Below the pieces are notes generated by a model. The model was not told the DNA's origin and did no database searches. It was given only the letters and a program-made list of their open reading frames with translations. A stretch of 64,000 nucleotides of DNA, taken from assembly GCF_000733755.1 (NCBI RefSeq), contig NZ_JPOF01000003.1, forward strand, positions 620,001 to 684,000, read 5' to 3'. This document shows positions 1 through 64,000 of this stretch, in pieces. Source of the stretch: Lachnoclostridium phytofermentans. Its GTDB lineage: Bacteria > Bacillota > Clostridia > Lachnospirales > Lachnospiraceae. The first letter of the stretch is position 1. The number at the start of each line of letters is the position of its first letter. The position numbers and the translations under genes were made by a program.

Positions 1-405
1 CTCTTCTGTGGTTGCCTTGACATTAATCTGTTTTTCTGAGATATGAAGAGTTTTCGCAATGTTAGTAATCATTTGTGGGATATACGGTGCCATCTTTGGA
101 CGTTGCGCAATAATTGTAGCATCGATATTTCCAATGATATAACATTCTTTCTCTACTAATTCTTTTACTTTTTCTAATAAAGCAATACTTGATATACCCT
201 CGTATTCTTTCGCAGTATCCGGAAAATGCTTCCCAATATCGCCAAGCGCTGCAGCACCGAGGATAGCATCCATGATGGCATGGACTAAAACGTCCGCATC
301 GGAATGACCCAATAAACCCTTTTCATAAGGTACCGTAACGCCTCCAATAATTAATTCGCGTCCTTCCACTAATTTATGAACATCATAACCCATTCCTACT
401 CTCAT
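1..405 (-). CDS. ispF: 2-C-methyl-D-erythritol 2,4-cyclodiphosphate synthase (5' part, runs off the window)
   Basis: The enzyme converts CDP-methylerythritol 2-phosphate into the cyclic diphosphate in the MEP (non-mevalonate) isoprenoid pathway, in the cytoplasm. The visible 135 residues cover most of a protein that is usually about 155-160 residues long; the 3' end lies left of the window. The N-terminus reads [12 protein letters not shown], with the metal ligands Asp8 and His10, and [11 protein letters not shown] supplies the third ligand, His42. DIGKHFPDT is also typical. The ATG at 403-405 is preceded by an AAAGGA ribosome binding site. There is no sign of damage in the visible part. Confidence 0.96.
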
Positions 406-472
406 ATGGATTCCTTTCTTACGCATGTGTTAATTGTATCATAAATCATTTCCTATAAGAAAACAAGGGGCA

Positions 473-913
473 TCAGCCAACATATTTACCTTCCATCAGC
501 TTCCCCATTAATCTAGCACGATATTCGGATGGATTAAGTCCAGTACTTCTACGGAATACTTTGGTAAAATAATTATTATCGGTATAACCAACTCTAGCGC
601 CAATTTCCTTAATGCTGATATTTTGTTTTATCATTAATTGCTTTGCCATTCTTATACGATATTGTGTAAGATACACAGTAAAGTTTATATGAAAACACTG
701 TTTAAATAACCTACTAAAATAAGCTTCGGAATAACACATGGTCTTTGCTGCATCTTGAAGTGAGATATCTTTAGAATAATTTTCTTGTATGTATCTCTGC
801 ATCTGAGTAGCTACTTGAGCCAAATAAGTTCCTTGCTCCAAATCCTCCGCTTGTACTCTGCATGCTTCCACTCGGTCCATCTTCTCATCCTCTATTAACA
901 ATACATTGTACAT
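473..913 (-). CDS. AraC-type DNA-binding protein, YesN-like response regulator lacking its receiver domain
   Basis: A 146-residue protein with two helix-turn-helix motifs of the AraC/XylS family at about residues 41-72 and 98-131 (GYTDNNYFTKVFRRSTGLNPSEYR is split here as GYTDNNYF, then FRRSTGLNPSEYR). The start at 911-913 has AGGAGA about eight bases upstream. The first eleven residues, MYNVLLIEDEK, match the opening strand of a YesN-type receiver domain, but the roughly 110 residues that should follow, including the phosphoacceptor Asp, are absent and the sequence passes straight into a linker and the DNA-binding domain. I infer an in-frame internal deletion that kept the original start. 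No partner YesM kinase is nearby. It may be a constitutive DNA-binding remnant or a decaying gene. A longer reading with a start at 1003 has no ribosome binding site and an unconvincing N-terminus. Confidence 0.75.
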   Translation of the reverse strand: MYNVLLIEDEKMDRVEACRVQAEDLEQGTYLAQVATQMQRYIQENYSKDISLQDAAKTMCYSEAYFSRLFKQCFHINFTVYLTQYRIRMAKQLMIKQNISIKEIGARVGYTDNNYFTKVFRRSTGLNPSEYRARLMGKLMEGKYVG

Positions 914-1160
914 TCCTAAATCTCCTTTCTTTAGGCAATCACAGCAAGCAACAATGAAACTTAATCTCCATCTGCTCCCTAACACGAATCTTAAAGTTTT
1001 CATTTCTTCCTGCTTTAATCAATCTGAGACACACACTGCTTTTCCCCGAACATGTGCAGTATGCTTTTACTATAACTACTATGATAGCATGAATTTCGTT
1101 AAGTTGGTGTTAAGATTCACTTTATTTATACTATTTTACTAGGAATTGTAGATAATTCTT

Positions 1161-1224
1161 AAAAAGCCACTGTTTTGTAGCATTAAGAATCTCTCCTTAA
1201 TGGCATACTTAGCAGTAGCTTTTT
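1161..1224 (-). terminator. Probable terminator after the DUF1284 gene
   Basis: An imperfect inverted repeat has outer arms AAAAAGCCACTG and CAGTAGCTTTTTT. It lies 130-200 bases downstream of the stop at 1357, and the minus-strand transcript would end in a short U run. The plus-strand side has the longer T run, so it could work in both directions. The rest of 914-1356 holds no gene I can support. Confidence 0.5.
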
Positions 1225-1356
1225 TATTTACACCTTATTCAATTGCCGCCTTCTTATAAATAGGATCTTTCATGTTTACGCAATTTGTTCAGCCAAACTT
1301 TTCACTTCTTCTTTGGAGTGGTGTCTTTGATAACCACATTTCTCACACTCCAGGTA

Positions 1357-1719
1357 TTATTCGGTATGACAGATGCCACTCCATTCACAATCACTGCAGA
1401 TATCCTTCCACCGACCAGTACTTTTTAGTTTCATATCTATTAACCTTGAATAGTCACGAAACATCATTTGATCACCTTCTTTGATGCCGCATCCATCCAA
1501 ACATTCTTTATCATATCTCTTCACTTTTTCATTTGTCTCACAGCCATTCTTATTATGAGGACAACATTCACAAAGAATATCCTCATTAAGACTTATCATA
1601 ATTGGTTCTTTTTCTAACTGCTCTATCACCCTTGTCATATTTTCAACGAATTCTTTGTTATAACCTTTCCCCTCAAACTTCTTAATACACATGCCATGAT
1701 GCGCTCTTAACTGTATCAT
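1357..1719 (-). CDS. DUF1284 family Cys-rich protein
   Basis: The 120-residue protein opens with MIQLRAHHGMC and continues with FEGKGYNKEFVENM, the characteristic start of DUF1284 proteins. It contains ten cysteines, in the groups Cys11, CECCPHNKNGC, CLDGC and CSDCEWSGIC. This suggests a metal or iron-sulfur binding site, but the family has no established function that I know of. It has no signal peptide or membrane segment, so it is probably cytoplasmic. The start is supported by AAGGGAG about six bases before the ATG. It stands alone, with a hairpin on its downstream side. Confidence 0.85.
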   Translation of the reverse strand: MIQLRAHHGMCIKKFEGKGYNKEFVENMTRVIEQLEKEPIMISLNEDILCECCPHNKNGCETNEKVKRYDKECLDGCGIKEGDQMMFRDYSRLIDMKLKSTGRWKDICSDCEWSGICHTE

Positions 1720-1818
1720 GTTTTCTCCCTTCCATGAATCGTTAGCTCTTCATTTAGAATTCTCTATCATACCTTTACAGAATCTCTACTTTACTTACCT
1801 TGCCAAACACTACTTAAC

Positions 1819-1862
1819 AGGAATAAGATTGAAAGAATTAAATTTCTCTCAACCTTATTCCT
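1819..1862 (-). terminator. Hairpin downstream of the GH3 remnant
   Basis: The arms AGGAATAAGATTGA and TCAACCTTATTCCT can pair (with one mismatch) about 100 bases beyond the stop at 1965. There is no strong U run on either strand, so the terminator call is tentative. Confidence 0.35.
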
Positions 1863-1964
1863 ATCGTGCATTGAACCAACTTAGGTAGTTCTTATTATAA
1901 ATAATTTTATCAAATAACTTAGGTTATCAAATGAATGGTGAATCATTTTATTCTCGAAATTAAC

Positions 1965-4002
1965 TTATTCTGTATAAAACGAAGAAAGTCTCATTTCTCC
2001 CAGTAATACAATTTTTAATGTAAAAGCTTCTTTACAGGTTACCCTATCCCAATCCATTGGTAGGATAACCTCATTAAACAAATCTTGCTTACTTAATGTA
2101 ATCTCTCCCAGTTTTAACTCCATCGATTCTTTCTCGGCACTTTGATATAGGCTGGATACAATCATGCTTCCTTTCCCCTTACATTGAAGTGTAGCATGAA
2201 AATTGGTTGGAGTCTCCTCTATCATAACATCTCGGTAATAAAGAATCGTTTCCTCGTTCTTATTCAGAACTACAACAGCAGTATCGCCTAAGCTTCCAAG
2301 ATGGAGATAGGAATTCTTACAATCATCATAATGATCTGCCAATGTCTTTTTCGCAAGGTTTCGATATCCTGCCTTTACACCATTTAGGAAAATTGTATCC
2401 TGCAGTTTAATATCCTCGGAAGATGCCCCTACTAAGATTGTATAGTCCGATTCCTCTAATATCATACCACCACTAACAACATCATAATAGGTTAAATCAC
2501 TGGTAGGAATTGTAAATTCTATCTCTCTTTTCTCCCCAGGTAAGATGTTCTTTACTCGCTCAAACGATTTTAATTGTAAGCGAGGTCTCAGTGTTCTTGA
2601 TGTTTCTTGTCTTACATATACCTGTACCACTTCATCGCTGATTCTATCTCCAACATTGGCTATTGTTACTCTAATCAATAGATTCGTAAAATCAACTAAT
2701 TGTAACGTGAGATTTTGATACTCGATTACTGTATAGGTTAATCCATGTCCAAATGGATAAAGCACTTCTTTGTTAAAATACTGGTAAGTTCGGTTGCCAC
2801 GTATAATGTCATAATCCTCCATTGGTGGTAAATCCTTCGTATCAAGATACCAAGTCATAGGTAATTTACCAGAAGGGGAAGCCTCCCCAAACAATACCGC
2901 TGCAATCGCATTACCAAGCTCTTGGCTTCCGGAATGCCGCTTTTAGGGTGAGTGCTTTATTTTCATCACTATTCATATAATCTTCTGATATTCTTGTGTA
3001 CGGATTTTGTCCTGAAGCATCAAAATAGCCAAGACGAATTCTAGTTGCAAATGAATTACGAATCGAGGTATCCAAATCTTCCTCTGAAATGAGCCCAGCT
3101 TGATAGGCTTCTTTTGCTGCTTTGATTACCAATTCTCGGTTATCTGTAAAGCAATCGATACCAGCCTTTAACCCATAAGCAACGGTTTGGGCATGGGAAC
3201 CAAAATATTTATGATCATTTACGGTTTGTATCATGTCACCTCCATCACATACGACATGCCCACTAAGCCCCCATTGATCCTTCACTATGTTCTTTACTTC
3301 GTTATTGACAATGCAAGGAACTCCATTAATTTCATTATATGCCGTCATAATGGCTTCTGCCTTTCCCTCTGTTATTGCGCGTCGGAAGGGCTCTAAATAA
3401 TACTCATATTTATTTCTAGGATCGATAGATGAGGATGCGGATACTCTATTTTTTTCAGTATTATTTGCATAGAAATGCTTTAAGGTCGCACCACACCTGA
3501 TATAAAACGGATCCTCACCACGCATTCCACGAATGTAGGCAGAAGCCATCTTCCCAGTAAGATAAGGATCTTCTCCGTAAGCCTCCTCTGTTCGCCCCCA
3601 GCGTGGATCACGTTCCATATCGATTGTTGGTGCCCAACGGCACAAACCGCCATTCTTGTGACGTTGATACAACACTCTGGCTTCATTACCAACTGCTTCC
3701 CCAATCTTTTTTAGAAGAGCCCTATCCCAAGTAGCACTCATTCCGATTGGCTGTGGAAATATTGTCGTTGGTTCAGGTTCTCCCTTATTAAATGATTGAT
3801 CGTGTCTTGCTTCTATACCGTGCGCAGCCTCTCCTCCGTGAAAGGTACTAGAAATTCCAAGACGTTCTATCGCTGGACAACCTGTCCCTAGAAACTCAAA
3901 CTTTTCTTCCAAGGTCAAGTTTTCTATCAGATAATCTAACCTCTTCTTAAGTGGTAAATGATTGTTCCATAACGGTGTTTCAAGATATGATATGTTCCCC
4001 AT
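1965..4002 (-). pseudogene. GH3 family beta-glycosidase, broken by an internal deletion
   Basis: The gene is read in two pieces. The 5' piece (4002 to 2911) gives 363 residues of a GH3 (beta/alpha)8 domain, with RWAPTIDMERDPRWGRTEE, CGATLKHFYANN and GHVVCDGGDM around the expected nucleophile Asp. It continues normally to LTLKAA and then reaches a stop in the wrong frame. From about 2930 another frame reads GSQELGNAIAAVLFGEASP and SGKLPMTWY, which is the end of the GH3 alpha/beta sandwich domain, followed by YPFGHGLTYT and a fibronectin-III-like tail to 1965. Most of the sandwich domain, about 150-200 residues in relatives, is missing at the join near 2930-2940, and the frame is shifted. In many GH3 enzymes the acid/base residue lies in that domain, so an active enzyme is unlikely. 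The start at 4002 has AAAGGAG upstream. Confidence 0.88.
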
Positions 4003-4134
4003 TAGCCCATCTCCTTTCTTAATTTCATTATACGAAGATGAGGTTTTTAAGCAATGTAGTATCTTCTAAATATCATAGATAATATACTCTATCAAGGATT
4101 TATGTCATATCTTGTTGTTCCGTATCGTTATGAC

Positions 4135-4434
4135 TCACCTAACATTATCTTTCTTTATAACCAGCTTTCGCCGTTGTTCTAAAACAATTCTTTGAATACT
4201 CTTCTCCGAGAGATAGAATTCATTTGCTAGTATCTTATAATTCTTTCCCTGTAAATAGCACTTGTAAATAGCAGTATTTCTTTGTTCTAGCTCTAATCTA
4301 GTATTCGTTTTTGTACCCCAAGGACTCTTATTATCCTCTTTCTTTGGTATATAAATGGATGCTCCATCAATATAATCTTGTATTTGTTCAATTAATTCAA
4401 AAGGCAATATAGTTTCAGCCTTCACATAGCTCAT
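4135..4434 (-). CDS. CD3324-like small helix-turn-helix protein (Mor-like)
   Basis: A 99-residue cytoplasmic protein. The N-terminal half, MSYVKAETILPFELIEQIQDY followed by IDGASIYIPKKEDNKSPWG, and the C-terminal LANEFYLSEKSIQRIV match a clostridial family I know as CD3324, which resembles the C-terminal DNA-binding part of the Mu Mor activator. The YLSEKSIQRIV segment is the likely recognition helix. A GGAGGAGC ribosome binding site lies just before the ATG. The gene is monocistronic, and a large inverted repeat at 4469-4513 sits in its leader. The regulon is unknown. Confidence 0.75.
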   Translation of the reverse strand: MSYVKAETILPFELIEQIQDYIDGASIYIPKKEDNKSPWGTKTNTRLELEQRNTAIYKCYLQGKNYKILANEFYLSEKSIQRIVLEQRRKLVIKKDNVR

Positions 4435-4468
4435 AGTTGCTCCTCCTAAATCATTTCATCCTAGGACT

Positions 4469-4513
4469 AGCAATCGCTATTGGCCAAATGAACAGAACGC
4501 AATAGCTATTGCT
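4469..4513. repeat. Inverted repeat upstream of the CD3324-like gene
   Basis: AGCAATCGCTATTG at 4469-4482 pairs with CAATAGCTATTGCT at 4500-4513 with one mismatch in 14 and a 17-base loop. It ends about 35 bases before the start codon at 4434, so it could be an autoregulatory operator or a leader hairpin. Confidence 0.6.
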
Positions 4514-4660
4514 ATGCGTTAGTGATTAATTTTCTCATGAATACCTCCTTAATTTATACTATGTAATTCATTTTTATAGTATAGGTCTCTTATTACATCT
4601 AGATTCTATCTTTTTATGGTATCTGTTTTAGGTAAGTATGTCAAATATAATCCTTCTTAT

Positions 4661-4733
4661 CAAAAAAGCAGAGTTAAATTGCCTTACTTCGTGATAAACA
4701 CGCAGCCTCCTCAATTTGATCTCTGCTTTTGAA
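4661..4733 (-). terminator. Terminator of the bce operon
   Basis: CAAAAAAGCAGAG (4661-4673) and CTCTGCTTTTG (4721-4731) form the arms. In the minus-strand transcript the second arm ends in a run of six U. It lies about 70 bases after the bceB stop. Confidence 0.75.
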
Positions 4734-4799
4734 AATCTAATATATTAATTAATGAATAATTCTATTATGATATATAAATAATTTTTTCTTTTCTACACT

Positions 4800-6791
4800 C
4801 TACTGCTTCACAATACGATAATACGTTCTCGCAGTTAGCGTATAAACTAGCGCATAAAATACTATAAATACTCCCAATGTCACTAACGTACAGGTTGCAA
4901 AAAGAGCAATATTAGTTAAATTAAAGATTGCCAATAGTTTTGTAATCACATTAAAGGCAAACGCAATGTGAATGGCTGCCGCTACGATTGGTAGGAAGAA
5001 TACCATTAAGACCTGACTGTGTATCGTCTTTTTTACCTCCTCTTGACTCATACCAACTTTTTGCATAATCTCAAAGCGCTCTCTATCATCATTTCCCTCT
5101 GAAATCTGTTTATAATACATAATCAATACTGTTGCCATTAAAAACAGGGTTCCTAAAAAGATACCAAGGAAAAAGAGCCCGCCGTATAAAAATAAAAATT
5201 CACTTCTCATGTATTCTGAACTTTGGATACGAAGACTCTGAAAAGGTTCAACATCCGCTTGCCTACGAAGCGCTAGGATATCCTCAAATACCGCTAATTG
5301 TTTTTCGCTTGGTGCATCGGTATTAAATCCATAAAAGTATTGAATTCTATTAATATCTTCTGTTACATTTCCTAATTCGTGATTGATTTTCGCAAAGGCA
5401 TCCTTATCTGGTAAGATGATATAATACGTTTCTACCATATCTGGAGAAAAGACCAAGTTTACTTCTGATGCATTCGCCATAGCTTTTATATGATAGTTTT
5501 CCTTGCCAAAACTTATCGTGTCATCTGTTAGCTTGTTATTGGTATAATAAACAAAGACTTCATCCGGTTTTAGTGTATTAGTTTCTCCAAGTAATCTGTT
5601 ATAATCTTCGAGCGATATCATATAAAGAACCGCTCCATCATTATAAACGTAAGTATCAGCATCTGTCATTAAAAACTGATTTCCTTCTTGCTTCGCCATT
5701 TGATACATATACCGATAAGTTACTATCTCTTTTTGTTCTAATTGATGGCTGTCTGTAATCTCTTTGATTACTTCTTCTATTGTTTCACCCTCATCCTTAG
5801 TAATATCATATCCTGTTACCTGAATCTCCCATGGATACATGGCTTTTAAAGAATCCTCAAACCCGATATAAAGAGATACCGTGGAGGATATCATCACAAG
5901 CACCATGGTACTTAAGATACAAATATTCGCTAACCCTACTGCATTTTGTTTCATTCGGTATATCATACCGGAGACTGAGATAAAATGATTTACTTTGTAG
6001 TAATATCGTTTGTTTTTACGAAGTACTTTTAAAACTGCGATACTGCCTGCGGTAAACACACAGTAAGTACCTATAATAACTAAGATAACTGCGATAAAGA
6101 ATAATCCGATTGCATCCAGCGGAGATTTTGTCGTTATTGAAATATAATAACCACCCGATAAGCAAACCAAACCAATCAACGCCAGAATCCATTTCGTTTT
6201 TGGTTCCTTCTCACCTACTTGTTTTCCGCGTAATAACTCAATTGGATTTGCTAGATGAATCTGGCGCAAATTATTCAACAATAATAAAACAAAGATAGCC
6301 GCGAACAAAATTAAGGTCGTGACAACAGCACTTCCAGATATCTCAAATCCAAAGGATATCTTAAAACTTAACATCTTTCCCAATGCTAAAACCATTAATT
6401 TACTAAGTAAAATACCAAAGGATAAGCCTAGGGAAATACTGAGTACCGCTACATAAAAACTTTCAAACGCTAATACTTTAGCTATGTGCTTTTTTTCCAT
6501 ACCTAGGATGTTATATAAGCCGATTTCTTTTTTTCTTCGTTTAATTAAAAAACTATTCGTATAAAATAGAAAAATAACTGCAAAGATTCCGATTACTACC
6601 GTTCCAAGGCCTAAAATCATAATAAGCGAATCCCCGCCTGACATGGTACGTAGAGCAGTGTTTTTTGCTAAAAAACACATCATATAAAACATCATAATCG
6701 TTATGAGGCAGGTGAGGATATATGGTACGTAATTTTTCGCATTTTTTCGAATGTTCGTTGCAGCAAGTTTTGCATATAAGGAACTATTCAT
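4800..6791 (-). CDS. bceB: Bce-type ABC transporter permease
   Basis: The roughly 663-residue permease of a peptide-resistance ABC transporter works with BceA and is usually also part of the sensory complex with the BceS kinase. Ten hydrophobic segments are visible: seven between about residues 20 and 310, then an extracellular region of some 200 residues, then three more near the C-terminus (LFFLGIFLGTLFLMATVLI, VFFLPIVAAAIHIAFAF and TLVTLGVFIVFYALVYTL). That layout, with a large loop between TM7 and TM8, is diagnostic of BceB/FtsX-type permeases. I chose the ATG at 6789-6791 because GGGGGTG lies six bases upstream; a GTG nine bases earlier is possible. The start overlaps the end of bceA by eight bases, which suggests translational coupling. 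Confidence 0.93.
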   Translation of the reverse strand: MNSSLYAKLAATNIRKNAKNYVPYILTCLITIMMFYMMCFLAKNTALRTMSGGDSLIMILGLGTVVIGIFAVIFLFYTNSFLIKRRKKEIGLYNILGMEKKHIAKVLAFESFYVAVLSISLGLSFGILLSKLMVLALGKMLSFKISFGFEISGSAVVTTLILFAAIFVLLLLNNLRQIHLANPIELLRGKQVGEKEPKTKWILALIGLVCLSGGYYISITTKSPLDAIGLFFIAVILVIIGTYCVFTAGSIAVLKVLRKNKRYYYKVNHFISVSGMIYRMKQNAVGLANICILSTMVLVMISSTVSLYIGFEDSLKAMYPWEIQVTGYDITKDEGETIEEVIKEITDSHQLEQKEIVTYRYMYQMAKQEGNQFLMTDADTYVYNDGAVLYMISLEDYNRLLGETNTLKPDEVFVYYTNNKLTDDTISFGKENYHIKAMANASEVNLVFSPDMVETYYIILPDKDAFAKINHELGNVTEDINRIQYFYGFNTDAPSEKQLAVFEDILALRRQADVEPFQSLRIQSSEYMRSEFLFLYGGLFFLGIFLGTLFLMATVLIMYYKQISEGNDDRERFEIMQKVGMSQEEVKKTIHSQVLMVFFLPIVAAAIHIAFAFNVITKLLAIFNLTNIALFATCTLVTLGVFIVFYALVYTLTARTYYRIVKQ

Positions 6792-7563
6792 GTAAGTCAC
6801 CCCCGCGAGCAGATCCGGTTGCTATCATCGTTAATGTGTCAGAGATTTTAGCAAACATATCTTCTTTTGACATCCCTGCACGGTATAGCTGATGATACAC
6901 TTCACCATCTTTGATAAAAAGAACTCTTTTGGCATGACTTGCAGCCTTCGTACTATGGGTTACCATTAAGATGGTCTGACCTTCCTCATTGAGTTCTGTA
7001 AATAATTTAAGCAAACTATCTGTAGCTCTGGAGTCAAGTGCACCTGTTGGCTCGTCTGCAAGAATTAATAACGGATTTGTAATTAAAGCCCTTGCAACTG
7101 CTGCTCTTTGCTTCTGCCCACCAGATACTTCATATGGATATTTATTTAGCAGATCTGAGATTCCTAATTTAGCAGCGATTTTTTGGAGTCTGCCTTTCAT
7201 CTCATCATACTGCTTTCCAGATAAAACTAACGGTAAAAAAATATTATCCTGCAGAGAAAAAGTATCCAGCAAGTTAAAATCTTGAAAAACAAAGCCTAAA
7301 TTATTACGACGAAATGCAGATATCTCTGACTCTTTTATCGTGTTAAGGCTTTTCCCTTCTAAAAGCACTTCTCCACTGCTTGGCTTATCAAGAGAAGCTA
7401 GGATGTTTAGTAAGGTTGTTTTACCAGATCCGGACTCACCCATTATGGCTACATATTCCCCCTTCTCTACCGAAAAGGATACATTGGATAAGGCTTGTAC
7501 CTGATTTCCACCAAATCGTGTGGTATATATTTTTTTTAAGTTTTTTACTTCTAATAATGACAT
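6784..7563 (-). CDS. bceA: Bce-type ABC transporter ATP-binding protein
   Basis: The 259-residue ATPase of the MacB/BceA branch carries Walker A (GESGSGKTT), the Q-loop (VFQDF), the signature VSGGQKQR, Walker B (LILADEPTGALD) and the switch His (VTHS). It energises the BceB permease for removing or detoxifying cell-wall-active peptides. The start at 7561-7563 (MSLLEVKNLKK) has AGGAGGAA at ideal spacing; an upstream in-frame ATG at 7593 would place that site inside the gene. It is separated from the kinase gene by 134 bases holding a BceR-type operator, so transcription of bceAB is probably induced separately from bceRS. Confidence 0.95.
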   Translation of the reverse strand: MSLLEVKNLKKIYTTRFGGNQVQALSNVSFSVEKGEYVAIMGESGSGKTTLLNILASLDKPSSGEVLLEGKSLNTIKESEISAFRRNNLGFVFQDFNLLDTFSLQDNIFLPLVLSGKQYDEMKGRLQKIAAKLGISDLLNKYPYEVSGGQKQRAAVARALITNPLLILADEPTGALDSRATDSLLKLFTELNEEGQTILMVTHSTKAASHAKRVLFIKDGEVYHQLYRAGMSKEDMFAKISDTLTMIATGSARGGDLHE

Positions 7564-7591
7564 GTTTCTTCCTCCTAAAATATTTTCAATC

Positions 7592-7597
7592 ACGAAT
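7592..7597 (-). promoter_or_regulatory. Candidate -10 of the bceAB promoter
   Basis: On the minus strand the sequence GCTATACTAAC lies about 35 bases upstream of bceA. TATACT is a good -10 element but has no recognisable -35 at 17 bases (GGCATC). That is what an activator-dependent promoter looks like. The exact hexamer placement is an estimate. Confidence 0.45.
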
Positions 7598-7611
7598 TAT
7601 GGTGTTAGTAT

Positions 7612-7662
7612 AGCAAAGAAAGAGAATGTGATGCCATCGCTTTGGCTTACATTCTCTTTTTC
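7612..7662 (+). terminator. Hairpin between bceS and bceA
   Basis: The arms AAAGAGAATGT and ACATTCTCTTT enclose a 19-base loop. The T run is on the plus-strand side (TCTTTTTC); the minus-strand side reads TCTTTCTTTG. It could stop part of the bceRS transcript ahead of the bceAB promoter, or read as a second degenerate operator. The strand is uncertain. Confidence 0.4.
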
Positions 7663-7665
7663 AAA

Positions 7666-7681
7666 CTTACATTATTGTAAG
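7666..7681. promoter_or_regulatory. BceR-type operator
   Basis: The perfect palindrome CTTACATTATTGTAAG has two 6-base half-sites separated by four bases. It matches the TnACA-N4-TGTAA consensus known for BceR-like regulators in Firmicutes. It sits 103 bases upstream of the bceA start and just after the kinase stop, where peptide-inducible bceAB promoters are normally controlled. Confidence 0.8.
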
Positions 7682-7697
7682 ATAAAACTTTTTTCCC

Positions 7698-8738
7698 TTA
7701 TTCCACAGTTAATTCTTTCGTAGCAAGGCCTATATACACCTTGGTTCCTTTCGAAACCTCGGAAGTGATCGTCAGGGTATGGGATAACTTATTTAGGATG
7801 CGTTTGCAAAGATATAATCCGATTCCGGTAGATTTTTTATCTGCTCTGCCGTTATATCCTGTGTAACCCTTCTCACAAACTCTCGGTAAATCCTCGGAGC
7901 AAATACCGATCCCAGTATCTTCTATTACTAGGGTATCTACTTGTTCAGGGTCGAGGTAAATTGAGATACTACCTGAACTCGTATATTTTAATGCATTCGA
8001 TATTAACTGCTCTAATACAAACACAAGCCATTTTTCATCGGTTAAAACTTTTTTATGAACTTTTTCATAATTTAGCGTAATTTTCTTTCTGATAAATGAT
8101 TTTGAATGTCTTTTAATCGCCTGCTTCACTAAATCATCAAGTTCATACCGTGATAATAACATATCTCCTGACATACTTTCCACACGTAGATATTGGAGTA
8201 CCATTCCTACATATTGCTCGATTTTAAATAATTGATCCTGTAATTCCTCTGACATAGGCGTATCTTCACTCTGCAATAACAAACGCATTGCAGCGATTGG
8301 AGTCTTAATCTGATGCACCCACATGGTATAATAATCCATCATATCAGATAATTTTCCGTCCACATCAGATAACATCTTTGTATATCTTTCACTTAAGATA
8401 CGAATGATTTCTTGATAATCCTCCTCTATCCTATCCTGAGGTTGTGGAAACTCTTCTTCTGAAAAGGTGATTGTATGCATCAGCCATTGAAGTTTTTGCT
8501 GCCTCTTGTAATAGAAATAAAAACGTATCAGACCAAATAAACTGACTGCTATAATCGATAATACGGAAGCATATAAAACCGCTTCGAGTGGAAGATCATA
8601 CAAACTAAATACGATAAGAAACAGTACTATCGCGATCCCTGCAGATATAATGATTGAGATATGTCTTTTTATATAAGAGACTAAGAGCTTAAAGACTCGA
8701 TTCATATTTTGTTTCCTGTTCTTTCTTACTTTCTCCAT
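7698..8738 (-). CDS. bceS: Intramembrane-sensing histidine kinase, BceS-like
   Basis: A 346-residue sensor kinase with two adjacent membrane helices (about residues 23-45 and 50-72) and almost no extracellular loop, the hallmark of intramembrane-sensing kinases that take their signal from a BceAB transporter. The phosphorylated His lies in MWVHQIKTPIAAMRLLL. The ATPase domain shows LISNALKYTSSG (N box), VIEDTGIGI (G1) and STGIGLYLCKR (G2). The ATG at 8738 has AGGAGA five bases upstream, 17 bases after the bceR stop. It pairs with the regulator upstream. Confidence 0.93.
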   Translation of the reverse strand: MEKVRKNRKQNMNRVFKLLVSYIKRHISIIISAGIAIVLFLIVFSLYDLPLEAVLYASVLSIIAVSLFGLIRFYFYYKRQQKLQWLMHTITFSEEEFPQPQDRIEEDYQEIIRILSERYTKMLSDVDGKLSDMMDYYTMWVHQIKTPIAAMRLLLQSEDTPMSEELQDQLFKIEQYVGMVLQYLRVESMSGDMLLSRYELDDLVKQAIKRHSKSFIRKKITLNYEKVHKKVLTDEKWLVFVLEQLISNALKYTSSGSISIYLDPEQVDTLVIEDTGIGICSEDLPRVCEKGYTGYNGRADKKSTGIGLYLCKRILNKLSHTLTITSEVSKGTKVYIGLATKELTVE

Positions 8739-8755
8739 CTCTTCTCCTTACCATG

Positions 8756-9427
8756 TTACATTACCATATACCCAACACCTTTTTTCGTTGTAATGTAATT
8801 TTCTAATCCTGCATCATCTAATTTTTTTCGGAGTCTATTCACATTTACAGTTAACGTATTGTCGTCAACAAAACTGTCGTTTTCCCATAAACGTTCCATA
8901 ATTGCTTCTCTTGTGATCGCGCGTCCGATATTCTCCATTAAAATCTGCAGAATACGGAACTCATTTTTTGTAAGTTCTACCTTCTCATGCCCACAGACCA
9001 TAGACATATCACTTAGGTTTAAAATTGCGCCATTATGTTCAATCGCATTTAATTGTCCTTGAAAGGAATAGGTCCTGCGAAGGATAGCTTGAACTTTTGC
9101 TGTCAGTACATTAAGATCTACCGGTTTTGCTATGAAGTCATCGCCTCCCATATTCATCGCCATTACGATATTCATATTATCTGCAGCAGATGATAAAAAC
9201 ACCACAGGTACTTTTGATACCCGCCTTATCTCGCTACACCAATGAAACCCATTAAAATAAGGCAGACAAACGTCAAGTAGAACTAGATGTGGTTCGAACT
9301 TTATTACCTGTTCCGTTACGTTCTGAAATTCCGTAATATATTCTGCCTCATAACCCCATTTACACAGGTGATCCTTAATTGCTTTTGCAATGGTCATATC
9401 GTCTTCTATCATTATGATCTTATACAT
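8756..9427 (-). CDS. bceR: OmpR-family response regulator, BceR-like
   Basis: The 223-residue regulator has an N-terminal receiver domain (MYKIIMIEDD, phosphoacceptor in LLDVCLPYFNG, conserved Lys in IAKPVD) and a C-terminal winged helix (LTKNEFRILQILM, TVNVNRLRKKLDDAG, YITTKKGVGYMV). It should bind the palindrome at 7666-7681 and activate bceAB. The start at 9425-9427 is preceded by GAGGAAA; the longer reading to 9499 adds a tail unlike the family. It is the first gene of the four-gene module. Confidence 0.93.
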   Translation of the reverse strand: MYKIIMIEDDMTIAKAIKDHLCKWGYEAEYITEFQNVTEQVIKFEPHLVLLDVCLPYFNGFHWCSEIRRVSKVPVVFLSSAADNMNIVMAMNMGGDDFIAKPVDLNVLTAKVQAILRRTYSFQGQLNAIEHNGAILNLSDMSMVCGHEKVELTKNEFRILQILMENIGRAITREAIMERLWENDSFVDDNTLTVNVNRLRKKLDDAGLENYITTKKGVGYMVM

Positions 9428-9683
9428 TGTTTTCCTCATTTCTAACATGCATACAGTAAGCTTTTGATGCACTTTATCTTTATCATACTTGTGATGCAAT
9501 TTACTTTATCAAGTTTAGGATTAACTTTATCTCTTTCTAATTTATTATTTTATCTCTATCTAATTTAGTTTAACCTTATACTCAACAAGTTGATTCTGTG
9601 CGCTGGGCATCCCAAGTTCGTAGTTCAACTCTGACACAACTATAAAGTAAAAGATTTATCCCCCTCTCTTAGCAGCTGAAGTC

Positions 9684-10415
9684 CTACTCTCCACTTCTTG
9701 AAACCGTGATAACCGCTAGATAATCTTTCAACTCTTCTCTACTTACCTTCATAGAAGAAAGATAGTAATCTGCTAACTGCTCTCTCATTTTTATCAATTT
9801 CTCCACCCCAGGCATATTCTCTGGCATCGGTGTATATTGAATTAAATACAGGCTCCTAGCGATATCATATTCTCTAGGACCCTTACAGCAGTTCATAAAA
9901 TCAATGACAGTTACTTCATCCTCTTCTATAAACATATTACCCGGATGATAATCTCCATGGCATAGATTCTCTCCATCTTTTAATGTTGTAAGCAGATGAA
10001 GCATCTCTTCACCTTTATTTTTAGCTTCCGTATTCCCCGATAGGATGAAACGCTGTAGATTGTTATGTAGGAATTCTTTATAATCCATAAAACCATATGC
10101 TTTATTCTCATTAATTTCATCCTGTAGCTTTGCTATTTTTTTGGCACAGCCTTCGATATCTCCTGTTCTCATTAAGTAATCTAATAGGGAAATACCATTC
10201 ACCTTTTCATACAAGATACCATTTTGCTCTGATACTGACATGATTTCAAACACCTTAGGCTTTCGAAAGCTCATTTGATTTAGTCTCTTTGCATTCTCAT
10301 ATTCTCTTTTTACAGAGTCAATTGGATAGCCTTTGTGGAATAGCTTTAATACTTTACTGTCTTCCCAGTCATATACATCTGCAGTATTTCCTTGTCCAAT
10401 TAATTTGAGCTCCAT
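9684..10415 (-). CDS. APH-fold phosphotransferase family protein
   Basis: A 243-residue protein with the aminoglycoside/choline kinase fold. Seen are an N-terminal Gly-rich loop (IGQGNTADVYDW), an ATP-anchoring Lys in SKVLKLFHKG, the catalytic loop LCHGDYHPGNMF and the metal-binding VIDFMN. The real substrate cannot be read from the sequence. Many clostridial proteins of this type phosphorylate small alcohols or sugars and are not resistance enzymes. The start at 10413-10415 has AAGGAGA upstream; an earlier start at 10448 would place this site inside the gene. It stands alone between long AT-rich gaps. Confidence 0.8.
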   Translation of the reverse strand: MELKLIGQGNTADVYDWEDSKVLKLFHKGYPIDSVKREYENAKRLNQMSFRKPKVFEIMSVSEQNGILYEKVNGISLLDYLMRTGDIEGCAKKIAKLQDEINENKAYGFMDYKEFLHNNLQRFILSGNTEAKNKGEEMLHLLTTLKDGENLCHGDYHPGNMFIEEDEVTVIDFMNCCKGPREYDIARSLYLIQYTPMPENMPGVEKLIKMREQLADYYLSSMKVSREELKDYLAVITVSRSGE

Positions 10416-10693
10416 AGTTAATCTCCTTATGTTTAATTTATTTGGCATAACGTTGCATTATTTACAATGTAGTTAATTACAGTACAATCATAATTCTATC
10501 GAAACGAAATCTTTCACAATACTGTCTTATCCTTATATTAATTTCGTTCTTATTGATTAAGTTGCATTCATTACTTAGGACTCTACACTCTTCTAATTTT
10601 GGATTCAGGAATACAAATAGATAGATATCAATGTTAAAACAAGAGATTTTTTACTAAAGCCTATTAAGTTGTTCCTATATCATTTTTTCTAAC

Positions 10694-10740
10694 CTACCAT
10701 TTATTCTTATCTAGCATTTATTCTTATCTACCATTTATTC
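10694..10740. repeat. Three tandem copies of a 17-bp unit
   Basis: CTACCATTTATTCTTAT, CTAGCATTTATTCTTAT and CTACCATTTATTC run head to tail in the gap between the APH-fold gene and the RCC1 gene. No function is evident. Apart from this repeat and the terminator at 10855-10912, the gap 10416-10940 shows nothing. Confidence 0.7.
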
Positions 10741-10854
10741 TAGCATTTTCCTCCACATTCGTAAAGAATGAGTTCCTTTTACAATAGGCGATTTTACTTA
10801 GAATAATGATATAAAATTAAATATTCTTGATTAGAACATACACCATATCTACTA

Positions 10855-10912
10855 GAAAAGCAGAACTTAGTTGCATAGATTCTCTGTCTATGATTCCTCA
10901 GTTCTGCTTATC
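10855..10912 (-). terminator. Terminator of the sigma/RCC1 operon
   Basis: AAAAGCAGAACT and AGTTCTGCTT pair about 30-85 bases after the stop at 10941. The minus-strand transcript leaves the stem into UUUUC. Confidence 0.65.
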
Positions 10913-10940
10913 AAAAAACTTATTAAATTGTTTCCTATAA

Positions 10941-13265
10941 TTAAGGAATCTGAGTCCAGCCTTCTTCAGTTAAATAAAATTTCCCAATCTCTTCTTCTGT
11001 CGCATTTTCTAATGTTTTCTCTGGATTTTTTGAATACTCTACCTTAACTCCTTGTTCCATAATAGAAATTCGAGTACCTCCAATTGTATTAAGCGTAATT
11101 ACTTTGGTTTTTACTTCATCAAAATTATTATTAAAAACAGCAAGTATTAATTGATCTACTTTTGATGAATTGTCAGTCATTGTACTCCTATGCACTACAA
11201 CCGCCTGGCCTAATCCACATGGTATAGTTTCTACCTGATATTGCTTCGTTACTAATTGATCCTCTCTATATTCAGATAGTGTAGCCTTACCATTGGTTAA
11301 TCCAAATTCTTTTATAATTGGCGGAATTCCCATAATCTTATCCTGTTCTGATTGATATGACCGCTCTTCAACACTACATAGCTTCTCCATAATTACTAGA
11401 GGTAAGATAGAATACTTATTTATTGTAATCTTTGTTACAGCATCATCTCTGCTTATGATCTGAAGATATCCATTTGGATAGGCATACTGCTTTATTATAC
11501 TACCATTGCTCCTGGTAATGCTTAAGTTCTCTTTCCCGTAAGCTTTCTGAACTTCTTCCAACGAACTTTGTACTCTGATTTTACCATCTGGTGACAAACC
11601 AAAATCAATGTTTATCGTTTCTAACGTGCCACTGTCTGAAAATTCAAGCAAGCTACAAGCATATTGCTTTCCAAAGTATTTATGGCTAATCTCAATTTTA
11701 TTACTAACGTCGTATGCTTCATATGAAATCTGATTTTCCTTTAGATACTGAATCACATCGAAATAAGTTGTACCTAATGGAAACTCTCCGAGTTCCAGGT
11801 TCTTTATTTGACTTTCTTTATTTGATAACGTGGCAGGCACTAAGGTAGCCGATATTTTAATTACTTCTCCGTTCACCGTTTTCTCATAATTACCAAATCC
11901 TACTCCACAACCAAAGATGGTTCCATCTTTCTTTTGAATTATCATCTGTGGAAGGGAAAGCCTTGCTTCATTAGGTCTCATTCCATAGGTTATCTTCGTA
12001 ACCATAGAGTTAAATGCAACCTCACCAAGCCATACCATAGATACCTCGGTTGCCACCTGCTTTGGTATTTCTACAGTGCCCTCTTCAAAGTTTCCTGTGC
12101 CTAATACACCTTTACTGTTATCACCCCAAGTCCATAATGTTCCATCCGAGCGTATCGCAGCACATTGGAAACTATCTGTAGTAATATAGATCGCATCCTC
12201 AAACATCTTCTTTGGCTTCGATGCTTGGGTACTTTCGTACCAGTCGATTAATCCCATGGAATTCGGTTTTTGGCTAGCATCCTTGGTATTTCCGATTTTC
12301 CATACCGTTCCATCCTTCTTAAGAACTAGGATATGGTATTCTCCACATCTTGCATAAGCAACCTCTTTCATTAATAGTACAGGGCTTATCGCACAGACAT
12401 CCATAGAATGATTGAAATAAGAGCCTACCTTCTTTAACCCCATAAGTCCATCAAAATTAGCACCCATTCCATAAAGACTTCCATCTTCTGTCAAGTAAAC
12501 TGCAAAATAGTTACTACTAGCATCTACATGGACAACATGTTCTGCAATTTTTACCGGTTCCTTAGTAAAATCAACATATGCCTCCCCGTAATATCCTTGC
12601 ACACCCTGACCTAGCTGCCCAGCACGATTATCACCTAATCCCCAAAGAATACCTGTTTCATCGATACTATATTGATTTTCTGGTTGAACAACATTGGTAA
12701 GGTAGAAATTCTCTAGTTGAAATTCTCCGCTAAGATAAAGGCTTTCCATAGGAACTCTGACAGGAATTTCTATTTCTTTTCCTAAGAAATTATTTTTCCT
12801 ACTCTCTTCTTTTTCCAGTATGTCAGAGCTTCCTTGTTCTTTCTCCCAATCTTTAGAATAATCCTCTCCTTGGCTATTATCCTTTTGCTCTGTATTCTGT
12901 CCTTCTATTTGCTCCTGTTTTTCTTTTATATCTACCGCTGCTTCTTTTTGTTTTTCTAATCTCAGATGGACTCGATAGGTCAATACACCAGCAAAAAATA
13001 ATAATACTGCGATTGCCACAATACGTGCCCCTAACTTTAGAAAGGATACTCCTTTTCCTTCTCGCATCTTTCGATCTGCTTTCAAATAGATATAATCGCA
13101 TGTTTCTTCAGCATCGATGTTTTTCTTCTTCTCCATCTGCGAAAGACGTGATAATAGCTCTTGCTTTGATTTTGATTGGTAATTAAGTCCTTCATAGACT
13201 GCTTTGATATTTTGTTTAAACTTATTTTCTTCCTGTTCTTCATACGTTTTTACCCCTTTCTTCAT
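10941..13265 (-). CDS. Membrane protein with RCC1-like repeats, probable anti-sigma partner
   Basis: A 774-residue protein. The N-terminal 75 or so residues are charged and cytoplasmic and carry no visible zinc-binding anti-sigma motif. One membrane helix follows at about 78-98 (IVAIAVLLFFAGVLTY), then a Glu/Lys/Gln-rich linker to about 160. The outer part contains RCC1-type repeats, seen as ILWGLGDNRAGQLGQG, LYGMGANFDGLMGL, VWKIGNTKDAS, LWTWGDNSKGVLGTG and IFGCGVGFG. The C-terminal ~300 residues are of no family I recognise. The ATG at 13263-13265 lies eight bases after AGGAGGG, and a GTG one codon earlier overlaps the sigma stop. The tight coupling to an ECF sigma gene and the one-helix topology suggest an anti-sigma factor with a sensor outside, but this is inference. 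Confidence 0.8.
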   Translation of the reverse strand: MKKGVKTYEEQEENKFKQNIKAVYEGLNYQSKSKQELLSRLSQMEKKKNIDAEETCDYIYLKADRKMREGKGVSFLKLGARIVAIAVLLFFAGVLTYRVHLRLEKQKEAAVDIKEKQEQIEGQNTEQKDNSQGEDYSKDWEKEQGSSDILEKEESRKNNFLGKEIEIPVRVPMESLYLSGEFQLENFYLTNVVQPENQYSIDETGILWGLGDNRAGQLGQGVQGYYGEAYVDFTKEPVKIAEHVVHVDASSNYFAVYLTEDGSLYGMGANFDGLMGLKKVGSYFNHSMDVCAISPVLLMKEVAYARCGEYHILVLKKDGTVWKIGNTKDASQKPNSMGLIDWYESTQASKPKKMFEDAIYITTDSFQCAAIRSDGTLWTWGDNSKGVLGTGNFEEGTVEIPKQVATEVSMVWLGEVAFNSMVTKITYGMRPNEARLSLPQMIIQKKDGTIFGCGVGFGNYEKTVNGEVIKISATLVPATLSNKESQIKNLELGEFPLGTTYFDVIQYLKENQISYEAYDVSNKIEISHKYFGKQYACSLLEFSDSGTLETINIDFGLSPDGKIRVQSSLEEVQKAYGKENLSITRSNGSIIKQYAYPNGYLQIISRDDAVTKITINKYSILPLVIMEKLCSVEERSYQSEQDKIMGIPPIIKEFGLTNGKATLSEYREDQLVTKQYQVETIPCGLGQAVVVHRSTMTDNSSKVDQLILAVFNNNFDEVKTKVITLNTIGGTRISIMEQGVKVEYSKNPEKTLENATEEEIGKFYLTEEGWTQIP

Positions 13266-13267
13266 CA

Positions 13268-13759
13268 CTACTTCCCTCCTTCCATATGAAATTTAAGTTT
13301 CTCCCTGGCCCTTCGTATCTTCGTTGCAACGGTATTACTATTCATCTCCAATATTTTTGCTATTTCAGCTAGTGTATATTCTTCATAGTAATATAGATAA
13401 ATTATTGTTCGCTCCAACTCCTTTAGTTTCATCAGTTGATGATAAAGTTCCTTTTGCTCCAAGGTATACATGGTCCCGCTGTTATATGGAATATCTTCTG
13501 TCAGTTCCGTGATTTTCCGAAACCAACCTGACTTTAAATAATTTTTACAATAATTAATTGTTACTCGAATTAACCATGCTTTTTCATGCTGTGTGGACTC
13601 AAACGAGATTGACTTTTCCAATAGTTTTAAGAAAACCTCTTGTGTAATATCCTCTGCAACTGCAATGCTTCGAACGGAATTAAGCGCAATGCGGTAAACC
13701 ATATCCGAATACTGATGAAAACTTTCCGTTATAGAATGTTTTTCATAGGAACACTCCAC
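13268..13759 (-). CDS. ECF-type RNA polymerase sigma factor
   Basis: A 163-residue sigma-70 family protein with only regions 2 and 4. Region 2 is at about residues 15-85 (YSDMVYRIALNSV, AEDITQEVFLKLLE, KAWLIRVTINYCKNYLKS). Region 4 is at about 100-155 (LERTIIYLYYYEEYTLAEIA, MNSNTVATKIRRAREKLK). It directs RNA polymerase to a stress regulon that cannot be read here. I take the GTG at 13757-13759 as start because GGGGGAG lies five bases upstream; a TTG at 13774 is the alternative. The next gene starts at or within a few bases of its stop, so the two are co-translated, as with sigma/anti-sigma pairs. Confidence 0.9.
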   Translation of the reverse strand: MECSYEKHSITESFHQYSDMVYRIALNSVRSIAVAEDITQEVFLKLLEKSISFESTQHEKAWLIRVTINYCKNYLKSGWFRKITELTEDIPYNSGTMYTLEQKELYHQLMKLKELERTIIYLYYYEEYTLAEIAKILEMNSNTVATKIRRAREKLKFHMEGGK

Positions 13760-13982
13760 AGCCACTCCCCCCAATCTATATGATGATTACAGAATCAAAT
13801 CTTAGAATTAATCCCTTTAATAATAATACAACGCAGCTACCAATATTTGTTCATTGTAATTTACTTTCAGTAAAATTCTATAACATATACTACGAAATAC
13901 ATGACTGAAATCCTTAACAAGCTATCATCCATTTCCCTATGCATGATATGGAGAAAGAAGTTACTGTTGAGTATGTTAAAAT

Positions 13983-14022
13983 AGGACTGAAAAAGGTTAT
14001 TCCATCCACCTTTTTCAGTCCT
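13983..14022 (-). terminator. Terminator after the GDPD gene
   Basis: AGGACTGAAAAAGGT (13983-13997) and ACCTTTTTCAGTCCT (14008-14022) form a perfect 15-bp stem with a 10-base loop. The minus-strand transcript continues as AUUUUAAC. It ends the patatin - HAD - GDPD operon. Confidence 0.8.
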
Positions 14023-14117
14023 AACTTTGATATCGATATGTCCTTTATTTAATTGAGTTGCTTGGAATAAAACAGCGTTAAGAGCCAACTTTTCCTCATT
14101 CTCGTAAGCATAATTAC

Positions 14118-15920
14118 CTACTTATTAATCAGTCGATTAATGAAATCTACAATATTCTCATTTAAACTCTTAGAATATATTAATTCACGAACCATCACAG
14201 GATCATCTGTAATAATATTATTAACACCTAAATCAATCATTTTCTGGACATTAGTCTCGTTATTCACTGTCCAAGCATAGATTTCCTTTCCTTGACGATG
14301 AATATCATTTACCAATTTACTTGTAATAAAGGAAGCTTCAATGCTATAGACATCCGCATACTCTAAGGTTAGTAAAGAACCATAGGCAACGGTCATTACA
14401 TATACTGTTTTTATATCAGGTGCATACTCTTTCACTCGTTTTAAACAGTCATAATTCATAGAGGCGACGACACAATCATCTTCTACTCTATTCTCTTTTA
14501 TTATATCGACAACACTTTTTTCAAAATCAACCTCATGTCCATTTGGCTTGAGTTCAATATTTAAATTTATCTTACCCTTTGTTTCCCTAATTACTTCTTC
14601 TAATGTTGATAATCTAACCGTCGAAAAATCACTGTGAAACCAACTTCCAACGTCAATATCTTTAATCTCTTCGTAGGTAACATCCCATATATTTAGATTT
14701 TTTCCAGAGATTCGTTTTAAATTAGAGTCATGCATTACTACAATAACCCCATCCTTCGTCTGTTGGACATCAAGTTCGATATAGTCCGCTCGTTGTTCTA
14801 TTGCACTTTCAAAGGCAGGTAGAGTATTTTCCGGCGCTACACTGGAATTACCACGATGTGCTGATACCTGGGTATGTTCAAATAATTGAACATTCCAATC
14901 AAAATCCTTGTCAGTTACAACGGATAAGTAGAATATATTAATCACTGCTGCCACCAATACACCAAATACTAAGACCTTTTTTAGTTTAGGGAAGGTAATA
15001 GATGATGAATGATAAGTTGGAATCTCCTCACCTGAATATCTCTTATGTTTATAATATAATGCACTGATAAATGCAAACGAGATTGCTACTGCAAAATTGG
15101 CAAATACAATTAATAATAAAAGCAGAGCACCTGCTACGATTGCTAGTGTCATCGAGTAGGCTATTGTTGAATTACTAAATGCTTTAATGACAAGAGTTAC
15201 TGCACCAATTGAAAGAGAAGTGATGGCTAACACAAGTACGCTTATTGTAATATTCCAGACAATCAGCCCAATTGCATTCTTGCTATAGCGGCCTCGATTC
15301 ATTCGAAGACTCTCTTTTCTTGCCCTTTTATAATTACAGCCTTCTAATGTAAATACATGAATGCTAAATATCCATCGCATTGCAATCACTGCAAAAAACA
15401 CCATACACAGAAGAAATAGTATCGATAATACCTGATTCTTATTGATATAATCCATAATAAATTCCGGTACATTGATGCTGGAAATGTAGCCTGATACTAA
15501 AGCAAAATTAGTGATTGGTATAATAAATAGAACAAAAAGAATAATTAGCCCATTTCTCCCCCGAAATAAACGAAATGCAGATCGATAACCAGCTTGGAAC
15601 ATCTGTGAGACTGTCATTTTATTATTATAAAAGGAAGCATGAAAACATTGAACCAATGCCGTCATCTCAACTAATGTAAATAATGTCACAGCTAGTAATA
15701 TGATTAAAACAATAACAATCGTTGTTGGTCTTCTTAAAAAATCAAATAAATTATCATTGGTCAGATACTGTTCTCCAGAAAGCTTTAGGGCAAGATTTAA
15801 CATACCAAATAATAAAGGAGTGAATACCGTTGACCCTACTAATTTGTAAAATATCTCAAATAGTAGTACTGTTTTAAAGTTCTTTTTTAGTAGCCGAAAT
15901 GCTAAGGTATATTTATTCAC
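14118..15920 (-). CDS. Glycerophosphodiester phosphodiesterase with N-terminal membrane domain
   Basis: The 600-residue protein hydrolyses glycerophosphodiesters to glycerol 3-phosphate and an alcohol. Residues of about 20-335 form a multi-helix membrane domain of the kind fused to GDPD in Firmicutes. The catalytic domain follows at about 350-585: SAHRGNSSVAPENTLPAF holds the general acid/base His, ADYIELDVQQTKDG holds the metal-binding Glu and Asp, and VVMHDSNLKRISG holds the second His. NLNIELKPNG and NNIITDDPVMVREL close the TIM barrel. It lies 12 bases after the HAD gene and is the last gene of a three-gene operon that begins with a patatin-like lipase, consistent with membrane lipid or lipoteichoic acid turnover. 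Confidence 0.9.
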   Translation of the reverse strand: MNKYTLAFRLLKKNFKTVLLFEIFYKLVGSTVFTPLLFGMLNLALKLSGEQYLTNDNLFDFLRRPTTIVIVLIILLAVTLFTLVEMTALVQCFHASFYNNKMTVSQMFQAGYRSAFRLFRGRNGLIILFVLFIIPITNFALVSGYISSINVPEFIMDYINKNQVLSILFLLCMVFFAVIAMRWIFSIHVFTLEGCNYKRARKESLRMNRGRYSKNAIGLIVWNITISVLVLAITSLSIGAVTLVIKAFSNSTIAYSMTLAIVAGALLLLLIVFANFAVAISFAFISALYYKHKRYSGEEIPTYHSSSITFPKLKKVLVFGVLVAAVINIFYLSVVTDKDFDWNVQLFEHTQVSAHRGNSSVAPENTLPAFESAIEQRADYIELDVQQTKDGVIVVMHDSNLKRISGKNLNIWDVTYEEIKDIDVGSWFHSDFSTVRLSTLEEVIRETKGKINLNIELKPNGHEVDFEKSVVDIIKENRVEDDCVVASMNYDCLKRVKEYAPDIKTVYVMTVAYGSLLTLEYADVYSIEASFITSKLVNDIHRQGKEIYAWTVNNETNVQKMIDLGVNNIITDDPVMVRELIYSKSLNENIVDFINRLINK

Positions 15921-15932
15921 AGGCTTTTCCTT

Positions 15933-16673
15933 CTAGTTCTCAATAATTTCCGTTATAATACTTTCTATTTCCTTAGGAGAAGTTACCGTATATTCTGGTT
16001 TTACTCCCCAAGTGGATGCATCCGAACCACTGTAATTTACTCCAATGGTAATCACTTTTACAGTACTATTACTATTTTTATTTCGTAGCTGTTCTAACAA
16101 GCACTTCTCTGCATTCTTAGCAAAAACAACATCTTCTGCATGGTCACCAATATAAATTAGTAGAGAATCTTCATAATCTATTCCTAACTTCGATAAACAC
16201 TTTAAAAACCCCGCAGGATTTGGCTTTTGTTCTCCAAAACCAACTTCATCCACGCCTATAATTGCCGGAAAAAACGTTGCTAATTCATAGGAAGCTAATG
16301 TATTTTCTATACTTTTTGCACCATTTTGAGAGCATATTCCTTGTACTTTCACTGGTAGCCTTGGTATTATGTCAACTAATCCATCAAATAACTCTGGTAT
16401 GGAATCATCCTGTAACTGATAAGGACTCCAAAGCTTCCCAGCATCTTCAATCTGTTCCATAGTTAGACCATATGCGTGTTCATATAGCTCCTTCCAGTTC
16501 TTATACTTATAATTTGCCTTCTGATATTCTTCGATTGATGTCAGCGCTTTTGGCATATTACGTTCAATCTCTGGTATGAAGTGTTTTAATACTTCTTTCG
16601 TAACGCGTATATTTTTCTTGGTGCTGTCAACTAACGTGCCATCATAATCCCATAGGATCGCTGCTAATTTCAT
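15933..16673 (-). CDS. HAD family hydrolase, phosphoglycolate phosphatase-like
   Basis: A 246-residue cytoplasmic phosphatase-fold protein. The motifs are complete: ILWDYDGTLVDS (nucleophile Asp and acid/base Asp), GICSQNGAKS (motif II), the Lys of GEQKPNP (motif III) and LIYIGDHAEDV (motif IV). A helical cap lies between about residues 20 and 100. The substrate is unknown. The position between a patatin-like lipase and a glycerophosphodiesterase suggests dephosphorylation of a lipid-derived product, for example glycerol phosphate; this is inference. It starts 19 bases after the patatin gene. Confidence 0.85.
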   Translation of the reverse strand: MKLAAILWDYDGTLVDSTKKNIRVTKEVLKHFIPEIERNMPKALTSIEEYQKANYKYKNWKELYEHAYGLTMEQIEDAGKLWSPYQLQDDSIPELFDGLVDIIPRLPVKVQGICSQNGAKSIENTLASYELATFFPAIIGVDEVGFGEQKPNPAGFLKCLSKLGIDYEDSLLIYIGDHAEDVVFAKNAEKCLLEQLRNKNSNSTVKVITIGVNYSGSDASTWGVKPEYTVTSPKEIESIITEIIEN

Positions 16674-16692
16674 AATGATTCCCCCATTTTTT

Positions 16693-17565
16693 CTATATCA
16701 TATCAAGATAATCCTTCAAGCGATCGAGGTCCTCTTCCATCCGATTTCTTCCTCGCTTATAAAGCTCTTCTAGTTTATCAATATCTTTTTCCAACCTTTT
16801 TATCGTAATCGGATGTTGTGGTCGAATCACATAGATTCTTCCTTCCTTTTCTAGTTGTTCTATCTCCTTTTGCATCTCATTATAATGCTGCGGTATTTGG
16901 TGTAATTTTTCTAGTAGTTTTGGGTACTTCGAGTAAAGCTTTTCATAAGCATGAAATAGCGATCTTTTCTCTGGGCTTTTTTGATATCCAGCTTCTCTAG
17001 TTAAAACCACTATAACTTTTTGATAGCCTTCTTCTAATGCTTTTTGATACGCTATCGGTAAAGCAATACCTCCATCCAAGTAATATTCTTCCTGTATTTT
17101 CACCATCTTTGATAGCATTGGCATACTACTTGATGCTCTAGTTGCTAAAAATATTTCATCACAACTCCCGTTCGCACAGCTATCTTTTTCAAAAAACTCT
17201 GCTTCTCCTGACTGACAGTTCGTTGCAATAGCTGTAAATCTTTGTTTCGAATTTAAAAACTCTTCTTTATCAAATGGATGTAAATGATCCGTAATATCAC
17301 TAAATAAAAAATCAAAATTAAAAATTCCACCATGACGAAATAGATTATGAACCCCGAGATACCGTTTATCATTCACATAATTAAGATTAATATCCTTCGT
17401 TCTTCCAATCTGCTTTGAGACATAATTTAAACCGCACATCGAACCGGCAGATACTCCATTCACATAGGATAGTTCAATTCCATGTTCCATTAAAACATCT
17501 AATACTCCGGCTGTAAACAGGCACCGAAGGGACCCTCCTTCAAGTACTAAAGCTCCTTCTATCAT
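16693..17565 (-). CDS. Patatin-like phospholipase family protein
   Basis: A 290-residue cytoplasmic esterase of the bacterial patatin group. The oxyanion segment LVLEGGSLRCLFTAGVLD, the nucleophile elbow GVSAGS and the catalytic Asp in YYLDGGIALPIAY are all present, forming the Ser-Asp dyad. The C-terminal 90 residues are charged and helical, with YVIRPQHPITIKRLEKD, as in YqhO/YjjU-type proteins. I chose the ATG at 17563-17565, which has GGAGGT at good spacing; four codons further upstream is another ATG. It is the first gene of the operon with the HAD phosphatase and the GDPD, which together suggest phospholipid breakdown. Confidence 0.88.
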   Translation of the reverse strand: MIEGALVLEGGSLRCLFTAGVLDVLMEHGIELSYVNGVSAGSMCGLNYVSKQIGRTKDINLNYVNDKRYLGVHNLFRHGGIFNFDFLFSDITDHLHPFDKEEFLNSKQRFTAIATNCQSGEAEFFEKDSCANGSCDEIFLATRASSSMPMLSKMVKIQEEYYLDGGIALPIAYQKALEEGYQKVIVVLTREAGYQKSPEKRSLFHAYEKLYSKYPKLLEKLHQIPQHYNEMQKEIEQLEKEGRIYVIRPQHPITIKRLEKDIDKLEELYKRGRNRMEEDLDRLKDYLDMI

Positions 17566-18205
17566 TGTTACCTCCACATGACATAGGTTTTATTTCTAAT
17601 TATTCCTTTTATTAGTATGATGACCAAAGAGGAAAAGCTAGGATATTTGTGCGATTGCTCGACTTTATATGAAGCGATTTCCTACTTAAATGATAACCTA
17701 ATAATTTGCCAAGAAATCAACTGATTTAAACTTTTATTATAATCGTATGTTTAGATTAAAAATTTCACCCTGGATATTCTATCGATATACGAAAGTTAGA
17801 TTAGAAAAGACTTTTCTTTCCATAATCTTCACATACAACCATAATAACATGTTTCAAATCAGTGTCAATGCTAATTACAAAACTAGAAGGAGCAAATAAG
17901 TGTCAATAACTTAAATTCAATCTGACTATTTTATATCATCAACTTTATCTTTTCATCATTAATTATTTTTAACCTCTGTTTTTTAAGATTCTTATTTCTA
18001 CAAAGGTAAAAATGGGAGGAAAGAACAATAGCGATCTTTCTTCGATACATTATTTGTAACATATCGAATAGTTATTATTAAAATATCGAATAGTTATTTT
18101 TTTAATATTGATACTATCTAAGTATTACGTTGCAACTTATAATAAAGGAAATTGAATTAATTTTATTAGCACGCATTGTAATATAATAAGCTACAAGGAG
18201 GTACT
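17566..18205. other. AT-rich gap without a recognisable gene
   Basis: No coding frame or tRNA is visible in these 640 bases. Near the right end, ATATCGAATAGTTATT occurs twice about 22 bases apart (18058-18075 and 18080-18097 region). TATAAT at about 18139-18144 may be the -10 for the gene at 18206, but I see no good -35. Confidence 0.5.
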
Positions 18206-18718
18206 ATGAAGTTCATTAAGAATAATAAACTATTTGTTTCTCTGGCTTTCATCCTTTGCATAATCATCCTTATGATATTTACAATACCACAACTTCAAGG
18301 CTATCTATATTTCGGAGATCGTATTAATGTGATTGTTCATGTATATATCAACGAGAAGGAAATAAACCTAGATGACACTTCTGTTTTCATGATGCATAAA
18401 GGAAATACAGAAGAATTGAGTTTTGATCAAAATACAATTCAAACAAAAGGCGGAGAATATGGAGAATATACTTTTAAAGTTCACATAGATAAAAATCAGA
18501 CTGGGTTTGATAAGGATATTGAATTATATCTAAGATATATTAATACAAATAAATGGTATATCTCAAGTAGCACCTGTAAGATTTATCTAACTTCTAAAAA
18601 TGATACTATTTCTGGGAATTCCAGTATTAATGTTCAATATAATGATAAAACCAGCAACCTTTATGAACAACGGTTTGAGGTTATTGAGGATGAGGTATCT
18701 ATTACTTGGGGTAATTAA
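18206..18718 (+). CDS. Small membrane-anchored or secreted protein of unknown function
   Basis: A 170-residue protein with a single hydrophobic segment at about residues 8-30 (LFVSLAFILCIIILMIFTI), preceded by Lys residues, so the rest is outside the cell. The outer part is rich in beta-prone and Asn/Thr/Ser residues (NVIVHVYINEKEINLDD, YGEYTFKVHID) and may form an immunoglobulin-like sandwich. No family was recognised. AAGGAGGT lies just before the ATG, so translation is well supported. It is one of the few plus-strand genes here and has no operon partner. Confidence 0.75.
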   Translation: MKFIKNNKLFVSLAFILCIIILMIFTIPQLQGYLYFGDRINVIVHVYINEKEINLDDTSVFMMHKGNTEELSFDQNTIQTKGGEYGEYTFKVHIDKNQTGFDKDIELYLRYINTNKWYISSSTCKIYLTSKNDTISGNSSINVQYNDKTSNLYEQRFEVIEDEVSITWGN

Positions 18719-18791
18719 ATAATGTAAGAAGAAGTTTTACATTAGAGACTAGCACAATTAAAAAAATAGAAACTCCACTATTAGTAAGCAT

Positions 18792-18816
18792 GAAAAAAAG
18801 CACCCTCTTAGGTGCT
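18792..18816 (-). terminator. Terminator of the tRNA-Pro/tRNA-Thr transcript
   Basis: AGCACC and GGTGCT form a short GC-rich stem with a 6-base loop. The minus-strand transcript ends in seven U. It lies about 50 bases after the tRNA-Thr. Confidence 0.8.
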
Positions 18817-18866
18817 ACAACTTTCTTCCAATGGCTACAGCAATTAATTTTACCAGATTTTCAAAA

Positions 18867-18939
18867 AGCCGTTAATCGGAATCGAACCGATGACCTATTC
18901 ATTACGAGTGAATCGCACTACCGACTGTGCTATAACGGC
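18867..18939 (-). tRNA. tRNA-Thr (anticodon CGT)
   Basis: A complete cloverleaf on the minus strand. The acceptor arms GCCGTTA and TAACGGC pair, the D-arm shows AGCACAGTCGGTAGTGC, the anticodon stem ATTCA/TGAAT encloses CTCGTAA, and the T-arm contains GGTTCGATTCC. The anticodon CGT decodes ACG. The 3' CCA is not encoded. Confidence 0.93.
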
Positions 18940-18970
18940 ATATTATGATATGGGTAACAAAAACCCATCA

Positions 18971-19044
18971 TCGAGGCGACAAGATTCGAACTTGCGGCTT
19001 CTACGTCCCGAACGTAGCGCTCTACCAAACTGAGCCACGCCTCG
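18971..19044 (-). tRNA. tRNA-Pro (anticodon CGG)
   Basis: A complete cloverleaf on the minus strand. The acceptor arms CGAGGCG and CGCCTCG pair, the D-arm is GGCTCAGTTTGGTAGAGC, the anticodon stem CTACG/CGTAG encloses TTCGGGA, and the T-arm is CAAGTTCGAATCTTG. The anticodon CGG decodes CCG. It lies 31 bases before tRNA-Thr, and both are probably processed from one transcript. Confidence 0.94.
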
Positions 19045-19087
19045 AATTGAGACTACTGTATGTACAAAAGAAGCAGGTCGCTATGAT

Positions 19088-19116
19088 ATTATGCTACTAT
19101 TTTTTAAAATTGTCAA
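19088..19116 (-). promoter_or_regulatory. Sigma-A promoter of the tRNA pair
   Basis: On the minus strand there is a perfect TTGACA -35, a 17-base spacer and CATAAT as -10, ending 43 bases before tRNA-Pro. It has the strength and position expected for a stable-RNA promoter. Confidence 0.85.
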
Positions 19117-19152
19117 GACCAAGAAAAGAAAATCCTCACAATAAAATAGAGT

Positions 19153-19212
19153 AAAACCAAGGAAGATTTATCACAAAAATAATACTTTTTGCTCTATCTC
19201 CTTGGTTTTTTA
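19153..19212 (-). terminator. Terminator after the degV pair
   Basis: AAACCAAGGA (19153-19162) pairs with TCCTTGGTTT (19199-19208). T runs lie on both sides, so it may work in both directions. It is about 35 bases after the stop at 19246. Confidence 0.65.
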
Positions 19213-19245
19213 ATTTGTTATATTATAAAAAAACTTTGTATCTAT

Positions 19246-20115
19246 TTATCGATGCTCACCCATATAACAGATACCGATTGCTCCAGGACCCGAATGAGCT
19301 CCAATACTTGGACTTACTGTATTCACAACAATATTGTCGGTATGTAGCTTTTCCTTAATTAGATTCACTAAAAAATTAGCATCTTCTTCGACATCTCCGT
19401 GAACAACACAGATTACATTTTTTTCGTCCTTATATTTTCCCATCGTAGATAGCATATTATCCACTAAGGTAGCAAGTGATTTCTTTCTTCCACGTGTAGT
19501 TCCATTGGATACAAGCTGACCTTCGTTATTAACCACTAAGATAGGCTTAATATTAATCATAGAGCCTACGATTGCTGTCGCCCTAGAAACTCGACCACCT
19601 CTATGAAGATGATATAAATCATCGACCGTAAATTGGACACAGAATTCTAATTTATGTTCTTCAATCCATGCTGCTACTTCATCAATACTCTTTCCCTGTT
19701 CTCTCATGGCAACGGCTTTCATGATAACCATGCCTTGACCTAAGGATACATTAAGAGTATCAATTACAATAATCTTAGCACCTTCATTTTCTTCACAAAT
19801 TTCTTTTGCACCTACCATTACGTTGTTACAGCCACCGCTTAGTGCTGAAGAAAAACTAATATGAAGTACATCATAGCCCTCACTGACATACTTTTGAAAG
19901 GTTTCTCGAATTACGGCTGGATTACTTGCCATTGTTGTTGGCATAACCCCTGCACGCATCTTATCATAAAATTCTTTCGCAGATAATAAATGGTCCTCCC
20001 CGTAAGTTATGCCTTCTAAATCGTAATAATGTGAGATAATCCCAATGTTTTTTTCTTTAATGTAGGATGGCAATAAATCCGAATTGGAATCTGTTGTAAT
20101 GACAAACTCTTTCAT
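19246..20115 (-). CDS. DegV family fatty-acid-binding protein
   Basis: A 289-residue DegV protein. Members bind a fatty acid, and the FakB group presents it to the kinase FakA for entry into phospholipid synthesis. Seen are FVITTDSNSDLLPSY at the N-terminus, MPTTMASNPAVI with the conserved substrate Thr-Ser region, DVLHISFSSALSGGCNN, VDDLYHLHRGGRVSRAT and the C-terminal SPSIGAHSGPGAIGICY. The last motif carries the His-Ser-Gly-Pro-Gly element typical of DegV. It is the second gene of a tandem pair, 30 bases after the other. No FakA-type kinase is in the window. Confidence 0.9.
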   Translation of the reverse strand: MKEFVITTDSNSDLLPSYIKEKNIGIISHYYDLEGITYGEDHLLSAKEFYDKMRAGVMPTTMASNPAVIRETFQKYVSEGYDVLHISFSSALSGGCNNVMVGAKEICEENEGAKIIVIDTLNVSLGQGMVIMKAVAMREQGKSIDEVAAWIEEHKLEFCVQFTVDDLYHLHRGGRVSRATAIVGSMINIKPILVVNNEGQLVSNGTTRGRKKSLATLVDNMLSTMGKYKDEKNVICVVHGDVEEDANFLVNLIKEKLHTDNIVVNTVSPSIGAHSGPGAIGICYMGEHR

Positions 20116-20145
20116 TTGGTCCCTATCCTTTCCTTTCTCTCCCGA

Positions 20146-20979
20146 TTAGTAACAAACAATGATGCCGCCTTCATTTGCATATAAGCTAGAAATACCGCCC
20201 GTGTTTGCTATGAAACATTTTGCAAAAGGAATACACTTCATAATTTCGTCTTTTACATAGATTGCACGTTCAAAATTATTACAGTGTGCGATACCAAGAA
20301 CACGGTTCTTCGCATCAATCACATCCTCTTCCATATATTTTACCATCTTTAGTAGTGCTTTTTCAATCCCACGAGCCTGATCAATTTTAATTATATTTCC
20401 ATCGTCAGATCCCATGATAGGTTTTATATTAAGTGCACTGCAAATTACAGCAGTTAAGTTACTTAATCTGCCGTTCTTTCTTAACGTATCTAAGGTCTCT
20501 AACACAAATTTTGTCTTCAAATTATCACGAAAATCATTTACTTTTTTTACTACTTCAGAAAAAGATAGCCCTTTTGAGACTAATTCTTGAATCTTCATAG
20601 CAATTAATGTCTGTCCCACCGATGCAGATTTTGAGTCAAATACTTCGATGTTTTTATTCGGATGGTCTTCTAAGTAAAGCTTCTTAGCAAGTTCCGCACT
20701 GTTATAAGAACCACTCAATCGAGAGGATAAAGTTACCACATAGATATCTTCCGCTTCATCAAAATGAGACATATAACTATCTGGTGACGGACAGGATGAT
20801 TTCGGACAATTTTTGCTATCATTCATTTTGCGTAAAAAATCAATCTGATTAAATGTCTCGTCGTCAATAATATTTTCTTCTTCTATTTGAATGGACAATG
20901 CTACTTTTACAATATGTTCATCCTGCTGTAACTCCTTTGGTAAATCAGTACAACTGTCGCATAAAATTATATAAGACAT
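20146..20979 (-). CDS. DegV family protein, second paralogue
   Basis: A 277-residue protein of the same family as its neighbour. It has YIILCDSCTDLPKELQQD, KSSCPSPDSYMSHFD in place of the usual TSxPS segment, DIYVVTLSSRLSGSYNSA and LDTLRKNGRLSNLTAVI. The C-terminus, FIANTGGISSLYANEGGIIVCY, is divergent: the usual His-Gly-Pro-Gly element is replaced by a Tyr-Ala-Asn-Glu-Gly-Gly stretch. It may therefore bind a different ligand from the neighbouring DegV. GGAGGAC precedes the ATG. The two genes form an operon. Confidence 0.88.
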   Translation of the reverse strand: MSYIILCDSCTDLPKELQQDEHIVKVALSIQIEEENIIDDETFNQIDFLRKMNDSKNCPKSSCPSPDSYMSHFDEAEDIYVVTLSSRLSGSYNSAELAKKLYLEDHPNKNIEVFDSKSASVGQTLIAMKIQELVSKGLSFSEVVKKVNDFRDNLKTKFVLETLDTLRKNGRLSNLTAVICSALNIKPIMGSDDGNIIKIDQARGIEKALLKMVKYMEEDVIDAKNRVLGIAHCNNFERAIYVKDEIMKCIPFAKCFIANTGGISSLYANEGGIIVCY

Positions 20980-21231
20980 AATAGTCCTCCTGTCAATTGT
21001 AAATATTGTGATGATGTCTTTATCACGTAGTAATTATCTATCGCATAACGTAGTTTTAAATACTATATACAATCATAGCATAGTTTTTTCATTTTGAAAA
21101 GTGAAAATTTTATAAATGAAGTACAGTAATTCAAAATAATATACAGCTCCTCTTTCATAAAAAAATGCAAATCATGATGTTCTTACTTCTTGTTTTATTC
21201 TGCAGTTTTTTCTAACTACATAAATTAGGAA

Positions 21232-21380
21232 GAACAAAGTGGCTTCGCCACTCTAGGCTCCCTGAATCAACAAATTCAGAGCGGTGCCACTTTGTCGCGA
21301 CGAAGCATCAGCGGAGTGAGCATCCCTCGGAGAGTTTTTTAATTAATAGGAGATTACTCGTAGAATAATTTCCTATTAAT
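21232..21380. repeat. Dispersed hairpin-rich repeat, copy 1
   Basis: A structured non-coding segment. ACAAAGTGGC and GCCACTTTGT pair over about 60 bases with an inner CTGAAT/ATTCAG stem. It continues through GAGCATCCCTCGGAGAGTTT to a second stem, TTAATAGGA with TCCTATTAA. The block from GCATCCCT to TTTCCTAT recurs, with changes, at 41689-41750. It abuts the right-end hairpin of the IS200-type element. Confidence 0.55.
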
Positions 21381-22105
21381 CAGCACCACCAGTGTGAACT
21401 GGTGGTTTGCTCTGCCCCTGTAAGGGGCTATTGCCGGCATGGACCTCAAAGGTCCTTCGAAAGTAAAGGCCCCAACCGCACCACTTTCTCTGGCTAACCC
21501 TTACAAGGGTTTATTATTTGCCTTTTATTACTGGCTCACCCGTGAACGGGTCAATAAATTCTTTCAAACTTAGTTGATCTTCTGCTTGGTCATCCATCAA
21601 CTGGCTTCTGATGTATTCTTCTATTTTCTTTGCATTTTTTCCAACTGTATCTACAAAGTATCCTCTACACCAGAATTTTCTATTTCCATATTTGTATTTA
21701 AATTTGAATGTCTATCAAATATCATCAATGAACTTTTTCCCTTCAAATACCCCATGAATTCCGAAACGCTTATATTCGGTGGTATTCTAACTAGCATATG
21801 CACGTGATCTTTGCAGCATTCAGCCTCTATAATTTCTACACCTTTCCTTTTACACAATGTACTTAGTATATTTGCAACATCTGCCTTTATACTTCCATAA
21901 ATTATCTGCCTTCTAAATTTCGGTGCAAAAACAATATGATATTTACATTCCCATGTTGTATGTGATAATGTATTCTTATCCAATTGGATACCTCCTTTGT
22001 TATATTTAGTGCGGTTTGAGACCCACACTTATTATAACAAAGGAGTTTTATTATGAAAATGCTAGAAGCCATTGTGATCCACCGGCCTAGCCGGTGGTTT
22101 ATTAA
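21381..22105 (-). mobile_element. IS200/IS605-family element, transposase frameshifted
   Basis: The element has subterminal hairpins instead of inverted repeats, as expected. The left-end hairpin is at 22079-22097 (CCACCGGC/GCCGGTGG, 3-base loop) and the right-end hairpin at 21385-21406 (ACCACCAGT/ACTGGTGGT, 4-base loop). Between the transposase stop and the right end (21407-21513) are further stems, GCCCC/GGGGC and AACCCTT/AAGGGTT. Its size of about 720 bp fits a TnpA-only IS200. No tnpB is present. The exact ends are not determined. It sits immediately downstream of the PFK terminator. Confidence 0.8.
21514..21983 (-). pseudogene. tnpA: IS200-type transposase TnpA, frameshifted
   Basis: The protein is a Y1 HUH single-strand transposase. 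The 5' part shows HTTWECKYHIVFAPKFRRQ, the catalytic HUH in CCKDHVHMLVRIPP and SEFMGYLKGKSSLMIF. After RHSNL the frame is lost near 21700, where relatives read NLKYKYGNRKFW and this copy lacks one base in a run of A. The shifted frame continues as KYGNRKFWCRGYFVDTVG and IEEYIRSQLMDDQ, carrying the catalytic Tyr, to a stop at 21514. HUH and Tyr are therefore separated. The likely start is a TTG at 21981-21983 with GGAGGT six bases upstream. Programmed frameshifting or a sequencing error cannot be excluded. Confidence 0.82.
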
Positions 22106-22121
22106 AGATAGCCCTACAATT

Positions 22122-22162
22122 AAAAAAGCAATAGAAAGTAGATTCCTGTACTTTCTATTGCT
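22122..22162 (-). terminator. Terminator of the PFK gene
   Basis: AGCAATAGAAAGTA (22127-22140) and TACTTTCTATTGCT (22149-22162) form a perfect 14-bp stem. The minus-strand transcript then enters six U. Confidence 0.85.
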
Positions 22163-22248
22163 CTATTAAATAGATCTTAACAGAACCTATTATTATTTTT
22201 GGTAAAAAAATGAACTCTATTCATTCAATTAACATTATCACTAACGTT

Positions 22249-23475
22249 TTATTCCTCACAATATAAATGTCTTGGAAGTCCCTCTACCATAATTGGTGTA
22301 AGCTCTGCTTGAATTAATGGTCTTGCGTAACTAATAAACTCCTGTGTTACATAATAATTCGGAACATCAATCCATTCCATAGGCACACGTTTTTCAACGT
22401 TAGCAATTGCTTTAATATCATAGATATCAGTAGTACATTGATATGGTTCATCACATACTCGCTTTAAGGTAATCATCTTACCAGTCTCACCTTCAAAAGC
22501 CGCTTTTACTGCTGCGCCACCGACCTGGAATGCTTCTGAAATATCCGTACGGGATACGATATGAGAAGCACAGCGTTGTAAGGTACTAAATTCAATCGCA
22601 CGTGCTTTACAACCAAGTTCAGACGATACTAGGTTAGCTAATACACGACCTGTACCAGAAAGCTGTCTATGTCCAAATGCATCCACGCTACCGTTTGCAT
22701 CTCCAACTTCACAAACATATCTGCCGTCTGCAAGACGAACACCCTCTGAAACAGCAATCACTACAGACTTCTTACGTTTTTGAATTTCATCCACTTTTCG
22801 TATAAAGTCTTTTGAATCAAATGGAACCTCCGGAAGAAGAATCATATCCGGTCCTTCGCAGTCTTCACTCTTCGCAAGAGCAGCCGCACCTGTTAACCAT
22901 CCAGCATTTCTACCCATGATTTCTAATACAGTTACACTCTTAACATCATAAACTAATCCATCACGAATTACCTCTTTGGTAATCGAAGCAATGTATTTTG
23001 CTGCGCTACCAAAACCAGGCGTATGATCTGTTGCAGCTAAGTCATTATCAATCGTTTTTGGTACACCCATAAAGCGAATGTGACTACCTGTCATTTCTGC
23101 ATACTCTGATAATTTTTTGATGGTATCCATAGAGTCATTTCCTCCAATATAGAAGAAATACTCAATGTCTAATTCATGAAGCTTTTGGAAGATGGTCTCA
23201 TAGACTTCTTTATTCTCTGAAATTTCAGGAAGCTTATATCTGCATGAACCAAGATAAGAGGAAGGTGTACGCTTTAGTAACTCGATGTCCAGATTGTTTT
23301 TAATGTGATCGGATAAATCAACAATCTGTCCGTTAAGAAAGCCCTGAATACCATGTTTCATTCCATAAACCTTCTTAGCACCACGATCCTTTGCTGTTTT
23401 GTATACCCCCGCCAAACTTGAATTAATAACCGCTGTAGGCCCTCCAGACTGACCAACAATGACATTGCTTCTCAT
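22249..23475 (-). CDS. 6-phosphofructokinase, probably pyrophosphate-dependent
   Basis: The 408-residue glycolytic enzyme phosphorylates fructose 6-phosphate. The N-terminal VGQSGGPTAVINSSLAGV, the catalytic MGVPKTIDNDLAATDHTPGFG, IMGRNAGWLTGA and EGVRLADGRYV identify the family. Two features point to PPi as phosphoryl donor: the Lys in PKTIDND, where ATP enzymes have Gly, and GGNDSMDTI where ATP enzymes have GGDGS. The length is also longer than the ~320 residues of bacterial ATP-PFK. It is monocistronic, with GAGGAGG before the ATG, a possible promoter at 23591-23619 and a strong terminator. PPi-PFK saves ATP in cellulolytic clostridia. The donor assignment is inference from known residue rules. 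Confidence 0.9.
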   Translation of the reverse strand: MRSNVIVGQSGGPTAVINSSLAGVYKTAKDRGAKKVYGMKHGIQGFLNGQIVDLSDHIKNNLDIELLKRTPSSYLGSCRYKLPEISENKEVYETIFQKLHELDIEYFFYIGGNDSMDTIKKLSEYAEMTGSHIRFMGVPKTIDNDLAATDHTPGFGSAAKYIASITKEVIRDGLVYDVKSVTVLEIMGRNAGWLTGAAALAKSEDCEGPDMILLPEVPFDSKDFIRKVDEIQKRKKSVVIAVSEGVRLADGRYVCEVGDANGSVDAFGHRQLSGTGRVLANLVSSELGCKARAIEFSTLQRCASHIVSRTDISEAFQVGGAAVKAAFEGETGKMITLKRVCDEPYQCTTDIYDIKAIANVEKRVPMEWIDVPNYYVTQEFISYARPLIQAELTPIMVEGLPRHLYCEE

Positions 23476-23590
23476 GTAATTGCCTCCTCATTTTTAGTTG
23501 CGTCCCATTCCGTGAGACTATAATACGATGTGTGGAATTTGCACTCTATGTACAAATTGCACGTTTTTGCGCAATCGCGCTCACTACGAG

Positions 23591-23619
23591 ATTATATCAG
23601 ATGGTCTTTTATAATACAA
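23591..23619 (-). promoter_or_regulatory. Candidate promoter of the PFK gene
   Basis: On the minus strand TTGTAT, a 17-base spacer and a perfect TATAAT lie about 120 bases before the start codon. The leader contains GCGC-GATT-GCGC and paired TGCA-rich segments. The remainder of 23476-23854 shows no gene. Confidence 0.5.
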
Positions 23620-23854
23620 CACTAAAAAAAGTGAATTAATTTACTAAAATATAAGCATATCATGCACTTTTTTCTAAAAACTATTCTGAATTTTTCTAAT
23701 CTATTGTTATATCCAATGACTTTATGTCCCTGTCAATATCATAGACATAGTCGACTACATAACATCGAAATAGGGCTACGGATAGCTGATACGCCGATTC
23801 GTAACCCCACTTTATACTAATTAATATAAGAAATATGGAACTCTAAGCTTTCAA

Positions 23855-25216
23855 TTATAAAAATGCTAAAATAACAAAGTTTGCAATGAATAACGCTGTT
23901 GCTACCCAAAGTACTGGTGTAACTTCTTTCACTTTTCCCTTCACGCATTTTACAATAATGTAGAAGATAAATCCTGCTGCAATACCATAGGAGATACTAT
24001 AGCAAAAAGCCATGAATACACCTGCAAAAAACGCTGGAATAGCTTCTTCTAAATCATTCCAATCAACCTGCTTAAATGCAGAAAGCATCATTACACCAAC
24101 AATAATAAGAGCAGGAGCGGTAGCTGCAAAAGGAATTGCACTGACATATGGAGCAAAGAACGCACTGATAGCAAATAATATCGCTACCACAACACTGGTT
24201 AAACCGGTACGTCCACCTGCACTAATACCTGCTGCACTCTCTACGTAAGTAGTTGTATTAGAAGTACCAAAGATAGCACCAATACTAGTTGCTGTTGCAT
24301 CTGCAAATAAAGCCTTGTCCATCTTAGACTTAAAGCCTGCCCCACTTTCTAGTGCATCCTCATCCTCTTTAGAGAAGATTCCCGTCTTACGTCCTGTTCC
24401 AATAAAAGTACCGATAGTATCAAAGGTATCAGATAAACTAAATGCAAAGATTGTCATTAATACAAGAGGGATTCTGCTTGCATCTGCAAATAAATGCTGA
24501 ATACCATCTTTACCAAAGGCTGCACCAAAGGTTTCTGGTAACTGACTAACAGCCTCACTAAAACTAATAGTATCCGCTGTCTTAGTAACACCAAATGGAA
24601 TACCAAGTAAGGTAGTTACAATAATACCAATAAAGATAGCACCCTTAACGTTTAGTAACAAAAGAATTACTGTAAGTACAAGTCCAATCACTGTTAAGAT
24701 AACTGCTGGATTATTAAATTTTGCAATACCTGGAACAAGTGGGTCACCAACAAAGGTAACAAGTCCTGAGTTTACAATTGCAATATATGCTACGAAAATA
24801 CCAATACCACCACCAATTGCATGCTGTAAGCTTTCTGGTATGGATTTGATAATTAACTTACGAAGTTTTGTTACTGTAATAAAAATGTTAAATAAACCAC
24901 AGATAAATACCATTGCCAAAGCTTCCTGCCAGCTAAACTTAAGACCAAAGCATACGGTAAATACGAAAAATGCATTTAAGCCCATACCTGGTGCCTGAGC
25001 ATATGGAACATTAGCCACTAATCCCATAATTAATGTTCCGACGATAGAAGCTAATATGGTTGCTAAAAATACCGCTCCCCATGGCATTCCTGCTTGCTCT
25101 AACATAGTCGGGTTTACTGTGATAATGTACGCCATAGCAAAGAATGTAGTAAAGCCTGCAATTACTTCTGTACGTACGGTTGTGTTGTTCTGCTTTAATT
25201 TAAAAAAGCGTTCCAT
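23855..25216 (-). CDS. NCS2 family purine permease (PbuG/AzgA-like)
   Basis: A 453-residue membrane protein with about 12-14 helices, importing a purine base such as hypoxanthine, guanine or adenine with a proton. Seen are FFAMAYIITVNPTML, AQAPGMGLNAFFVFTVCFG, FGTSNTTTYVESAAGISAGG with RTGLTSVVVA, and the conserved AFSLSDTFDTIGTF. These NCS2 signatures place it in the AzgA/PbuG group. AGGAGGAAG precedes the ATG. The upstream region has four hairpins but no purine-riboswitch consensus that I can find. Confidence 0.92.
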   Translation of the reverse strand: MERFFKLKQNNTTVRTEVIAGFTTFFAMAYIITVNPTMLEQAGMPWGAVFLATILASIVGTLIMGLVANVPYAQAPGMGLNAFFVFTVCFGLKFSWQEALAMVFICGLFNIFITVTKLRKLIIKSIPESLQHAIGGGIGIFVAYIAIVNSGLVTFVGDPLVPGIAKFNNPAVILTVIGLVLTVILLLLNVKGAIFIGIIVTTLLGIPFGVTKTADTISFSEAVSQLPETFGAAFGKDGIQHLFADASRIPLVLMTIFAFSLSDTFDTIGTFIGTGRKTGIFSKEDEDALESGAGFKSKMDKALFADATATSIGAIFGTSNTTTYVESAAGISAGGRTGLTSVVVAILFAISAFFAPYVSAIPFAATAPALIIVGVMMLSAFKQVDWNDLEEAIPAFFAGVFMAFCYSISYGIAAGFIFYIIVKCVKGKVKEVTPVLWVATALFIANFVILAFL

Positions 25217-25246
25217 AAATACTTCCTCCTATTATAATTTATTCAT

Positions 25247-25363
25247 GGAGCTTAGCTCCTTAACAGGGTAACCCTGTTTGAATCATAACTAAACGCAAGT
25301 AAAGCAATGAAACTGACAAAACGTACTCTTCATTGCTAACTATCCACAGCGCCCTATCGCTGT
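25247..25363 (-). other. Hairpin-rich leader of the NCS2 permease gene
   Basis: Four stems follow one another before the ribosome binding site, in transcript order: ACAGCG/CGCTGT, AGCAATGAA/TTCATTGCT, CAGGG/CCCTG and GGAGC/GCTCC. The second is followed by a weak U-rich stretch. The structure suggests an attenuator or unknown cis-regulatory RNA. It lacks the paired loops and conserved core of the purine aptamer. The rest of 25364-25660 shows nothing. Confidence 0.5.
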
Positions 25364-25662
25364 TTCTTATAAAAGTAATAAATATACCCTTTAAATCACA
25401 CAAAATGTATATTTACACAAGTCGACTTTTCTTAACACACGCTCATTTTACCAATAACAACCTAGCATGTCAAGCACTAAAACACAGGATATTGTAATTA
25501 TAGGTCAAAATAATACTATAGTTAGTATTTAATCCTAAACCCTAAGATTATTGATTTTGCTGTATTTCCTATAATTATTACAGCTAATCTTATTTATAAG
25601 CATGGCTTATATATTCCAATGCTATCCTATTTTATGAAACTACTCTGACAAAAAAGGATAAT

Positions 25663-25699
25663 AAAAAAACTGCATTGTAGAATTTTTTCTACAATGCAG
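25663..25699 (-). terminator. Terminator after ilvB
   Basis: CTGCATTGTAGAA (25670-25682) and TTCTACAATGCAG (25687-25699) form a perfect 13-bp stem with a 4-base loop, followed on the minus strand by seven U. It ends the ilvD-ilvB transcript. Confidence 0.9.
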
Positions 25700-25793
25700 G
25701 ATGTAATTTTATTCATTAACTTATTATTTATCCTATATTCAATAAATTAGTTAAATGCATTATGAATTCAATTCATTATAAATGTGAAAGAAC

Positions 25794-27476
25794 CTATTTT
25801 TCCTTAATATCATCCTCATTAAAGCATTCCTCGATTGCAGCACCTGGAGCAACCATTGGCCAAACTTTATCATCGTTATCTATGATGCAATCTATTACGA
25901 CTGGTTCGTTTAAGGAGAGTGCCTCTTTTAATACAGGTTCTACTTCTTCTTTTTTTGTAATTCGGAAAGCTTTTGCCCCCATCGCTTCCGCCAGCTTAAC
26001 AAAATCAACTTTGTCATTCAGAATCGTTTGAGAATAACGCCTTCCATAGAAGAGAGTTTGCCATTGGCGAACCATTCCAAGAACGTGGTTATTAAATATT
26101 ACCTGTATAATTGGAATATTGTATCGTGTCGCAGTTGCAATCTCGTTCATATTCATACGGAAACAACCATCTCCAGCAATATTAATTACTGTCTTATCTG
26201 GCATCCCGACTTTTGCACCAAGACTTGCCCCAAGGCCATATCCCATCGTTCCTAAACCGCCAGAAGTAATTAATGTTCTAGGCTTTCTATATTTGATGTA
26301 CTGAGCTGCCCACATCTGATGCTGTCCTACTTCAGTTGTAATGATAGCATTCTCCCCTACAAGTTCATCAATTTTTTCCAGGATATATGGACCTGTTAAT
26401 ATATTATTTTGATAAGTTAATGGATGTTTCTTCTTGCTTTCTTCTACTTTATTCATCCATTCTTCATGCGATTGCTGGTCTAATTTCTCATTGATCAAAT
26501 GAAGCACTGCTTTTATATCTCCAATCAATCGTTTGTCAATGATGACATTCTTGTTAATCTCAACCGGATCGATATCAATATGTATCTTCTTTGCATTTTG
26601 TGCAAACCTTGTAGCATTTCCTGTTACTCGGTCGCTAAAACGCGTACCAATCGCGATAAATAAATCACATTCCGTAACACTTAAATTCGAAGTTTTTGTC
26701 CCATGCATTCCAAGCATACCTGTATACCTTGGATGGTCTCCAGGAAAAGCACCCTTCCCCATCAAAGAATCAGTCACAGGACAATCTAAGAGCTCTACAA
26801 ACTCCATCAACTCTCTTTCTGCTCCTGAGATAACAGCACCGCCTCCTACAAATACCATAGGTTTCTTACATCCACGAAGTAAGGTCAGGGTTTCCTCCAA
26901 ATCTTCACTTGTTACTGTTACATATTCATCAAAGGTGATCTCATCTTTAGAAGCCTTTGTGTACTCACATTTTGCCGCTGTTACATCCTTCGTAATATCA
27001 ACCAGAACAGGGCCTGGTCTTCCACTCTTTGCTATCTTAAATGCTCGACGAACCGTATCAGCAAGCTTTGTAATATCTTTTACGATAAAATTATGCTTTG
27101 TGATTGGCATCGTAATTCCAGCAATATCAACCTCTTGAAAACTATCCTTCCCAAGAAGAGGTACTGGAACATTACCTGTGATTGCAACCATAGGAACAGA
27201 ATCCATATAAGCGGTAGCAATACCGGTTACTAAATTTGTTGCACCCGGACCTGACGTTGCAAGACATACACCGACTTTACCAGTTGCTCGTGCATAGCCA
27301 TCCGCAGCATGGGAAGCCCCCTGCTCATGGGAAGTTAAAATATGTTTTATCTCGTCTTGATGACGATAAAGCTCATCATAAATGTTAAGCACCTGACCAC
27401 CTGGATATCCAAATATAGTGTCAACGCCTTGTTCTTTCAAGCACTCGATTAAAATTTGCGAACCGGTTAATAACAT
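25794..27476 (-). CDS. ilvB: Acetolactate synthase large subunit
   Basis: The 560-residue thiamine-diphosphate enzyme joins two pyruvates, or pyruvate and 2-oxobutyrate, in the first common step of branched-chain amino acid synthesis. The N-terminal domain shows IFGYPGGQVLNIYDEL and the catalytic Glu in LTSHEQGASHAADGYAR. The C-terminal ThDP site is GDGCFRMNMNEIATA ending in NNHVLGMVRQWQTLFYGRRY. This is the anabolic (FAD-type) form, not the catabolic AlsS, judged by RQWQ. It lies 206 bases after ilvD and probably shares its T-box transcript. No small subunit gene (ilvN) or ilvC is in the window, so the regulatory subunit must be encoded elsewhere. Confidence 0.95.
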   Translation of the reverse strand: MLLTGSQILIECLKEQGVDTIFGYPGGQVLNIYDELYRHQDEIKHILTSHEQGASHAADGYARATGKVGVCLATSGPGATNLVTGIATAYMDSVPMVAITGNVPVPLLGKDSFQEVDIAGITMPITKHNFIVKDITKLADTVRRAFKIAKSGRPGPVLVDITKDVTAAKCEYTKASKDEITFDEYVTVTSEDLEETLTLLRGCKKPMVFVGGGAVISGAERELMEFVELLDCPVTDSLMGKGAFPGDHPRYTGMLGMHGTKTSNLSVTECDLFIAIGTRFSDRVTGNATRFAQNAKKIHIDIDPVEINKNVIIDKRLIGDIKAVLHLINEKLDQQSHEEWMNKVEESKKKHPLTYQNNILTGPYILEKIDELVGENAIITTEVGQHQMWAAQYIKYRKPRTLITSGGLGTMGYGLGASLGAKVGMPDKTVINIAGDGCFRMNMNEIATATRYNIPIIQVIFNNHVLGMVRQWQTLFYGRRYSQTILNDKVDFVKLAEAMGAKAFRITKKEEVEPVLKEALSLNEPVVIDCIIDNDDKVWPMVAPGAAIEECFNEDDIKEK

Positions 27477-27682
27477 ACTGCACCTCTTTCTCTAGTATCA
27501 TTTTTCTAATTCAAAACAATCGTGTGAAGTTTTAAAATACAAATTTCTAAGTTTATGTCTTTTGTTCACCTAAAAATCCTCTACACACTTACCCCTTTAT
27601 ACTCAAAGTTTTGTGGACATAGTGCAGTCACAAACACTTTATCTAATGAATCTGCTCTCTACCCAAAGCTCTATGCTCTACC

Positions 27683-29356
27683 TTACTTAGCTCGTGGAAC
27701 TTCTAATATTGCACCACGATTTCCCGAAGTAACCATGGCAGTATAGCGGGCAAGGTAGCCTGTTGTTATCTTTGGCTCTCTAGGAATCCAATTTGCTCTT
27801 CTTCTCTTTAATTCCTCATCTGATACTACAAAGTTTAAGGAATTATTCGTGATATCAATTTTAATTATATCACCTTCCTCTACTAGAGCAATATTACCGC
27901 CAACCGCTGCTTCCGGTGATACATGACCTATAGATGCTCCTCTGGATGCACCAGAGAAACGACCATCGGTAATTAATGCTACGGAGGAGCCAAGTCCCAT
28001 ACCAGCGATAGCTGATGTAGGATTTAACATTTCTCTCATACCAGGACCGCCTTTTGGACCTTCATAACGTATGACAACCACATCTCCAGCAACAATTTTT
28101 CCGCCTTTAATTGCTTCAATTGCATCCTCTTCACAATCAAAAACTCTTGCAGGCCCTTCATGTACCATCATCTCAGGCGCTACAGCAGAGCGTTTTACGA
28201 CTGCTGAATCCGGTGCTAGATTTCCCTTTAACACTGCAATTCCACCGGTTTGACTATATGGATTTTCAATTGGACGAATGGTGTCTGGATCTTTATTTAC
28301 GCAACCTTCAATGTTTTCCTTTATGGTCTTACCCGTACAAGTAATTAAGTCCGTATATAATAATCCCTTCTTATCAAGTTCATTCATTACAGCATAGACA
28401 CCGCCAGCTTCGTTTAAATCCTCCATATAAGTATGACCAGCCGGTGCAAGGTGACATAGGTTTGGAGTCTTTGCGCTGATTTCATTTGCAATATCTACAT
28501 TCAGATCAACTCCTGCCTCATGAGCAATTGCTGGTAGATGTAACATACTATTTGTGGAACATCCTAATGCCATGTCAATTGCAAGAGCGTTGAGAAAAGC
28601 CTTCTCGGACATAATATCTCTCGGACGTATATTTTTCTCAAGAAGTTCCATAATCTTCATACCTGCATGCTTAGCAAGTCGAATACGTTCAGAGTATACT
28701 GCTGGAATTGTACCATTCCCTCTAAGTCCCATTCCTAAGGCTTCGGTTAAACAGTTCATACTGTTTGCTGTATACATGCCAGAGCAGGAACCGCAGGTTG
28801 GGCATACTTTATTTTCAAATTCAGTTACTTCCTCTTCTGACATCTTACCCGCAGCATGTGCACCAACTGCTTCAAACATACTACTAAGGCTTCTCTTCTC
28901 ACCGTGGACACGGCCTGCAAGCATTGGTCCACCACTTACGAATATGGTTGGGATATTTACTCTTGCTGCTGCCATCAGTAAGCCTGGAACATTCTTATCA
29001 CAGTTAGGAACCATGACTAATGCATCAAAACTGTGTGCCATAGCCATTGCCTCTGTGGAATCTGCAATTAAATCTCTTGTTACTAGAGAATATTTCATTC
29101 CGATATGTCCCATAGCAATCCCGTCACAAACTGCAATTGCTGGGAATACGATAGGAGTTCCACCCGCCATCGCAACCCCTAATTTTACGGCTTCCACTAT
29201 CTTATCGAGATTCATATGTCCTGGTACAATTTCATTATAAGAACTTACTATACCAATAAGTGGCTTTTCTAACTCTTCCTTGGTTAATCCCAAAGCATTA
29301 AATAAAGATCTATGAGGTGCCTGCTGCATCCCTTTGGTTACTGCATCACTTTTCAT
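27683..29356 (-). CDS. ilvD: Dihydroxy-acid dehydratase
   Basis: The 557-residue iron-sulfur enzyme dehydrates 2,3-dihydroxy acids to 2-oxo acids for valine, isoleucine and leucine. Cluster ligands are seen in [10 protein letters not shown] and [20 protein letters not shown]. Other family segments are [41 protein letters not shown] and [20 protein letters not shown]. The length is normal. AGAAAGG precedes the ATG. It is the first gene behind the T-box leader at 29633-30030, so it is expected to rise when a branched-chain tRNA is uncharged. Confidence 0.97.
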
Positions 29357-29379
29357 ACTTTCACACCTTTCTTTCTTGT

Positions 29380-29480
29380 AATTTCTTTTTACTAACTTCT
29401 TTAAGTAACTTCTTTTTACTAATTTCTTTTACTAAGTTCACTAACTTCTTTTTACTAATTTCTTTTACATAGTTCTTTTT
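29380..29480. repeat. Low-complexity repeats between the T-box and ilvD
   Basis: The segment CTTCTTTTTACTAATTTC and close variants recur three times in about 100 bases. It lies in the untranslated part of the ilvD message. On the minus strand it is an A/G-rich, unstructured tract. Confidence 0.6.
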
Positions 29481-29632
29481 ATATATTTCTTTCATTATCT
29501 CTTATAACTATTCTCTTCCCTACTTCCTACAAGCATTATTACAATCCCATTCTCTGATCAGTCACTACGTTTTAACTGAAACTTATAAGGACTCAATTGC
29601 TATGCTTGAATATAAAACCGATATCTAAAGTA

Positions 29633-29975
29633 TAAAAAAACGCCCGCCATAAGCAAGTATGCTTAGGGCGAACGTAATATCCGTGGTACCACCTAAATTC
29701 AGAATTTCTTCTGCTCTCTACGGTACAGGCCACTCTTCATTAAGCAGAACCAATACCGTTTCCTTTTAACGGTGGACATCCGTTGAAGCCTACTAAGTAA
29801 CTACTGTTCGGTTCAAAGCTCCGAGGCTACTTCCCGGTACATTGGATTTCATTCCTGTACCACATGGCTGTTAGTTTCCTTTCGCCAATGCTACGAATCT
29901 CACGAAGACTTTCACCCGCCGTCTTCTCTCTTTGCTTCGATTCCGTAAGTACTCCTCCTCATCAATGCCTTTAAA
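29633..29975 (-). promoter_or_regulatory. T-box leader of ilvD-ilvB
   Basis: On the minus strand the leader contains AGAGAGAAGACGGCGGGTG with AAAGTCTTC (stem I distal part), the T-box GGTGGTACCACGG at about 29682-29694 and the terminator GCCC/GGGC stem with seven U at 29633-29670. Uncharged tRNA pairing at the T-box prevents the terminator. The gene context predicts a branched-chain specifier. I could not fix the specifier codon with confidence from stem I. Confidence 0.9.
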
Positions 29976-30040
29976 CTATTGATTTATGTATCCAATTGTA
30001 ACTATTTAACTGTTTAAAATTTCTGATTGTATTGCACTTT

Positions 30041-30069
30041 AGTCTAGCAGAACTTTAATTTAAAGTCAA
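30041..30069 (-). promoter_or_regulatory. Promoter of the T-box/ilvDB transcript
   Basis: On the minus strand TTGACT, a 17-base spacer and TAGACT lie just upstream of the T-box leader. Spacing and position are ideal for a sigma-A promoter. Confidence 0.75.
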
Positions 30070-30140
30070 CTATCTTTTCAATATTATTATTTTATGGTAG
30101 CTATAACTTTTATCACTTGTTCAAACCCTCGTTATAACTT

Positions 30141-30187
30141 AAAAGAGTTAAGAAAGCTACTAATAATTCTACTTTCTTAACTCTTTT
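30141..30187 (-). terminator. Terminator after pepT
   Basis: AAAAGAGTTAAGAAAG and CTTTCTTAACTCTTTTT pair within 40-85 bases of the pepT stop. T runs flank both sides. Confidence 0.75.
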
Positions 30188-30223
30188 TACAATACTTTTC
30201 TTACGCCTTTGAAACGTCAGTCT

Positions 30224-31447
30224 CTATTTGGCATATAATTCAATTATCTTCACTAAAAGTTCAACCACCTTCTCCATCGCATTGATAGAAACATACTCAT
30301 AGCGACCATGATAGTTTTCGCCACCAGTGCAAAGATTTGGACAAGGAAGTCCCATAAAGGACAAACGGGCTCCATCGGTACCACCGCGAATTGGAACGAT
30401 ATTTGGAGTTATATCTAATACCTCCATAGCCTCTTTCGCACGTTCAATTAAATGCATATGTGGTTCTACTTTTTCTTTCATATTATAATAGTTATCTTTG
30501 ATCTCTGCGGTAAAGGTATCTTTCCCATACTTCTCATTTAAAAATTCGCAAGCTCTTTTAAATAACTTCTTCTTTTCTTCAAACTTCTCTTTATTGTGAT
30601 CTCTGATAATATAATGAAGTGTTGCAGCATCCACAGATCCCTCTATCTTATCAAGATGATAAAATCCTTCATAGCCTTCTGTGTATGCAGGGTTTTCAGA
30701 TACTGGAAGCATCTGATGAAACTCCATACCAAGTAACACAGCATTCTTCATTTTCCCCTTTGCACTACCTGGATGAATGCTGGTTCCTCTTACTTTTAAC
30801 TTAGCGCCTGCTGCATTGAAGTTCTCGTATTCGATCTCGCCAAGTGTACTTCCATCTACGGTATACGCAAAATCTGCTCCAAAGCCTTCCACATCAAAAA
30901 AATCTACTCCGCGACCAACTTCTTCGTCAGGGGTAAAACCAATCTGAATGGTTCCATGTTCGATTTCCGGATGAGTTAACAAGTACTCTACCATTGTCAT
31001 AATCTCTGCAATACCTGCTTTATCATCGGCACCAAGCAAAGTGGTTCCGTCCGTTACCACCAAGTCTTCGCCCTCATTATTCTTAAGCTTTGGAAATTGT
31101 TTTGGTGACATTACAATTCCTAACTCTTCATTTAATACAATATCTCCGCCATCATAGTTCTTCACTACCCTAGGCTTAACATTTTCACCGCTGATAGCTG
31201 GAGAAGTATCCATATGCGCAACAAATCCAAGGACAGGTACTTTCTTCGTTGTAGTAGCTGGAATTGTAGCATACACATAACAATGTTCACTCATTCGAAC
31301 ATTCGTAGCACCTAACGCTTTTAATTCCTGTTCTAAGGCCTTTGCAAGTACCCATTGCCTATCGGTACTAGGAACCGATTCTTGATCATCTTCTGATGTT
31401 GTGTGATAACTAACATATGTTAAAAAACGTTCTAATACATTAGACAT
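30224..31447 (-). CDS. pepT: Peptidase T (tripeptide aminopeptidase)
   Basis: The 407-residue cytoplasmic M20 metallopeptidase removes N-terminal residues from tripeptides. The di-zinc ligands lie in [43 protein letters not shown] and [14 protein letters not shown], and [18 protein letters not shown] with [15 protein letters not shown] completes the site. The length is typical. The start at 31447 has AGAGGT upstream. A small GGCG/CGCC hairpin at 31463-31476 lies directly before the ribosome binding site, a pattern also seen at leuD and mutY. It is monocistronic. Confidence 0.95.
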
Positions 31448-31462
31448 ATTAACCTCTATTCT

Positions 31463-31476
31463 GGCGTCTAATCGCC
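31463..31476 (-). promoter_or_regulatory. Short hairpin before the pepT ribosome binding site
   Basis: On the minus strand the leader reads GGCGATTAGACGCC, then AGAATAGAGGTTAATATG. The same hairpin - GAAT - AGAGG - ATG order occurs before leuD and mutY. Confidence 0.5.
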
Positions 31477-31747
31477 TTTTTAATTACCGTTCCAATTGGA
31501 AACGGAGATACGACTTTTTATGGTGTTTCCATAGACATATTTCCTATAGTATAAGCAAAATCTTTCTCTCCTATGTCTCACCAGTTTGTAATTTAACTTG
31601 TATGTAAATTTTACTACATTTTCTTAGTCTTCGCAAGCAAACTGTCGTTATCGAGATAATCCTTTTATACTATAAATTATGGTGATTTACAAGAAGATAA
31701 AGCTAAGTCACGAAGCAATTTACTATATTTCTATGATAAAAACTTAA

Positions 31748-31802
31748 AAAAGCTATTGTAATCGCTACCTCTCCCTTGAAGAAACAGCGTTACAACAGCT
31801 TT
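31748..31802 (-). terminator. Terminator after purL
   Basis: AAAGCTATTGTAATCGCT and AGCGTTACAACAGCTTT can pair with one or two mismatches. The minus-strand transcript then runs into six U. It lies about 200 bases after the purL stop. Confidence 0.65.
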
Positions 31803-31832
31803 ATGATTACTCTCTACTCTCCACGAACAACC

Positions 31833-31866
31833 CTAGTATCAGTTCCCTAACTGATACTAGCTTCTT
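31833..31866 (+). terminator. Plus-strand terminator hairpin without a plus-strand gene
   Basis: CTAGTATCAGTT and AACTGATACTAG form a perfect 12-bp stem with a 4-base loop, followed on the plus strand by CTTCTTTTTT. No plus-strand gene precedes it, so it may end a small RNA or an antisense transcript from the pepT promoter region. Confidence 0.6.
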
Positions 31867-32007
31867 TTTTATATGTTACCTTATATCAAATACTCCTCTT
31901 TTGTATCTCCCTATGATTTCTTGCACTTGCAAGTAAAGATACAAAGAAATCATTTACTCATAAATTATTTTTAAGAATTAACTCATTGAAAGGTTATTTA
32001 AGTAATA

Positions 32008-35000
32008 TTATTTAAAATAGGAGACACCAGACTCAAATATATTCTGATTCTGATTTCCATAGATATTTAAAGCCACACCGTCTCCACGACGTTCGGAGTG
32101 AGCCATCTTACCAAGAACTCGGCCATCTGGACTTGTGATACCTTCAATTGCATAATAGGAACCGTTTGGATTAAAGTCTTCTTCCATCGTTGGATTTCCA
32201 CTAACATCAACATACTGAGTAGCAATCTGTCCATTAGTAGCAAGTTTTTTTAGCCACTCTTCATTCGCAACAAAGCGTCCTTCTCCATGAGATGCAGGAA
32301 TGGAGTAAACTCCGCCAAGCTCCGCTTTCATTAACCAAGGAGATTTATTGGATACTACTTTGGTATATACCGATTTCGATATATGGCGTCCAATATTATT
32401 CATCGCCAAGGTTGGTGAATCAGCTGTCTGTGGCATAATCTCACCATATGGAACTAGACCAAGTTTAATCACTGCCTGGAACCCATTACAGATACCAAGT
32501 ACTAAGCCATCTTTTATTTTCAATAGGTCATTGACTGCATCACTAATGCGAACATTTCGGAAAGCTGTAGCGATAAACTTACCAGATCCATCTGGCTCAT
32601 CACCAGCTGAAAATCCACCTGGGAACATTAAGATCTGCGCTTCCTTAATCGCTTTTTCAAAAGCATCGACAGACTCTTTAATATTTCTCTCGTCTAAGTT
32701 CTTAAATACTACTGTATTAACCTCTGCACCAGCTAGCTCGAAAGCACGTAAGCTGTCATATTCACAGTTTGTTCCCGGGAACACCGGTATAAATACTTTA
32801 GGCTTTGCTATCTTATTCTTTGCCGTATAAATAGTCTTTGCATCAAATAAAGTACATGGAACCTTCTCTTTTTCCATTTCCCCGACCATATTAGAACGAG
32901 TTGGAAATACCTTTTCTAAGGTGTTTGACCATGCAGATAATGCTTCATCTATCGTAATAGACATTTCTTTATAGGTAAAGGTGTGAGACTCAGTAACTGT
33001 ACCTACCATCTGATACGAAATATTGACTGAATCTATCTTTGCTAAATCTGCTTCACTTATTTCAGCTACAATATCTCCGTAAGCAGGCCCAAATAAATCA
33101 GTTTCTGTAAGATTAGCATTAAAGTTTACCCCTAACTGATTTCCAAATGCCATCTTAGACACACTTTCTGCTATACCCTTAGCACCTAGAGCATACGCCG
33201 ATACAATTACCTTCTCATGAATTAACTTAGTTATAGTCTCATATAGATTTTGTAATTGTTCATATGCTGGCAATTCATAGGCATCTTTTTTTATTGAGAA
33301 ACGTATTAAACGATTACCAGTCTTCTTTAATTCAGGAGTTACTACCTCGTTAGCTTTCGCAACATCAACAGCAAAGGAAACTAGGGTAGGTGGAACATCA
33401 ATGTCATTGAAGGTACCTGACATACTATCCTTACCACCAATAGATGGAAGACCTAGCTTCATCTGAGCATCATAAGCACCCAGTAATGCTGTTAATGGTT
33501 CCCCCCATCGGCGTGCATCATCACCAAGTCTTCTGAAATACTCCTGGAAGGTAAAACGAATCTTTTTATGGTCACCACCTGCTGCTACGATTTTAGCAAC
33601 CGACGAGATTACTGCATAAACTGCACCATGGAAAGGACTCCAGCTACTTAGGTATGGATCATAACCATAACTCATCATCGTTACAGTATCGCATGCACCG
33701 TGAAGAACCGGAAGCTTTGCAATCATCGTCTGGACAGGTGTTAATTGATATTTCCCACCGTACGGCATTGTCACAGTGGCGGCTCCGATTGAGCTATCAA
33801 ACATCTCTACTAAACCTTTTTTGGAACAGATATTAAGGTCAGAAAGCATGGATAACCACTGTTCTTTGATTGATTTATTAGCTTTTTCTCTTATTTCTCT
33901 CGAATTTTGTGTATTCGAAGTTTCTTCTATGGAAGAGGCAGTTACTAAACTTTCACCACTTATCTTTCCAGTACTTGCAGCTGGATAGAAGGCACCAGAT
34001 TTAAAGTAATTCTCTTCTTCCTTAGGCATCGTTACAACCGCAGTTGCCTCCTGGTGAGCACCGTTGGTATTTAAAAATTCTCTTGAGATATCTACAATTA
34101 CCTTACCGCGCCAACGAAGTACTAATCTAGGTTCTTCTGTAACCACTGCTACTTCAACAGCTTCTAGATTTTCCTCTTCTGCAAAAAGAAGCATTTGCTT
34201 TACATCTTTTTTATCTACAACGATAGCCATACGTTCCTGAGATTCTGAGATTGCAAGCTCTGTTCCATCTAATCCTGCATACTTCTTAGGAACCTTATCT
34301 AAATCAATTATAAGTCCATCTGCTAATTCTCCAATTGCAACGGAAACACCACCAGCACCAAAGTCATTACATTTCTTAATTAGCTTAGAAACCTCTTCTC
34401 TACGGAATAATCTTTGTAACTTACGCTCGGTTGGTGCATTTCCTTTCTGTACCTCTGCACCACAAGTGTGAATGGACTCTGTAGTGTGTACCTTGGAAGA
34501 TCCGGTAGCACCACCACAACCATCACGCCCTGTACGTCCACCCATCAAGATGATGACATCACCTGGATCAGAATTCTCACGGATAACATTCTTTCTTGGT
34601 GCAGCACCCATAACAGCGCCAATTTCCATACGTTTTGCTACATAATTTGGATGATAGATTTCATCTACTAAACCAGTTGCTAGACCTATCTGATTTCCAT
34701 AGGAGCTATAACCTTTGGCAGCTCCTGTTACAATTTTTCTTTGTGGAAGCTTACCCTGTAGCGTATCCTTTATGGATACTGTTGGATCTGCTGCTCCGGT
34801 TACTCTCATTGCCTGATACACATAACCACGACCAGATAATGGATCACGAATTGCTCCACCTAGACAGGTTGCGGCTCCACCAAATGGTTCAATTTCTGTT
34901 GGATGATTATGCGTTTCATTCTTAAAGAATACCAGCCATTCTTCTGTCTTGCCATCGATTTCAACCGGCACTACAATAGAACAAGCATTGATTTCATCGG

Positions 35001-35892
35001 AAACTTCCATATCTTCAAGCTTGCCATCTGCCTTCAGCTTCTTCATTGCAAGTAAAGCAATGTCCATTAATGAAATGTACTTATCTTTTCTATCTTTATA
35101 AAGAAGTTTTCTATTTGCTTTATAATCTTCATATGCAGTCTTAATTGGATCCTTATAAAAACCTTCTTCAAAGTCTACCTTGGTTAGTTCTGTTAAGAAG
35201 GTAGTATGACGACAATGATCTGACCAGTAGGTATCTAATACACGAATTTCGGTAACAGATGGATCTCTCTTTTCTTCCTTAGCAAAATAATTCTGAATAT
35301 GCTTAAAATCAGCATAGGTCATTGCTAAATTTAGTGATTCATATAAAGAATGAAACTCAGAATCCCCCATGTTTTGAAATCCAGTTAAGTAAGGAACGTC
35401 TTCTGGTACCTCAAACTCTGTAATTAAAGTATCTGGTTTTACTTCGTCTGTTTCCCTGGAATCCACAGGATTAATACAATATTGCTTGATACGCTCAAAA
35501 TCTTCTTCTGCTAAAGTACCACTTAATACATAAGTAGTCGCAGAATGAATGACAGGCTCTTCTTTTTCATTTAACAACTTAACACATTGCTCAGCAGAAT
35601 CTGCACGTTGGTCAAATTGTCCTGGAAGATACTCCACAGAGAATACTTTATCCTCTTTTTCATATGGAAACTTCTCTTCAAATAATTCATCGATCGGAGG
35701 TTCTGAAAACACAGTACCAAGTGCCTTTTGATAGGTTTCCTCACTTACATTCTCTATATCATAACGGATTAAAACACGCACATCTGTTAGTGTCTTAAGC
35801 CCTAAATAACTTCTAAGCTCTTCTTTTAGCTCTTTTGCACGCACTGCATAAGGTACTTTTTTCTCTACATATACTCTTTTGACACTTCCCAC
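32008..35892 (-). CDS. purL: Phosphoribosylformylglycinamidine synthase, single-chain type
   Basis: The 1294-residue enzyme converts FGAR, glutamine and ATP to FGAM in purine synthesis. Two AIR-synthase-type halves follow an N-terminal domain, with FFKNETHNHPTEIEPFGGAATCLGG, written here in two parts as FFKNETHNHPTEIEPFGG and AATCLGG, and SIGGKDSMSGTF. The C-terminal ~260 residues are a class I glutaminase, with the nucleophile Cys in LVLGICNGFQAVIKLG and HGEGRFVANEEW. I chose the GTG at 35890-35892 because GGAGGT lies six bases upstream; a longer ATG reading to 35937 would bury that site. Single-chain PurL replaces the PurS/Q/L set of many Firmicutes. No other pur gene is adjacent. Confidence 0.95.
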   Translation of the reverse strand: MGSVKRVYVEKKVPYAVRAKELKEELRSYLGLKTLTDVRVLIRYDIENVSEETYQKALGTVFSEPPIDELFEEKFPYEKEDKVFSVEYLPGQFDQRADSAEQCVKLLNEKEEPVIHSATTYVLSGTLAEEDFERIKQYCINPVDSRETDEVKPDTLITEFEVPEDVPYLTGFQNMGDSEFHSLYESLNLAMTYADFKHIQNYFAKEEKRDPSVTEIRVLDTYWSDHCRHTTFLTELTKVDFEEGFYKDPIKTAYEDYKANRKLLYKDRKDKYISLMDIALLAMKKLKADGKLEDMEVSDEINACSIVVPVEIDGKTEEWLVFFKNETHNHPTEIEPFGGAATCLGGAIRDPLSGRGYVYQAMRVTGAADPTVSIKDTLQGKLPQRKIVTGAAKGYSSYGNQIGLATGLVDEIYHPNYVAKRMEIGAVMGAAPRKNVIRENSDPGDVIILMGGRTGRDGCGGATGSSKVHTTESIHTCGAEVQKGNAPTERKLQRLFRREEVSKLIKKCNDFGAGGVSVAIGELADGLIIDLDKVPKKYAGLDGTELAISESQERMAIVVDKKDVKQMLLFAEEENLEAVEVAVVTEEPRLVLRWRGKVIVDISREFLNTNGAHQEATAVVTMPKEEENYFKSGAFYPAASTGKISGESLVTASSIEETSNTQNSREIREKANKSIKEQWLSMLSDLNICSKKGLVEMFDSSIGAATVTMPYGGKYQLTPVQTMIAKLPVLHGACDTVTMMSYGYDPYLSSWSPFHGAVYAVISSVAKIVAAGGDHKKIRFTFQEYFRRLGDDARRWGEPLTALLGAYDAQMKLGLPSIGGKDSMSGTFNDIDVPPTLVSFAVDVAKANEVVTPELKKTGNRLIRFSIKKDAYELPAYEQLQNLYETITKLIHEKVIVSAYALGAKGIAESVSKMAFGNQLGVNFNANLTETDLFGPAYGDIVAEISEADLAKIDSVNISYQMVGTVTESHTFTYKEMSITIDEALSAWSNTLEKVFPTRSNMVGEMEKEKVPCTLFDAKTIYTAKNKIAKPKVFIPVFPGTNCEYDSLRAFELAGAEVNTVVFKNLDERNIKESVDAFEKAIKEAQILMFPGGFSAGDEPDGSGKFIATAFRNVRISDAVNDLLKIKDGLVLGICNGFQAVIKLGLVPYGEIMPQTADSPTLAMNNIGRHISKSVYTKVVSNKSPWLMKAELGGVYSIPASHGEGRFVANEEWLKKLATNGQIATQYVDVSGNPTMEEDFNPNGSYYAIEGITSPDGRVLGKMAHSERRGDGVALNIYGNQNQNIFESGVSYFK

Positions 35893-36275
35893 GTCATTAC
35901 CTCCGTATATTTTTCTAGGTTTTTGTGTATACTTCATCTTTTTTGGTTATATTTATTATAGCATAGGCGTATTTATAAATGAAATTAATATATATGAAAT
36001 ATTTCATTAGGTGAACTAATAAAGCCAACTAGTAAATTATCAGGATTAAGTTCTGTTTAACTTTCAGTCAATAAGACAGTGCACTAGACAATCTTTCCTG
36101 TCTAGTGTACAATATGTATACAATTTTATAGTGTAAAATAAAGTATACCTTAAAATTGTATGACTATTTTATCTAGTCTAAAACGCTATAAACTAGCTCA
36201 CTCAAACAGTAATTGTAGGTGATGAAGCTAGCATGCGTGGTCTAGAATTTTTGTGGAATACTCGGAGGAAATCAT
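35893..36275. other. Divergent intergenic region between purL and the MraY-like gene
   Basis: No gene is visible. TATAAT lies near 35955-35960 on the purL side (minus strand). A stem CACTAGACA/TGTCTAGTG is at 36082-36107 with an 8-base loop. No purine riboswitch consensus was found in front of purL. Confidence 0.5.
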
Positions 36276-37238
36276 ATGCTTTACTCAATTTTTGATAACT
36301 TGTCAGGCAAAAGTATAACTTTTGTAGGGTTATTGCTAGCTTTTTTAATTACATGTATCTTACTCAAGGTACTTCAGAACATTCTGCCAAGGGACGGTGG
36401 AAGAGCTTACGCGGTAAACGGTGGTCTATCTCAAGGAAAACCTCGCGGTGCAGGACTAGTTTTTATCTTAGTATTCGTTGTAGCTACCTTGCTATTTGTT
36501 CCAATCACCAGAGAACTTATTATTTATCTACTCATGATTATTGCTGCTATGATGAGTGGTTATTTAGATGATAGCTCCAAAGCCCCTTGGGGTGAATATA
36601 AAAAAGGGTTCATTGACTTAGTCATTGCACTTGTATGTGCCGTTACTTATGTGAATTTTAATGGTAGCACTTTAACATTTTTAACTACTGGATCCTCAAT
36701 TGAACTCAATCCTGTTCTCTATGTGTTACTTGCAATGCTGTTAATCTGGGTATCAATTAATGTAACCAATTGTACCGATGGAGTAGACGGGCTTAGTGGA
36801 AGCATTGGTATCGCTACAATCTTTACTTTCTATCTTGTTTTTGTTTCTATTATAGACAACCAAGATTATGGTTTAATCTCCCTTATCATGATTGCATGTA
36901 TCCTTGGTTACTTATGGTTTAATGCCTCTCCAAGTAAGTTGTTAATGGGAGATGCTGGCTCCAGAGCAATTGGATTGTTTATTGCGGTGATTGCCCTCAA
37001 AACAGGTAGCCCATTACTTTTCATCCCTGCTGCCATTGTATTTATCATTGACGGAGGTCTTGGCTTAGTTAAGGTTGCTCTTCTACGTTTCTTCAAGATT
37101 AAGATCCTAGCAAATACAAGAACACCGATTCATGATCATGTTAGAAAAAAATTAGGTTGGTCGGATACACAGACTGTATTTCGTTTTATTATCATCCAAG
37201 CTATGGTATCCTTTGTTACCCTTTATATGTTTTTATAG
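36276..37238 (+). CDS. MraY-like phospho-N-acetylmuramoyl-pentapeptide/GlcNAc-1-P transferase
   Basis: A 320-residue integral membrane protein with about ten helices, moving a sugar 1-phosphate from a UDP-sugar to undecaprenyl phosphate. Seen are GYLDDSSKAPWGEYKKGFID (the DDxxK motif), NVTNCTDGVDGLSGSIG (catalytic Asp region), LLMGDAGSRAIG and TPIHDHVRKKLGWSDTQTVFR. The last is close to MraY but has His-Asp-His in place of the usual triple His. It is isolated and not in a dcw cluster, so it is likely a second MraY paralogue or a related transferase. GGAGGAAA precedes the ATG. Confidence 0.85.
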   Translation: MLYSIFDNLSGKSITFVGLLLAFLITCILLKVLQNILPRDGGRAYAVNGGLSQGKPRGAGLVFILVFVVATLLFVPITRELIIYLLMIIAAMMSGYLDDSSKAPWGEYKKGFIDLVIALVCAVTYVNFNGSTLTFLTTGSSIELNPVLYVLLAMLLIWVSINVTNCTDGVDGLSGSIGIATIFTFYLVFVSIIDNQDYGLISLIMIACILGYLWFNASPSKLLMGDAGSRAIGLFIAVIALKTGSPLLFIPAAIVFIIDGGLGLVKVALLRFFKIKILANTRTPIHDHVRKKLGWSDTQTVFRFIIIQAMVSFVTLYMFL

Positions 37239-37467
37239 TAAGATTCATAATAATAAACCTATATATTATTACGGATAAGGAATTATTTCAACGTTAATTT
37301 AATCCTACTTACAAATATACTGCCAGCAGTGTAAATTTATAAAGTAGGCTTCGATACGTACGTACTATGAATTCTACATCGATGGGAATTATTATTCACA
37401 TTGGATTTTAAAAGAATAGGTATAGAATTACTACCCTATAACACAGGAACAGAAAGGAGAAGGCGCA

Positions 37468-38358
37468 TTGGATATTAATTACGAGTTATATAAAGTATTC
37501 TATTATGTTGCGAAAACACTAAGCTTTAGTGAGGCTGCTGCTGAGTTATTCATCTCACAATCGGCGGTCAGTCAATCGGTAAAAGTATTAGAAAAACGTC
37601 TGAATCAGGTTCTCTTTATACGAAGCACAAAAAGAGTAAGTCTTACCAAAGAAGGTGAGATGCTTTTTAAGCACATCGAACCAGCGATTAATTTAATCAG
37701 CCGTGGTGAGAACCAAATCTTAAATTCTACTCCAGCCGGTGGCATGCAATTACGAATTGCCGCAAGCGATACGATTTGTCGATATTTCTTAGTGCCTTAC
37801 CTTAACAAATTTCACAAATCCTATCCCGAGGTACATATCCGTATTATTAACGGTACCTCACTCAAGTGTGCAGAATTACTTGAAACAAATCAAGTGGACT
37901 TAATCGTTGCGAATTCCCCGAATTCTGCTCTAAATAATAATTTAAATATTCAGGACATTACCACCTTTCGTGATGTTTTTGTTGCAAAGCCAGATGCCTT
38001 TCCACTGGCAAATCGTAAACTTACGCTAGCAGAGCTTCAAAGGTTACCTATCCTTATGTTAACTAAACTCTCTACTACAAGCGCTTTCCTCCATAATTTA
38101 TTTTTACAGCATTCCTTGGATTTGGTGCCTGCTATCGAACTTAGCAGTAATGATTTATTGATTGACTTAGCGAAAATCGGTCTCGGTATTGCTTTTGTAC
38201 CAGATTTTTGTATTAATAACATAAGCCCTTCTGAGCTAATTACAATTGAAACAATGGAAGAAATGCCGGAACGAAAATTAGTCGCAGCTTACGATGATAC
38301 CTTACCATTATCAGAACCTGCACAATTTTTTATTAAATTAATGCTAGACAAGCTATAG
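37468..38358 (+). CDS. LysR family transcriptional regulator
   Basis: A 296-residue regulator. The N-terminal winged helix is YELYKVFYYVAKTLSFSEAA with LFISQSAVSQSVKVLEKRL. The effector domain follows from about residue 90 (MQLRIAASDTICRYFLVPYL, VDLIVANSP, LAKIGLGIAFVPDFCI). The start is a TTG at 37468 with AGGAGA about seven bases before it; no ATG fits the family N-terminus. It is convergent with the azlD end of the aspartoacylase-azlCD operon. It could regulate that operon, but no operator was identified. Confidence 0.9.
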   Translation: MDINYELYKVFYYVAKTLSFSEAAAELFISQSAVSQSVKVLEKRLNQVLFIRSTKRVSLTKEGEMLFKHIEPAINLISRGENQILNSTPAGGMQLRIAASDTICRYFLVPYLNKFHKSYPEVHIRIINGTSLKCAELLETNQVDLIVANSPNSALNNNLNIQDITTFRDVFVAKPDAFPLANRKLTLAELQRLPILMLTKLSTTSAFLHNLFLQHSLDLVPAIELSSNDLLIDLAKIGLGIAFVPDFCINNISPSELITIETMEEMPERKLVAAYDDTLPLSEPAQFFIKLMLDKL

Positions 38359-38416
38359 AAAGTATTTTCAATAAAAGTATAAACAGATAATAAATCTATA
38401 CAGGTGGTTTAAGCTA

Positions 38417-38469
38417 AACAGGTGATCTATGTTTTCGGTTACAATCGAAAACATAGATCACCTGTTTTT
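38417..38469 (+). terminator. Terminator of the LysR gene
   Basis: AACAGGTGATCTATGTTTTCG and CGAAAACATAGATCACCTGTT form a perfect 21-bp stem followed by TTT on the plus strand. It lies about 60 bases after the stop and between convergent genes. Tandem copies of GAACGATTATTTAA follow at 38498-38525. Confidence 0.8.
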
Positions 38470-38586
38470 CTTATTCATTAAATTTTTCCTATTCATAGAA
38501 CGATTATTTAAGAACGATTATTTAAGAATGATATAAATATAAACTTTACATCTTGATTTCGATGTCGCTATAATTAGCCTGTTACT

Positions 38587-38895
38587 TTAGAAAAATAACC
38601 CCGTAATGAATACAGTGATTATAGCTCCAGCTGCTACTACCACCAAACTTCTTTTATAATATGCTAAAAGAAACGCTACGATTGTTCCACACACCGCAGT
38701 TATTACATTACCTGTAGATTCAAATACATCCGGAAATGTGAGTGCTCCTAATACTGCATAGGGAACGTAATTTAAAAAAGACTTGATACGTGCTGATTTT
38801 ATTTCTTTACGAAAAACTGCAATTGGCAAGGCTCTTGGTATATAGGTTACGAGCGCCATAATGATTACTGCTAAAAGTGCCTTTTCTATCTTCAT
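38587..38895 (-). CDS. azlD: AzlD family branched-chain amino acid export subunit
   Basis: A 102-residue membrane protein with three hydrophobic stretches (ALLAVIIMALVTYIPRALPI, FLNYVPYAVLGALTFPDVF, VVVAAGAIITVFITGLFF). It is the small partner of AzlC in exporters of branched-chain and other amino acids. TYIPRALP is characteristic of the family. Its start overlaps the azlC stop by four bases (ATGA), so the two are co-translated. It is the last gene of the operon. Confidence 0.9.
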   Translation of the reverse strand: MKIEKALLAVIIMALVTYIPRALPIAVFRKEIKSARIKSFLNYVPYAVLGALTFPDVFESTGNVITAVCGTIVAFLLAYYKRSLVVVAAGAIITVFITGLFF

Positions 38896-39614
38896 ACACT
38901 TTCCTCCTTCTTATCCTCCATAGGAAATAAAATCGCCCCAATTCCTGCGGAAAGAACAGTCGCTATAACCACCTTAAAGCCGGATGAAATAAAGGAAAAG
39001 GCAGGGATATATCGTAAACAGTAATGTATAAAAATGGAGAGCAGTAAAATAACAACTACAGGCTTAGATTTTCTTGCTGGAGGAATAATGATAGCAATAA
39101 ACATTCCATAAAGAGCAATTCCCATTGCATCTGCCAAACTTTGTGGCAGTGCTGTACATATCATAGCTCCTAGCGCAGTGCCAAGACTCCAGCCGACAAT
39201 AGGACTACTAATTAATCCAAACATATATGCACTGCTTAACTTTCTCTGCTCCATAGAAGCTACGCTAAATGTCTCATCTGTAATACCAAAAGAAAAAATG
39301 AGGCGATTCCATACTCCAATTTTAGAATCTATCTTTTGAGATAGCGATAAAGACATTAGCATATATCGTATGTTAATAATAAATGTGGTGAAACCTATTT
39401 CAAATAATCCTGCCCCAGCAAAAATTAAATTCGTTCCTGCAAACTGTCCTGCAGAGGTCAGATTTGACAAAGAAATAAAAATAGCTAACCATACCGGTAA
39501 TCCACCGTTTACCGCCATAAGCCCAAACGTAAAGGACACTGGCAGATAACCAATTGCAATTGGCAATCCCCGTTTGAAACCATATTGAAGATCTCTCTTA
39601 CTATCAATATTCAT
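38892..39614 (-). CDS. azlC: AzlC family amino acid exporter, large subunit
   Basis: A 240-residue inner membrane protein with about six helices. FKRGLPIAIGYLPVSFTFG, SAGQFAGTNLIFAG and NIRYMLMSLSLSQKI followed by FGITDETFSVA match the AzlC/YgaZ family, which exports branched-chain amino acids together with AzlD. It starts 19 bases after the degenerate aspartoacylase-like gene. The context suggests export of an amino acid released by the two upstream enzymes. Confidence 0.92.
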   Translation of the reverse strand: MNIDSKRDLQYGFKRGLPIAIGYLPVSFTFGLMAVNGGLPVWLAIFISLSNLTSAGQFAGTNLIFAGAGLFEIGFTTFIINIRYMLMSLSLSQKIDSKIGVWNRLIFSFGITDETFSVASMEQRKLSSAYMFGLISSPIVGWSLGTALGAMICTALPQSLADAMGIALYGMFIAIIIPPARKSKPVVVILLLSIFIHYCLRYIPAFSFISSGFKVVIATVLSAGIGAILFPMEDKKEESV

Positions 39615-39633
39615 TGTACTATTTTCCTTTGTT

Positions 39634-40569
39634 TTATTCGTGTAATCTTCTTATTATTTTATATACAATGCAATTTTGTATCACCAAAGGTTTACTATGA
39701 GCAAAGAAGATAATTCCATCGCTTGGAGCTATAATTTGTGAGATTACTTCTCCTTCAATCGGATCTACTACTTCTGCTAAGACATCACCAAACTTTACTT
39801 CTTCCCCTGGTTTTCTAAGAGGTCGATAGATTCCTGAAACATCTGTTTTAATCGGCATTAATGACTCTTCTTCCACAATACTTGCGATATAACCACTATG
39901 ACAGTTATACTTGATGATTCCCATGCGTGTCAAGAATCGAAGGACGGAAGATACCGCCTGTCTTGCAGACTTTTCGTCAATACTACTCGTTGCTGGGGTG
40001 TATACCGAAAATGCATTCGTTCCATTTACCTGCCAGCAATAGTTTAGAGTTCCTGTATCAAAAGGATGAGGCTTTTTAGTCAGTACATAAGGTAACCCAA
40101 ATAGATTCGCAAGGCTAGTACTTTGATGACCTGTTTCCATCATTCTAACATGAGGAATAAATTCACCCGGAGTGTGAAAGCTTGCAAACTGAATACCATA
40201 ACTATATCCTTCCACTGCCTTAAATACTCCACCTGCAATACGTTCCGTAGTTTCACCGCTGTTATCTCCCGGGAACATGCGATTAATATCAGACTTATCC
40301 ATCGCCCAGAAACGTTTCTCAATGTTAATACTGGATTGGTTCAACGTCGGAATTACCATAATTTCATTGTTATTTAAAATTGCTCCGATTTTTTCTAGTC
40401 TAGTCAACTCCTTAACCAACTGAGAACAGATATATAACTGTTGTATCTCATTTCCTCTTGTCGGTCCCACGATACATGCTGCCTTTTCTCCCTTACCAAA
40501 ACGAAAACCAACTATGTGCATGTCATCACGAAAAGGACTTTTTACCGTATGAATTATTTCCTGAAACAT
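39634..40569 (-). CDS. Succinylglutamate desuccinylase/aspartoacylase-like protein with lost zinc ligands
   Basis: A 311-residue protein, the same length and fold as its upstream neighbour. The expected zinc motif HGxE reads VGPTRGNEIQQLY, so the His is Arg while Glu is kept. The second His, in DLHxS, is replaced: GIQFASFHTPG aligns with CVDLHASN, putting Ala at that site. NINRMFPGDNSG (substrate Arg region, like NRSFPGD) and the C-terminal barrel-sandwich domain (VSGIYRPLRKPGEEVKFGD, IIAPSDGIIFF) remain. It is therefore probably a non-catalytic partner or has changed function. Its ATG follows directly after the upstream TAA, with AGGAGGG inside the upstream gene. Confidence 0.8.
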   Translation of the reverse strand: MFQEIIHTVKSPFRDDMHIVGFRFGKGEKAACIVGPTRGNEIQQLYICSQLVKELTRLEKIGAILNNNEIMVIPTLNQSSINIEKRFWAMDKSDINRMFPGDNSGETTERIAGGVFKAVEGYSYGIQFASFHTPGEFIPHVRMMETGHQSTSLANLFGLPYVLTKKPHPFDTGTLNYCWQVNGTNAFSVYTPATSSIDEKSARQAVSSVLRFLTRMGIIKYNCHSGYIASIVEEESLMPIKTDVSGIYRPLRKPGEEVKFGDVLAEVVDPIEGEVISQIIAPSDGIIFFAHSKPLVIQNCIVYKIIRRLHE

Positions 40570-41505
40570 TTACACCCCTCCTAGGATTCTAGCAATTAGG
40601 GAACCATCATAAACAACAGGGTATTCCCTTAATGTAAACACGACTCCATCACAAGGAGCTATAATGTGTTGAACAACCGTACCATTAAGACTATCCACAA
40701 TATTTCCGACTACATCTCCAGCTTTGATATCCATCAGGTGTTCTACACATGGCAAAAAGATTCCGGAAGCTTCGGCATGTATTAAAGTCACTTTATCACG
40801 ATCGGAGGAGATTACCGAAGTCTTTGGCGTTATCACAGACCCATTCCAAATACCAAGCTTATGCATCAGGCAAAAAATACCCTCTAAGATCTGATCTCCG
40901 AACTCCTTTGTAATTCTCATACCAACTCCCATCTCAATACTTAACGTTGGTACCCCATTTTGATTTAGGCTATGATAAAGGCTTGCAGGTTCTACTGTTG
41001 GTGAAGAATGAACCCAGATAAAGTCTGTATTTAATAGCTTTGCATATTCTAATAGACTTTCTTCATGCTGCTTATCAAGTCGAACCTGTGGAATTTCTCT
41101 TAAAAAGATATTGCTCGCATGCAGATCCACACAAAAATCTGCTCCCTCAAGATCTTCTACAAGCTTTGCAGCTACATATTCGGACATATCACCATCCATA
41201 TCTCCTGGGAAGCTTCGATTCATATCCAAATCAAAGGTTGGTATTCTTCTTGTAATTGACTCCATCCCCAACGGATTTACACACGGATAGACATCCACAA
41301 TACCAGTTAAGAATTCATTTTCTTCCCTAATACGGCGGATCAATTCATAACATATGTACTGACCTTCAAGTTCATCACCGTGAACTCCTGTTACAATACA
41401 AATTCTTTTTTCATTCCCCTTTTTATTCTCTGGTTCTAAATGATTCTTTTTAATGTGCATCGTTTCTAATACTGGCAGACCTACCGAAACTACTGTTTTT
41501 ACCAT
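40570..41505 (-). CDS. Succinylglutamate desuccinylase/aspartoacylase family amidohydrolase
   Basis: A 311-residue M14-like zinc amidohydrolase. IVTGVHGDELEGQYI supplies the first His and Glu ligands and FCVDLHASNIF the second His. NRSFPGDMDGDMSEY carries the substrate-binding Arg. IEMGVGMRI has the catalytic Glu expected near the C-terminal end of the core. A barrel-sandwich domain follows at about 225-311 (ASGIFLPCVEHLMDIKAGD, IIAPCDGVVF). Such enzymes remove acyl groups from N-acyl amino acids. It leads an operon with a degenerate paralogue and azlCD, so the likely product is an amino acid to be exported. The true substrate cannot be read. Confidence 0.87.
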   Translation of the reverse strand: MVKTVVSVGLPVLETMHIKKNHLEPENKKGNEKRICIVTGVHGDELEGQYICYELIRRIREENEFLTGIVDVYPCVNPLGMESITRRIPTFDLDMNRSFPGDMDGDMSEYVAAKLVEDLEGADFCVDLHASNIFLREIPQVRLDKQHEESLLEYAKLLNTDFIWVHSSPTVEPASLYHSLNQNGVPTLSIEMGVGMRITKEFGDQILEGIFCLMHKLGIWNGSVITPKTSVISSDRDKVTLIHAEASGIFLPCVEHLMDIKAGDVVGNIVDSLNGTVVQHIIAPCDGVVFTLREYPVVYDGSLIARILGGV

Positions 41506-41644
41506 CTTTACACATCCCTTCTGTAGGTATATCTTAACGCTTTAAAGCATTACCTTGTAATAGTATTTATTGAAATTTCATTTCATTGTACTACAATTAT
41601 ACAGTAAAGTAAATCCCTTGAAACCATACTAATTTAGAACAAAG

Positions 41645-41755
41645 GAAGCAAAAAACCAAAGAAAATATTAGCAACCCCGTAGGGTGAGTATGCATCCCTT
41701 CGAAAGTTTTAATATATAGAAAATTACGATGCAATTTCCTATATATAAAAAAAGT
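41645..41755. repeat. Dispersed hairpin-rich repeat, copy 2
   Basis: GAGTATGCATCCCTTCGAAAG is followed by TTTTAATATATAGAAAATT and the mate AATTTCCTATATAT. The order GCATCCCT - AGTTTT - AT-rich stem - TTTCCTAT matches copy 1 at 21320-21380. It lies between the aspartoacylase operon and the sugar ABC operon. The rest of 41506-41914 shows nothing. Confidence 0.5.
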
Positions 41756-41914
41756 CTAAGCATACTAGCTCTATTCCCGCTAACATACCAAGACTCTTTC
41801 CTTATTTATTCTTTACAGCATCTAAATCATTTCCTCTTTAATACCATACTAATATATTACATAACTTCTATAATTACGAACACTATTAAAATTTTATTAC
41901 AACATAATCTTATC

Positions 41915-42775
41915 TCAACCTTTTACAGCTCCTTGAGTCAAACCATTATAAATCTTATTTTGACAGGTAATAAAAACAATAAGTGCCGGCAACACCGTAA
42001 TAATAACCCCTGCACAGATAAAATTGTATTGATTACCAAAAGGGCCAGTAAAGGTATAAAGCGAAGAGGATACCACTTTTAATTTTTCTGATTGTAGATA
42101 TAGATTTGCCATATAGTATTCATTGTAGGTACTAACTCCTTTTAGTATCATACAGGTGACAATGGCTGGTTTTAATAGTGGCAACAGGATACGAAAGAAT
42201 ACCGTATAGTAAGATGCTCCATCCACGATTGCGGATTCATCAAGAGATACAGATATATTCTCAAAAAACTGTAAAAATACATAGATAGATATAACATCTG
42301 TTCCCATTAATAGGATCATATAACCAACTAGCGTATTCACTAAATTTAAGCTTGTCATAATGGAAAATACAGTTACCTGAACAGCAACCCCTGGAATAAG
42401 AGCTGCAAATAAAAATAAATTTCTTATCAAACCATTTCCCAGAAATTTGAATCGATTGAGTATGTATGCAAGCATTGTTCCTATCAAGATTGAACCCATT
42501 AAAACAAACACTAATATAATCATTGAATTAAGAAATGCTCTCCCCATATTTCCCTTCGTCCATGCTGTCACAAAATTTTCAATATAGAACCAATTTTTTG
42601 GAAGGGTCGCAACACTCGTTTGATTGTATTCCTGTGTACTTTTAAATGCTGTTATCACACAAGATACAATCGGAAGTAACATCCAAAAAGTTATAAATAT
42701 CAGACTAAAGTACTTTAAAAAACTAATAATACACTGTTTGACTGAATAGTGCTTTCTTCTTTTCCTATTACTCAT
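41915..42775 (-). CDS. Carbohydrate ABC transporter permease (MalG-like)
   Basis: A 286-residue permease with six hydrophobic segments. The cytoplasmic EAA loop reads ESAIVDGASYYTVFFRILLP followed by LLKPAI, which contacts the ATPase. The N-terminus KYFSLIFITFWMLLPIV and GPFGNQYNFICAG are typical of the MalG/CUT1 group for oligosaccharides. It overlaps the preceding permease gene by eight bases and has AAGGAGGT before its ATG. It is the third gene of the importer operon. Confidence 0.92.
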   Translation of the reverse strand: MSNRKRRKHYSVKQCIISFLKYFSLIFITFWMLLPIVSCVITAFKSTQEYNQTSVATLPKNWFYIENFVTAWTKGNMGRAFLNSMIILVFVLMGSILIGTMLAYILNRFKFLGNGLIRNLFLFAALIPGVAVQVTVFSIMTSLNLVNTLVGYMILLMGTDVISIYVFLQFFENISVSLDESAIVDGASYYTVFFRILLPLLKPAIVTCMILKGVSTYNEYYMANLYLQSEKLKVVSSSLYTFTGPFGNQYNFICAGVIITVLPALIVFITCQNKIYNGLTQGAVKG

Positions 42776-43766
42776 AAGTGTTACCTCCTTCCTGTTTTTT
42801 CAGGTAACGGTTCATTCTTTTTCTAGTTCCCTTCGATATATCCGAATCATTATCAAATATAAAGTGAAAGATTAATTTCTGGGCAACCGTAACCAGAATA
42901 ATAATTCCCATTAAGACAATTGCCATTGCGGATGCTAATCCAACTTTCTTTGTATTATGAGCAAGAACATGCATTGTTACAAAGTAGGTTGCCGTTTCTG
43001 CAGTACCACCTGTGATAACATAGGAAGGTTCAAAGGCACTTAACGATCCAGAAATCGATAAAATTAAGTTAAGCAAAACTACAGTCCTTATGCTTGGTAG
43101 AATAATGTATTTAAACTCTTGCCACTTACTTGCTCCATCAAGTTCAGCAGCTTCGTACATTTCGCTGTCAACGGACATAATAGCACCGATAAATAAAACC
43201 ATATTCTGTCCCATGTATCTCCACACCGATGTTGCAGCTAATGAGATGTTATTTATCCTTGTATCAGAAAGCCAGCGTGGCAGACTATCAAGGTCAAAGC
43301 CAACTGCTTGTAATACAGTATCTAATACAAATCCTCTAGTAAAGAAAAATTTAAAGATAAATCCAACCGCTATACCACAGATTAAATAAGGAAAAAATAT
43401 TGCACCTTTAAAAAACTTCCCGCCTTTTACCTTAAAACTTAAAATTGTAGCAAAATAAAGAGCTAGAACAAGCTGTATCAGAGATGCCCCCATATAATAG
43501 AGACTTAAGTATAACGCGCGAAAACAATCTTCTCTCTTAAAAACATCTATATAATTCTTAAAACCTACCGGTGTTCTTCTTCCAAGATACTTCATCTTAT
43601 AGAAACTAAATTCAATCATTTTTTCAAAAGGTAAATACGTAAAAGTGATTAAAAGAGTCATCGGAACCAGTAAAAATAAAATGATAATACTCGCCCTCTG
43701 CCCCTTTCTACTTTTTAGAAATCTAATTGGATGAATTCTTTTTTGGTTTGATTTTACGTTATCCAT
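42768..43766 (-). CDS. Sugar ABC transporter permease (MalF-like)
   Basis: A 332-residue permease with six helices and a charged C-terminal tail. EAAELDGASKWQEFKYIILP is the EAA loop. The N-terminal RASIIILFLLVPMTLLITF and the LPRWLSD segment fit the MalF-like CUT1 partner. AGGAGGAC precedes the ATG. It lies 107 bases after the binding-protein gene, in the usual order of binding protein, MalF-type and MalG-type. No ATPase gene is present. Confidence 0.92.
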   Translation of the reverse strand: MDNVKSNQKRIHPIRFLKSRKGQRASIIILFLLVPMTLLITFTYLPFEKMIEFSFYKMKYLGRRTPVGFKNYIDVFKREDCFRALYLSLYYMGASLIQLVLALYFATILSFKVKGGKFFKGAIFFPYLICGIAVGFIFKFFFTRGFVLDTVLQAVGFDLDSLPRWLSDTRINNISLAATSVWRYMGQNMVLFIGAIMSVDSEMYEAAELDGASKWQEFKYIILPSIRTVVLLNLILSISGSLSAFEPSYVITGGTAETATYFVTMHVLAHNTKKVGLASAMAIVLMGIIILVTVAQKLIFHFIFDNDSDISKGTRKRMNRYLKKQEGGNTYE

Positions 43767-43873
43767 AGGGTCCTCCTACTGGAATATGAGCCAAGGGTAT
43801 CCCTGGCTCACATTCTGAATTCTACCGCAGATTCTCCTGGGTTAAATAGCCCATAAGAACGTCTAAGTTATGA

Positions 43874-45343
43874 TTAATACTTTACTTCTATGCCAAGTGA
43901 AGCTTGTGCATCGGACCAAGCTTCATTAAACTCAGCCATAAGTTCCTCTAACGTCTTTGCAGATTCCCCTTTGCTTGCCTTAAATCCTTCCCAGAATACG
44001 TACTGAGCCTTCTTACCATCCACATTGATATTCATTTCTGATTCTGCGTTAATTGCGTTAAACGTATCTTCTTCCCCCGCTGCTGCTGGATTATTCACAA
44101 TAAACTCCACACCCGAGAAAGCGTTTAATACTTCTGGATATGCGCCCGTTTTTAAGATTGGAATACCACCTTCATTATAAGAGAAGTTTGATTGCTCCAC
44201 TAACCATTTCGTATATATCTTCGCTGCAAACTTTGTTACTTCATCTGCATTTATATTAATCCCATAGCAATAATCAGCACCTGCAGAAGCATATTGTTTT
44301 CCATTGATTGTTAACGGAAATGGCATATATCCAATATCCTGTGGGTTAGAATCTGCTTGTTGAAACTGAGTAACAGCCCAAGATCCCATTGCCATTACAC
44401 CAATTTCACCACGATTGATTCTTCCCTTACAGCCTTCCCAGTCTGTAGTAACAGGATCTTCTTCGCATAAACCACGAGCAGCAATATTATAAATCAAATA
44501 ATAGGCAGAATAAGCACCTGTAAAATCATCCGTAGGGCCAAATGGATTTTTCTGATATGGTAAAATATTATTGTAGTACTCTGGATCACCATTCGTAGAG
44601 CCACCAATATGTGCATTCCACTGTGAAATAGCCCAGTCATCTTTGTAGTTAGAATAGTAAGGGTCCTCAGCTGCACCAGTATCTTTGATTTTTTGTAAAC
44701 AATCTAAGAATTCGTCTGGGGTCTTTGGAAGACTAGTAATACCAGCAGCTTCAAATACCTTCTTGTTGTAAACAATACCTTGTGCATTTCCAGTAGAGGA
44801 TAATCCATATACTACATTGTCAAAAGCCTTGTCATCACAGAAATTATAAATGTCTTTCAATACATCATAACTTCCAATCGGCTCAAAATAGGTACCTAAA
44901 TCTACCTTATCAATCGATGTTGGAATCATACACATGGTTCCCCAATCCTTTTGTGTAAGACGAATATCCATTGTTTCTTTGTAATCCGTAATTCCTTCGT
45001 ATTCCACCTTAATATTCGGGTAAACTTTATTAAATTCAGCAACATACTCTGCAAATCTTCCATTATCCACCAAATCCGTACGATGTGTTGCGAATTTAAT
45101 TGTTGCTGTAATGTCAGTGTACTTTCCTAATTCAATTTGATCAAGTGTCATGCTATAATCTGGTGTCTCATCATTCGCAGCTTCACTTTCTGCTTTTGTA
45201 GCTTCTGGCTCCTTAGTTGGTGTCTGTGTGTTTTCTTTGTTCGCATCTACGCTAGTATCCTTGTTGTCTTTCTTAGATCCGCATGCTGCTAACGAAAAAC
45301 ATAGTACAAACACCAATGCGATACTAATTAGTTTTCTTTTCAT
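43874..45343 (-). CDS. Extracellular sugar-binding lipoprotein of an ABC importer
   Basis: A 489-residue lipoprotein. The signal peptide MKRKLISIALVFVLCFSLAA ends in LAAC with the lipidated Cys at 21. A Lys/Asp/Thr/Glu-rich linker runs to about residue 60. The mature part is a solute-binding family 1 protein (TDLVDNGRFAEYVAEFNKVY, PNIKVEYEGITDYKETMDIR, GEIGVMAMGSWAVTQFQQA, YASAGADYCYGIN). It delivers a sugar to the two permeases downstream; the sugar is unknown. AGGAGGAG precedes the ATG. Confidence 0.93.
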   Translation of the reverse strand: MKRKLISIALVFVLCFSLAACGSKKDNKDTSVDANKENTQTPTKEPEATKAESEAANDETPDYSMTLDQIELGKYTDITATIKFATHRTDLVDNGRFAEYVAEFNKVYPNIKVEYEGITDYKETMDIRLTQKDWGTMCMIPTSIDKVDLGTYFEPIGSYDVLKDIYNFCDDKAFDNVVYGLSSTGNAQGIVYNKKVFEAAGITSLPKTPDEFLDCLQKIKDTGAAEDPYYSNYKDDWAISQWNAHIGGSTNGDPEYYNNILPYQKNPFGPTDDFTGAYSAYYLIYNIAARGLCEEDPVTTDWEGCKGRINRGEIGVMAMGSWAVTQFQQADSNPQDIGYMPFPLTINGKQYASAGADYCYGININADEVTKFAAKIYTKWLVEQSNFSYNEGGIPILKTGAYPEVLNAFSGVEFIVNNPAAAGEEDTFNAINAESEMNINVDGKKAQYVFWEGFKASKGESAKTLEELMAEFNEAWSDAQASLGIEVKY

Positions 45344-45701
45344 ATTACTCTCCTCCTGATTTTTTAAGTTACTATCTCATTTAATAACTTAATTATATTT
45401 TATAACAAGTAAGAATAATTATCATTTCAATATTTTGGTATTTATTGTATTATGTTGGTTTTATATTGTATTCTTCACAGTTTTATTCCACTTAATTATG
45501 TCTATTTTGTTAATAATGACGGTTATATTAAAAAACTCACTTGACATTATCTAACCTTTCGATTATTATGAGCATAATATAGTTCATTTTTTATATGTTA
45601 TTAAAGTTATATTCCGTTTTATTAACTTAATTTTTATTTAAATTAGTATCAATAAGTGGCATAAATATCCAATGAATACAAAGGGGAGGAATTGGAAAGA
45701 T
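45344..45701. other. Divergent regulatory region, importer operon / AraC gene
   Basis: These 358 AT-rich bases separate the leftward binding-protein gene from the rightward AraC gene and must carry both promoters. I could not identify a convincing operator for either the AraC or the LacI regulator. Confidence 0.5.
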
Positions 45702-46679
45702 ATGAATATTATTAAAACAAGAGAAGCTTTGATATCAACAAGACATGTGAGTTCAAAAGATAAAGTTAGTCCAAAAGCAGACACACTTTTTAATAAGACG
45801 AATTCTCAAGCACCCCCATTGGTCATGAGCAAAAATGAGTCTGTCCATTACTTTTTATATGATGAGCCATCTTCGCTTGCAAAGGACTGCTTATTCTACA
45901 TACAGCTTGCAGAAGAAAACACTGTTCATTTTCCCTGGTCGATGGAGCTTAATAACTTAGATTGTTATTTAATTTTATATAGTATCTCAGGACAAGGTAA
46001 CTTGATTTTGAATGACGAAACTTATCCACTTAGGCCTCACACATTTTTCTTTCTACACTGTGACCAAGCAATTCGTCTGGAGCTTGCAAACTCTAACTGG
46101 ACCTATTCAGCTCTTTATCTTAATGGATTATCAATTAAAAAATATTACCACTTATATATGCAAGATGGAGTACCTACTTGCGAAGATGATATTTCTGCAA
46201 TGTGGAATACGATTCGTAAATTTTACTATCGCAATAACAATCAGTTAGATATTGCAGAGCTACTTCGTTCCCAAGTCATAACAGAACTTTTAACTTCTGC
46301 TGTAGTTTTAAAATATCAAAAAACTCATAATGCTGTTCTTATCCCTGAGTACATACTTAAAATGAAGACCATACTAGACGATAGGTTTAAAGAAAATCAT
46401 ACTCTTGACAGCCTATCGAAAGAATTAAACTATAATAAATACAAACTCGCAAAAGATTTTAAATTTTACACAAACTTTTCTCCTATTGATTATTTGATCC
46501 ATAAGCGAATTGAAGAATCTAAAAAACTCTTAGAGGCTACTATGTTAAGTATTAGTGAAATAGGATTTAAAGTAGGTATCGATAACACACCTCACTTTAT
46601 TAATCTATTTAAAAAACAACTTGGTATCACACCAAATAAGTATCGAATACAGTCAGGCAAGAGAGAGTTAAAACAGTAA
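45702..46679 (+). CDS. AraC family transcriptional regulator
   Basis: A 325-residue regulator with an N-terminal cupin sensor at about 80-160 (YLILYSISGQGNLILNDE, YPLRPHTFFFLHCDQAIRLE) and a C-terminal AraC domain at about 215-320 (LDSLSKELNYNKYKLAKDFK, ISEIGFKVGIDNTPHFINLF, ITPNKYR). It lies back to back with the sugar importer operon and is the most likely activator of it. An ATG at 45672 is in frame, but GGGGAGG lies between the two ATGs, so I prefer 45702; the spacing of twelve bases is long. Confidence 0.88.
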   Translation: MNIIKTREALISTRHVSSKDKVSPKADTLFNKTNSQAPPLVMSKNESVHYFLYDEPSSLAKDCLFYIQLAEENTVHFPWSMELNNLDCYLILYSISGQGNLILNDETYPLRPHTFFFLHCDQAIRLELANSNWTYSALYLNGLSIKKYYHLYMQDGVPTCEDDISAMWNTIRKFYYRNNNQLDIAELLRSQVITELLTSAVVLKYQKTHNAVLIPEYILKMKTILDDRFKENHTLDSLSKELNYNKYKLAKDFKFYTNFSPIDYLIHKRIEESKKLLEATMLSISEIGFKVGIDNTPHFINLFKKQLGITPNKYRIQSGKRELKQ

Positions 46680-46752
46680 AGAATTCTTTCCTACTGAGGA
46701 AATATGGGAATTAAAAAAGCACGCTTCGCAAATTTTTCCTAATCATAAATAT

Positions 46753-46790
46753 AAAAACTCGAATGCTTCAATCGACGCATTCGAGTTTTT
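46753..46790 (+). terminator. Bidirectional terminator between the AraC and LacI genes
   Basis: AAAAACTCGAATGC and GCATTCGAGTTTTT form a perfect 14-bp stem with A/T runs on both sides. It serves the convergent genes ending at 46679 and 46799. Confidence 0.9.
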
Positions 46791-46798
46791 GCCATCTC

Positions 46799-47809
46799 TT
46801 ATTCCATTTCTTTAACGCTATCCTTCACAATCACTTTACCAACCGTAATCTTAAGACCTGGATTATAGGATGGATCATCAATTTTCTTGATCAAACGTTC
46901 GGCACTTGCCTTGGCCATACCATCCATATCAACCTCATAGGTAGTAATTCGAGGAGAAGATATTTCTGATAGTATGTAATTATCGAATCCTACTACTGAT
47001 ACGTCCTCTGGTACCCGCACACCTTTCTCCTTTAACGCTAGAATTAATTCGTATGCAACAGTATCACAGTTACAGACAAATGCACTTGGTAATTTTTCAG
47101 GAAGACTTACTTTTACAATCCCGGTTACTATATCACGATCCGGTATCACCATGTCCTCTGTTACCGTAATACCTTCCTCTAGCATCGCACGCGAAAAACC
47201 AAAATAACGGTCACTAATACTACTAGTTGCTGAGATTGTTCCAACAAAAAAGATGTCACGATGTCCCATCTTTAGTAGGTAATTTGTCATCATGTACATT
47301 CCATAATATCCATCTGAGATAATAGCATCACATCCATAATAAGAATTGTATGCATCCAGGAAAATAACCGCTAAATTTTCTTCTTTGCTTAAACATTGCA
47401 GGTATTCCTGTTTTACCTGCCCCATCACAATAAGACCATCTACTTTTGCATCTTTTACAATTCTAGGAAGATTTAATGTGTTTTCATCATCACTTTTTAA
47501 TATCTCTAATATACCATAATAACCATAGAAGGTAAGCCAGCTAATGACTCGTTCATACATATCCCAGTAAAATGAATACTTTTGATCCACAAATCTACCT
47601 GGTATAAGAATACCAATGTTACCGGTACGACCACCCTTCTTCACTGTCCCTGGCGTTTTGGGTCGATACCCCATTTCAATTGCTATTTTCTTTATCGTTT
47701 TGCGCAACTCTTCACTAACGCCTTCTTTATCCGCCAAAGCCTTAGATACAGTAACATTACTAACACCCAATCGTTGTGCTATATCAGATAAACGAACTGT
47801 TTTTGCCAT
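46799..47809 (-). CDS. LacI family transcriptional regulator
   Basis: A 336-residue repressor. The N-terminal helix-turn-helix VRLSDIAQRLGVSNVTVSKA and hinge are typical, though the hinge continues into a Lys/Gly-rich linker (PKTPGTVKKGGRTG). The periplasmic-binding-like core runs from about residue 62 (IGILIPGRFVDQKYSFYW, VDGLIVMGQV, DGYYGMYMMTNYLLKMGHRD, VSVVGFDNYILSEISSPRIT). It probably senses a sugar or phosphosugar. It lies close to the sugar importer but is convergent with the AraC gene. GGAGGAT precedes the ATG. Confidence 0.92.
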   Translation of the reverse strand: MAKTVRLSDIAQRLGVSNVTVSKALADKEGVSEELRKTIKKIAIEMGYRPKTPGTVKKGGRTGNIGILIPGRFVDQKYSFYWDMYERVISWLTFYGYYGILEILKSDDENTLNLPRIVKDAKVDGLIVMGQVKQEYLQCLSKEENLAVIFLDAYNSYYGCDAIISDGYYGMYMMTNYLLKMGHRDIFFVGTISATSSISDRYFGFSRAMLEEGITVTEDMVIPDRDIVTGIVKVSLPEKLPSAFVCNCDTVAYELILALKEKGVRVPEDVSVVGFDNYILSEISSPRITTYEVDMDGMAKASAERLIKKIDDPSYNPGLKITVGKVIVKDSVKEME

Positions 47810-48207
47810 AATTTATCCTCCAAATCTATAGTTTAAACACCAATCTTAGCCTCACAATATCTAACTCCTATTTCGATCCAATCAATACCATAAGCTTGAT
47901 TTTTAAGTTAATAGGTAATATTTTACTTAATTATAAATAATTGCTTCTCTATTGTCAATCTAGCATTTTGGTTATAATTGCGCTATTTTGCCATTTTTAA
48001 TGTTGGTACTTAATAAATTCTAACTATACTGATAGATGAGATAACCTTTCATTGCTTTGCAAAAAATAGGTTACAACATAATTATGGACAGCTAGCTTTT
48101 TAAGAGGTTAAATATCTCTATCACATGCCAACTGCCCATTCCTATTTTTTCATCGAAAAACTTTATAACGCATCTCCGATTCTATATGAAAACTCCCTCA
48201 AGTAAAA
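47810..48207. other. Intergenic region upstream of the LacI gene
   Basis: AT-rich, without a recognisable gene. A weak stem (TAACCT/AGGTTA) near 48044-48073 is the only structure noted. No terminator for the nicotinamidase-like gene is convincing. Confidence 0.4.
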
Positions 48208-48744
48208 TTATCCTTTAATTATTATCTGGCACATCTTCATAGCTTCAAGAGCATTGTAATGTGACTGTTTTGCAACGCCTGCGCAACAGGTAGAATCTAC
48301 TATCACTGGTATCTCTGGAAATGCTGCTTTTATTATCATAGCATTTGATATAACGCAGATGTCTGTACAAAGACCAACCAGTTCAATCTCTTCTATCGGT
48401 TCCTTGGAGACACTCTGTATCTCCTCTAATGCTTTTGCAAGATTAAGGGTCCCAAAACTTTCTTTGTCCAAAATTATTGTGTTTGGTTTATTTGCATATG
48501 GTTGCAAGGAAGACTCTATTTCCCAGCCTTTGCTATCTTTCCTACAGTGCTCCACTGGAAGATTCTTTCCCTCCTGAGTATTTAGATATTCCTTCGTATG
48601 CGTATCCCTTGTAAAAATAACATTTCCGCTAAAACCTTCTAGCTTGTCTTTCACTCTTGAGACGATAGCTTCCGCTTCTTTACTTCCTAAACTCCCAGTA
48701 ATAAAGTCATTTTGCATATCAATTACAACCAATACGTTTCCCAT
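48208..48744 (-). CDS. Nicotinamidase-like cysteine hydrolase (isochorismatase fold)
   Basis: A 178-residue cytoplasmic hydrolase. VLVVIDMQNDFITGSLG has the catalytic Asp. TRDTHTKEYL with PVEHC provides the Asp-x-His and His metal ligands known for nicotinamidases. The catalytic Cys is in ELVGLCTDICVISNA. A Lys is present in the middle, at ILDKESFGT. These features favour nicotinamide deamidation to nicotinate in NAD salvage. It is monocistronic, 60 bases after leuD, and may be read through from the leu genes. Confidence 0.85.
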   Translation of the reverse strand: MGNVLVVIDMQNDFITGSLGSKEAEAIVSRVKDKLEGFSGNVIFTRDTHTKEYLNTQEGKNLPVEHCRKDSKGWEIESSLQPYANKPNTIILDKESFGTLNLAKALEEIQSVSKEPIEEIELVGLCTDICVISNAMIIKAAFPEIPVIVDSTCCAGVAKQSHYNALEAMKMCQIIIKG

Positions 48745-48804
48745 AGATTACTCCTAATTTTTACGCTTCTTACATAATTTAGGTTTACTAGTTAGAACCT
48801 ATAC

Positions 48805-49302
48805 CTACATTGCTTCTTGTTGCTCATTAATATAATTAATAAGACCTTCTGCTTTCATGATCTTTTGCATGAACTCTGGAAATGACTGCCCCTGATAAGA
48901 TTTCCCTTTGGTAAGATTTGTAATGATTCCATTATCAAAATCTATCTCTACCTCATTACCAGCGTCGATGTCTCTTGCAGCCTCTTCACATTCTATAATT
49001 GGAAGCCCTATATTAATGGCATTACGATAAAATATTCTTGCAAAGGTCTCAGCAATTACACAGCTAATACCAGACGCTTTAATCGCAATTGGTGCATGTT
49101 CTCTGGAGGAGCCGCAGCCAAAATTTTTATTTGCAACTATAATATCCCCTGGTTTTACTCTATGAACAAATTCCTTATCAATATCTTCCATGCATTTTTT
49201 TGCAAGTTCTTTTGGATCAGAAGAATTTAAATACCTAGCAGGGATGATAACATCTGTATCTACATTATCTCCATATTTATGAACTATACCATGTGCTTTC
49301 AT
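48805..49302 (-). CDS. leuD: 3-isopropylmalate dehydratase small subunit
   Basis: A 165-residue swivel-domain subunit, of the short LeuD type. [20 protein letters not shown] is the substrate-binding loop, and [11 protein letters not shown] is represented by [12 protein letters not shown]. It pairs with LeuC to isomerise 2-isopropylmalate to 3-isopropylmalate. GAGGTAAG precedes the ATG. A hairpin GGCGCTTTAGCGCC at 49318-49331 is immediately upstream. The gap to leuC is 170 bases. Confidence 0.95.
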
Positions 49303-49317
49303 ACTTACCTCTATTCC

Positions 49318-49331
49318 GGCGCTTTAGCGCC
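49318..49331 (-). promoter_or_regulatory. Short hairpin before the leuD ribosome binding site
   Basis: A perfect dyad, GGCGCTAAAGCGCC on the minus strand, is followed by GGAATAGAGGTAAGTATG. The arrangement recurs at pepT and mutY. Confidence 0.55.
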
Positions 49332-49472
49332 TGCAATTAATATCAAAGTTCCTTAAAACTAGCACCATAACATACCAAATCGAAAATTCGTGCCATATGG
49401 CATGAATCACTTTGTGCAGTTTAAGTACACTAACTTTGCCAGACATCAGCATAGGTCAGTTGACACTATACC

Positions 49473-50738
49473 TTAAGAAAATAGCTCGGAAGCTTCACTA
49501 ATCTTTCCAGTTACTGCGCTCGCTGCTGCCACCGCAGGACTGCAAAGGTAAACTTCTGATTCCACATGTCCCATACGCCCAACAAAGTTTCGATTGGTTG
49601 TGGAAGCAGCACGTTCACCTGCTGCAAGAATACCCATATGTCCTCCAAGGCATGGTCCACATGTTGGAGTGCTTACGACACAACCTGCTTTGATAAAGAT
49701 CTGAATCAATCCTTCCTCAATTGCTTGTAAGTAAATTGCCTGAGTTGCAGGAAATACGATAGCACGCATCCCTTTTGCTACCTTTCTTCCCTCTAAAACT
49801 TTGGCAGCAATTCTTAAATCACCAATTCTTCCATTCGTACAAGATCCAATGACTACCTGATCAATTTTAACTTCACCAGCTTCTTTCACCGTCTTCGTGT
49901 TTTCTGGAAGATGAGGAAATGCTACCGTTGGCTCTAACTCTGATAAGTCTATTGTAATAGTTTGCTCATACTCGGCATCTTCATCGGCTTCATAGATCGT
50001 ATATTCTTTTGATGAATGCTCCTTCATATAAGCAATGGTTAATTCATCTACTGGGAAAATACCATTCTTAGCACCAGCTTCAATCGCCATATTCGCAATT
50101 GTAAAACGGTCATCCATCGTTAAATTTTTAATTCCATCTCCAACAAATTCCATAGATTTATACAATGCACCATCTACACCAATCCTACCGATAATATGTA
50201 AAATGACGTCTTTTCCACTTACCCATTCCTTAGGTTTTCCTGTTAATACAAACTTAATTGCAGACGGTACTTTAAACCATGCTTTCCCTGTTATCATGCC
50301 AGCACCCATATCAGTACTACCAACACCGGTAGAAAATGCTCCAAGTGCACCATAAGTACAAGTATGAGAATCTGCTCCAATACAGGTTTCTCCAGCTACA
50401 ATAAGCCCTTTTTCTGGAAGAAGGGCATGCTCAATTCCCATCTCACCAACCTCAAAATAGTTTGTAATGTCATGATCTTTTGCATACTCTCTAAGACACT
50501 TACAATGTTCGGCTGATTTGATATCTTTATTTGGCGTAAAATGATCTGGTACCAAAGCAATTTTATCTTTGTCAAATACCGTTTTCTTTTTCAATCTTTG
50601 TACTTCGTGTATGGCAACTGGCCCTGTAATGTCATTTGCTAACACCAGGTCAAGATTAGCCTCAATCAACTGTCCTGCCTTTACTTCAGGCAGATTTGCA
50701 TGTGCCGCCAAAATTTTTTGAGTCATTGTCATGCCCAT
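49473..50738 (-). CDS. leuC: 3-isopropylmalate dehydratase large subunit
   Basis: A 421-residue aconitase-family subunit of the archaeal/clostridial short type. [4Fe-4S] ligands are in [12 protein letters not shown] and [32 protein letters not shown] and [20 protein letters not shown] are the usual active-site segments. It forms the heterodimer with LeuD. AGGAGG lies eight bases before the ATG at 50738. It is 12 bases after the small membrane protein gene, so the two are co-transcribed. Confidence 0.96.
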
Positions 50739-50750
50739 AACTATATCCTC

Positions 50751-51101
50751 CTATGCTTCTGGTAATGCCAAAATCACATTTACAAACATAAAGTAAAGAA
50801 TAAAGCATACAAAAGAAACGATAAACCAAAGGACTGGAAACTTTTCTTCCACTTTTTTTACTACCATTCGACTAGCATTGTTAAGTACCTTCTTGAATAA
50901 CGAAGACATACCGATACCGAAGATAGCAATAAAGACCAAAGGAATTACAAACATCAATGCATTTGCACTAACAACGCATACCTGAAATACAAAGCTTGGC
51001 ATACCTATCGTTTCCGCATTCGCTCCTCCAAAAAAACTTAGAAAGAAAATAACTGTCATAATAACCAATGCTTTTGAAAAACTCTTAATGTATTTCTCCA
51101 T
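50751..51101 (-). CDS. Small membrane protein of unknown function inside the leu cluster
   Basis: A 116-residue protein with three hydrophobic segments at about 11-28 (ALVIMTVIFFLSFFGGA), 42-67 (VFQVCVVSANALMFVIPLVF, IAIFGIGMSSLF) and 92-113 (LWFIVSFVCFILYFMFVNVI). No family was recognised. The ATG at 51099-51101 has GGAGGT at ideal spacing. It sits between leuB and leuC, 12 bases before leuC, which suggests a role linked to leucine synthesis, perhaps transport, or simply co-transcription. This is inference only. Confidence 0.75.
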   Translation of the reverse strand: MEKYIKSFSKALVIMTVIFFLSFFGGANAETIGMPSFVFQVCVVSANALMFVIPLVFIAIFGIGMSSLFKKVLNNASRMVVKKVEEKFPVLWFIVSFVCFILYFMFVNVILALPEA

Positions 51102-51370
51102 TCTGACCTCCAAGTGATAATATCGAATATTGTTATGTATATTATTACAACAATTCGATTTTGAATTCCTAGATATCTTAACATATAATTATGGAAAATG
51201 CACTGGTAATCCATGAGTTTACTTTCTTTTAATCTTTACAATATGTGTAATATGAATCAATTTGCTCTGATTTTTAATTGATAAGAGTTTCATTTCTAAA
51301 TAACTCTACTCTACAAGTTTTAAGTTCATTACTGCACGATATCTTCTCATTATGAACTATAGTTTCACTA

Positions 51371-52453
<1,083 letters not shown>

Positions 52454-52942
52454 ATGTACGCATCCTTTCTCTCTATAAGATGAGCTTTTCAATATGATTT
52501 TAAAAGTAAGTTAAAATAAGATATACCTTTTAATTGTCATCATTTTATCATAGTTCTTGATATAATTAAAATACATATTATTAATATTTAGTATAATTTA
52601 TTGTTATATCAATCCAGTTTTATTCTTAGTTAATCTATCCTATATTAAATGCTAATACATACTAGTAATCATATATCTTCTCTCACTATATAATTACACT
52701 TCTCCTCAACATAATACCACATAAATTAAGGAATAACTCATCGTTTCGCACCTCGAATATGCTCTATTGTAGTATGGAATTTCCAACCACAATATACTAG
52801 CTCGCCACTTATGTGATTTTCTTTACGAAAGTTCTCTACAATAAAGCAAGGCAAGTGACTAACCACTCTAAAAAAACTAGTGCTCTATCACTTGCCTGAT
52901 TTAATTTATTATTTTACTTTTTTATACTAAATTCTTCTGTTT
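52454..52942. other. Intergenic region between leuB and the HAD gene
   Basis: AT-rich, without a gene. The stem GGCAAGTGA/TCACTTGCC at 52850-52896 could terminate the leftward LysR/HAD transcript, though its U run is poor (CCUUGCUUUAUUG). I found no T-box or other known riboswitch upstream of leuB. Confidence 0.5.
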
Positions 52943-53698
52943 TTATTCCACCTGCTTTAAAAAATCGATAAATTGATACCAATCCTCTACTTTACATAAG
53001 GATATTTCAGGATGACTTGCCTCATAATCCTCTCGATAATCAAATCCACCCGTTTTATTCGCGCCGGTATACCATACTGGAAATATTCCGGCTTCTGAAG
53101 CACCAATGATATCGCAAAGTATATTATCTCCACAATACCATACCTCTTCTGCCTGCAATAAAGCCTTTCGAAGTGCTAACTGAAATAGAAATTTACTTGG
53201 CTTTCGAAAAACATATTCACTAGATGCAAGAATAAATTCAAACGTATATTCTGGTAGAACAGAAGCTAAACGACGTCTTAGGGCCTCTCCGCTAAACGAT
53301 ATATTGCTTATCACCCCGACACGAATGTCTTGCTCCTTTAAGTAGTTAAGTACTTCCTTGATCCCATCTGTTGGAACTCCCGGCGCTGCTGTATCCCAGA
53401 ATAATTGTTCTATTTGATAAGGATCCTCCTTAAACTCTAAACCAAAATACTCATATAAAAACCTCTGATATGGATGATTATGAACCTCTATTTTATATTC
53501 ATCCATTGTTTCCTTTGTAAATCTACCAATTTCTTTATTTAATTCTCTATCAAAAGCAAGTATCTCTTGTGCTGTTATACCATATGGATTCCTTACAGCC
53601 CTTGATAATACAGCTTCTTCTGCTGCCAGTGACTCAAATCCTTCCTCTTTTACTAAGGTTTGCCCATAGTCAAATAGAATCATTTTAGGCTTTCGCAT
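52943..53698 (-). CDS. HAD family hydrolase with an altered DxDxT motif
   Basis: A 251-residue HAD protein. Motif I reads ILFDYGQTLVKEEG, so the nucleophile Asp is kept but the second Asp (acid/base) is Gly. Motif II is GVISNISFSG, the motif III Lys is in FRKPSKFLF, and motif IV is YCGDNILCDIIGASEAG. A helical cap lies at about 20-110. The substrate is unknown, and phosphatase activity may be reduced. The start lies inside the end of the LysR gene (19-base overlap) with GGAGG seven bases upstream, so the two are translationally coupled. Confidence 0.85.
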   Translation of the reverse strand: MRKPKMILFDYGQTLVKEEGFESLAAEEAVLSRAVRNPYGITAQEILAFDRELNKEIGRFTKETMDEYKIEVHNHPYQRFLYEYFGLEFKEDPYQIEQLFWDTAAPGVPTDGIKEVLNYLKEQDIRVGVISNISFSGEALRRRLASVLPEYTFEFILASSEYVFRKPSKFLFQLALRKALLQAEEVWYCGDNILCDIIGASEAGIFPVWYTGANKTGGFDYREDYEASHPEISLCKVEDWYQFIDFLKQVE

Positions 53699-54603
53699 CT
53701 CATTTCCTCCATCTTCTGAACAAAATTTCGAACAGATTCCTGGTTTCCTCTCTCCTTCATATAAGCAAAACCTATCTCTCTCTTATCTAGTTTACCTGGT
53801 AAAGCAATCTCTACTAAGTCTCCACTATCTATTTCTTTCTGAACAAATTCTCCTATAACACATGCAATACCTAAACCTGTCTTTGCAAACTCAATTAATA
53901 AATCCATACTACTAACCTCTAAGATTTGTACTGGTTTTAACTGCCTTTTTGCAAAGTACTCGTCAATAAACATTCTGGTAATATTCTTTTCATCAAGGAG
54001 CATAAGGTTACCTTTTTCTAATAATTCACGTCCAGTTAGTTCCCTTTCCTCTCTGATTCTTAAATTATCAAGGTAGACTTTATTCGCAATAAAGATGTCC
54101 TGTATCTCTCCAACCTTTTGAAAAATCAGACCCTTCATAGTATCCGATTTTCCTACTAATCCAATATCGAGTTTTCCTTCCTCTAGTAATCCTAAGGTTT
54201 GAAGCGTAGACTGACATTGTATCGTAAATCGAATATGCGGATATTCCTCCACAAAATCTTTTAAAAAAGGTAGCAAGATATATTTACATAGCGTCGTACT
54301 GACACCGATACGAATATGTCCTATTCCCAGCTGATGAATTCTTTTCATTGCATCTTCCCCTTCTTTCAGGGTTTCAAATGCTGATCTAGTATAGCAATAA
54401 AGCTGCTTTCCCTCTTCCGTTAGTTTTACTCCACGTGAATTTCTGGTGAACAACGCAACTGACATACTTTGCTCCAACTTCGCAATTGCCTTACTTATCG
54501 CAGGTTGGCTAATATATAGTTCCTTTGCTGCTAAAGATATATTTTCAGTTTTTGCCACCGCATTAAAGATTCGATAAGCAGATAATGAAAAATCTACTTC
54601 CAT
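53680..54603 (-). CDS. LysR family transcriptional regulator
   Basis: A 307-residue regulator with an N-terminal winged helix (YRIFNAVAKTENISLAA, LYISQPAISKAIAKLEQSM) and an effector domain from about 90 (IRIGVSTTLCKYILLPFL, KLDIGLVGKSD, EFAKTGLGIACVIGEFV). It resembles CysL/YwfK-type and the LysR at 37468. Its stop overlaps the HAD gene start, which is unusual, because most LysR genes are divergent from their targets. It probably controls its own operon, but no operator was identified. Confidence 0.9.
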   Translation of the reverse strand: MEVDFSLSAYRIFNAVAKTENISLAAKELYISQPAISKAIAKLEQSMSVALFTRNSRGVKLTEEGKQLYCYTRSAFETLKEGEDAMKRIHQLGIGHIRIGVSTTLCKYILLPFLKDFVEEYPHIRFTIQCQSTLQTLGLLEEGKLDIGLVGKSDTMKGLIFQKVGEIQDIFIANKVYLDNLRIREERELTGRELLEKGNLMLLDEKNITRMFIDEYFAKRQLKPVQILEVSSMDLLIEFAKTGLGIACVIGEFVQKEIDSGDLVEIALPGKLDKREIGFAYMKERGNQESVRNFVQKMEEMRCESLK

Positions 54604-54726
54604 TTCCTAACCTCCCCAGATTGTCCTATGTTTATTGACAGCTTACCATTAAATGCCCCATTTTGGCAACTACAATTTCTTCTCTTACAATCTTTCAGTT
54701 AACATTGATTCTTTCAGCGAATTAAC

Positions 54727-55779
54727 TTAAATCAATTCCTTTCGATATGCTTCGAAGGCTGTTGGCAGCGAATAATCCTCACAAATCCTTTGATTATCTA
54801 CCCATAAAATTTCTGGAAGATTTACATCTTCTTTTCTCTCAACCTTGATATAATACCCAGTCATATGCCACTCTTTATGAGAAAATATGTGTTTTGCTTC
54901 TCCAAGTTTTTTTGTTACTAAAGCATGAGTGGCAAATGTTTGAATTGCATTCTCCATCTGACTAAACGTAAGCTTTCCTTCTAGATTAGGAAGTTCCCAT
55001 AATCCATGAAGGAGACCTTTTTCTGTTCTTTTTCGGATTGCATAGGAGCCGCCACATTCCATAACTAGTACTGTCTTTTCCTCAAGTAGCCTTTCCTTTT
55101 TCTTAGGTTTTACTGGAATTTTCATCTCATCCCCATTGTGATATGCTTTACATAGATGCATCACTGGACATTGCTCACAAAGTGGCTTACCATTTGGTAA
55201 ACAAATAGTTGCTCCTAGCTCCATAAGAGCTTGATTAAAATCCCCTGGGCGATCTTTCGGAATAATTTCTTCAATGTCATCTTCAAGTTCTTTTTTAATC
55301 TTTTCCTTTGTAATATCGTCAAAGCTTCCCGCAATCCGCTTCATGACACGTAGTACGTTACCGTCAACAGCTGGAACTGGTAGCTGAAATGCAATCGATC
55401 CTATCGCTCCTGAGGTATAAGATCCTATCCCTGGTAGCTTTTTTAACTCTTCTCGATTCGCTGGAAGCTCACCACCATACTGCTCCATTACAACAATGGC
55501 TGCTTTTTTAAGGTTTCGGGCTCGATTATAATAGCCTAAGCCTTCCCATAATTTCATTAAACGATCTTCCTCTACCACCGCTAAATCCTTTATGGTTGGT
55601 AGTTCCTTAATAAACCGATCAAAATAAGATTTCACAGCTTCTACTCTGGTTTGTTGCAGCATGATTTCTGAAATCCATACAAAGTATGGCTTAGGATTTG
55701 ATCTCCATTCCAGAATCCTTGCATTTAAGTCGTACCAATGTAATAAATATTCTACTGTTTCTCTATAATCATATTTCAT
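54727..55779 (-). CDS. mutY: A/G-specific adenine glycosylase
   Basis: The 350-residue repair enzyme removes adenine mispaired with 8-oxoguanine. The HhH-GPD domain shows the catalytic Glu in EIMLQQTRVEAV, the hairpin LKKLPGIGSYTSGAI and the catalytic Asp in VPAVDGNVLRVMKR. Four Cys for the [4Fe-4S] cluster lie in ICLPNGKPLCEQCPVMHLC. The C-terminal Nudix-like domain (about 225-350) includes RKRTEKGLLHGLWELPN and IFSHKEWHMTGYYI, which reads the 8-oxoG. GAGGAAAT precedes the ATG, with the recurring hairpin just upstream. Confidence 0.95.
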   Translation of the reverse strand: MKYDYRETVEYLLHWYDLNARILEWRSNPKPYFVWISEIMLQQTRVEAVKSYFDRFIKELPTIKDLAVVEEDRLMKLWEGLGYYNRARNLKKAAIVVMEQYGGELPANREELKKLPGIGSYTSGAIGSIAFQLPVPAVDGNVLRVMKRIAGSFDDITKEKIKKELEDDIEEIIPKDRPGDFNQALMELGATICLPNGKPLCEQCPVMHLCKAYHNGDEMKIPVKPKKKERLLEEKTVLVMECGGSYAIRKRTEKGLLHGLWELPNLEGKLTFSQMENAIQTFATHALVTKKLGEAKHIFSHKEWHMTGYYIKVERKEDVNLPEILWVDNQRICEDYSLPTAFEAYRKELI

Positions 55780-55794
55780 TATTTCCTCGATTCC

Positions 55795-55808
55795 AGTGCT
55801 TTAGCGCC
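55795..55808 (-). promoter_or_regulatory. Imperfect hairpin before the mutY ribosome binding site
   Basis: GGCGCTAAAGCACT on the minus strand is followed by GGAATCGAGGAAATAATG. It is an imperfect copy of the leuD motif, losing part of one arm. Confidence 0.45.
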
Positions 55809-56054
55809 TATCAATTCTTTTATAAACACTCTATAGACTATCCTATTTCTTTAGATAATGTTACACATTAGATCATGATCGTGATCTACACAAGCCTTTG
55901 GCTTGGCAGTCTTATTGTATCACATTTTGAACATTATGTTAAAAATTTATAATGGAAATTCAAGAAGTTTAAGAAACATGTAAGAGTTTTGCCTAGATTT
56001 TGCCTTATTCCAATATTATGCTATTCTTATCTTTGACCACAAAGGAGGCTTACT

Positions 56055-57083
56055 ATGTTATCTCGTAAACTGATTATACTTTGTTTTTTGACCACTATTC
56101 TATGTAGTGGCTGTCAAACAACACAAAGTCCGAACAACACTTCATTGGATACATCTAGTGAGCTGACTCCTACCGTTACAGCTTCTATAACACAAGCTCC
56201 TAAGATAACCGTAACTCCTGAAGCCACACCGATCGTAGGGGAAGTATTATTATCCGAAGAAGATGCACTTTCCATAGTTCAGGGACAAATCAATTCAAGA
56301 AAATATTCGATATCATTGCTTGATGATAATGTAATAATAAACTCAAAAAATTATTATTCTTTTATCATTACCGAAAACTTAACAGCACTAGAACCTGCAA
56401 TACTCGTCAATAAGAGTAACGGAGAGCTCTCCTGTTTATCCTCTGATGGAAAGCAAACTCCATTTTCTACCTTTTCCACAAAACCAAGCGAAGAGGAGAC
56501 CGAATCCAATTGGAATGGCACATTTGTTCGCAAGGATTTACGAGGTGTAACAACCTCCACCATTACCATAATTCAGAATGATTCCTCTTCTTTTGAATTT
56601 TATATTCTTTCAGAAAACAGCCTTGGAGAAAACCGCCTCAGTGGTATTGGACATATTGATGGTACAACTGCTAAACATTTTACTGACGATGAAGTAAGCT
56701 TAACCTTCTCCCTCGTTGAAAATCAATTACAGTTAGTTGATAATGACTACTTTACTAGAAATTCAAATTCAATTGCTGGAAGTTATACTCTTGATAAGGA
56801 TACAAAAGAGAACTTAACTATCTCAGAAGAAGAGGCTATTCAAATCATACATTCTTTATCAGATCTTCAAACAGGCTTACCTGCAGACATCAACGATTAC
56901 CTCATCTTGTCTGACAATATAAAATTAATTATAGAAGACCGTATTTGTTATAGTTATGGTGCTTATGCCAAATTTGATCATAAAAATATTCTAATGACAA
57001 ATTTTTATGTCACAACAGATGGAAATGCAGTTTATACATATAATTCAATGAAAAATACTTATGAGCGAGTTTACGGAAAATAG
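56055..57083 (+). CDS. Putative lipoprotein of unknown function
   Basis: A 342-residue protein. An N-terminal signal (LIILCFLTTILCSGC) ends at Cys20, a lipobox-like site with Cys at -3. A Thr/Ser/Pro-rich linker follows to about residue 65. Two related helical stretches, LLSEEDALSIVQGQI (near 70) and TISEEEAIQIIHSL (near 255), suggest a repeated module flanking a central beta-rich domain (about 145-240). No family was recognised. AAAGGAGG precedes the ATG, and a strong terminator follows. It is the only plus-strand gene in its area. Confidence 0.75.
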   Translation: MLSRKLIILCFLTTILCSGCQTTQSPNNTSLDTSSELTPTVTASITQAPKITVTPEATPIVGEVLLSEEDALSIVQGQINSRKYSISLLDDNVIINSKNYYSFIITENLTALEPAILVNKSNGELSCLSSDGKQTPFSTFSTKPSEEETESNWNGTFVRKDLRGVTTSTITIIQNDSSSFEFYILSENSLGENRLSGIGHIDGTTAKHFTDDEVSLTFSLVENQLQLVDNDYFTRNSNSIAGSYTLDKDTKENLTISEEEAIQIIHSLSDLQTGLPADINDYLILSDNIKLIIEDRICYSYGAYAKFDHKNILMTNFYVTTDGNAVYTYNSMKNTYERVYGK

Positions 57084-57178
57084 GTTTTTTGATTTTTTAC
57101 TGACACTATGCATTGTCGAATAAAGTGTCTTTCGTTGTAAGAAGGTACAAAAGCGCCAGAATATATCTTGACATAATA

Positions 57179-57225
57179 AACGGAATATTCCAATAGAGTG
57201 TTTTCGCTCTAAGGAATATTCCGTT
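57179..57225 (+). terminator. Terminator between the lipoprotein and transglutaminase genes
   Basis: AACGGAATATTCC and GGAATATTCCGTT form a 13-bp stem with an inner AGAG/CTCT stem. The plus-strand side continues CCTTTATTTC and the minus-strand side UUUAUUAUG. It may serve both convergent genes. Confidence 0.75.
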
Positions 57226-57304
57226 CCTTTATTTCTCAATCAATGATGAGATGTTTGTATTTTTTTAATTTCCTATTAAATTAATTCCTTCTTTCACTTT
57301 TATT

Positions 57305-59689
57305 TCAAATCTTTCTTTCATGTCGAAGTAAATAAAAACGTAATCTTAAGTAGTTACGATATTTCATCGTTCTCTTATAATATTGATCTAGGTATCTTCG
57401 AAAACGCTCAATCGCTTGCTGTTCTCCTAGGGACGGTTCTTCTTCGTTATATCGTATCTTTTGATAGAAATCAATGATATTCTTAACCTCTCTCGTATCC
57501 ATTGAAATATCCGCTACTAAGCGCTTTATAAAGCTCTGGAATGTCTCCGACTTCTCAATTCCCTTCCCTAAAAACTCATACATGAAAAATACTGCTTTGA
57601 TATCTTGGTATATTCTTTTTTCTAAACTTGACTTACGATAGCTTCTGTTAAATAGCTGTATTTTTAATATGTAATAAAGAACTAAACCAAACAACATAAG
57701 TAGTACTACAATTCCTGCAATCATTGATATACTACGATAAGTCTTTCGGGCAGTCAGATATTCCTTTTCTTCTTGTTCCAATAGCATTTGATAGAGAGAT
57801 GGGTCATATTGCGGACCTGTACTAGGAACATTAACGGAACTGTTACCTTTGTCTTTTTCTGAAACCCAAGGCTGATACCGATAATCATAAAAAGATGGGG
57901 TAGGTTCAAAAGGAATCCAGCCAATCCCTTCGATATAAGCTTCTGGCCAAGCATGAGCGTTCCTATTGTATACATAATAGGTAAAGCGGTCTTCGCCCTC
58001 GGATGGAGGTACGCGAAATCCTTGCACATATCTGGTAGGAATACCAAAAGATCGTGCCATCATCGCAAATGCAGTCGCGTAATAAGTACAATAGCCTTCT
58101 TTGGATTCAAAAATCAGGTAATCCACTAAATCAAAACCTTCTTGGGGTTGTTTTGGTATTGTAGTATACGAATAATTTGAAAAAAACTTCTCAATCGCTT
58201 TGCATTTCTCGTAGTCATTACTACAATCTTTTGTTATTTCATATGCTAAATCAGAAACTCGCTTTGGCAGTGCTTCATAAACATTCAAATAATCTTCATA
58301 GATTTGATCTCTACGAAGTTTTAGTAATTCTCCCAACCCTTCAGAAACCTTATAAGTGATAAGATACTTCTTCTTTGCTACATTATCTTTAAATTGTAGA
58401 AATGAGGCAGTGTTCTCATTCTGATACTTAAATCTTGCTTGGCTTTCTATAAGCTGATTAAAATAGGGGCTATCAAGGTTCATATTCAAGTACCGAAACG
58501 AATAGCTTAACCCTTTTGATTTTATATCTCGGAAACGGAGATTCGCTGTATCACCGGAATAGATGTCCTTACGTCTAATAAGTTCAATATCTAGTACTTT
58601 TAAAGGGTAAAATAATGTCTTAGTTGTTATCCCTTCATATGTAACACTATAACTACGAGTAGAAATAACTGAGTTATATTCTTCTGTTAATCCTTCACGG
58701 TCGATTGCGAATAATAACTCTAATGCATCCAGTTCTGCTTCCGTATACTCTTCTTTTTTATTTTTTGTTGTATCTTCCCACTTTTCACCATTATATTGAT
58801 TCTTAACATTACCGTTAAGATATAAATGAAAACTGCTTAAGGAACTGGTTTTTAAGGACATTGCTAACTCATTTGATTCTGAAACACTTCCACCTACCCT
58901 ACCACTCTCAGAGTATCCAGCGAAATTTAAATTAAATTCTTTCTTTTCTGGATTCATCCATAAATCAAAATTGGTAACAAAATTATCAACGGCATTCGAA
59001 ACCGCATTGATGCATCGTTTAATAGTTTTCCACTCCATTGGCTTTTCCGAAGCTGGTAGTAATAAGAGAAATATACTAAGTAGTAAGGCACAAGGAATTA
59101 GAAATGTCATTGCCATAGATTGAACATTTCTCTCCTTTTTATAAAAAAGAGTCATTCTAATTTCCACTAGCGTAAGGAATAGATAGAGTAGTAGGGCGAC
59201 TATCCCTAATTTTGATGTCAGTTGCTGAGTGAATCCCAATAGCAGGAGTACACATAATATCACAACCGCTCCAATGATTCGAAATAAAAGCTTTTTTTGT
59301 AATAGATATAACGGTATTGAGGATAAGATTAATAGAAGTATCATCGTTACCGAGGAAAATCCTATCGAGTTTGATTTTCCATCACTTAAAGTCTGATCAA
59401 ACCATGAAGTATAATGTTTTATAAAATCAGAAAAGGATCCTTTATATTGGTTGCATAGGAACACAATAATTACAGTAAGGATTATTATAACAACATAAGG
59501 AAGGACGTTTTTTTTATTTTGATCAAAACATCGCAAAATCACAACCCAAAAGAAAACCAGAACTGCTAACATTCCTTCATTGACCAGAAGTCCAAAATAA
59601 ATATTGCATAAGGATAAAACAGCGATGCATAATAACATAGTTAATAGACAGGGATACCCATGGTTTTTTAATAAAAGCTTTATATTCAT
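57305..59689 (-). CDS. Membrane transglutaminase-like protein (TgpA type)
   Basis: A 794-residue protein. About seven hydrophobic segments lie in the first 215 residues, an extracytoplasmic region follows, then one membrane helix near residue 675 and a cytoplasmic tail. The transglutaminase-like core, about residues 495-600, has the catalytic Cys in KEGYCTYYATAFAMMARSFG, His in NRNAHAWPEAYIEG and the GWIPFEPTPSF segment. The ATG at 59687-59689 has GGAGAT upstream. It is the last gene of the MoxR - DUF58 - transglutaminase operon. A role in peptide cross-linking or surface proteolysis is inferred; the substrate is unknown. Confidence 0.88.
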   Translation of the reverse strand: MNIKLLLKNHGYPCLLTMLLCIAVLSLCNIYFGLLVNEGMLAVLVFFWVVILRCFDQNKKNVLPYVVIIILTVIIVFLCNQYKGSFSDFIKHYTSWFDQTLSDGKSNSIGFSSVTMILLLILSSIPLYLLQKKLLFRIIGAVVILCVLLLLGFTQQLTSKLGIVALLLYLFLTLVEIRMTLFYKKERNVQSMAMTFLIPCALLLSIFLLLLPASEKPMEWKTIKRCINAVSNAVDNFVTNFDLWMNPEKKEFNLNFAGYSESGRVGGSVSESNELAMSLKTSSLSSFHLYLNGNVKNQYNGEKWEDTTKNKKEEYTEAELDALELLFAIDREGLTEEYNSVISTRSYSVTYEGITTKTLFYPLKVLDIELIRRKDIYSGDTANLRFRDIKSKGLSYSFRYLNMNLDSPYFNQLIESQARFKYQNENTASFLQFKDNVAKKKYLITYKVSEGLGELLKLRRDQIYEDYLNVYEALPKRVSDLAYEITKDCSNDYEKCKAIEKFFSNYSYTTIPKQPQEGFDLVDYLIFESKEGYCTYYATAFAMMARSFGIPTRYVQGFRVPPSEGEDRFTYYVYNRNAHAWPEAYIEGIGWIPFEPTPSFYDYRYQPWVSEKDKGNSSVNVPSTGPQYDPSLYQMLLEQEEKEYLTARKTYRSISMIAGIVVLLMLFGLVLYYILKIQLFNRSYRKSSLEKRIYQDIKAVFFMYEFLGKGIEKSETFQSFIKRLVADISMDTREVKNIIDFYQKIRYNEEEPSLGEQQAIERFRRYLDQYYKRTMKYRNYLRLRFYLLRHERKI

Positions 59690-59740
59690 TGTAATCTCCA
59701 TTCTGTCGCAATCCTGCGAATTGGGGAAACAGTACACAAA

Positions 59741-60148
59741 TATGTGTGTAAAAAATCTTGATTTTTCTTATTTAAAATATGCCTCTTAGTAGGCCAGAAG
59801 TTTGTTCTGAGGATTACGCAAGCGCAAACTTCTGTGTGAAAGAAAATGAAGATTTCTTTCACACTTGAAAACAAAACTCTTAGTAGGCCGGAAGTTTGTT
59901 CCGAGGATTACGCAGGCGCAAACTTCTGTGTGAAAGAAATCGAAGATTTCTTTCACACTTAAAAACAAAACTCTTAGTAGGCCGGAAGTTTGTTCCGAGG
60001 ATTACGCAGGCACAAACTTCTGTGTGAAAGAAATCGAAGATTTCTTTCACACTTGAAAACAAAACTCTTAGTAGGCCGGAAGTTTGTTCCGAGGATTACG
60101 CAGGCACAAACTTCTGTGTGAAAGAAATCGAAGATTTCTTTCACACTT
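59741..60148. repeat. Four 94-bp tandem repeats, each with two hairpins
   Basis: Copies begin at 59783, 59877, 59971 and 60065 (period exactly 94), each starting CTCTTAGTAGGCC. The last is cut at the DUF58 stop region, and a degenerate partial copy precedes the first at about 59741-59782. On the transcribed minus strand each unit contains GTGTGAAAGAAATC-TTC-GATTTCTTTCACAC, a perfect 14-bp stem, and a second stem GAAGTTTG/CAAACTTC. The first copy is the most diverged (AGGCCAGAAG, TTCTGAGG). The array lies inside the transcript between DUF58 and the transglutaminase gene. Confidence 0.95.
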
Positions 60149-61325
60149 AACCCTCTAAAACTTCTGAGATTTCTTGACTCGGTGTAATTTGCCCAAAATA
60201 AATACGTGAGTCCAACTTTACTGTGAGTTTTGAAACATCATCTTCACCAAGGTAAAGGATTGCTACTTCATTTCCCAAAGAAACCATATGATAACTTGCT
60301 TTCACAATATCTTCAGAAAATGTATGCGTTAGAATGATAGAAAAAGAGGTATTCTTAAGAAGAATACAACTTTCCATTAATAACGAGCTTATCGAATGAT
60401 TCGCACGAAAATAAACATCTGTACACAGTTGATAAAATTGATCAAATTCTTGTTTGCCTGAAATATTCATTATCTTTATACCAGCAACATCGTAGATAAC
60501 TCTCACAGGTGTATTCGAACGATAAAAAAAATCGCTGAGTGCAAGTGCAATTTCAATGATTTTATCTTCAAGAATCACTCTACTTATCTCGTCAGAATCT
60601 TTCTTTTCAAAATCCACATATAGATAAACTTCAGTCTTTGGTTCCACGGTATATTTTCTTGTTACTAGTGTTCTTAACTTAGCCGATGCTTTCCAATGTA
60701 TTCTTTTCGGCTCATCGCCCGGTTCATATCTTCGAATTTCAACATCTGGAACACTCTGCTTTAATACTGGATATAGTTCAAGTGTTTTTCCCTCTGTTTC
60801 CTTATAAAGTTTTAAAGAATTCAAGCGGACAATTCTTGGCAATACCTTTGCTTGAATCGCAGATGGTGCATTATAAACAAGATGGAATAAATTCAAGTAA
60901 TCCGTAACGGTTACCTTATCAATTCCAATACGATACTCTCCACGATAATGACAGCAAATCGTCGTTGATTGTTCAATTTTATCCCCAGGAAGAAGACAAT
61001 AACTTCGGTCAGAGCTTATATTTTCTACTGTAGAAAAATCACTTTTAAAACTTACATTCACATTAGAAAAAGTCATATAATCTTCATTCGTTAATAAAAA
61101 CTGATAGGAAATATGCTCTCCTTTAACCATTGTCTTATGCTCTATAAATTGATAGATTCTGAACTGAAAATACACATAGATTAAGTAGAGATAAGAAACA
61201 ATTGGGATACAAAGACTGAAAAAAAATAGGCCATAGCTTACATATCCTCCATAATAGCTAACAAAGATACCGGTAAGTATTATGAAAAGATACAAAAAGC
61301 ATCGATTACGTCTCATCCGGTGCAC
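60147..61325 (-). CDS. DUF58 domain protein
   Basis: A 392-residue protein with two N-terminal membrane helices (about 8-25 and 28-50) and a cytoplasmic or outer part containing the DUF58 signature VEIRRYEPGDEPKRIHWKAS at about 200-220. A von Willebrand A-like fold follows (VYLYVDFEKKDSDE). Such proteins are almost always encoded next to a MoxR ATPase and a transglutaminase. The start at 61325 follows MoxR by eight bases. The stop lies at the end of the 94-bp repeat array. Confidence 0.88.
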   Translation of the reverse strand: MHRMRRNRCFLYLFIILTGIFVSYYGGYVSYGLFFFSLCIPIVSYLYLIYVYFQFRIYQFIEHKTMVKGEHISYQFLLTNEDYMTFSNVNVSFKSDFSTVENISSDRSYCLLPGDKIEQSTTICCHYRGEYRIGIDKVTVTDYLNLFHLVYNAPSAIQAKVLPRIVRLNSLKLYKETEGKTLELYPVLKQSVPDVEIRRYEPGDEPKRIHWKASAKLRTLVTRKYTVEPKTEVYLYVDFEKKDSDEISRVILEDKIIEIALALSDFFYRSNTPVRVIYDVAGIKIMNISGKQEFDQFYQLCTDVYFRANHSISSLLMESCILLKNTSFSIILTHTFSEDIVKASYHMVSLGNEVAILYLGEDDVSKLTVKLDSRIYFGQITPSQEISEVLEG

Positions 61326-61333
61326 TCCTTCCT

Positions 61334-62284
61334 TTAGGAAAAGTCTCTAAGAATTGGTATCGTAACCTTCTGTAACAATCCACGAAGAATCTTCTCTGGA
61401 GAAACTTTATTTATCTTTGCTTCCATCGAGAGCACAAAACGATGGCACAATACTGGATAGATAACCTCCAATACATCATCTGGTATGACATAATCTCTGC
61501 CTTTTAGATATGCTGTTGCAGATGCTGCTTTTATAACAGCAAGAGTAGCTCTTGGGCTCGCACCCAGTATAAAATTCTCATCCTCTCTCGTAACTTTAGT
61601 AACATCTATAATAAATGCTAGAACATCCTTATGTATTCGGACCTTTTTCACTTCCTCTTGCATTGCATCAACTTGCTCTCTTGTCATAATCGGTTTTAAT
61701 TCTGGTAATCTGTGATTGTTATGATAAAGTAATGCCATTCTTAACTCATCTTCTGGTGTTGGGTAACCAATGGATATTTTCATCAAAAATCGATCTAATT
61801 GGGCCTCTGGTAAATGATATGTCCCCATAAAATCAATTGGATTCTGTGTTGCAATTACCATAAATGGAGCTTCTAATGGATATATCTTTCCATCCACCGT
61901 TACTTGTCTCTCCTCCATTGCTTCCAACAAACTAGCTTGTGTTTTTGGGGAGGTTCGATTAATCTCATCTGCCAGTACGATATGATGCATAATGGCTCCT
62001 TTTGAAAACTCAAATGCGCCAGTTTTCATATTATAGACAGATAAACCTGTAACATCACTTGGTAAAGTATCTGGTGTAAACTGTATTCTTCCAAAACTGC
62101 AATCGACTGATTTTGCAATCGCATTCGCCAAAGTCGTCTTACCAACCCCCGGAACATCTTCTATTAGTAAATGTCCCCCTGCTAGTAATGTCGTCACCGC
62201 ATATGTAACCTTGTCTTCTTTTCCAATTAAAACTGAATTTACCTGAGATATCAACTGATTCGCCAACTCTACGTATTGAAACAT
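61334..62284 (-). CDS. MoxR family AAA+ ATPase
   Basis: The 316-residue ATPase has Walker A in IEDVPGVGKTTLANAI, Walker B in IVLADEINRTSPKTQASLLE, sensor and arginine-finger segments (PFMVIATQNPIDFMGTYHLP, EAQLDRFLMKISIGYP) and C-terminal GASPRATLAVIKAA. The family is thought to act as chaperone-like remodellers of a complex with the DUF58 protein. The ATG at 62282-62284 has AAGGGGTGG just upstream; the reading to 62368 adds a hydrophobic tail unlike the family. It is the first gene of the operon. Confidence 0.92.
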   Translation of the reverse strand: MFQYVELANQLISQVNSVLIGKEDKVTYAVTTLLAGGHLLIEDVPGVGKTTLANAIAKSVDCSFGRIQFTPDTLPSDVTGLSVYNMKTGAFEFSKGAIMHHIVLADEINRTSPKTQASLLEAMEERQVTVDGKIYPLEAPFMVIATQNPIDFMGTYHLPEAQLDRFLMKISIGYPTPEDELRMALLYHNNHRLPELKPIMTREQVDAMQEEVKKVRIHKDVLAFIIDVTKVTREDENFILGASPRATLAVIKAASATAYLKGRDYVIPDDVLEVIYPVLCHRFVLSMEAKINKVSPEKILRGLLQKVTIPILRDFS

Positions 62285-62474
62285 ATTCCACCCCTTCTTA
62301 TCGTTATCTGAATTTTCCAAAGTAATCCTATTTTTAACAATTATAATGGAAATAGATGTAATTATCAACCATAGTTATTATAGATAAATTATCCTAAATT
62401 TTATGTAAAAAAACGAATATGCAAGTTAAGCCTGTCTATGTCAAATCTCCTTAAGTTTCTGTGGATTAAACTCC

Positions 62475-62528
62475 AAAAAGAAGTCTGACATCACGCTTTA
62501 TGGCACATGTCAGACTTCTTTTTTTATA
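62475..62528 (-). terminator. Terminator of the cellulase-type gene
   Basis: AAAAAGAAGTCTGACAT (62475-62491) and ATGTCAGACTTCTTTTT (62507-62523) form a perfect 17-bp stem with runs of A and T on both sides. It lies about 70 bases beyond the stop at 62589. It would also act on the plus strand. The rest of 62285-62588 shows nothing. Confidence 0.88.
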
Positions 62529-62588
62529 CTAAGTTATAAACCCCTCTTAAAAACTTTTCTTATAACTTTTCTTATAACTTCTCTCCTA

Positions 62589-64000
62589 TTATGGCTCTAT
62601 ACCCCATACTAATGCATCAGAGATATATACTGTTGTCTTACTCCAATCAGCATAACTCGAGTTACTATCACCAAAAGAATAATCATCTGTTTGTGTATAG
62701 TTCGTCCAGTCTACTTTAGAAAATCTTCCTTGAACTTCAACGCTTTGTCCTACGTTCAAAGTTCCAGCACTGGATTTAAATGAAAATTCCAGATAGTAAT
62801 CCGCATTCGTCTTAGGAGTAGCCATCTTCACAAAGGTACCATTCACATTAGAACTTCCTATGGTAGAATAATCACACCAAAATGCCTGAGCCTTATCCGT
62901 ATTGATTGTGTAATAATAGCGAATCTTCACATCCGATAAGTTGATTGCAGTACTTCCGGTATTGATTAACTTAATTCTTGGTGCAATTCCATTCGTCGTT
63001 GCGGAAGAATTTCCATTGAACATTTGAAGTTTTATATTTCCTGTTGGGGTTACAACAGAAGAATCTTTGATGGTAACTGCTAAAACTGGATCTGTCCCTT
63101 TATTCATATCAAATGTAATGGATTGATTTCCTAATGCAAATTGACTTAAATAAGTAGATAGAATCGTTACTGTTGTTCCAGAAACGAGGTAGTCTGTTCC
63201 AGCTACCAAACTTGTAGACCCATTCTTAAGTCCAACTAAGGTATTACCATTTAAAGATAACGTAACATCAATATTTGCCTGTTTTCCGCTAGCCTTATCA
63301 AAGATTGCTGATATTGGACTAATGGATGCACTTGGTGACGTGTCAACCATCGTTACTTTAAGCGTTGCATCATTACCGCCACTAAATACAAATGTTAATG
63401 TGACAGTATTTGCGCTTTGAGCTAAGAAATAATTCTTAGATAACGTCACTACATTACCAGATACGGTATAATCAGTACCTTTGGTTAATACTACAGTTCC
63501 ATTTTTAATTGCTGTTAACGTATTCCCATTGAAATTAACAGTAACAGGTATATCAGCGGATACTGCTTGATTACGATCAAAGGTTGCTGTAGTCTTATCA
63601 AGACTTGCGGAAGGAACACCAGCCTTTGGCTCATTACCAAATACTAAGGTACCATTATCATACAATGGAATATATGTGGTCTTTACTGTAGACCCGGAAG
63701 AAACATTGCTGATTTGAGTAAAGGAGTAATCATTCGAATTATCCCATATGTTATTAACATTTTGTGGGCCTGCAATTCTAAATTGTACTTCTTTCTTATA
63801 AGCAGACTGTCCTCCTGGATAAATCTTAGTTCCTGAGAAATCTACATTCACATAATAAATATTATTCGCAGCATCCCATGGAAGAAGTGCAGACGTAGTT
63901 GCTCCATTATTATAATTTGTAGTTACTGTAAAATCATTCTTGGTATAGCCCTTTGCTACATATTCCGAAATATCAATAAAATACTTAAACGATAATTTAT
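62589..64000 (-). CDS. Carbohydrate-binding tail of a secreted cellulase-type enzyme (3' part)
   Basis: About 469 residues of a larger secreted enzyme, running beyond the right edge. The visible order is the rest of a CBM3 (YPGGQSAYKKEVQFRIAGPQ, NIWDNSNDYSF), two X2/Ig-like modules of about 90 residues each (VNFNGNTLTAIKNGTVVLTK and LSLNGNTLVGLKNGSTSLVA), and a terminal CBM3 of about 150 residues (IKLQMFNGNSSATTNGIAPR, FWCDYSTIG, NYTQTDDYSFGDSNSSY). CBM3 modules bind crystalline cellulose. X2 modules with FNGN are spacers that may bind surfaces. This CBM3 - X2 - X2 - CBM3 layout is typical of GH9 cellulases. The catalytic domain is not visible, so GH9 is inferred. Confidence 0.9.
   Translation of the reverse strand, partial: KLSFKYFIDISEYVAKGYTKNDFTVTTNYNNGATTSALLPWDAANNIYYVNVDFSGTKIYPGGQSAYKKEVQFRIAGPQNVNNIWDNSNDYSFTQISNVSSGSTVKTTYIPLYDNGTLVFGNEPKAGVPSASLDKTTATFDRNQAVSADIPVTVNFNGNTLTAIKNGTVVLTKGTDYTVSGNVVTLSKNYFLAQSANTVTLTFVFSGGNDATLKVTMVDTSPSASISPISAIFDKASGKQANIDVTLSLNGNTLVGLKNGSTSLVAGTDYLVSGTTVTILSTYLSQFALGNQSITFDMNKGTDPVLAVTIKDSSVVTPTGNIKLQMFNGNSSATTNGIAPRIKLINTGSTAINLSDVKIRYYYTINTDKAQAFWCDYSTIGSSNVNGTFVKMATPKTNADYYLEFSFKSSAGTLNVGQSVEVQGRFSKVDWTNYTQTDDYSFGDSNSSYADWSKTTVYISDALVWGIEP

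Follow-up and report, generated by a model that had tools for sequence, protein, structure and literature searches.

Which function is served by a zinc amidohydrolase encoded directly in front of an equally long paralogue without the metal site, and does the amino-acid exporter encoded downstream belong to the same system? The question arises from the window, i.e. the whole analysed stretch of 64,000 nucleotides from Lachnoclostridium phytofermentans. Gene A (40570-41505, minus strand, 311 aa), an AstE/DoeB-type zinc amidohydrolase (phmmer: 3cdx 5.9e-15, DoeB 6twl 2.9e-9), is followed by its pseudo-enzyme paralogue, gene B (39634-40569, minus strand, 311 aa), and the TAA of A (40572-40570) directly abuts the ATG of B (40569-40567). 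A sequence-only reading had described paralogues fused end to start; the equal length and the TAA-ATG junction hold, but A and B are distinct ORFs that share a frame, and not a gene fusion. They share 25% identity over 309 columns (BLASTP, E 4e-29).

The exporter genes azlC (large subunit, 38892-39614, minus strand; PF03591, 136 bits) and azlD (small subunit, 38587-38895, minus strand; PF05437, 76.7 bits) come next, the former starting 19 bp after B and the latter overlapping azlC by 4 bp. A LysR-type regulator (37468-38358, plus strand; PF03466/PF00126) is convergent with azlD. Between lysR and azlD lies a terminator-like hairpin with a 20-bp stem and a T tail (38418-38465, plus strand), the arm of which has no other occurrence in the genome at up to 2 mismatches. 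Matches to mir-5595 at 38408-38475 were rejected, as they lie on this palindrome and reach 48.2 against a gathering score of 100. No riboswitch or other RNA clue was found in the window between 35900 and 46000, and no riboswitch across 12 loci, the matches there being one group I intron and one tRNA.

Active-site residues and fold of A and B

A is a member of the AstE/aspartoacylase superfamily (PF24827 AstE_AspA_cat, 93 bits, cut-off 25). As had been claimed, it holds both His and the Glu zinc ligands (H42, E45, H129); the catalytic E191 is present too, and A probably cuts amide bonds. Catalysis by A is not universal, since the first zinc His is absent from 6 of 123 A proteins and the Arg following the conserved Asn, which we take to be a substrate residue in aspartoacylases, from 10 of 123; three A proteins are without both.

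B belongs to the same superfamily by score (PF24827, 39.8 bits, cut-off 25) and by fold, but lacks the superfamily's full set of zinc ligands and the catalytic Glu. It carries R38, E41, A129 and Y190 at the corresponding sites. The Arg and Ala that had been reported at the two His positions are thus confirmed, whereas the replacement of the catalytic Glu by Tyr, a third loss, had been missed. The AF2 model of B (pLDDT 92.7, pTM 0.90) matches DoeB 6twm with Z 29.6 over 299 residues, as does the A half of an A-B fusion model (Z 29.4), so that B is predicted to keep the rest of the fold, in line with the initial claim.

No alternative alignment restored either zinc His in B. The first is Arg in BLASTP of A against B, in phmmer against 2qj8 and 3cdx, and in MAFFT; the second is A129 in BLASTP, 2qj8 phmmer and MAFFT. 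Against 3cdx, phmmer aligns with a shift of two and places Q127 at the second site, still no His. B does possess H132, a position occupied by Tyr in 107 of 121 B proteins. The Glu-to-Tyr placement comes from BLASTP of A against B and from MAFFT, the 2qj8 phmmer alignment being gapped at that site and not showing it.

Among the 121 distinct B proteins, the first zinc His is Arg in all, the second is replaced by Ala (65), Thr (37), Pro (15) or other residues (4), and the catalytic Glu site is Tyr without exception; R38, E41, N96 and Y190 are invariant (121/121). Because the Arg and the Tyr recur in every one of them, the changes are beyond chance. Seventeen positions separate B from A, 13 of them within 11 residues, counted along the sequence, of H42, H129 or E191. 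Mean pairwise identity is 0.598 for B and 0.561 for A, with B higher in 4968 of 7140 locus pairs; B changes slightly slower than A, a modest difference. Taken together, these features speak for selection acting on B. It is therefore very improbable that A and B are ordinary salvage deacylases of the AstE/DoeB type, one copy of which is decaying outside any defined complex or pathway. Such a state would agree with the lost active site of B and the distant similarity to the DoeB, AstE and aspartoacylase models, but B is full-length with invariant Arg and Tyr and changes less than the active copy across families, and A scores far under the NCBIfam cut-offs of all three (DoeB 51.5/402.7, AstE 19.2/170 and aspartoacylase 22/180 bits).

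A further residue, His140, is present in 98% of B proteins, and the same site is Gln in 99% of A proteins. It also occurs in the second copies of family f60 (6/6), which keep HGDE and Asp-x-His with Met in place of the catalytic Glu (6/6). These second copies form one clade with B (100/99), a join to be read with the tree program's warning that long branches such as those of B and of the A side may be grouped falsely; an A-side root was not used, since the long outgroup falls inside A. The f60 second copies are a possible intermediate, with zinc ligands kept and catalytic Glu lost. Since they have both His140 and the zinc ligands, His140 did not arise as a zinc replacement. This speaks against B having gained a new, metal-independent catalysis via Arg38, Tyr190 and His140, a reading that the fixed Arg and Tyr and the near-constant B-specific His140 would suit and that we consider improbable. 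Sequence comparison indicates that the pair is old and that B stems from one old duplication.

Conservation of the pair and its possible link to azlCD

The public-genome set consists of the closest 80 of 566 loci fetched through B, with up to 10 kb on each side where the contig allows. A adjoins B in all 80 (78 by script, L107 and L117 by inspection), as well as in 30 of 30 family loci. Their ends overlap by exactly 4 bp in 42 of the 80 loci, and the spacing is -50 to +25 bp in 76. Outside the family B is rare, with matches at 1e-30 in 6 of 398 phylum genomes, the window's own included. The proposal of a deacylase with a regulatory pseudo-subunit stands in so far as an active-looking enzyme and a pseudo-subunit are conserved and closely spaced; azlCD does not stand as part of this functional unit.

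Three of the closest 80 loci, all of them from close relatives, have AzlC near the pair, two of these with AzlC downstream in the same orientation; at least 3 kb of downstream DNA is available in 69 of the 80. A permissive re-search at E<1 added no further AzlC near the pair in these loci. AzlC is commonplace in the family (167 of 200 genomes). In the window's clade azlCD lies near the pair in the window, G127, G161 (= L040), G054, L039 and L042, with varying order and strand: G127 (L157) has the order of the window, G161 (L155) and L039 have the same order with a PPIase inserted, and in G054 (L156) azlDC is divergent with LysR in between. A local link is hence possible. The sequence-only reading took all four genes as one unit, a deacylase and its regulatory pseudo-subunit feeding an AzlCD exporter, for which the tight spacing in the window and the neighbourhoods of these relatives speak. 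It had itself named a wide occurrence of the pair without azlCD as counter-evidence, and such an occurrence is what the co-occurrence check revealed; with the order broken even among close relatives, the four-gene unit is quite unlikely.

A and B were modelled as a fusion. Twelve in-frame stretches were found and 11 rows used (the window's own stretch, L003, is given as the window); five in-frame stops led to the omission of L131, and a mixed 100-row alignment was dropped, as single A proteins landed on the B half. The resulting model has a pTM of 0.51 and no interface predicted with confidence. This would be consistent with B as an independent ligand-binding protein, a sensor or inhibitor acting on A or on LysR under some conditions only, as would the conserved, re-shaped pocket devoid of metal ligands and the LysR orthologues near the system. 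The constant adjacency of A and B and their mostly overlapping ends suggest instead a coupled synthesis of both, and we regard the independent protein as unlikely, if the least so of the alternatives considered here.

Orthologues of the window's LysR occur near A-B and beside a five-gene operon in other genomes, and the window's LysR is 59-64% identical to the LysR upstream of that operon in L056, L059, L085, L088, L103 and L108.

The five-gene operon and the Anbu operon

A and B stay together in many Clostridia, where they often close an operon of five genes. Its first three genes, hereafter the trio, encode a circularly permuted (CP) ATP-grasp protein (PF14403), an alpha-E protein (PF04168) and a transglutaminase-like protein (PF01841/PF08379), adjacent in this order. 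The trio, the recurrent partner of the pair, lies upstream of A-B in 30 of the closest 80 loci; where upstream DNA extends over at least 5 kb (69 loci), the count is 27. B is present in 26 of 27 family genomes positive for the CP ATP-grasp, in 24 of them on the same contig, and loci of three other families (L118-L120) and of f60 (L121, L122) show the identical five-gene order. A, B and the trio of L119 yielded no PADLOC match to anti-phage defence.

The window's genome (G000) and G127 have no PF14403 match and hence no trio, which is why the trio escaped the sequence-only reading. In L050 and L053, CP remnants lie in the interval from LysR to A, which speaks for a loss of the trio. Transglutaminase-like matches upstream of A in L041 (24-35%) are too weak and were not counted as a trio. 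No PF14403 match below 1e-30 is present in 25 of 51 B-positive family genomes, and trio genes occur without adjoining A-B in families f33 and f95, Acidithiobacillus and Kozakia; the trio and A-B are thus not strictly dependent on each other.

In the accessible text of PMC6376114, the Anbu operon is given in the order ATP-grasp, alphaE, transglutaminase, Anbu. Its first three gene families and their order are those of the trio in the window's relatives, but its fourth gene is the Ntn-hydrolase Anbu, where the operon described here has the zinc hydrolase pair A and B as fourth and fifth genes. A PF00227 protein is absent from all 27 CP-positive family genomes and from the window's genome, a count to be read with the reservation that PF00227 may not detect Anbu; our expectation is that the CP-positive family genomes have no Anbu. 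The 5 genomes of other families have PF00227 matches, one under the cut-off; the four proteins over it are 179-186 aa long, the size of HslV. That of G501 resembles HslV in PDB, and an AAA+ ATPase gene comes after it. As positive control, no recognisable Anbu was found in plasmid loci of Sinorhizobium, Azospirillum and Caballeronia; Caulobacter and Synechococcus controls match both PF14403 and PF00227 at the level of the genome. Published hypotheses on the function of the Anbu operon are without experimental confirmation according to the same portion of PMC6376114, and the accessible part of PMC5666114 describes Anbu substrates and interactors as still to be found.

Proposed role and comparison with known systems

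We give an even chance to a ligase/hydrolase pathway whose amidohydrolase is heteromeric, B being its non-catalytic, ligand-binding subunit. This zinc amidohydrolase would consist of two subunits, A and B, of the AstE/DoeB/CphZ fold. Zinc and catalytic Glu would reside in A, which would cleave a small amino-acid derivative at its N-acyl or (iso)peptide amide. B, with no metal site and a pocket that is kept but re-shaped (Arg for the first His, Tyr for Glu), would be an obligate non-catalytic partner binding the other part of the substrate or a regulatory ligand. In the five-gene pathway, the CP ATP-grasp ligase, the alpha-E and the transglutaminase-like protein may make or remodel an amide, and the pair would originally have been the hydrolytic end, in the slot held by Anbu in Anbu operons. 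In the window's genome the pair would have persisted after loss of the trio, and the neighbouring azlCD exporter and LysR regulator could serve to remove the amino acid set free.

A more tentative and rather doubtful extension is that in Clostridia the Anbu slot of the trio system passed to a zinc amidohydrolase in the form of a heterodimer, one subunit of which is free of metal and binds a ligand. If true, the product of the trio system would be a small amide or isopeptide metabolite and not a protein tag, and Anbu itself would be a small-amide hydrolase. A DoeB/CphZ-type hydrolase with a dead twin in Anbu's place offers an independent, assayable handle on the operon's chemistry. Found with a putative peptide-making enzyme, A-B may help to show the role of a little-understood operon. 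The pair is also a clear example of a pseudo-enzyme that several bacterial families retain next to its active counterpart, and an intermediate may have survived. No description of the A-B pair or of the five-gene operon was found in the literature as far as its text was accessible; the source for the trio, Iyer et al. 2009, may mention AstE-like partners. Searches for AzlC/AzlD found no paper naming succinylglutamate desuccinylase, and searches for aspartoacylase together with pseudoenzyme found nothing.

With known systems the locus compares as follows. The exporter genes of the window match AzlCD by both profiles, PF03591 and PF05437, and for Bacillus subtilis AzlCD the accessible part of PMC10882977 reports export of 4-azaleucine, His and probably Asn; the regulator nearest to azlCD in the window is the LysR gene and not AzlB, and AzlCD is a local neighbour of the A-B pair only. 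DoeB/EutE, the N-acetyl-diaminobutyrate deacetylase (6twl, 6twm), as well as 3cdx, 3na6 and 2qj8, have a full-length fold like that of A and B (Z 27-30), and the DoeB-like zinc motif and catalytic Glu are common to A, which, unlike DoeB proper, stays at 51.5 bits. The fold of the cyanophycin dipeptide (beta-Asp-Arg) hydrolase CphZ (8ein, 8eip) spans the whole of A and B with Z of about 26-27 at about 16% identity. CphZ is the hydrolytic partner of a ligase-made amide, according to the accessible part of PMC12661447; its ligase is cyanophycin synthase, whereas that of A-B would be the circularly permuted ATP-grasp.

The A-B pair and its active sites

The AstE/DoeB-type zinc amidohydrolase gene A (40570-41505) and its neighbouring paralogue B (39634-40569) form, with azlC (38892-39614) and azlD (38587-38895), a four-gene set on the minus strand, as the sequence-only reading had claimed. 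A and B encode PF24827 members of equal length (311 aa, 25% identity), and the reported junction, the A stop TAA directly followed by the B start ATG, is confirmed in the DNA. The window's genome has no third PF24827 protein (E ≤ 0.001). A retains the zinc ligands H42, E45 and H129, i.e. both His and the Glu of the earlier account, and the catalytic E191. The corresponding B residues are R38, E41, A129 and Y190, with Arg and Ala at the two His positions as described; the loss of the catalytic Glu (Y190) is an addition. No alternative placement of the ligands emerges: the first His site is the same in all alignments and the second is never His, including the phmmer alignment to 3cdx, which is offset by two at this site.

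Our residue survey comprises 256 distinct rows (127 A-type, four of them from another bacterial family, f60; 121 B; 8 others). Arg and Tyr occur in 121/121 distinct B proteins, and the second His site of B is A, T or P in 117 and G, I, S or V in the other 4. Seventeen positions discriminate A from B, 13 of them at most 11 residues in sequence from H42, H129 or E191. Over 120 loci, mean pairwise identity is 0.598 for B vs. 0.561 for A, and B identity exceeds A identity in 4968 of 7140 locus pairs. With f60 rows left out, the first zinc His is Tyr or Gln in 6/123 A proteins (L011, L027, L028, L030, L091, L092), where, judged by these residues, A and B may alike be non-catalytic. The Arg following the conserved Asn is absent from 10/123; both sites are changed in L027, L028 and L030.

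B matches are found in 66 of 200 genomes of the family Lachnospiraceae (E ≤ 0.001, part of them weak), in 51/200 above 150 bits, and phylum-wide in 6/398 at 1e-30, the window's genome included. A adjoins B in all 30 family loci with extracted genes. A public-genome scan with the B alignment gave at least 597 pattern matches, at least 566 of them encoding a relative; the closest 80 among the matches listed were used, and their counts describe near relatives. A is placed beside B by script in 78/80 and is also present in the remaining two, overlapped by an over-long ORF call (80/80). The B ORF called in L035/L120 (G492) has 511 aa, some 200 residues beyond the usual. The pair is almost certainly genuine and conserved as an active and a dead member. 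In these closest 80 of at least 566 relatives, A and B overlap by exactly 4 bp in 42 pairs and are spaced -50 to +25 bp in 76, which suggests translational coupling.

The predicted model of B alone (60 alignment rows; pLDDT 92.7, pTM 0.90), also compared by Foldseek, best matches DoeB 6twm (Z 29.6), 3cdx (Z 29.5) and 3na6 (Z 29.5), and matches CphZ 8ein at Z 26.9 over 297 residues. For the A half of an A-B fusion model, comparison with 6twm gives Z 29.4. The fusion model (mean pLDDT 82.1, pTM 0.51) gives no derivable interface, so that gene order and spacing are what make an A-B heteromer rather likely.

In a tree of 86 rows, for which the program warned of long branches meeting and the root is unreliable, B is monophyletic (100/100) and forms a single clade with the f60 second copies (100/99). 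The pair occurs in 6/9 f60 genomes (82 genomes of that class sampled); HGDE and Asp-x-His are intact in all six second copies, with Met replacing Glu. Most simply, the catalytic Glu would have been lost before the zinc ligands.

The trio and its probable loss

According to neighbour clusters and Pfam, the commonest genes upstream of the pair encode a circularly permuted (CP) ATP-grasp (PF14403), alpha-E (PF04168) and a transglutaminase-like protein (TG; PF01841 with PF08379). The order CP-alphaE-TG-A-B is found in 30 of the closest 80 of at least 566 relatives, or 27 of 69 if only loci having 5 kb or more of upstream DNA are counted, in three further families (L118-L120) and in f60 (L121, L122). 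A group I intron (Rfam RF00028) lies downstream of this five-gene operon in L119 (7699-8038, minus strand). PF14403 matches below 1e-30 occur in 27/200 family genomes, 26 of which possess B (exception G019); B lies a few kb downstream on the same contig in 24, including a deletion remnant without A (G124) and a broken case (G037), and on a separate contig in G114 and G076. Such matches are absent from 25 of the 51 B-positive family genomes, and PF14403 has no match in the window's genome or its congener. B occurs twice in seven genomes (G029, G031, G037, G070, G074, G151, G183): one copy accompanies the trio, the other sits on a different contig. The altered zinc His of G070 and G183 belongs to the pair without the trio. 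In a second recurring neighbourhood, distinct from the trio, standalone pairs are followed by a DUF3877 gene (PF12993) and a ~178-aa gene (cluster c14; L078, L079, L086, L087, L089, L090 and similar loci).

The basal branches among 121 B proteins, 94 of them with labelled context, carry the trio, and the minimum number of context changes is seven, a rough figure since L053 is labelled trio for a short CP remnant. CP-ATP-grasp remnants of 17-26 codons, 58-88% identical, lie between LysR and A in the standalone pairs L050 and L053; the window has none in 41401-42000. Internal deletions in L151 (3594-4018), L152 (3200-3565) and L153 (3389-5019) remove alpha-E, TG and A, so that the N-terminal ligase part either is fused to the C-terminal part of B or immediately adjoins it. 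Basal context, remnants and deletions together point to standalone pairs having arisen by trio loss, and the pair is very probably linked ancestrally to the trio.

The azlCD and LysR neighbourhoods

The suggestion that azlCD belongs to the set in general does not hold. AzlC is near the pair in only 3 of the closest 80 of at least 566 relatives (L039, L040, L042), two of which have it downstream and in the orientation of the pair, and a permissive re-search of these 80 added none; AzlC is present in 167/200 family genomes irrespective of the pair. AzlC is also near the pair in G127, G161 (L040 being its contig) and G054. The genes directly adjoin the pair in the window and the congener G127, are separated from it by a PPIase gene in G161 and L039, lie on the opposite strand in L042, and are divergent with LysR in between in G054. 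Thus azlCD is a local neighbour of the pair.

LysR proteins encoded no more than ~10 kb from the pair or operon in 13 loci (L039, L041, L043, L045, L050, L053, L056, L059, L085, L088, L103, L108, L156) share 59-81% identity with that of the window; one in the same range adjoins the L151 remnant. The congener's LysR (L157) reaches 93% identity and that of L068 51%; LysR genes at 20-34% (L062, L065, a further gene of L088, L091) were left out. LysR lies upstream on the other strand in six trio loci (L056, L059, L085, L088, L103, L108), and we infer that it regulates the A-B/trio system. Between lysR and azlD, a perfect hairpin with a 20-bp stem (within 38408-38475) is terminator-like on the plus strand, its arm sequence unique in the genome; a mir-5595 assignment at 38408-38475 was rejected as spurious, with sub-threshold matches.

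Proposed function and the Anbu operon

A and B would act as a heteromeric hydrolase, tentatively on an amide that the trio forms or remodels. Within it B might bind a ligand, a role about as probable as a purely structural one. Since the trio is absent from the window's genome, the physiological substrate there would have to come from another source, and AzlCD might just possibly export the amino acid released.

A passage of PMC5666114 notes frequent co-occurrence of the trio genes and suggests a peptide-synthesis system, and one of PMC3597751 terms the domains a peptide synthesis/modification system. Trio genes are found without A-B in families f33 and f95 (L168-L170; a single ORF covers the alpha-E-like and transglutaminase parts in L170) and, in different order, on Acidithiobacillus and Kozakia plasmids, where no A-B or Anbu gene appears within 5 kb in the gene table, itself incomplete. 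No proteasome-like protein is matched by PF00227, a model that may miss Anbu, across the 27 CP-positive family genomes. Because some trios lack A-B, an adjoining hydrolase is not claimed for every trio: in the Clostridia examined, the fourth slot, held by Anbu in the Anbu operon, is taken by A-B.
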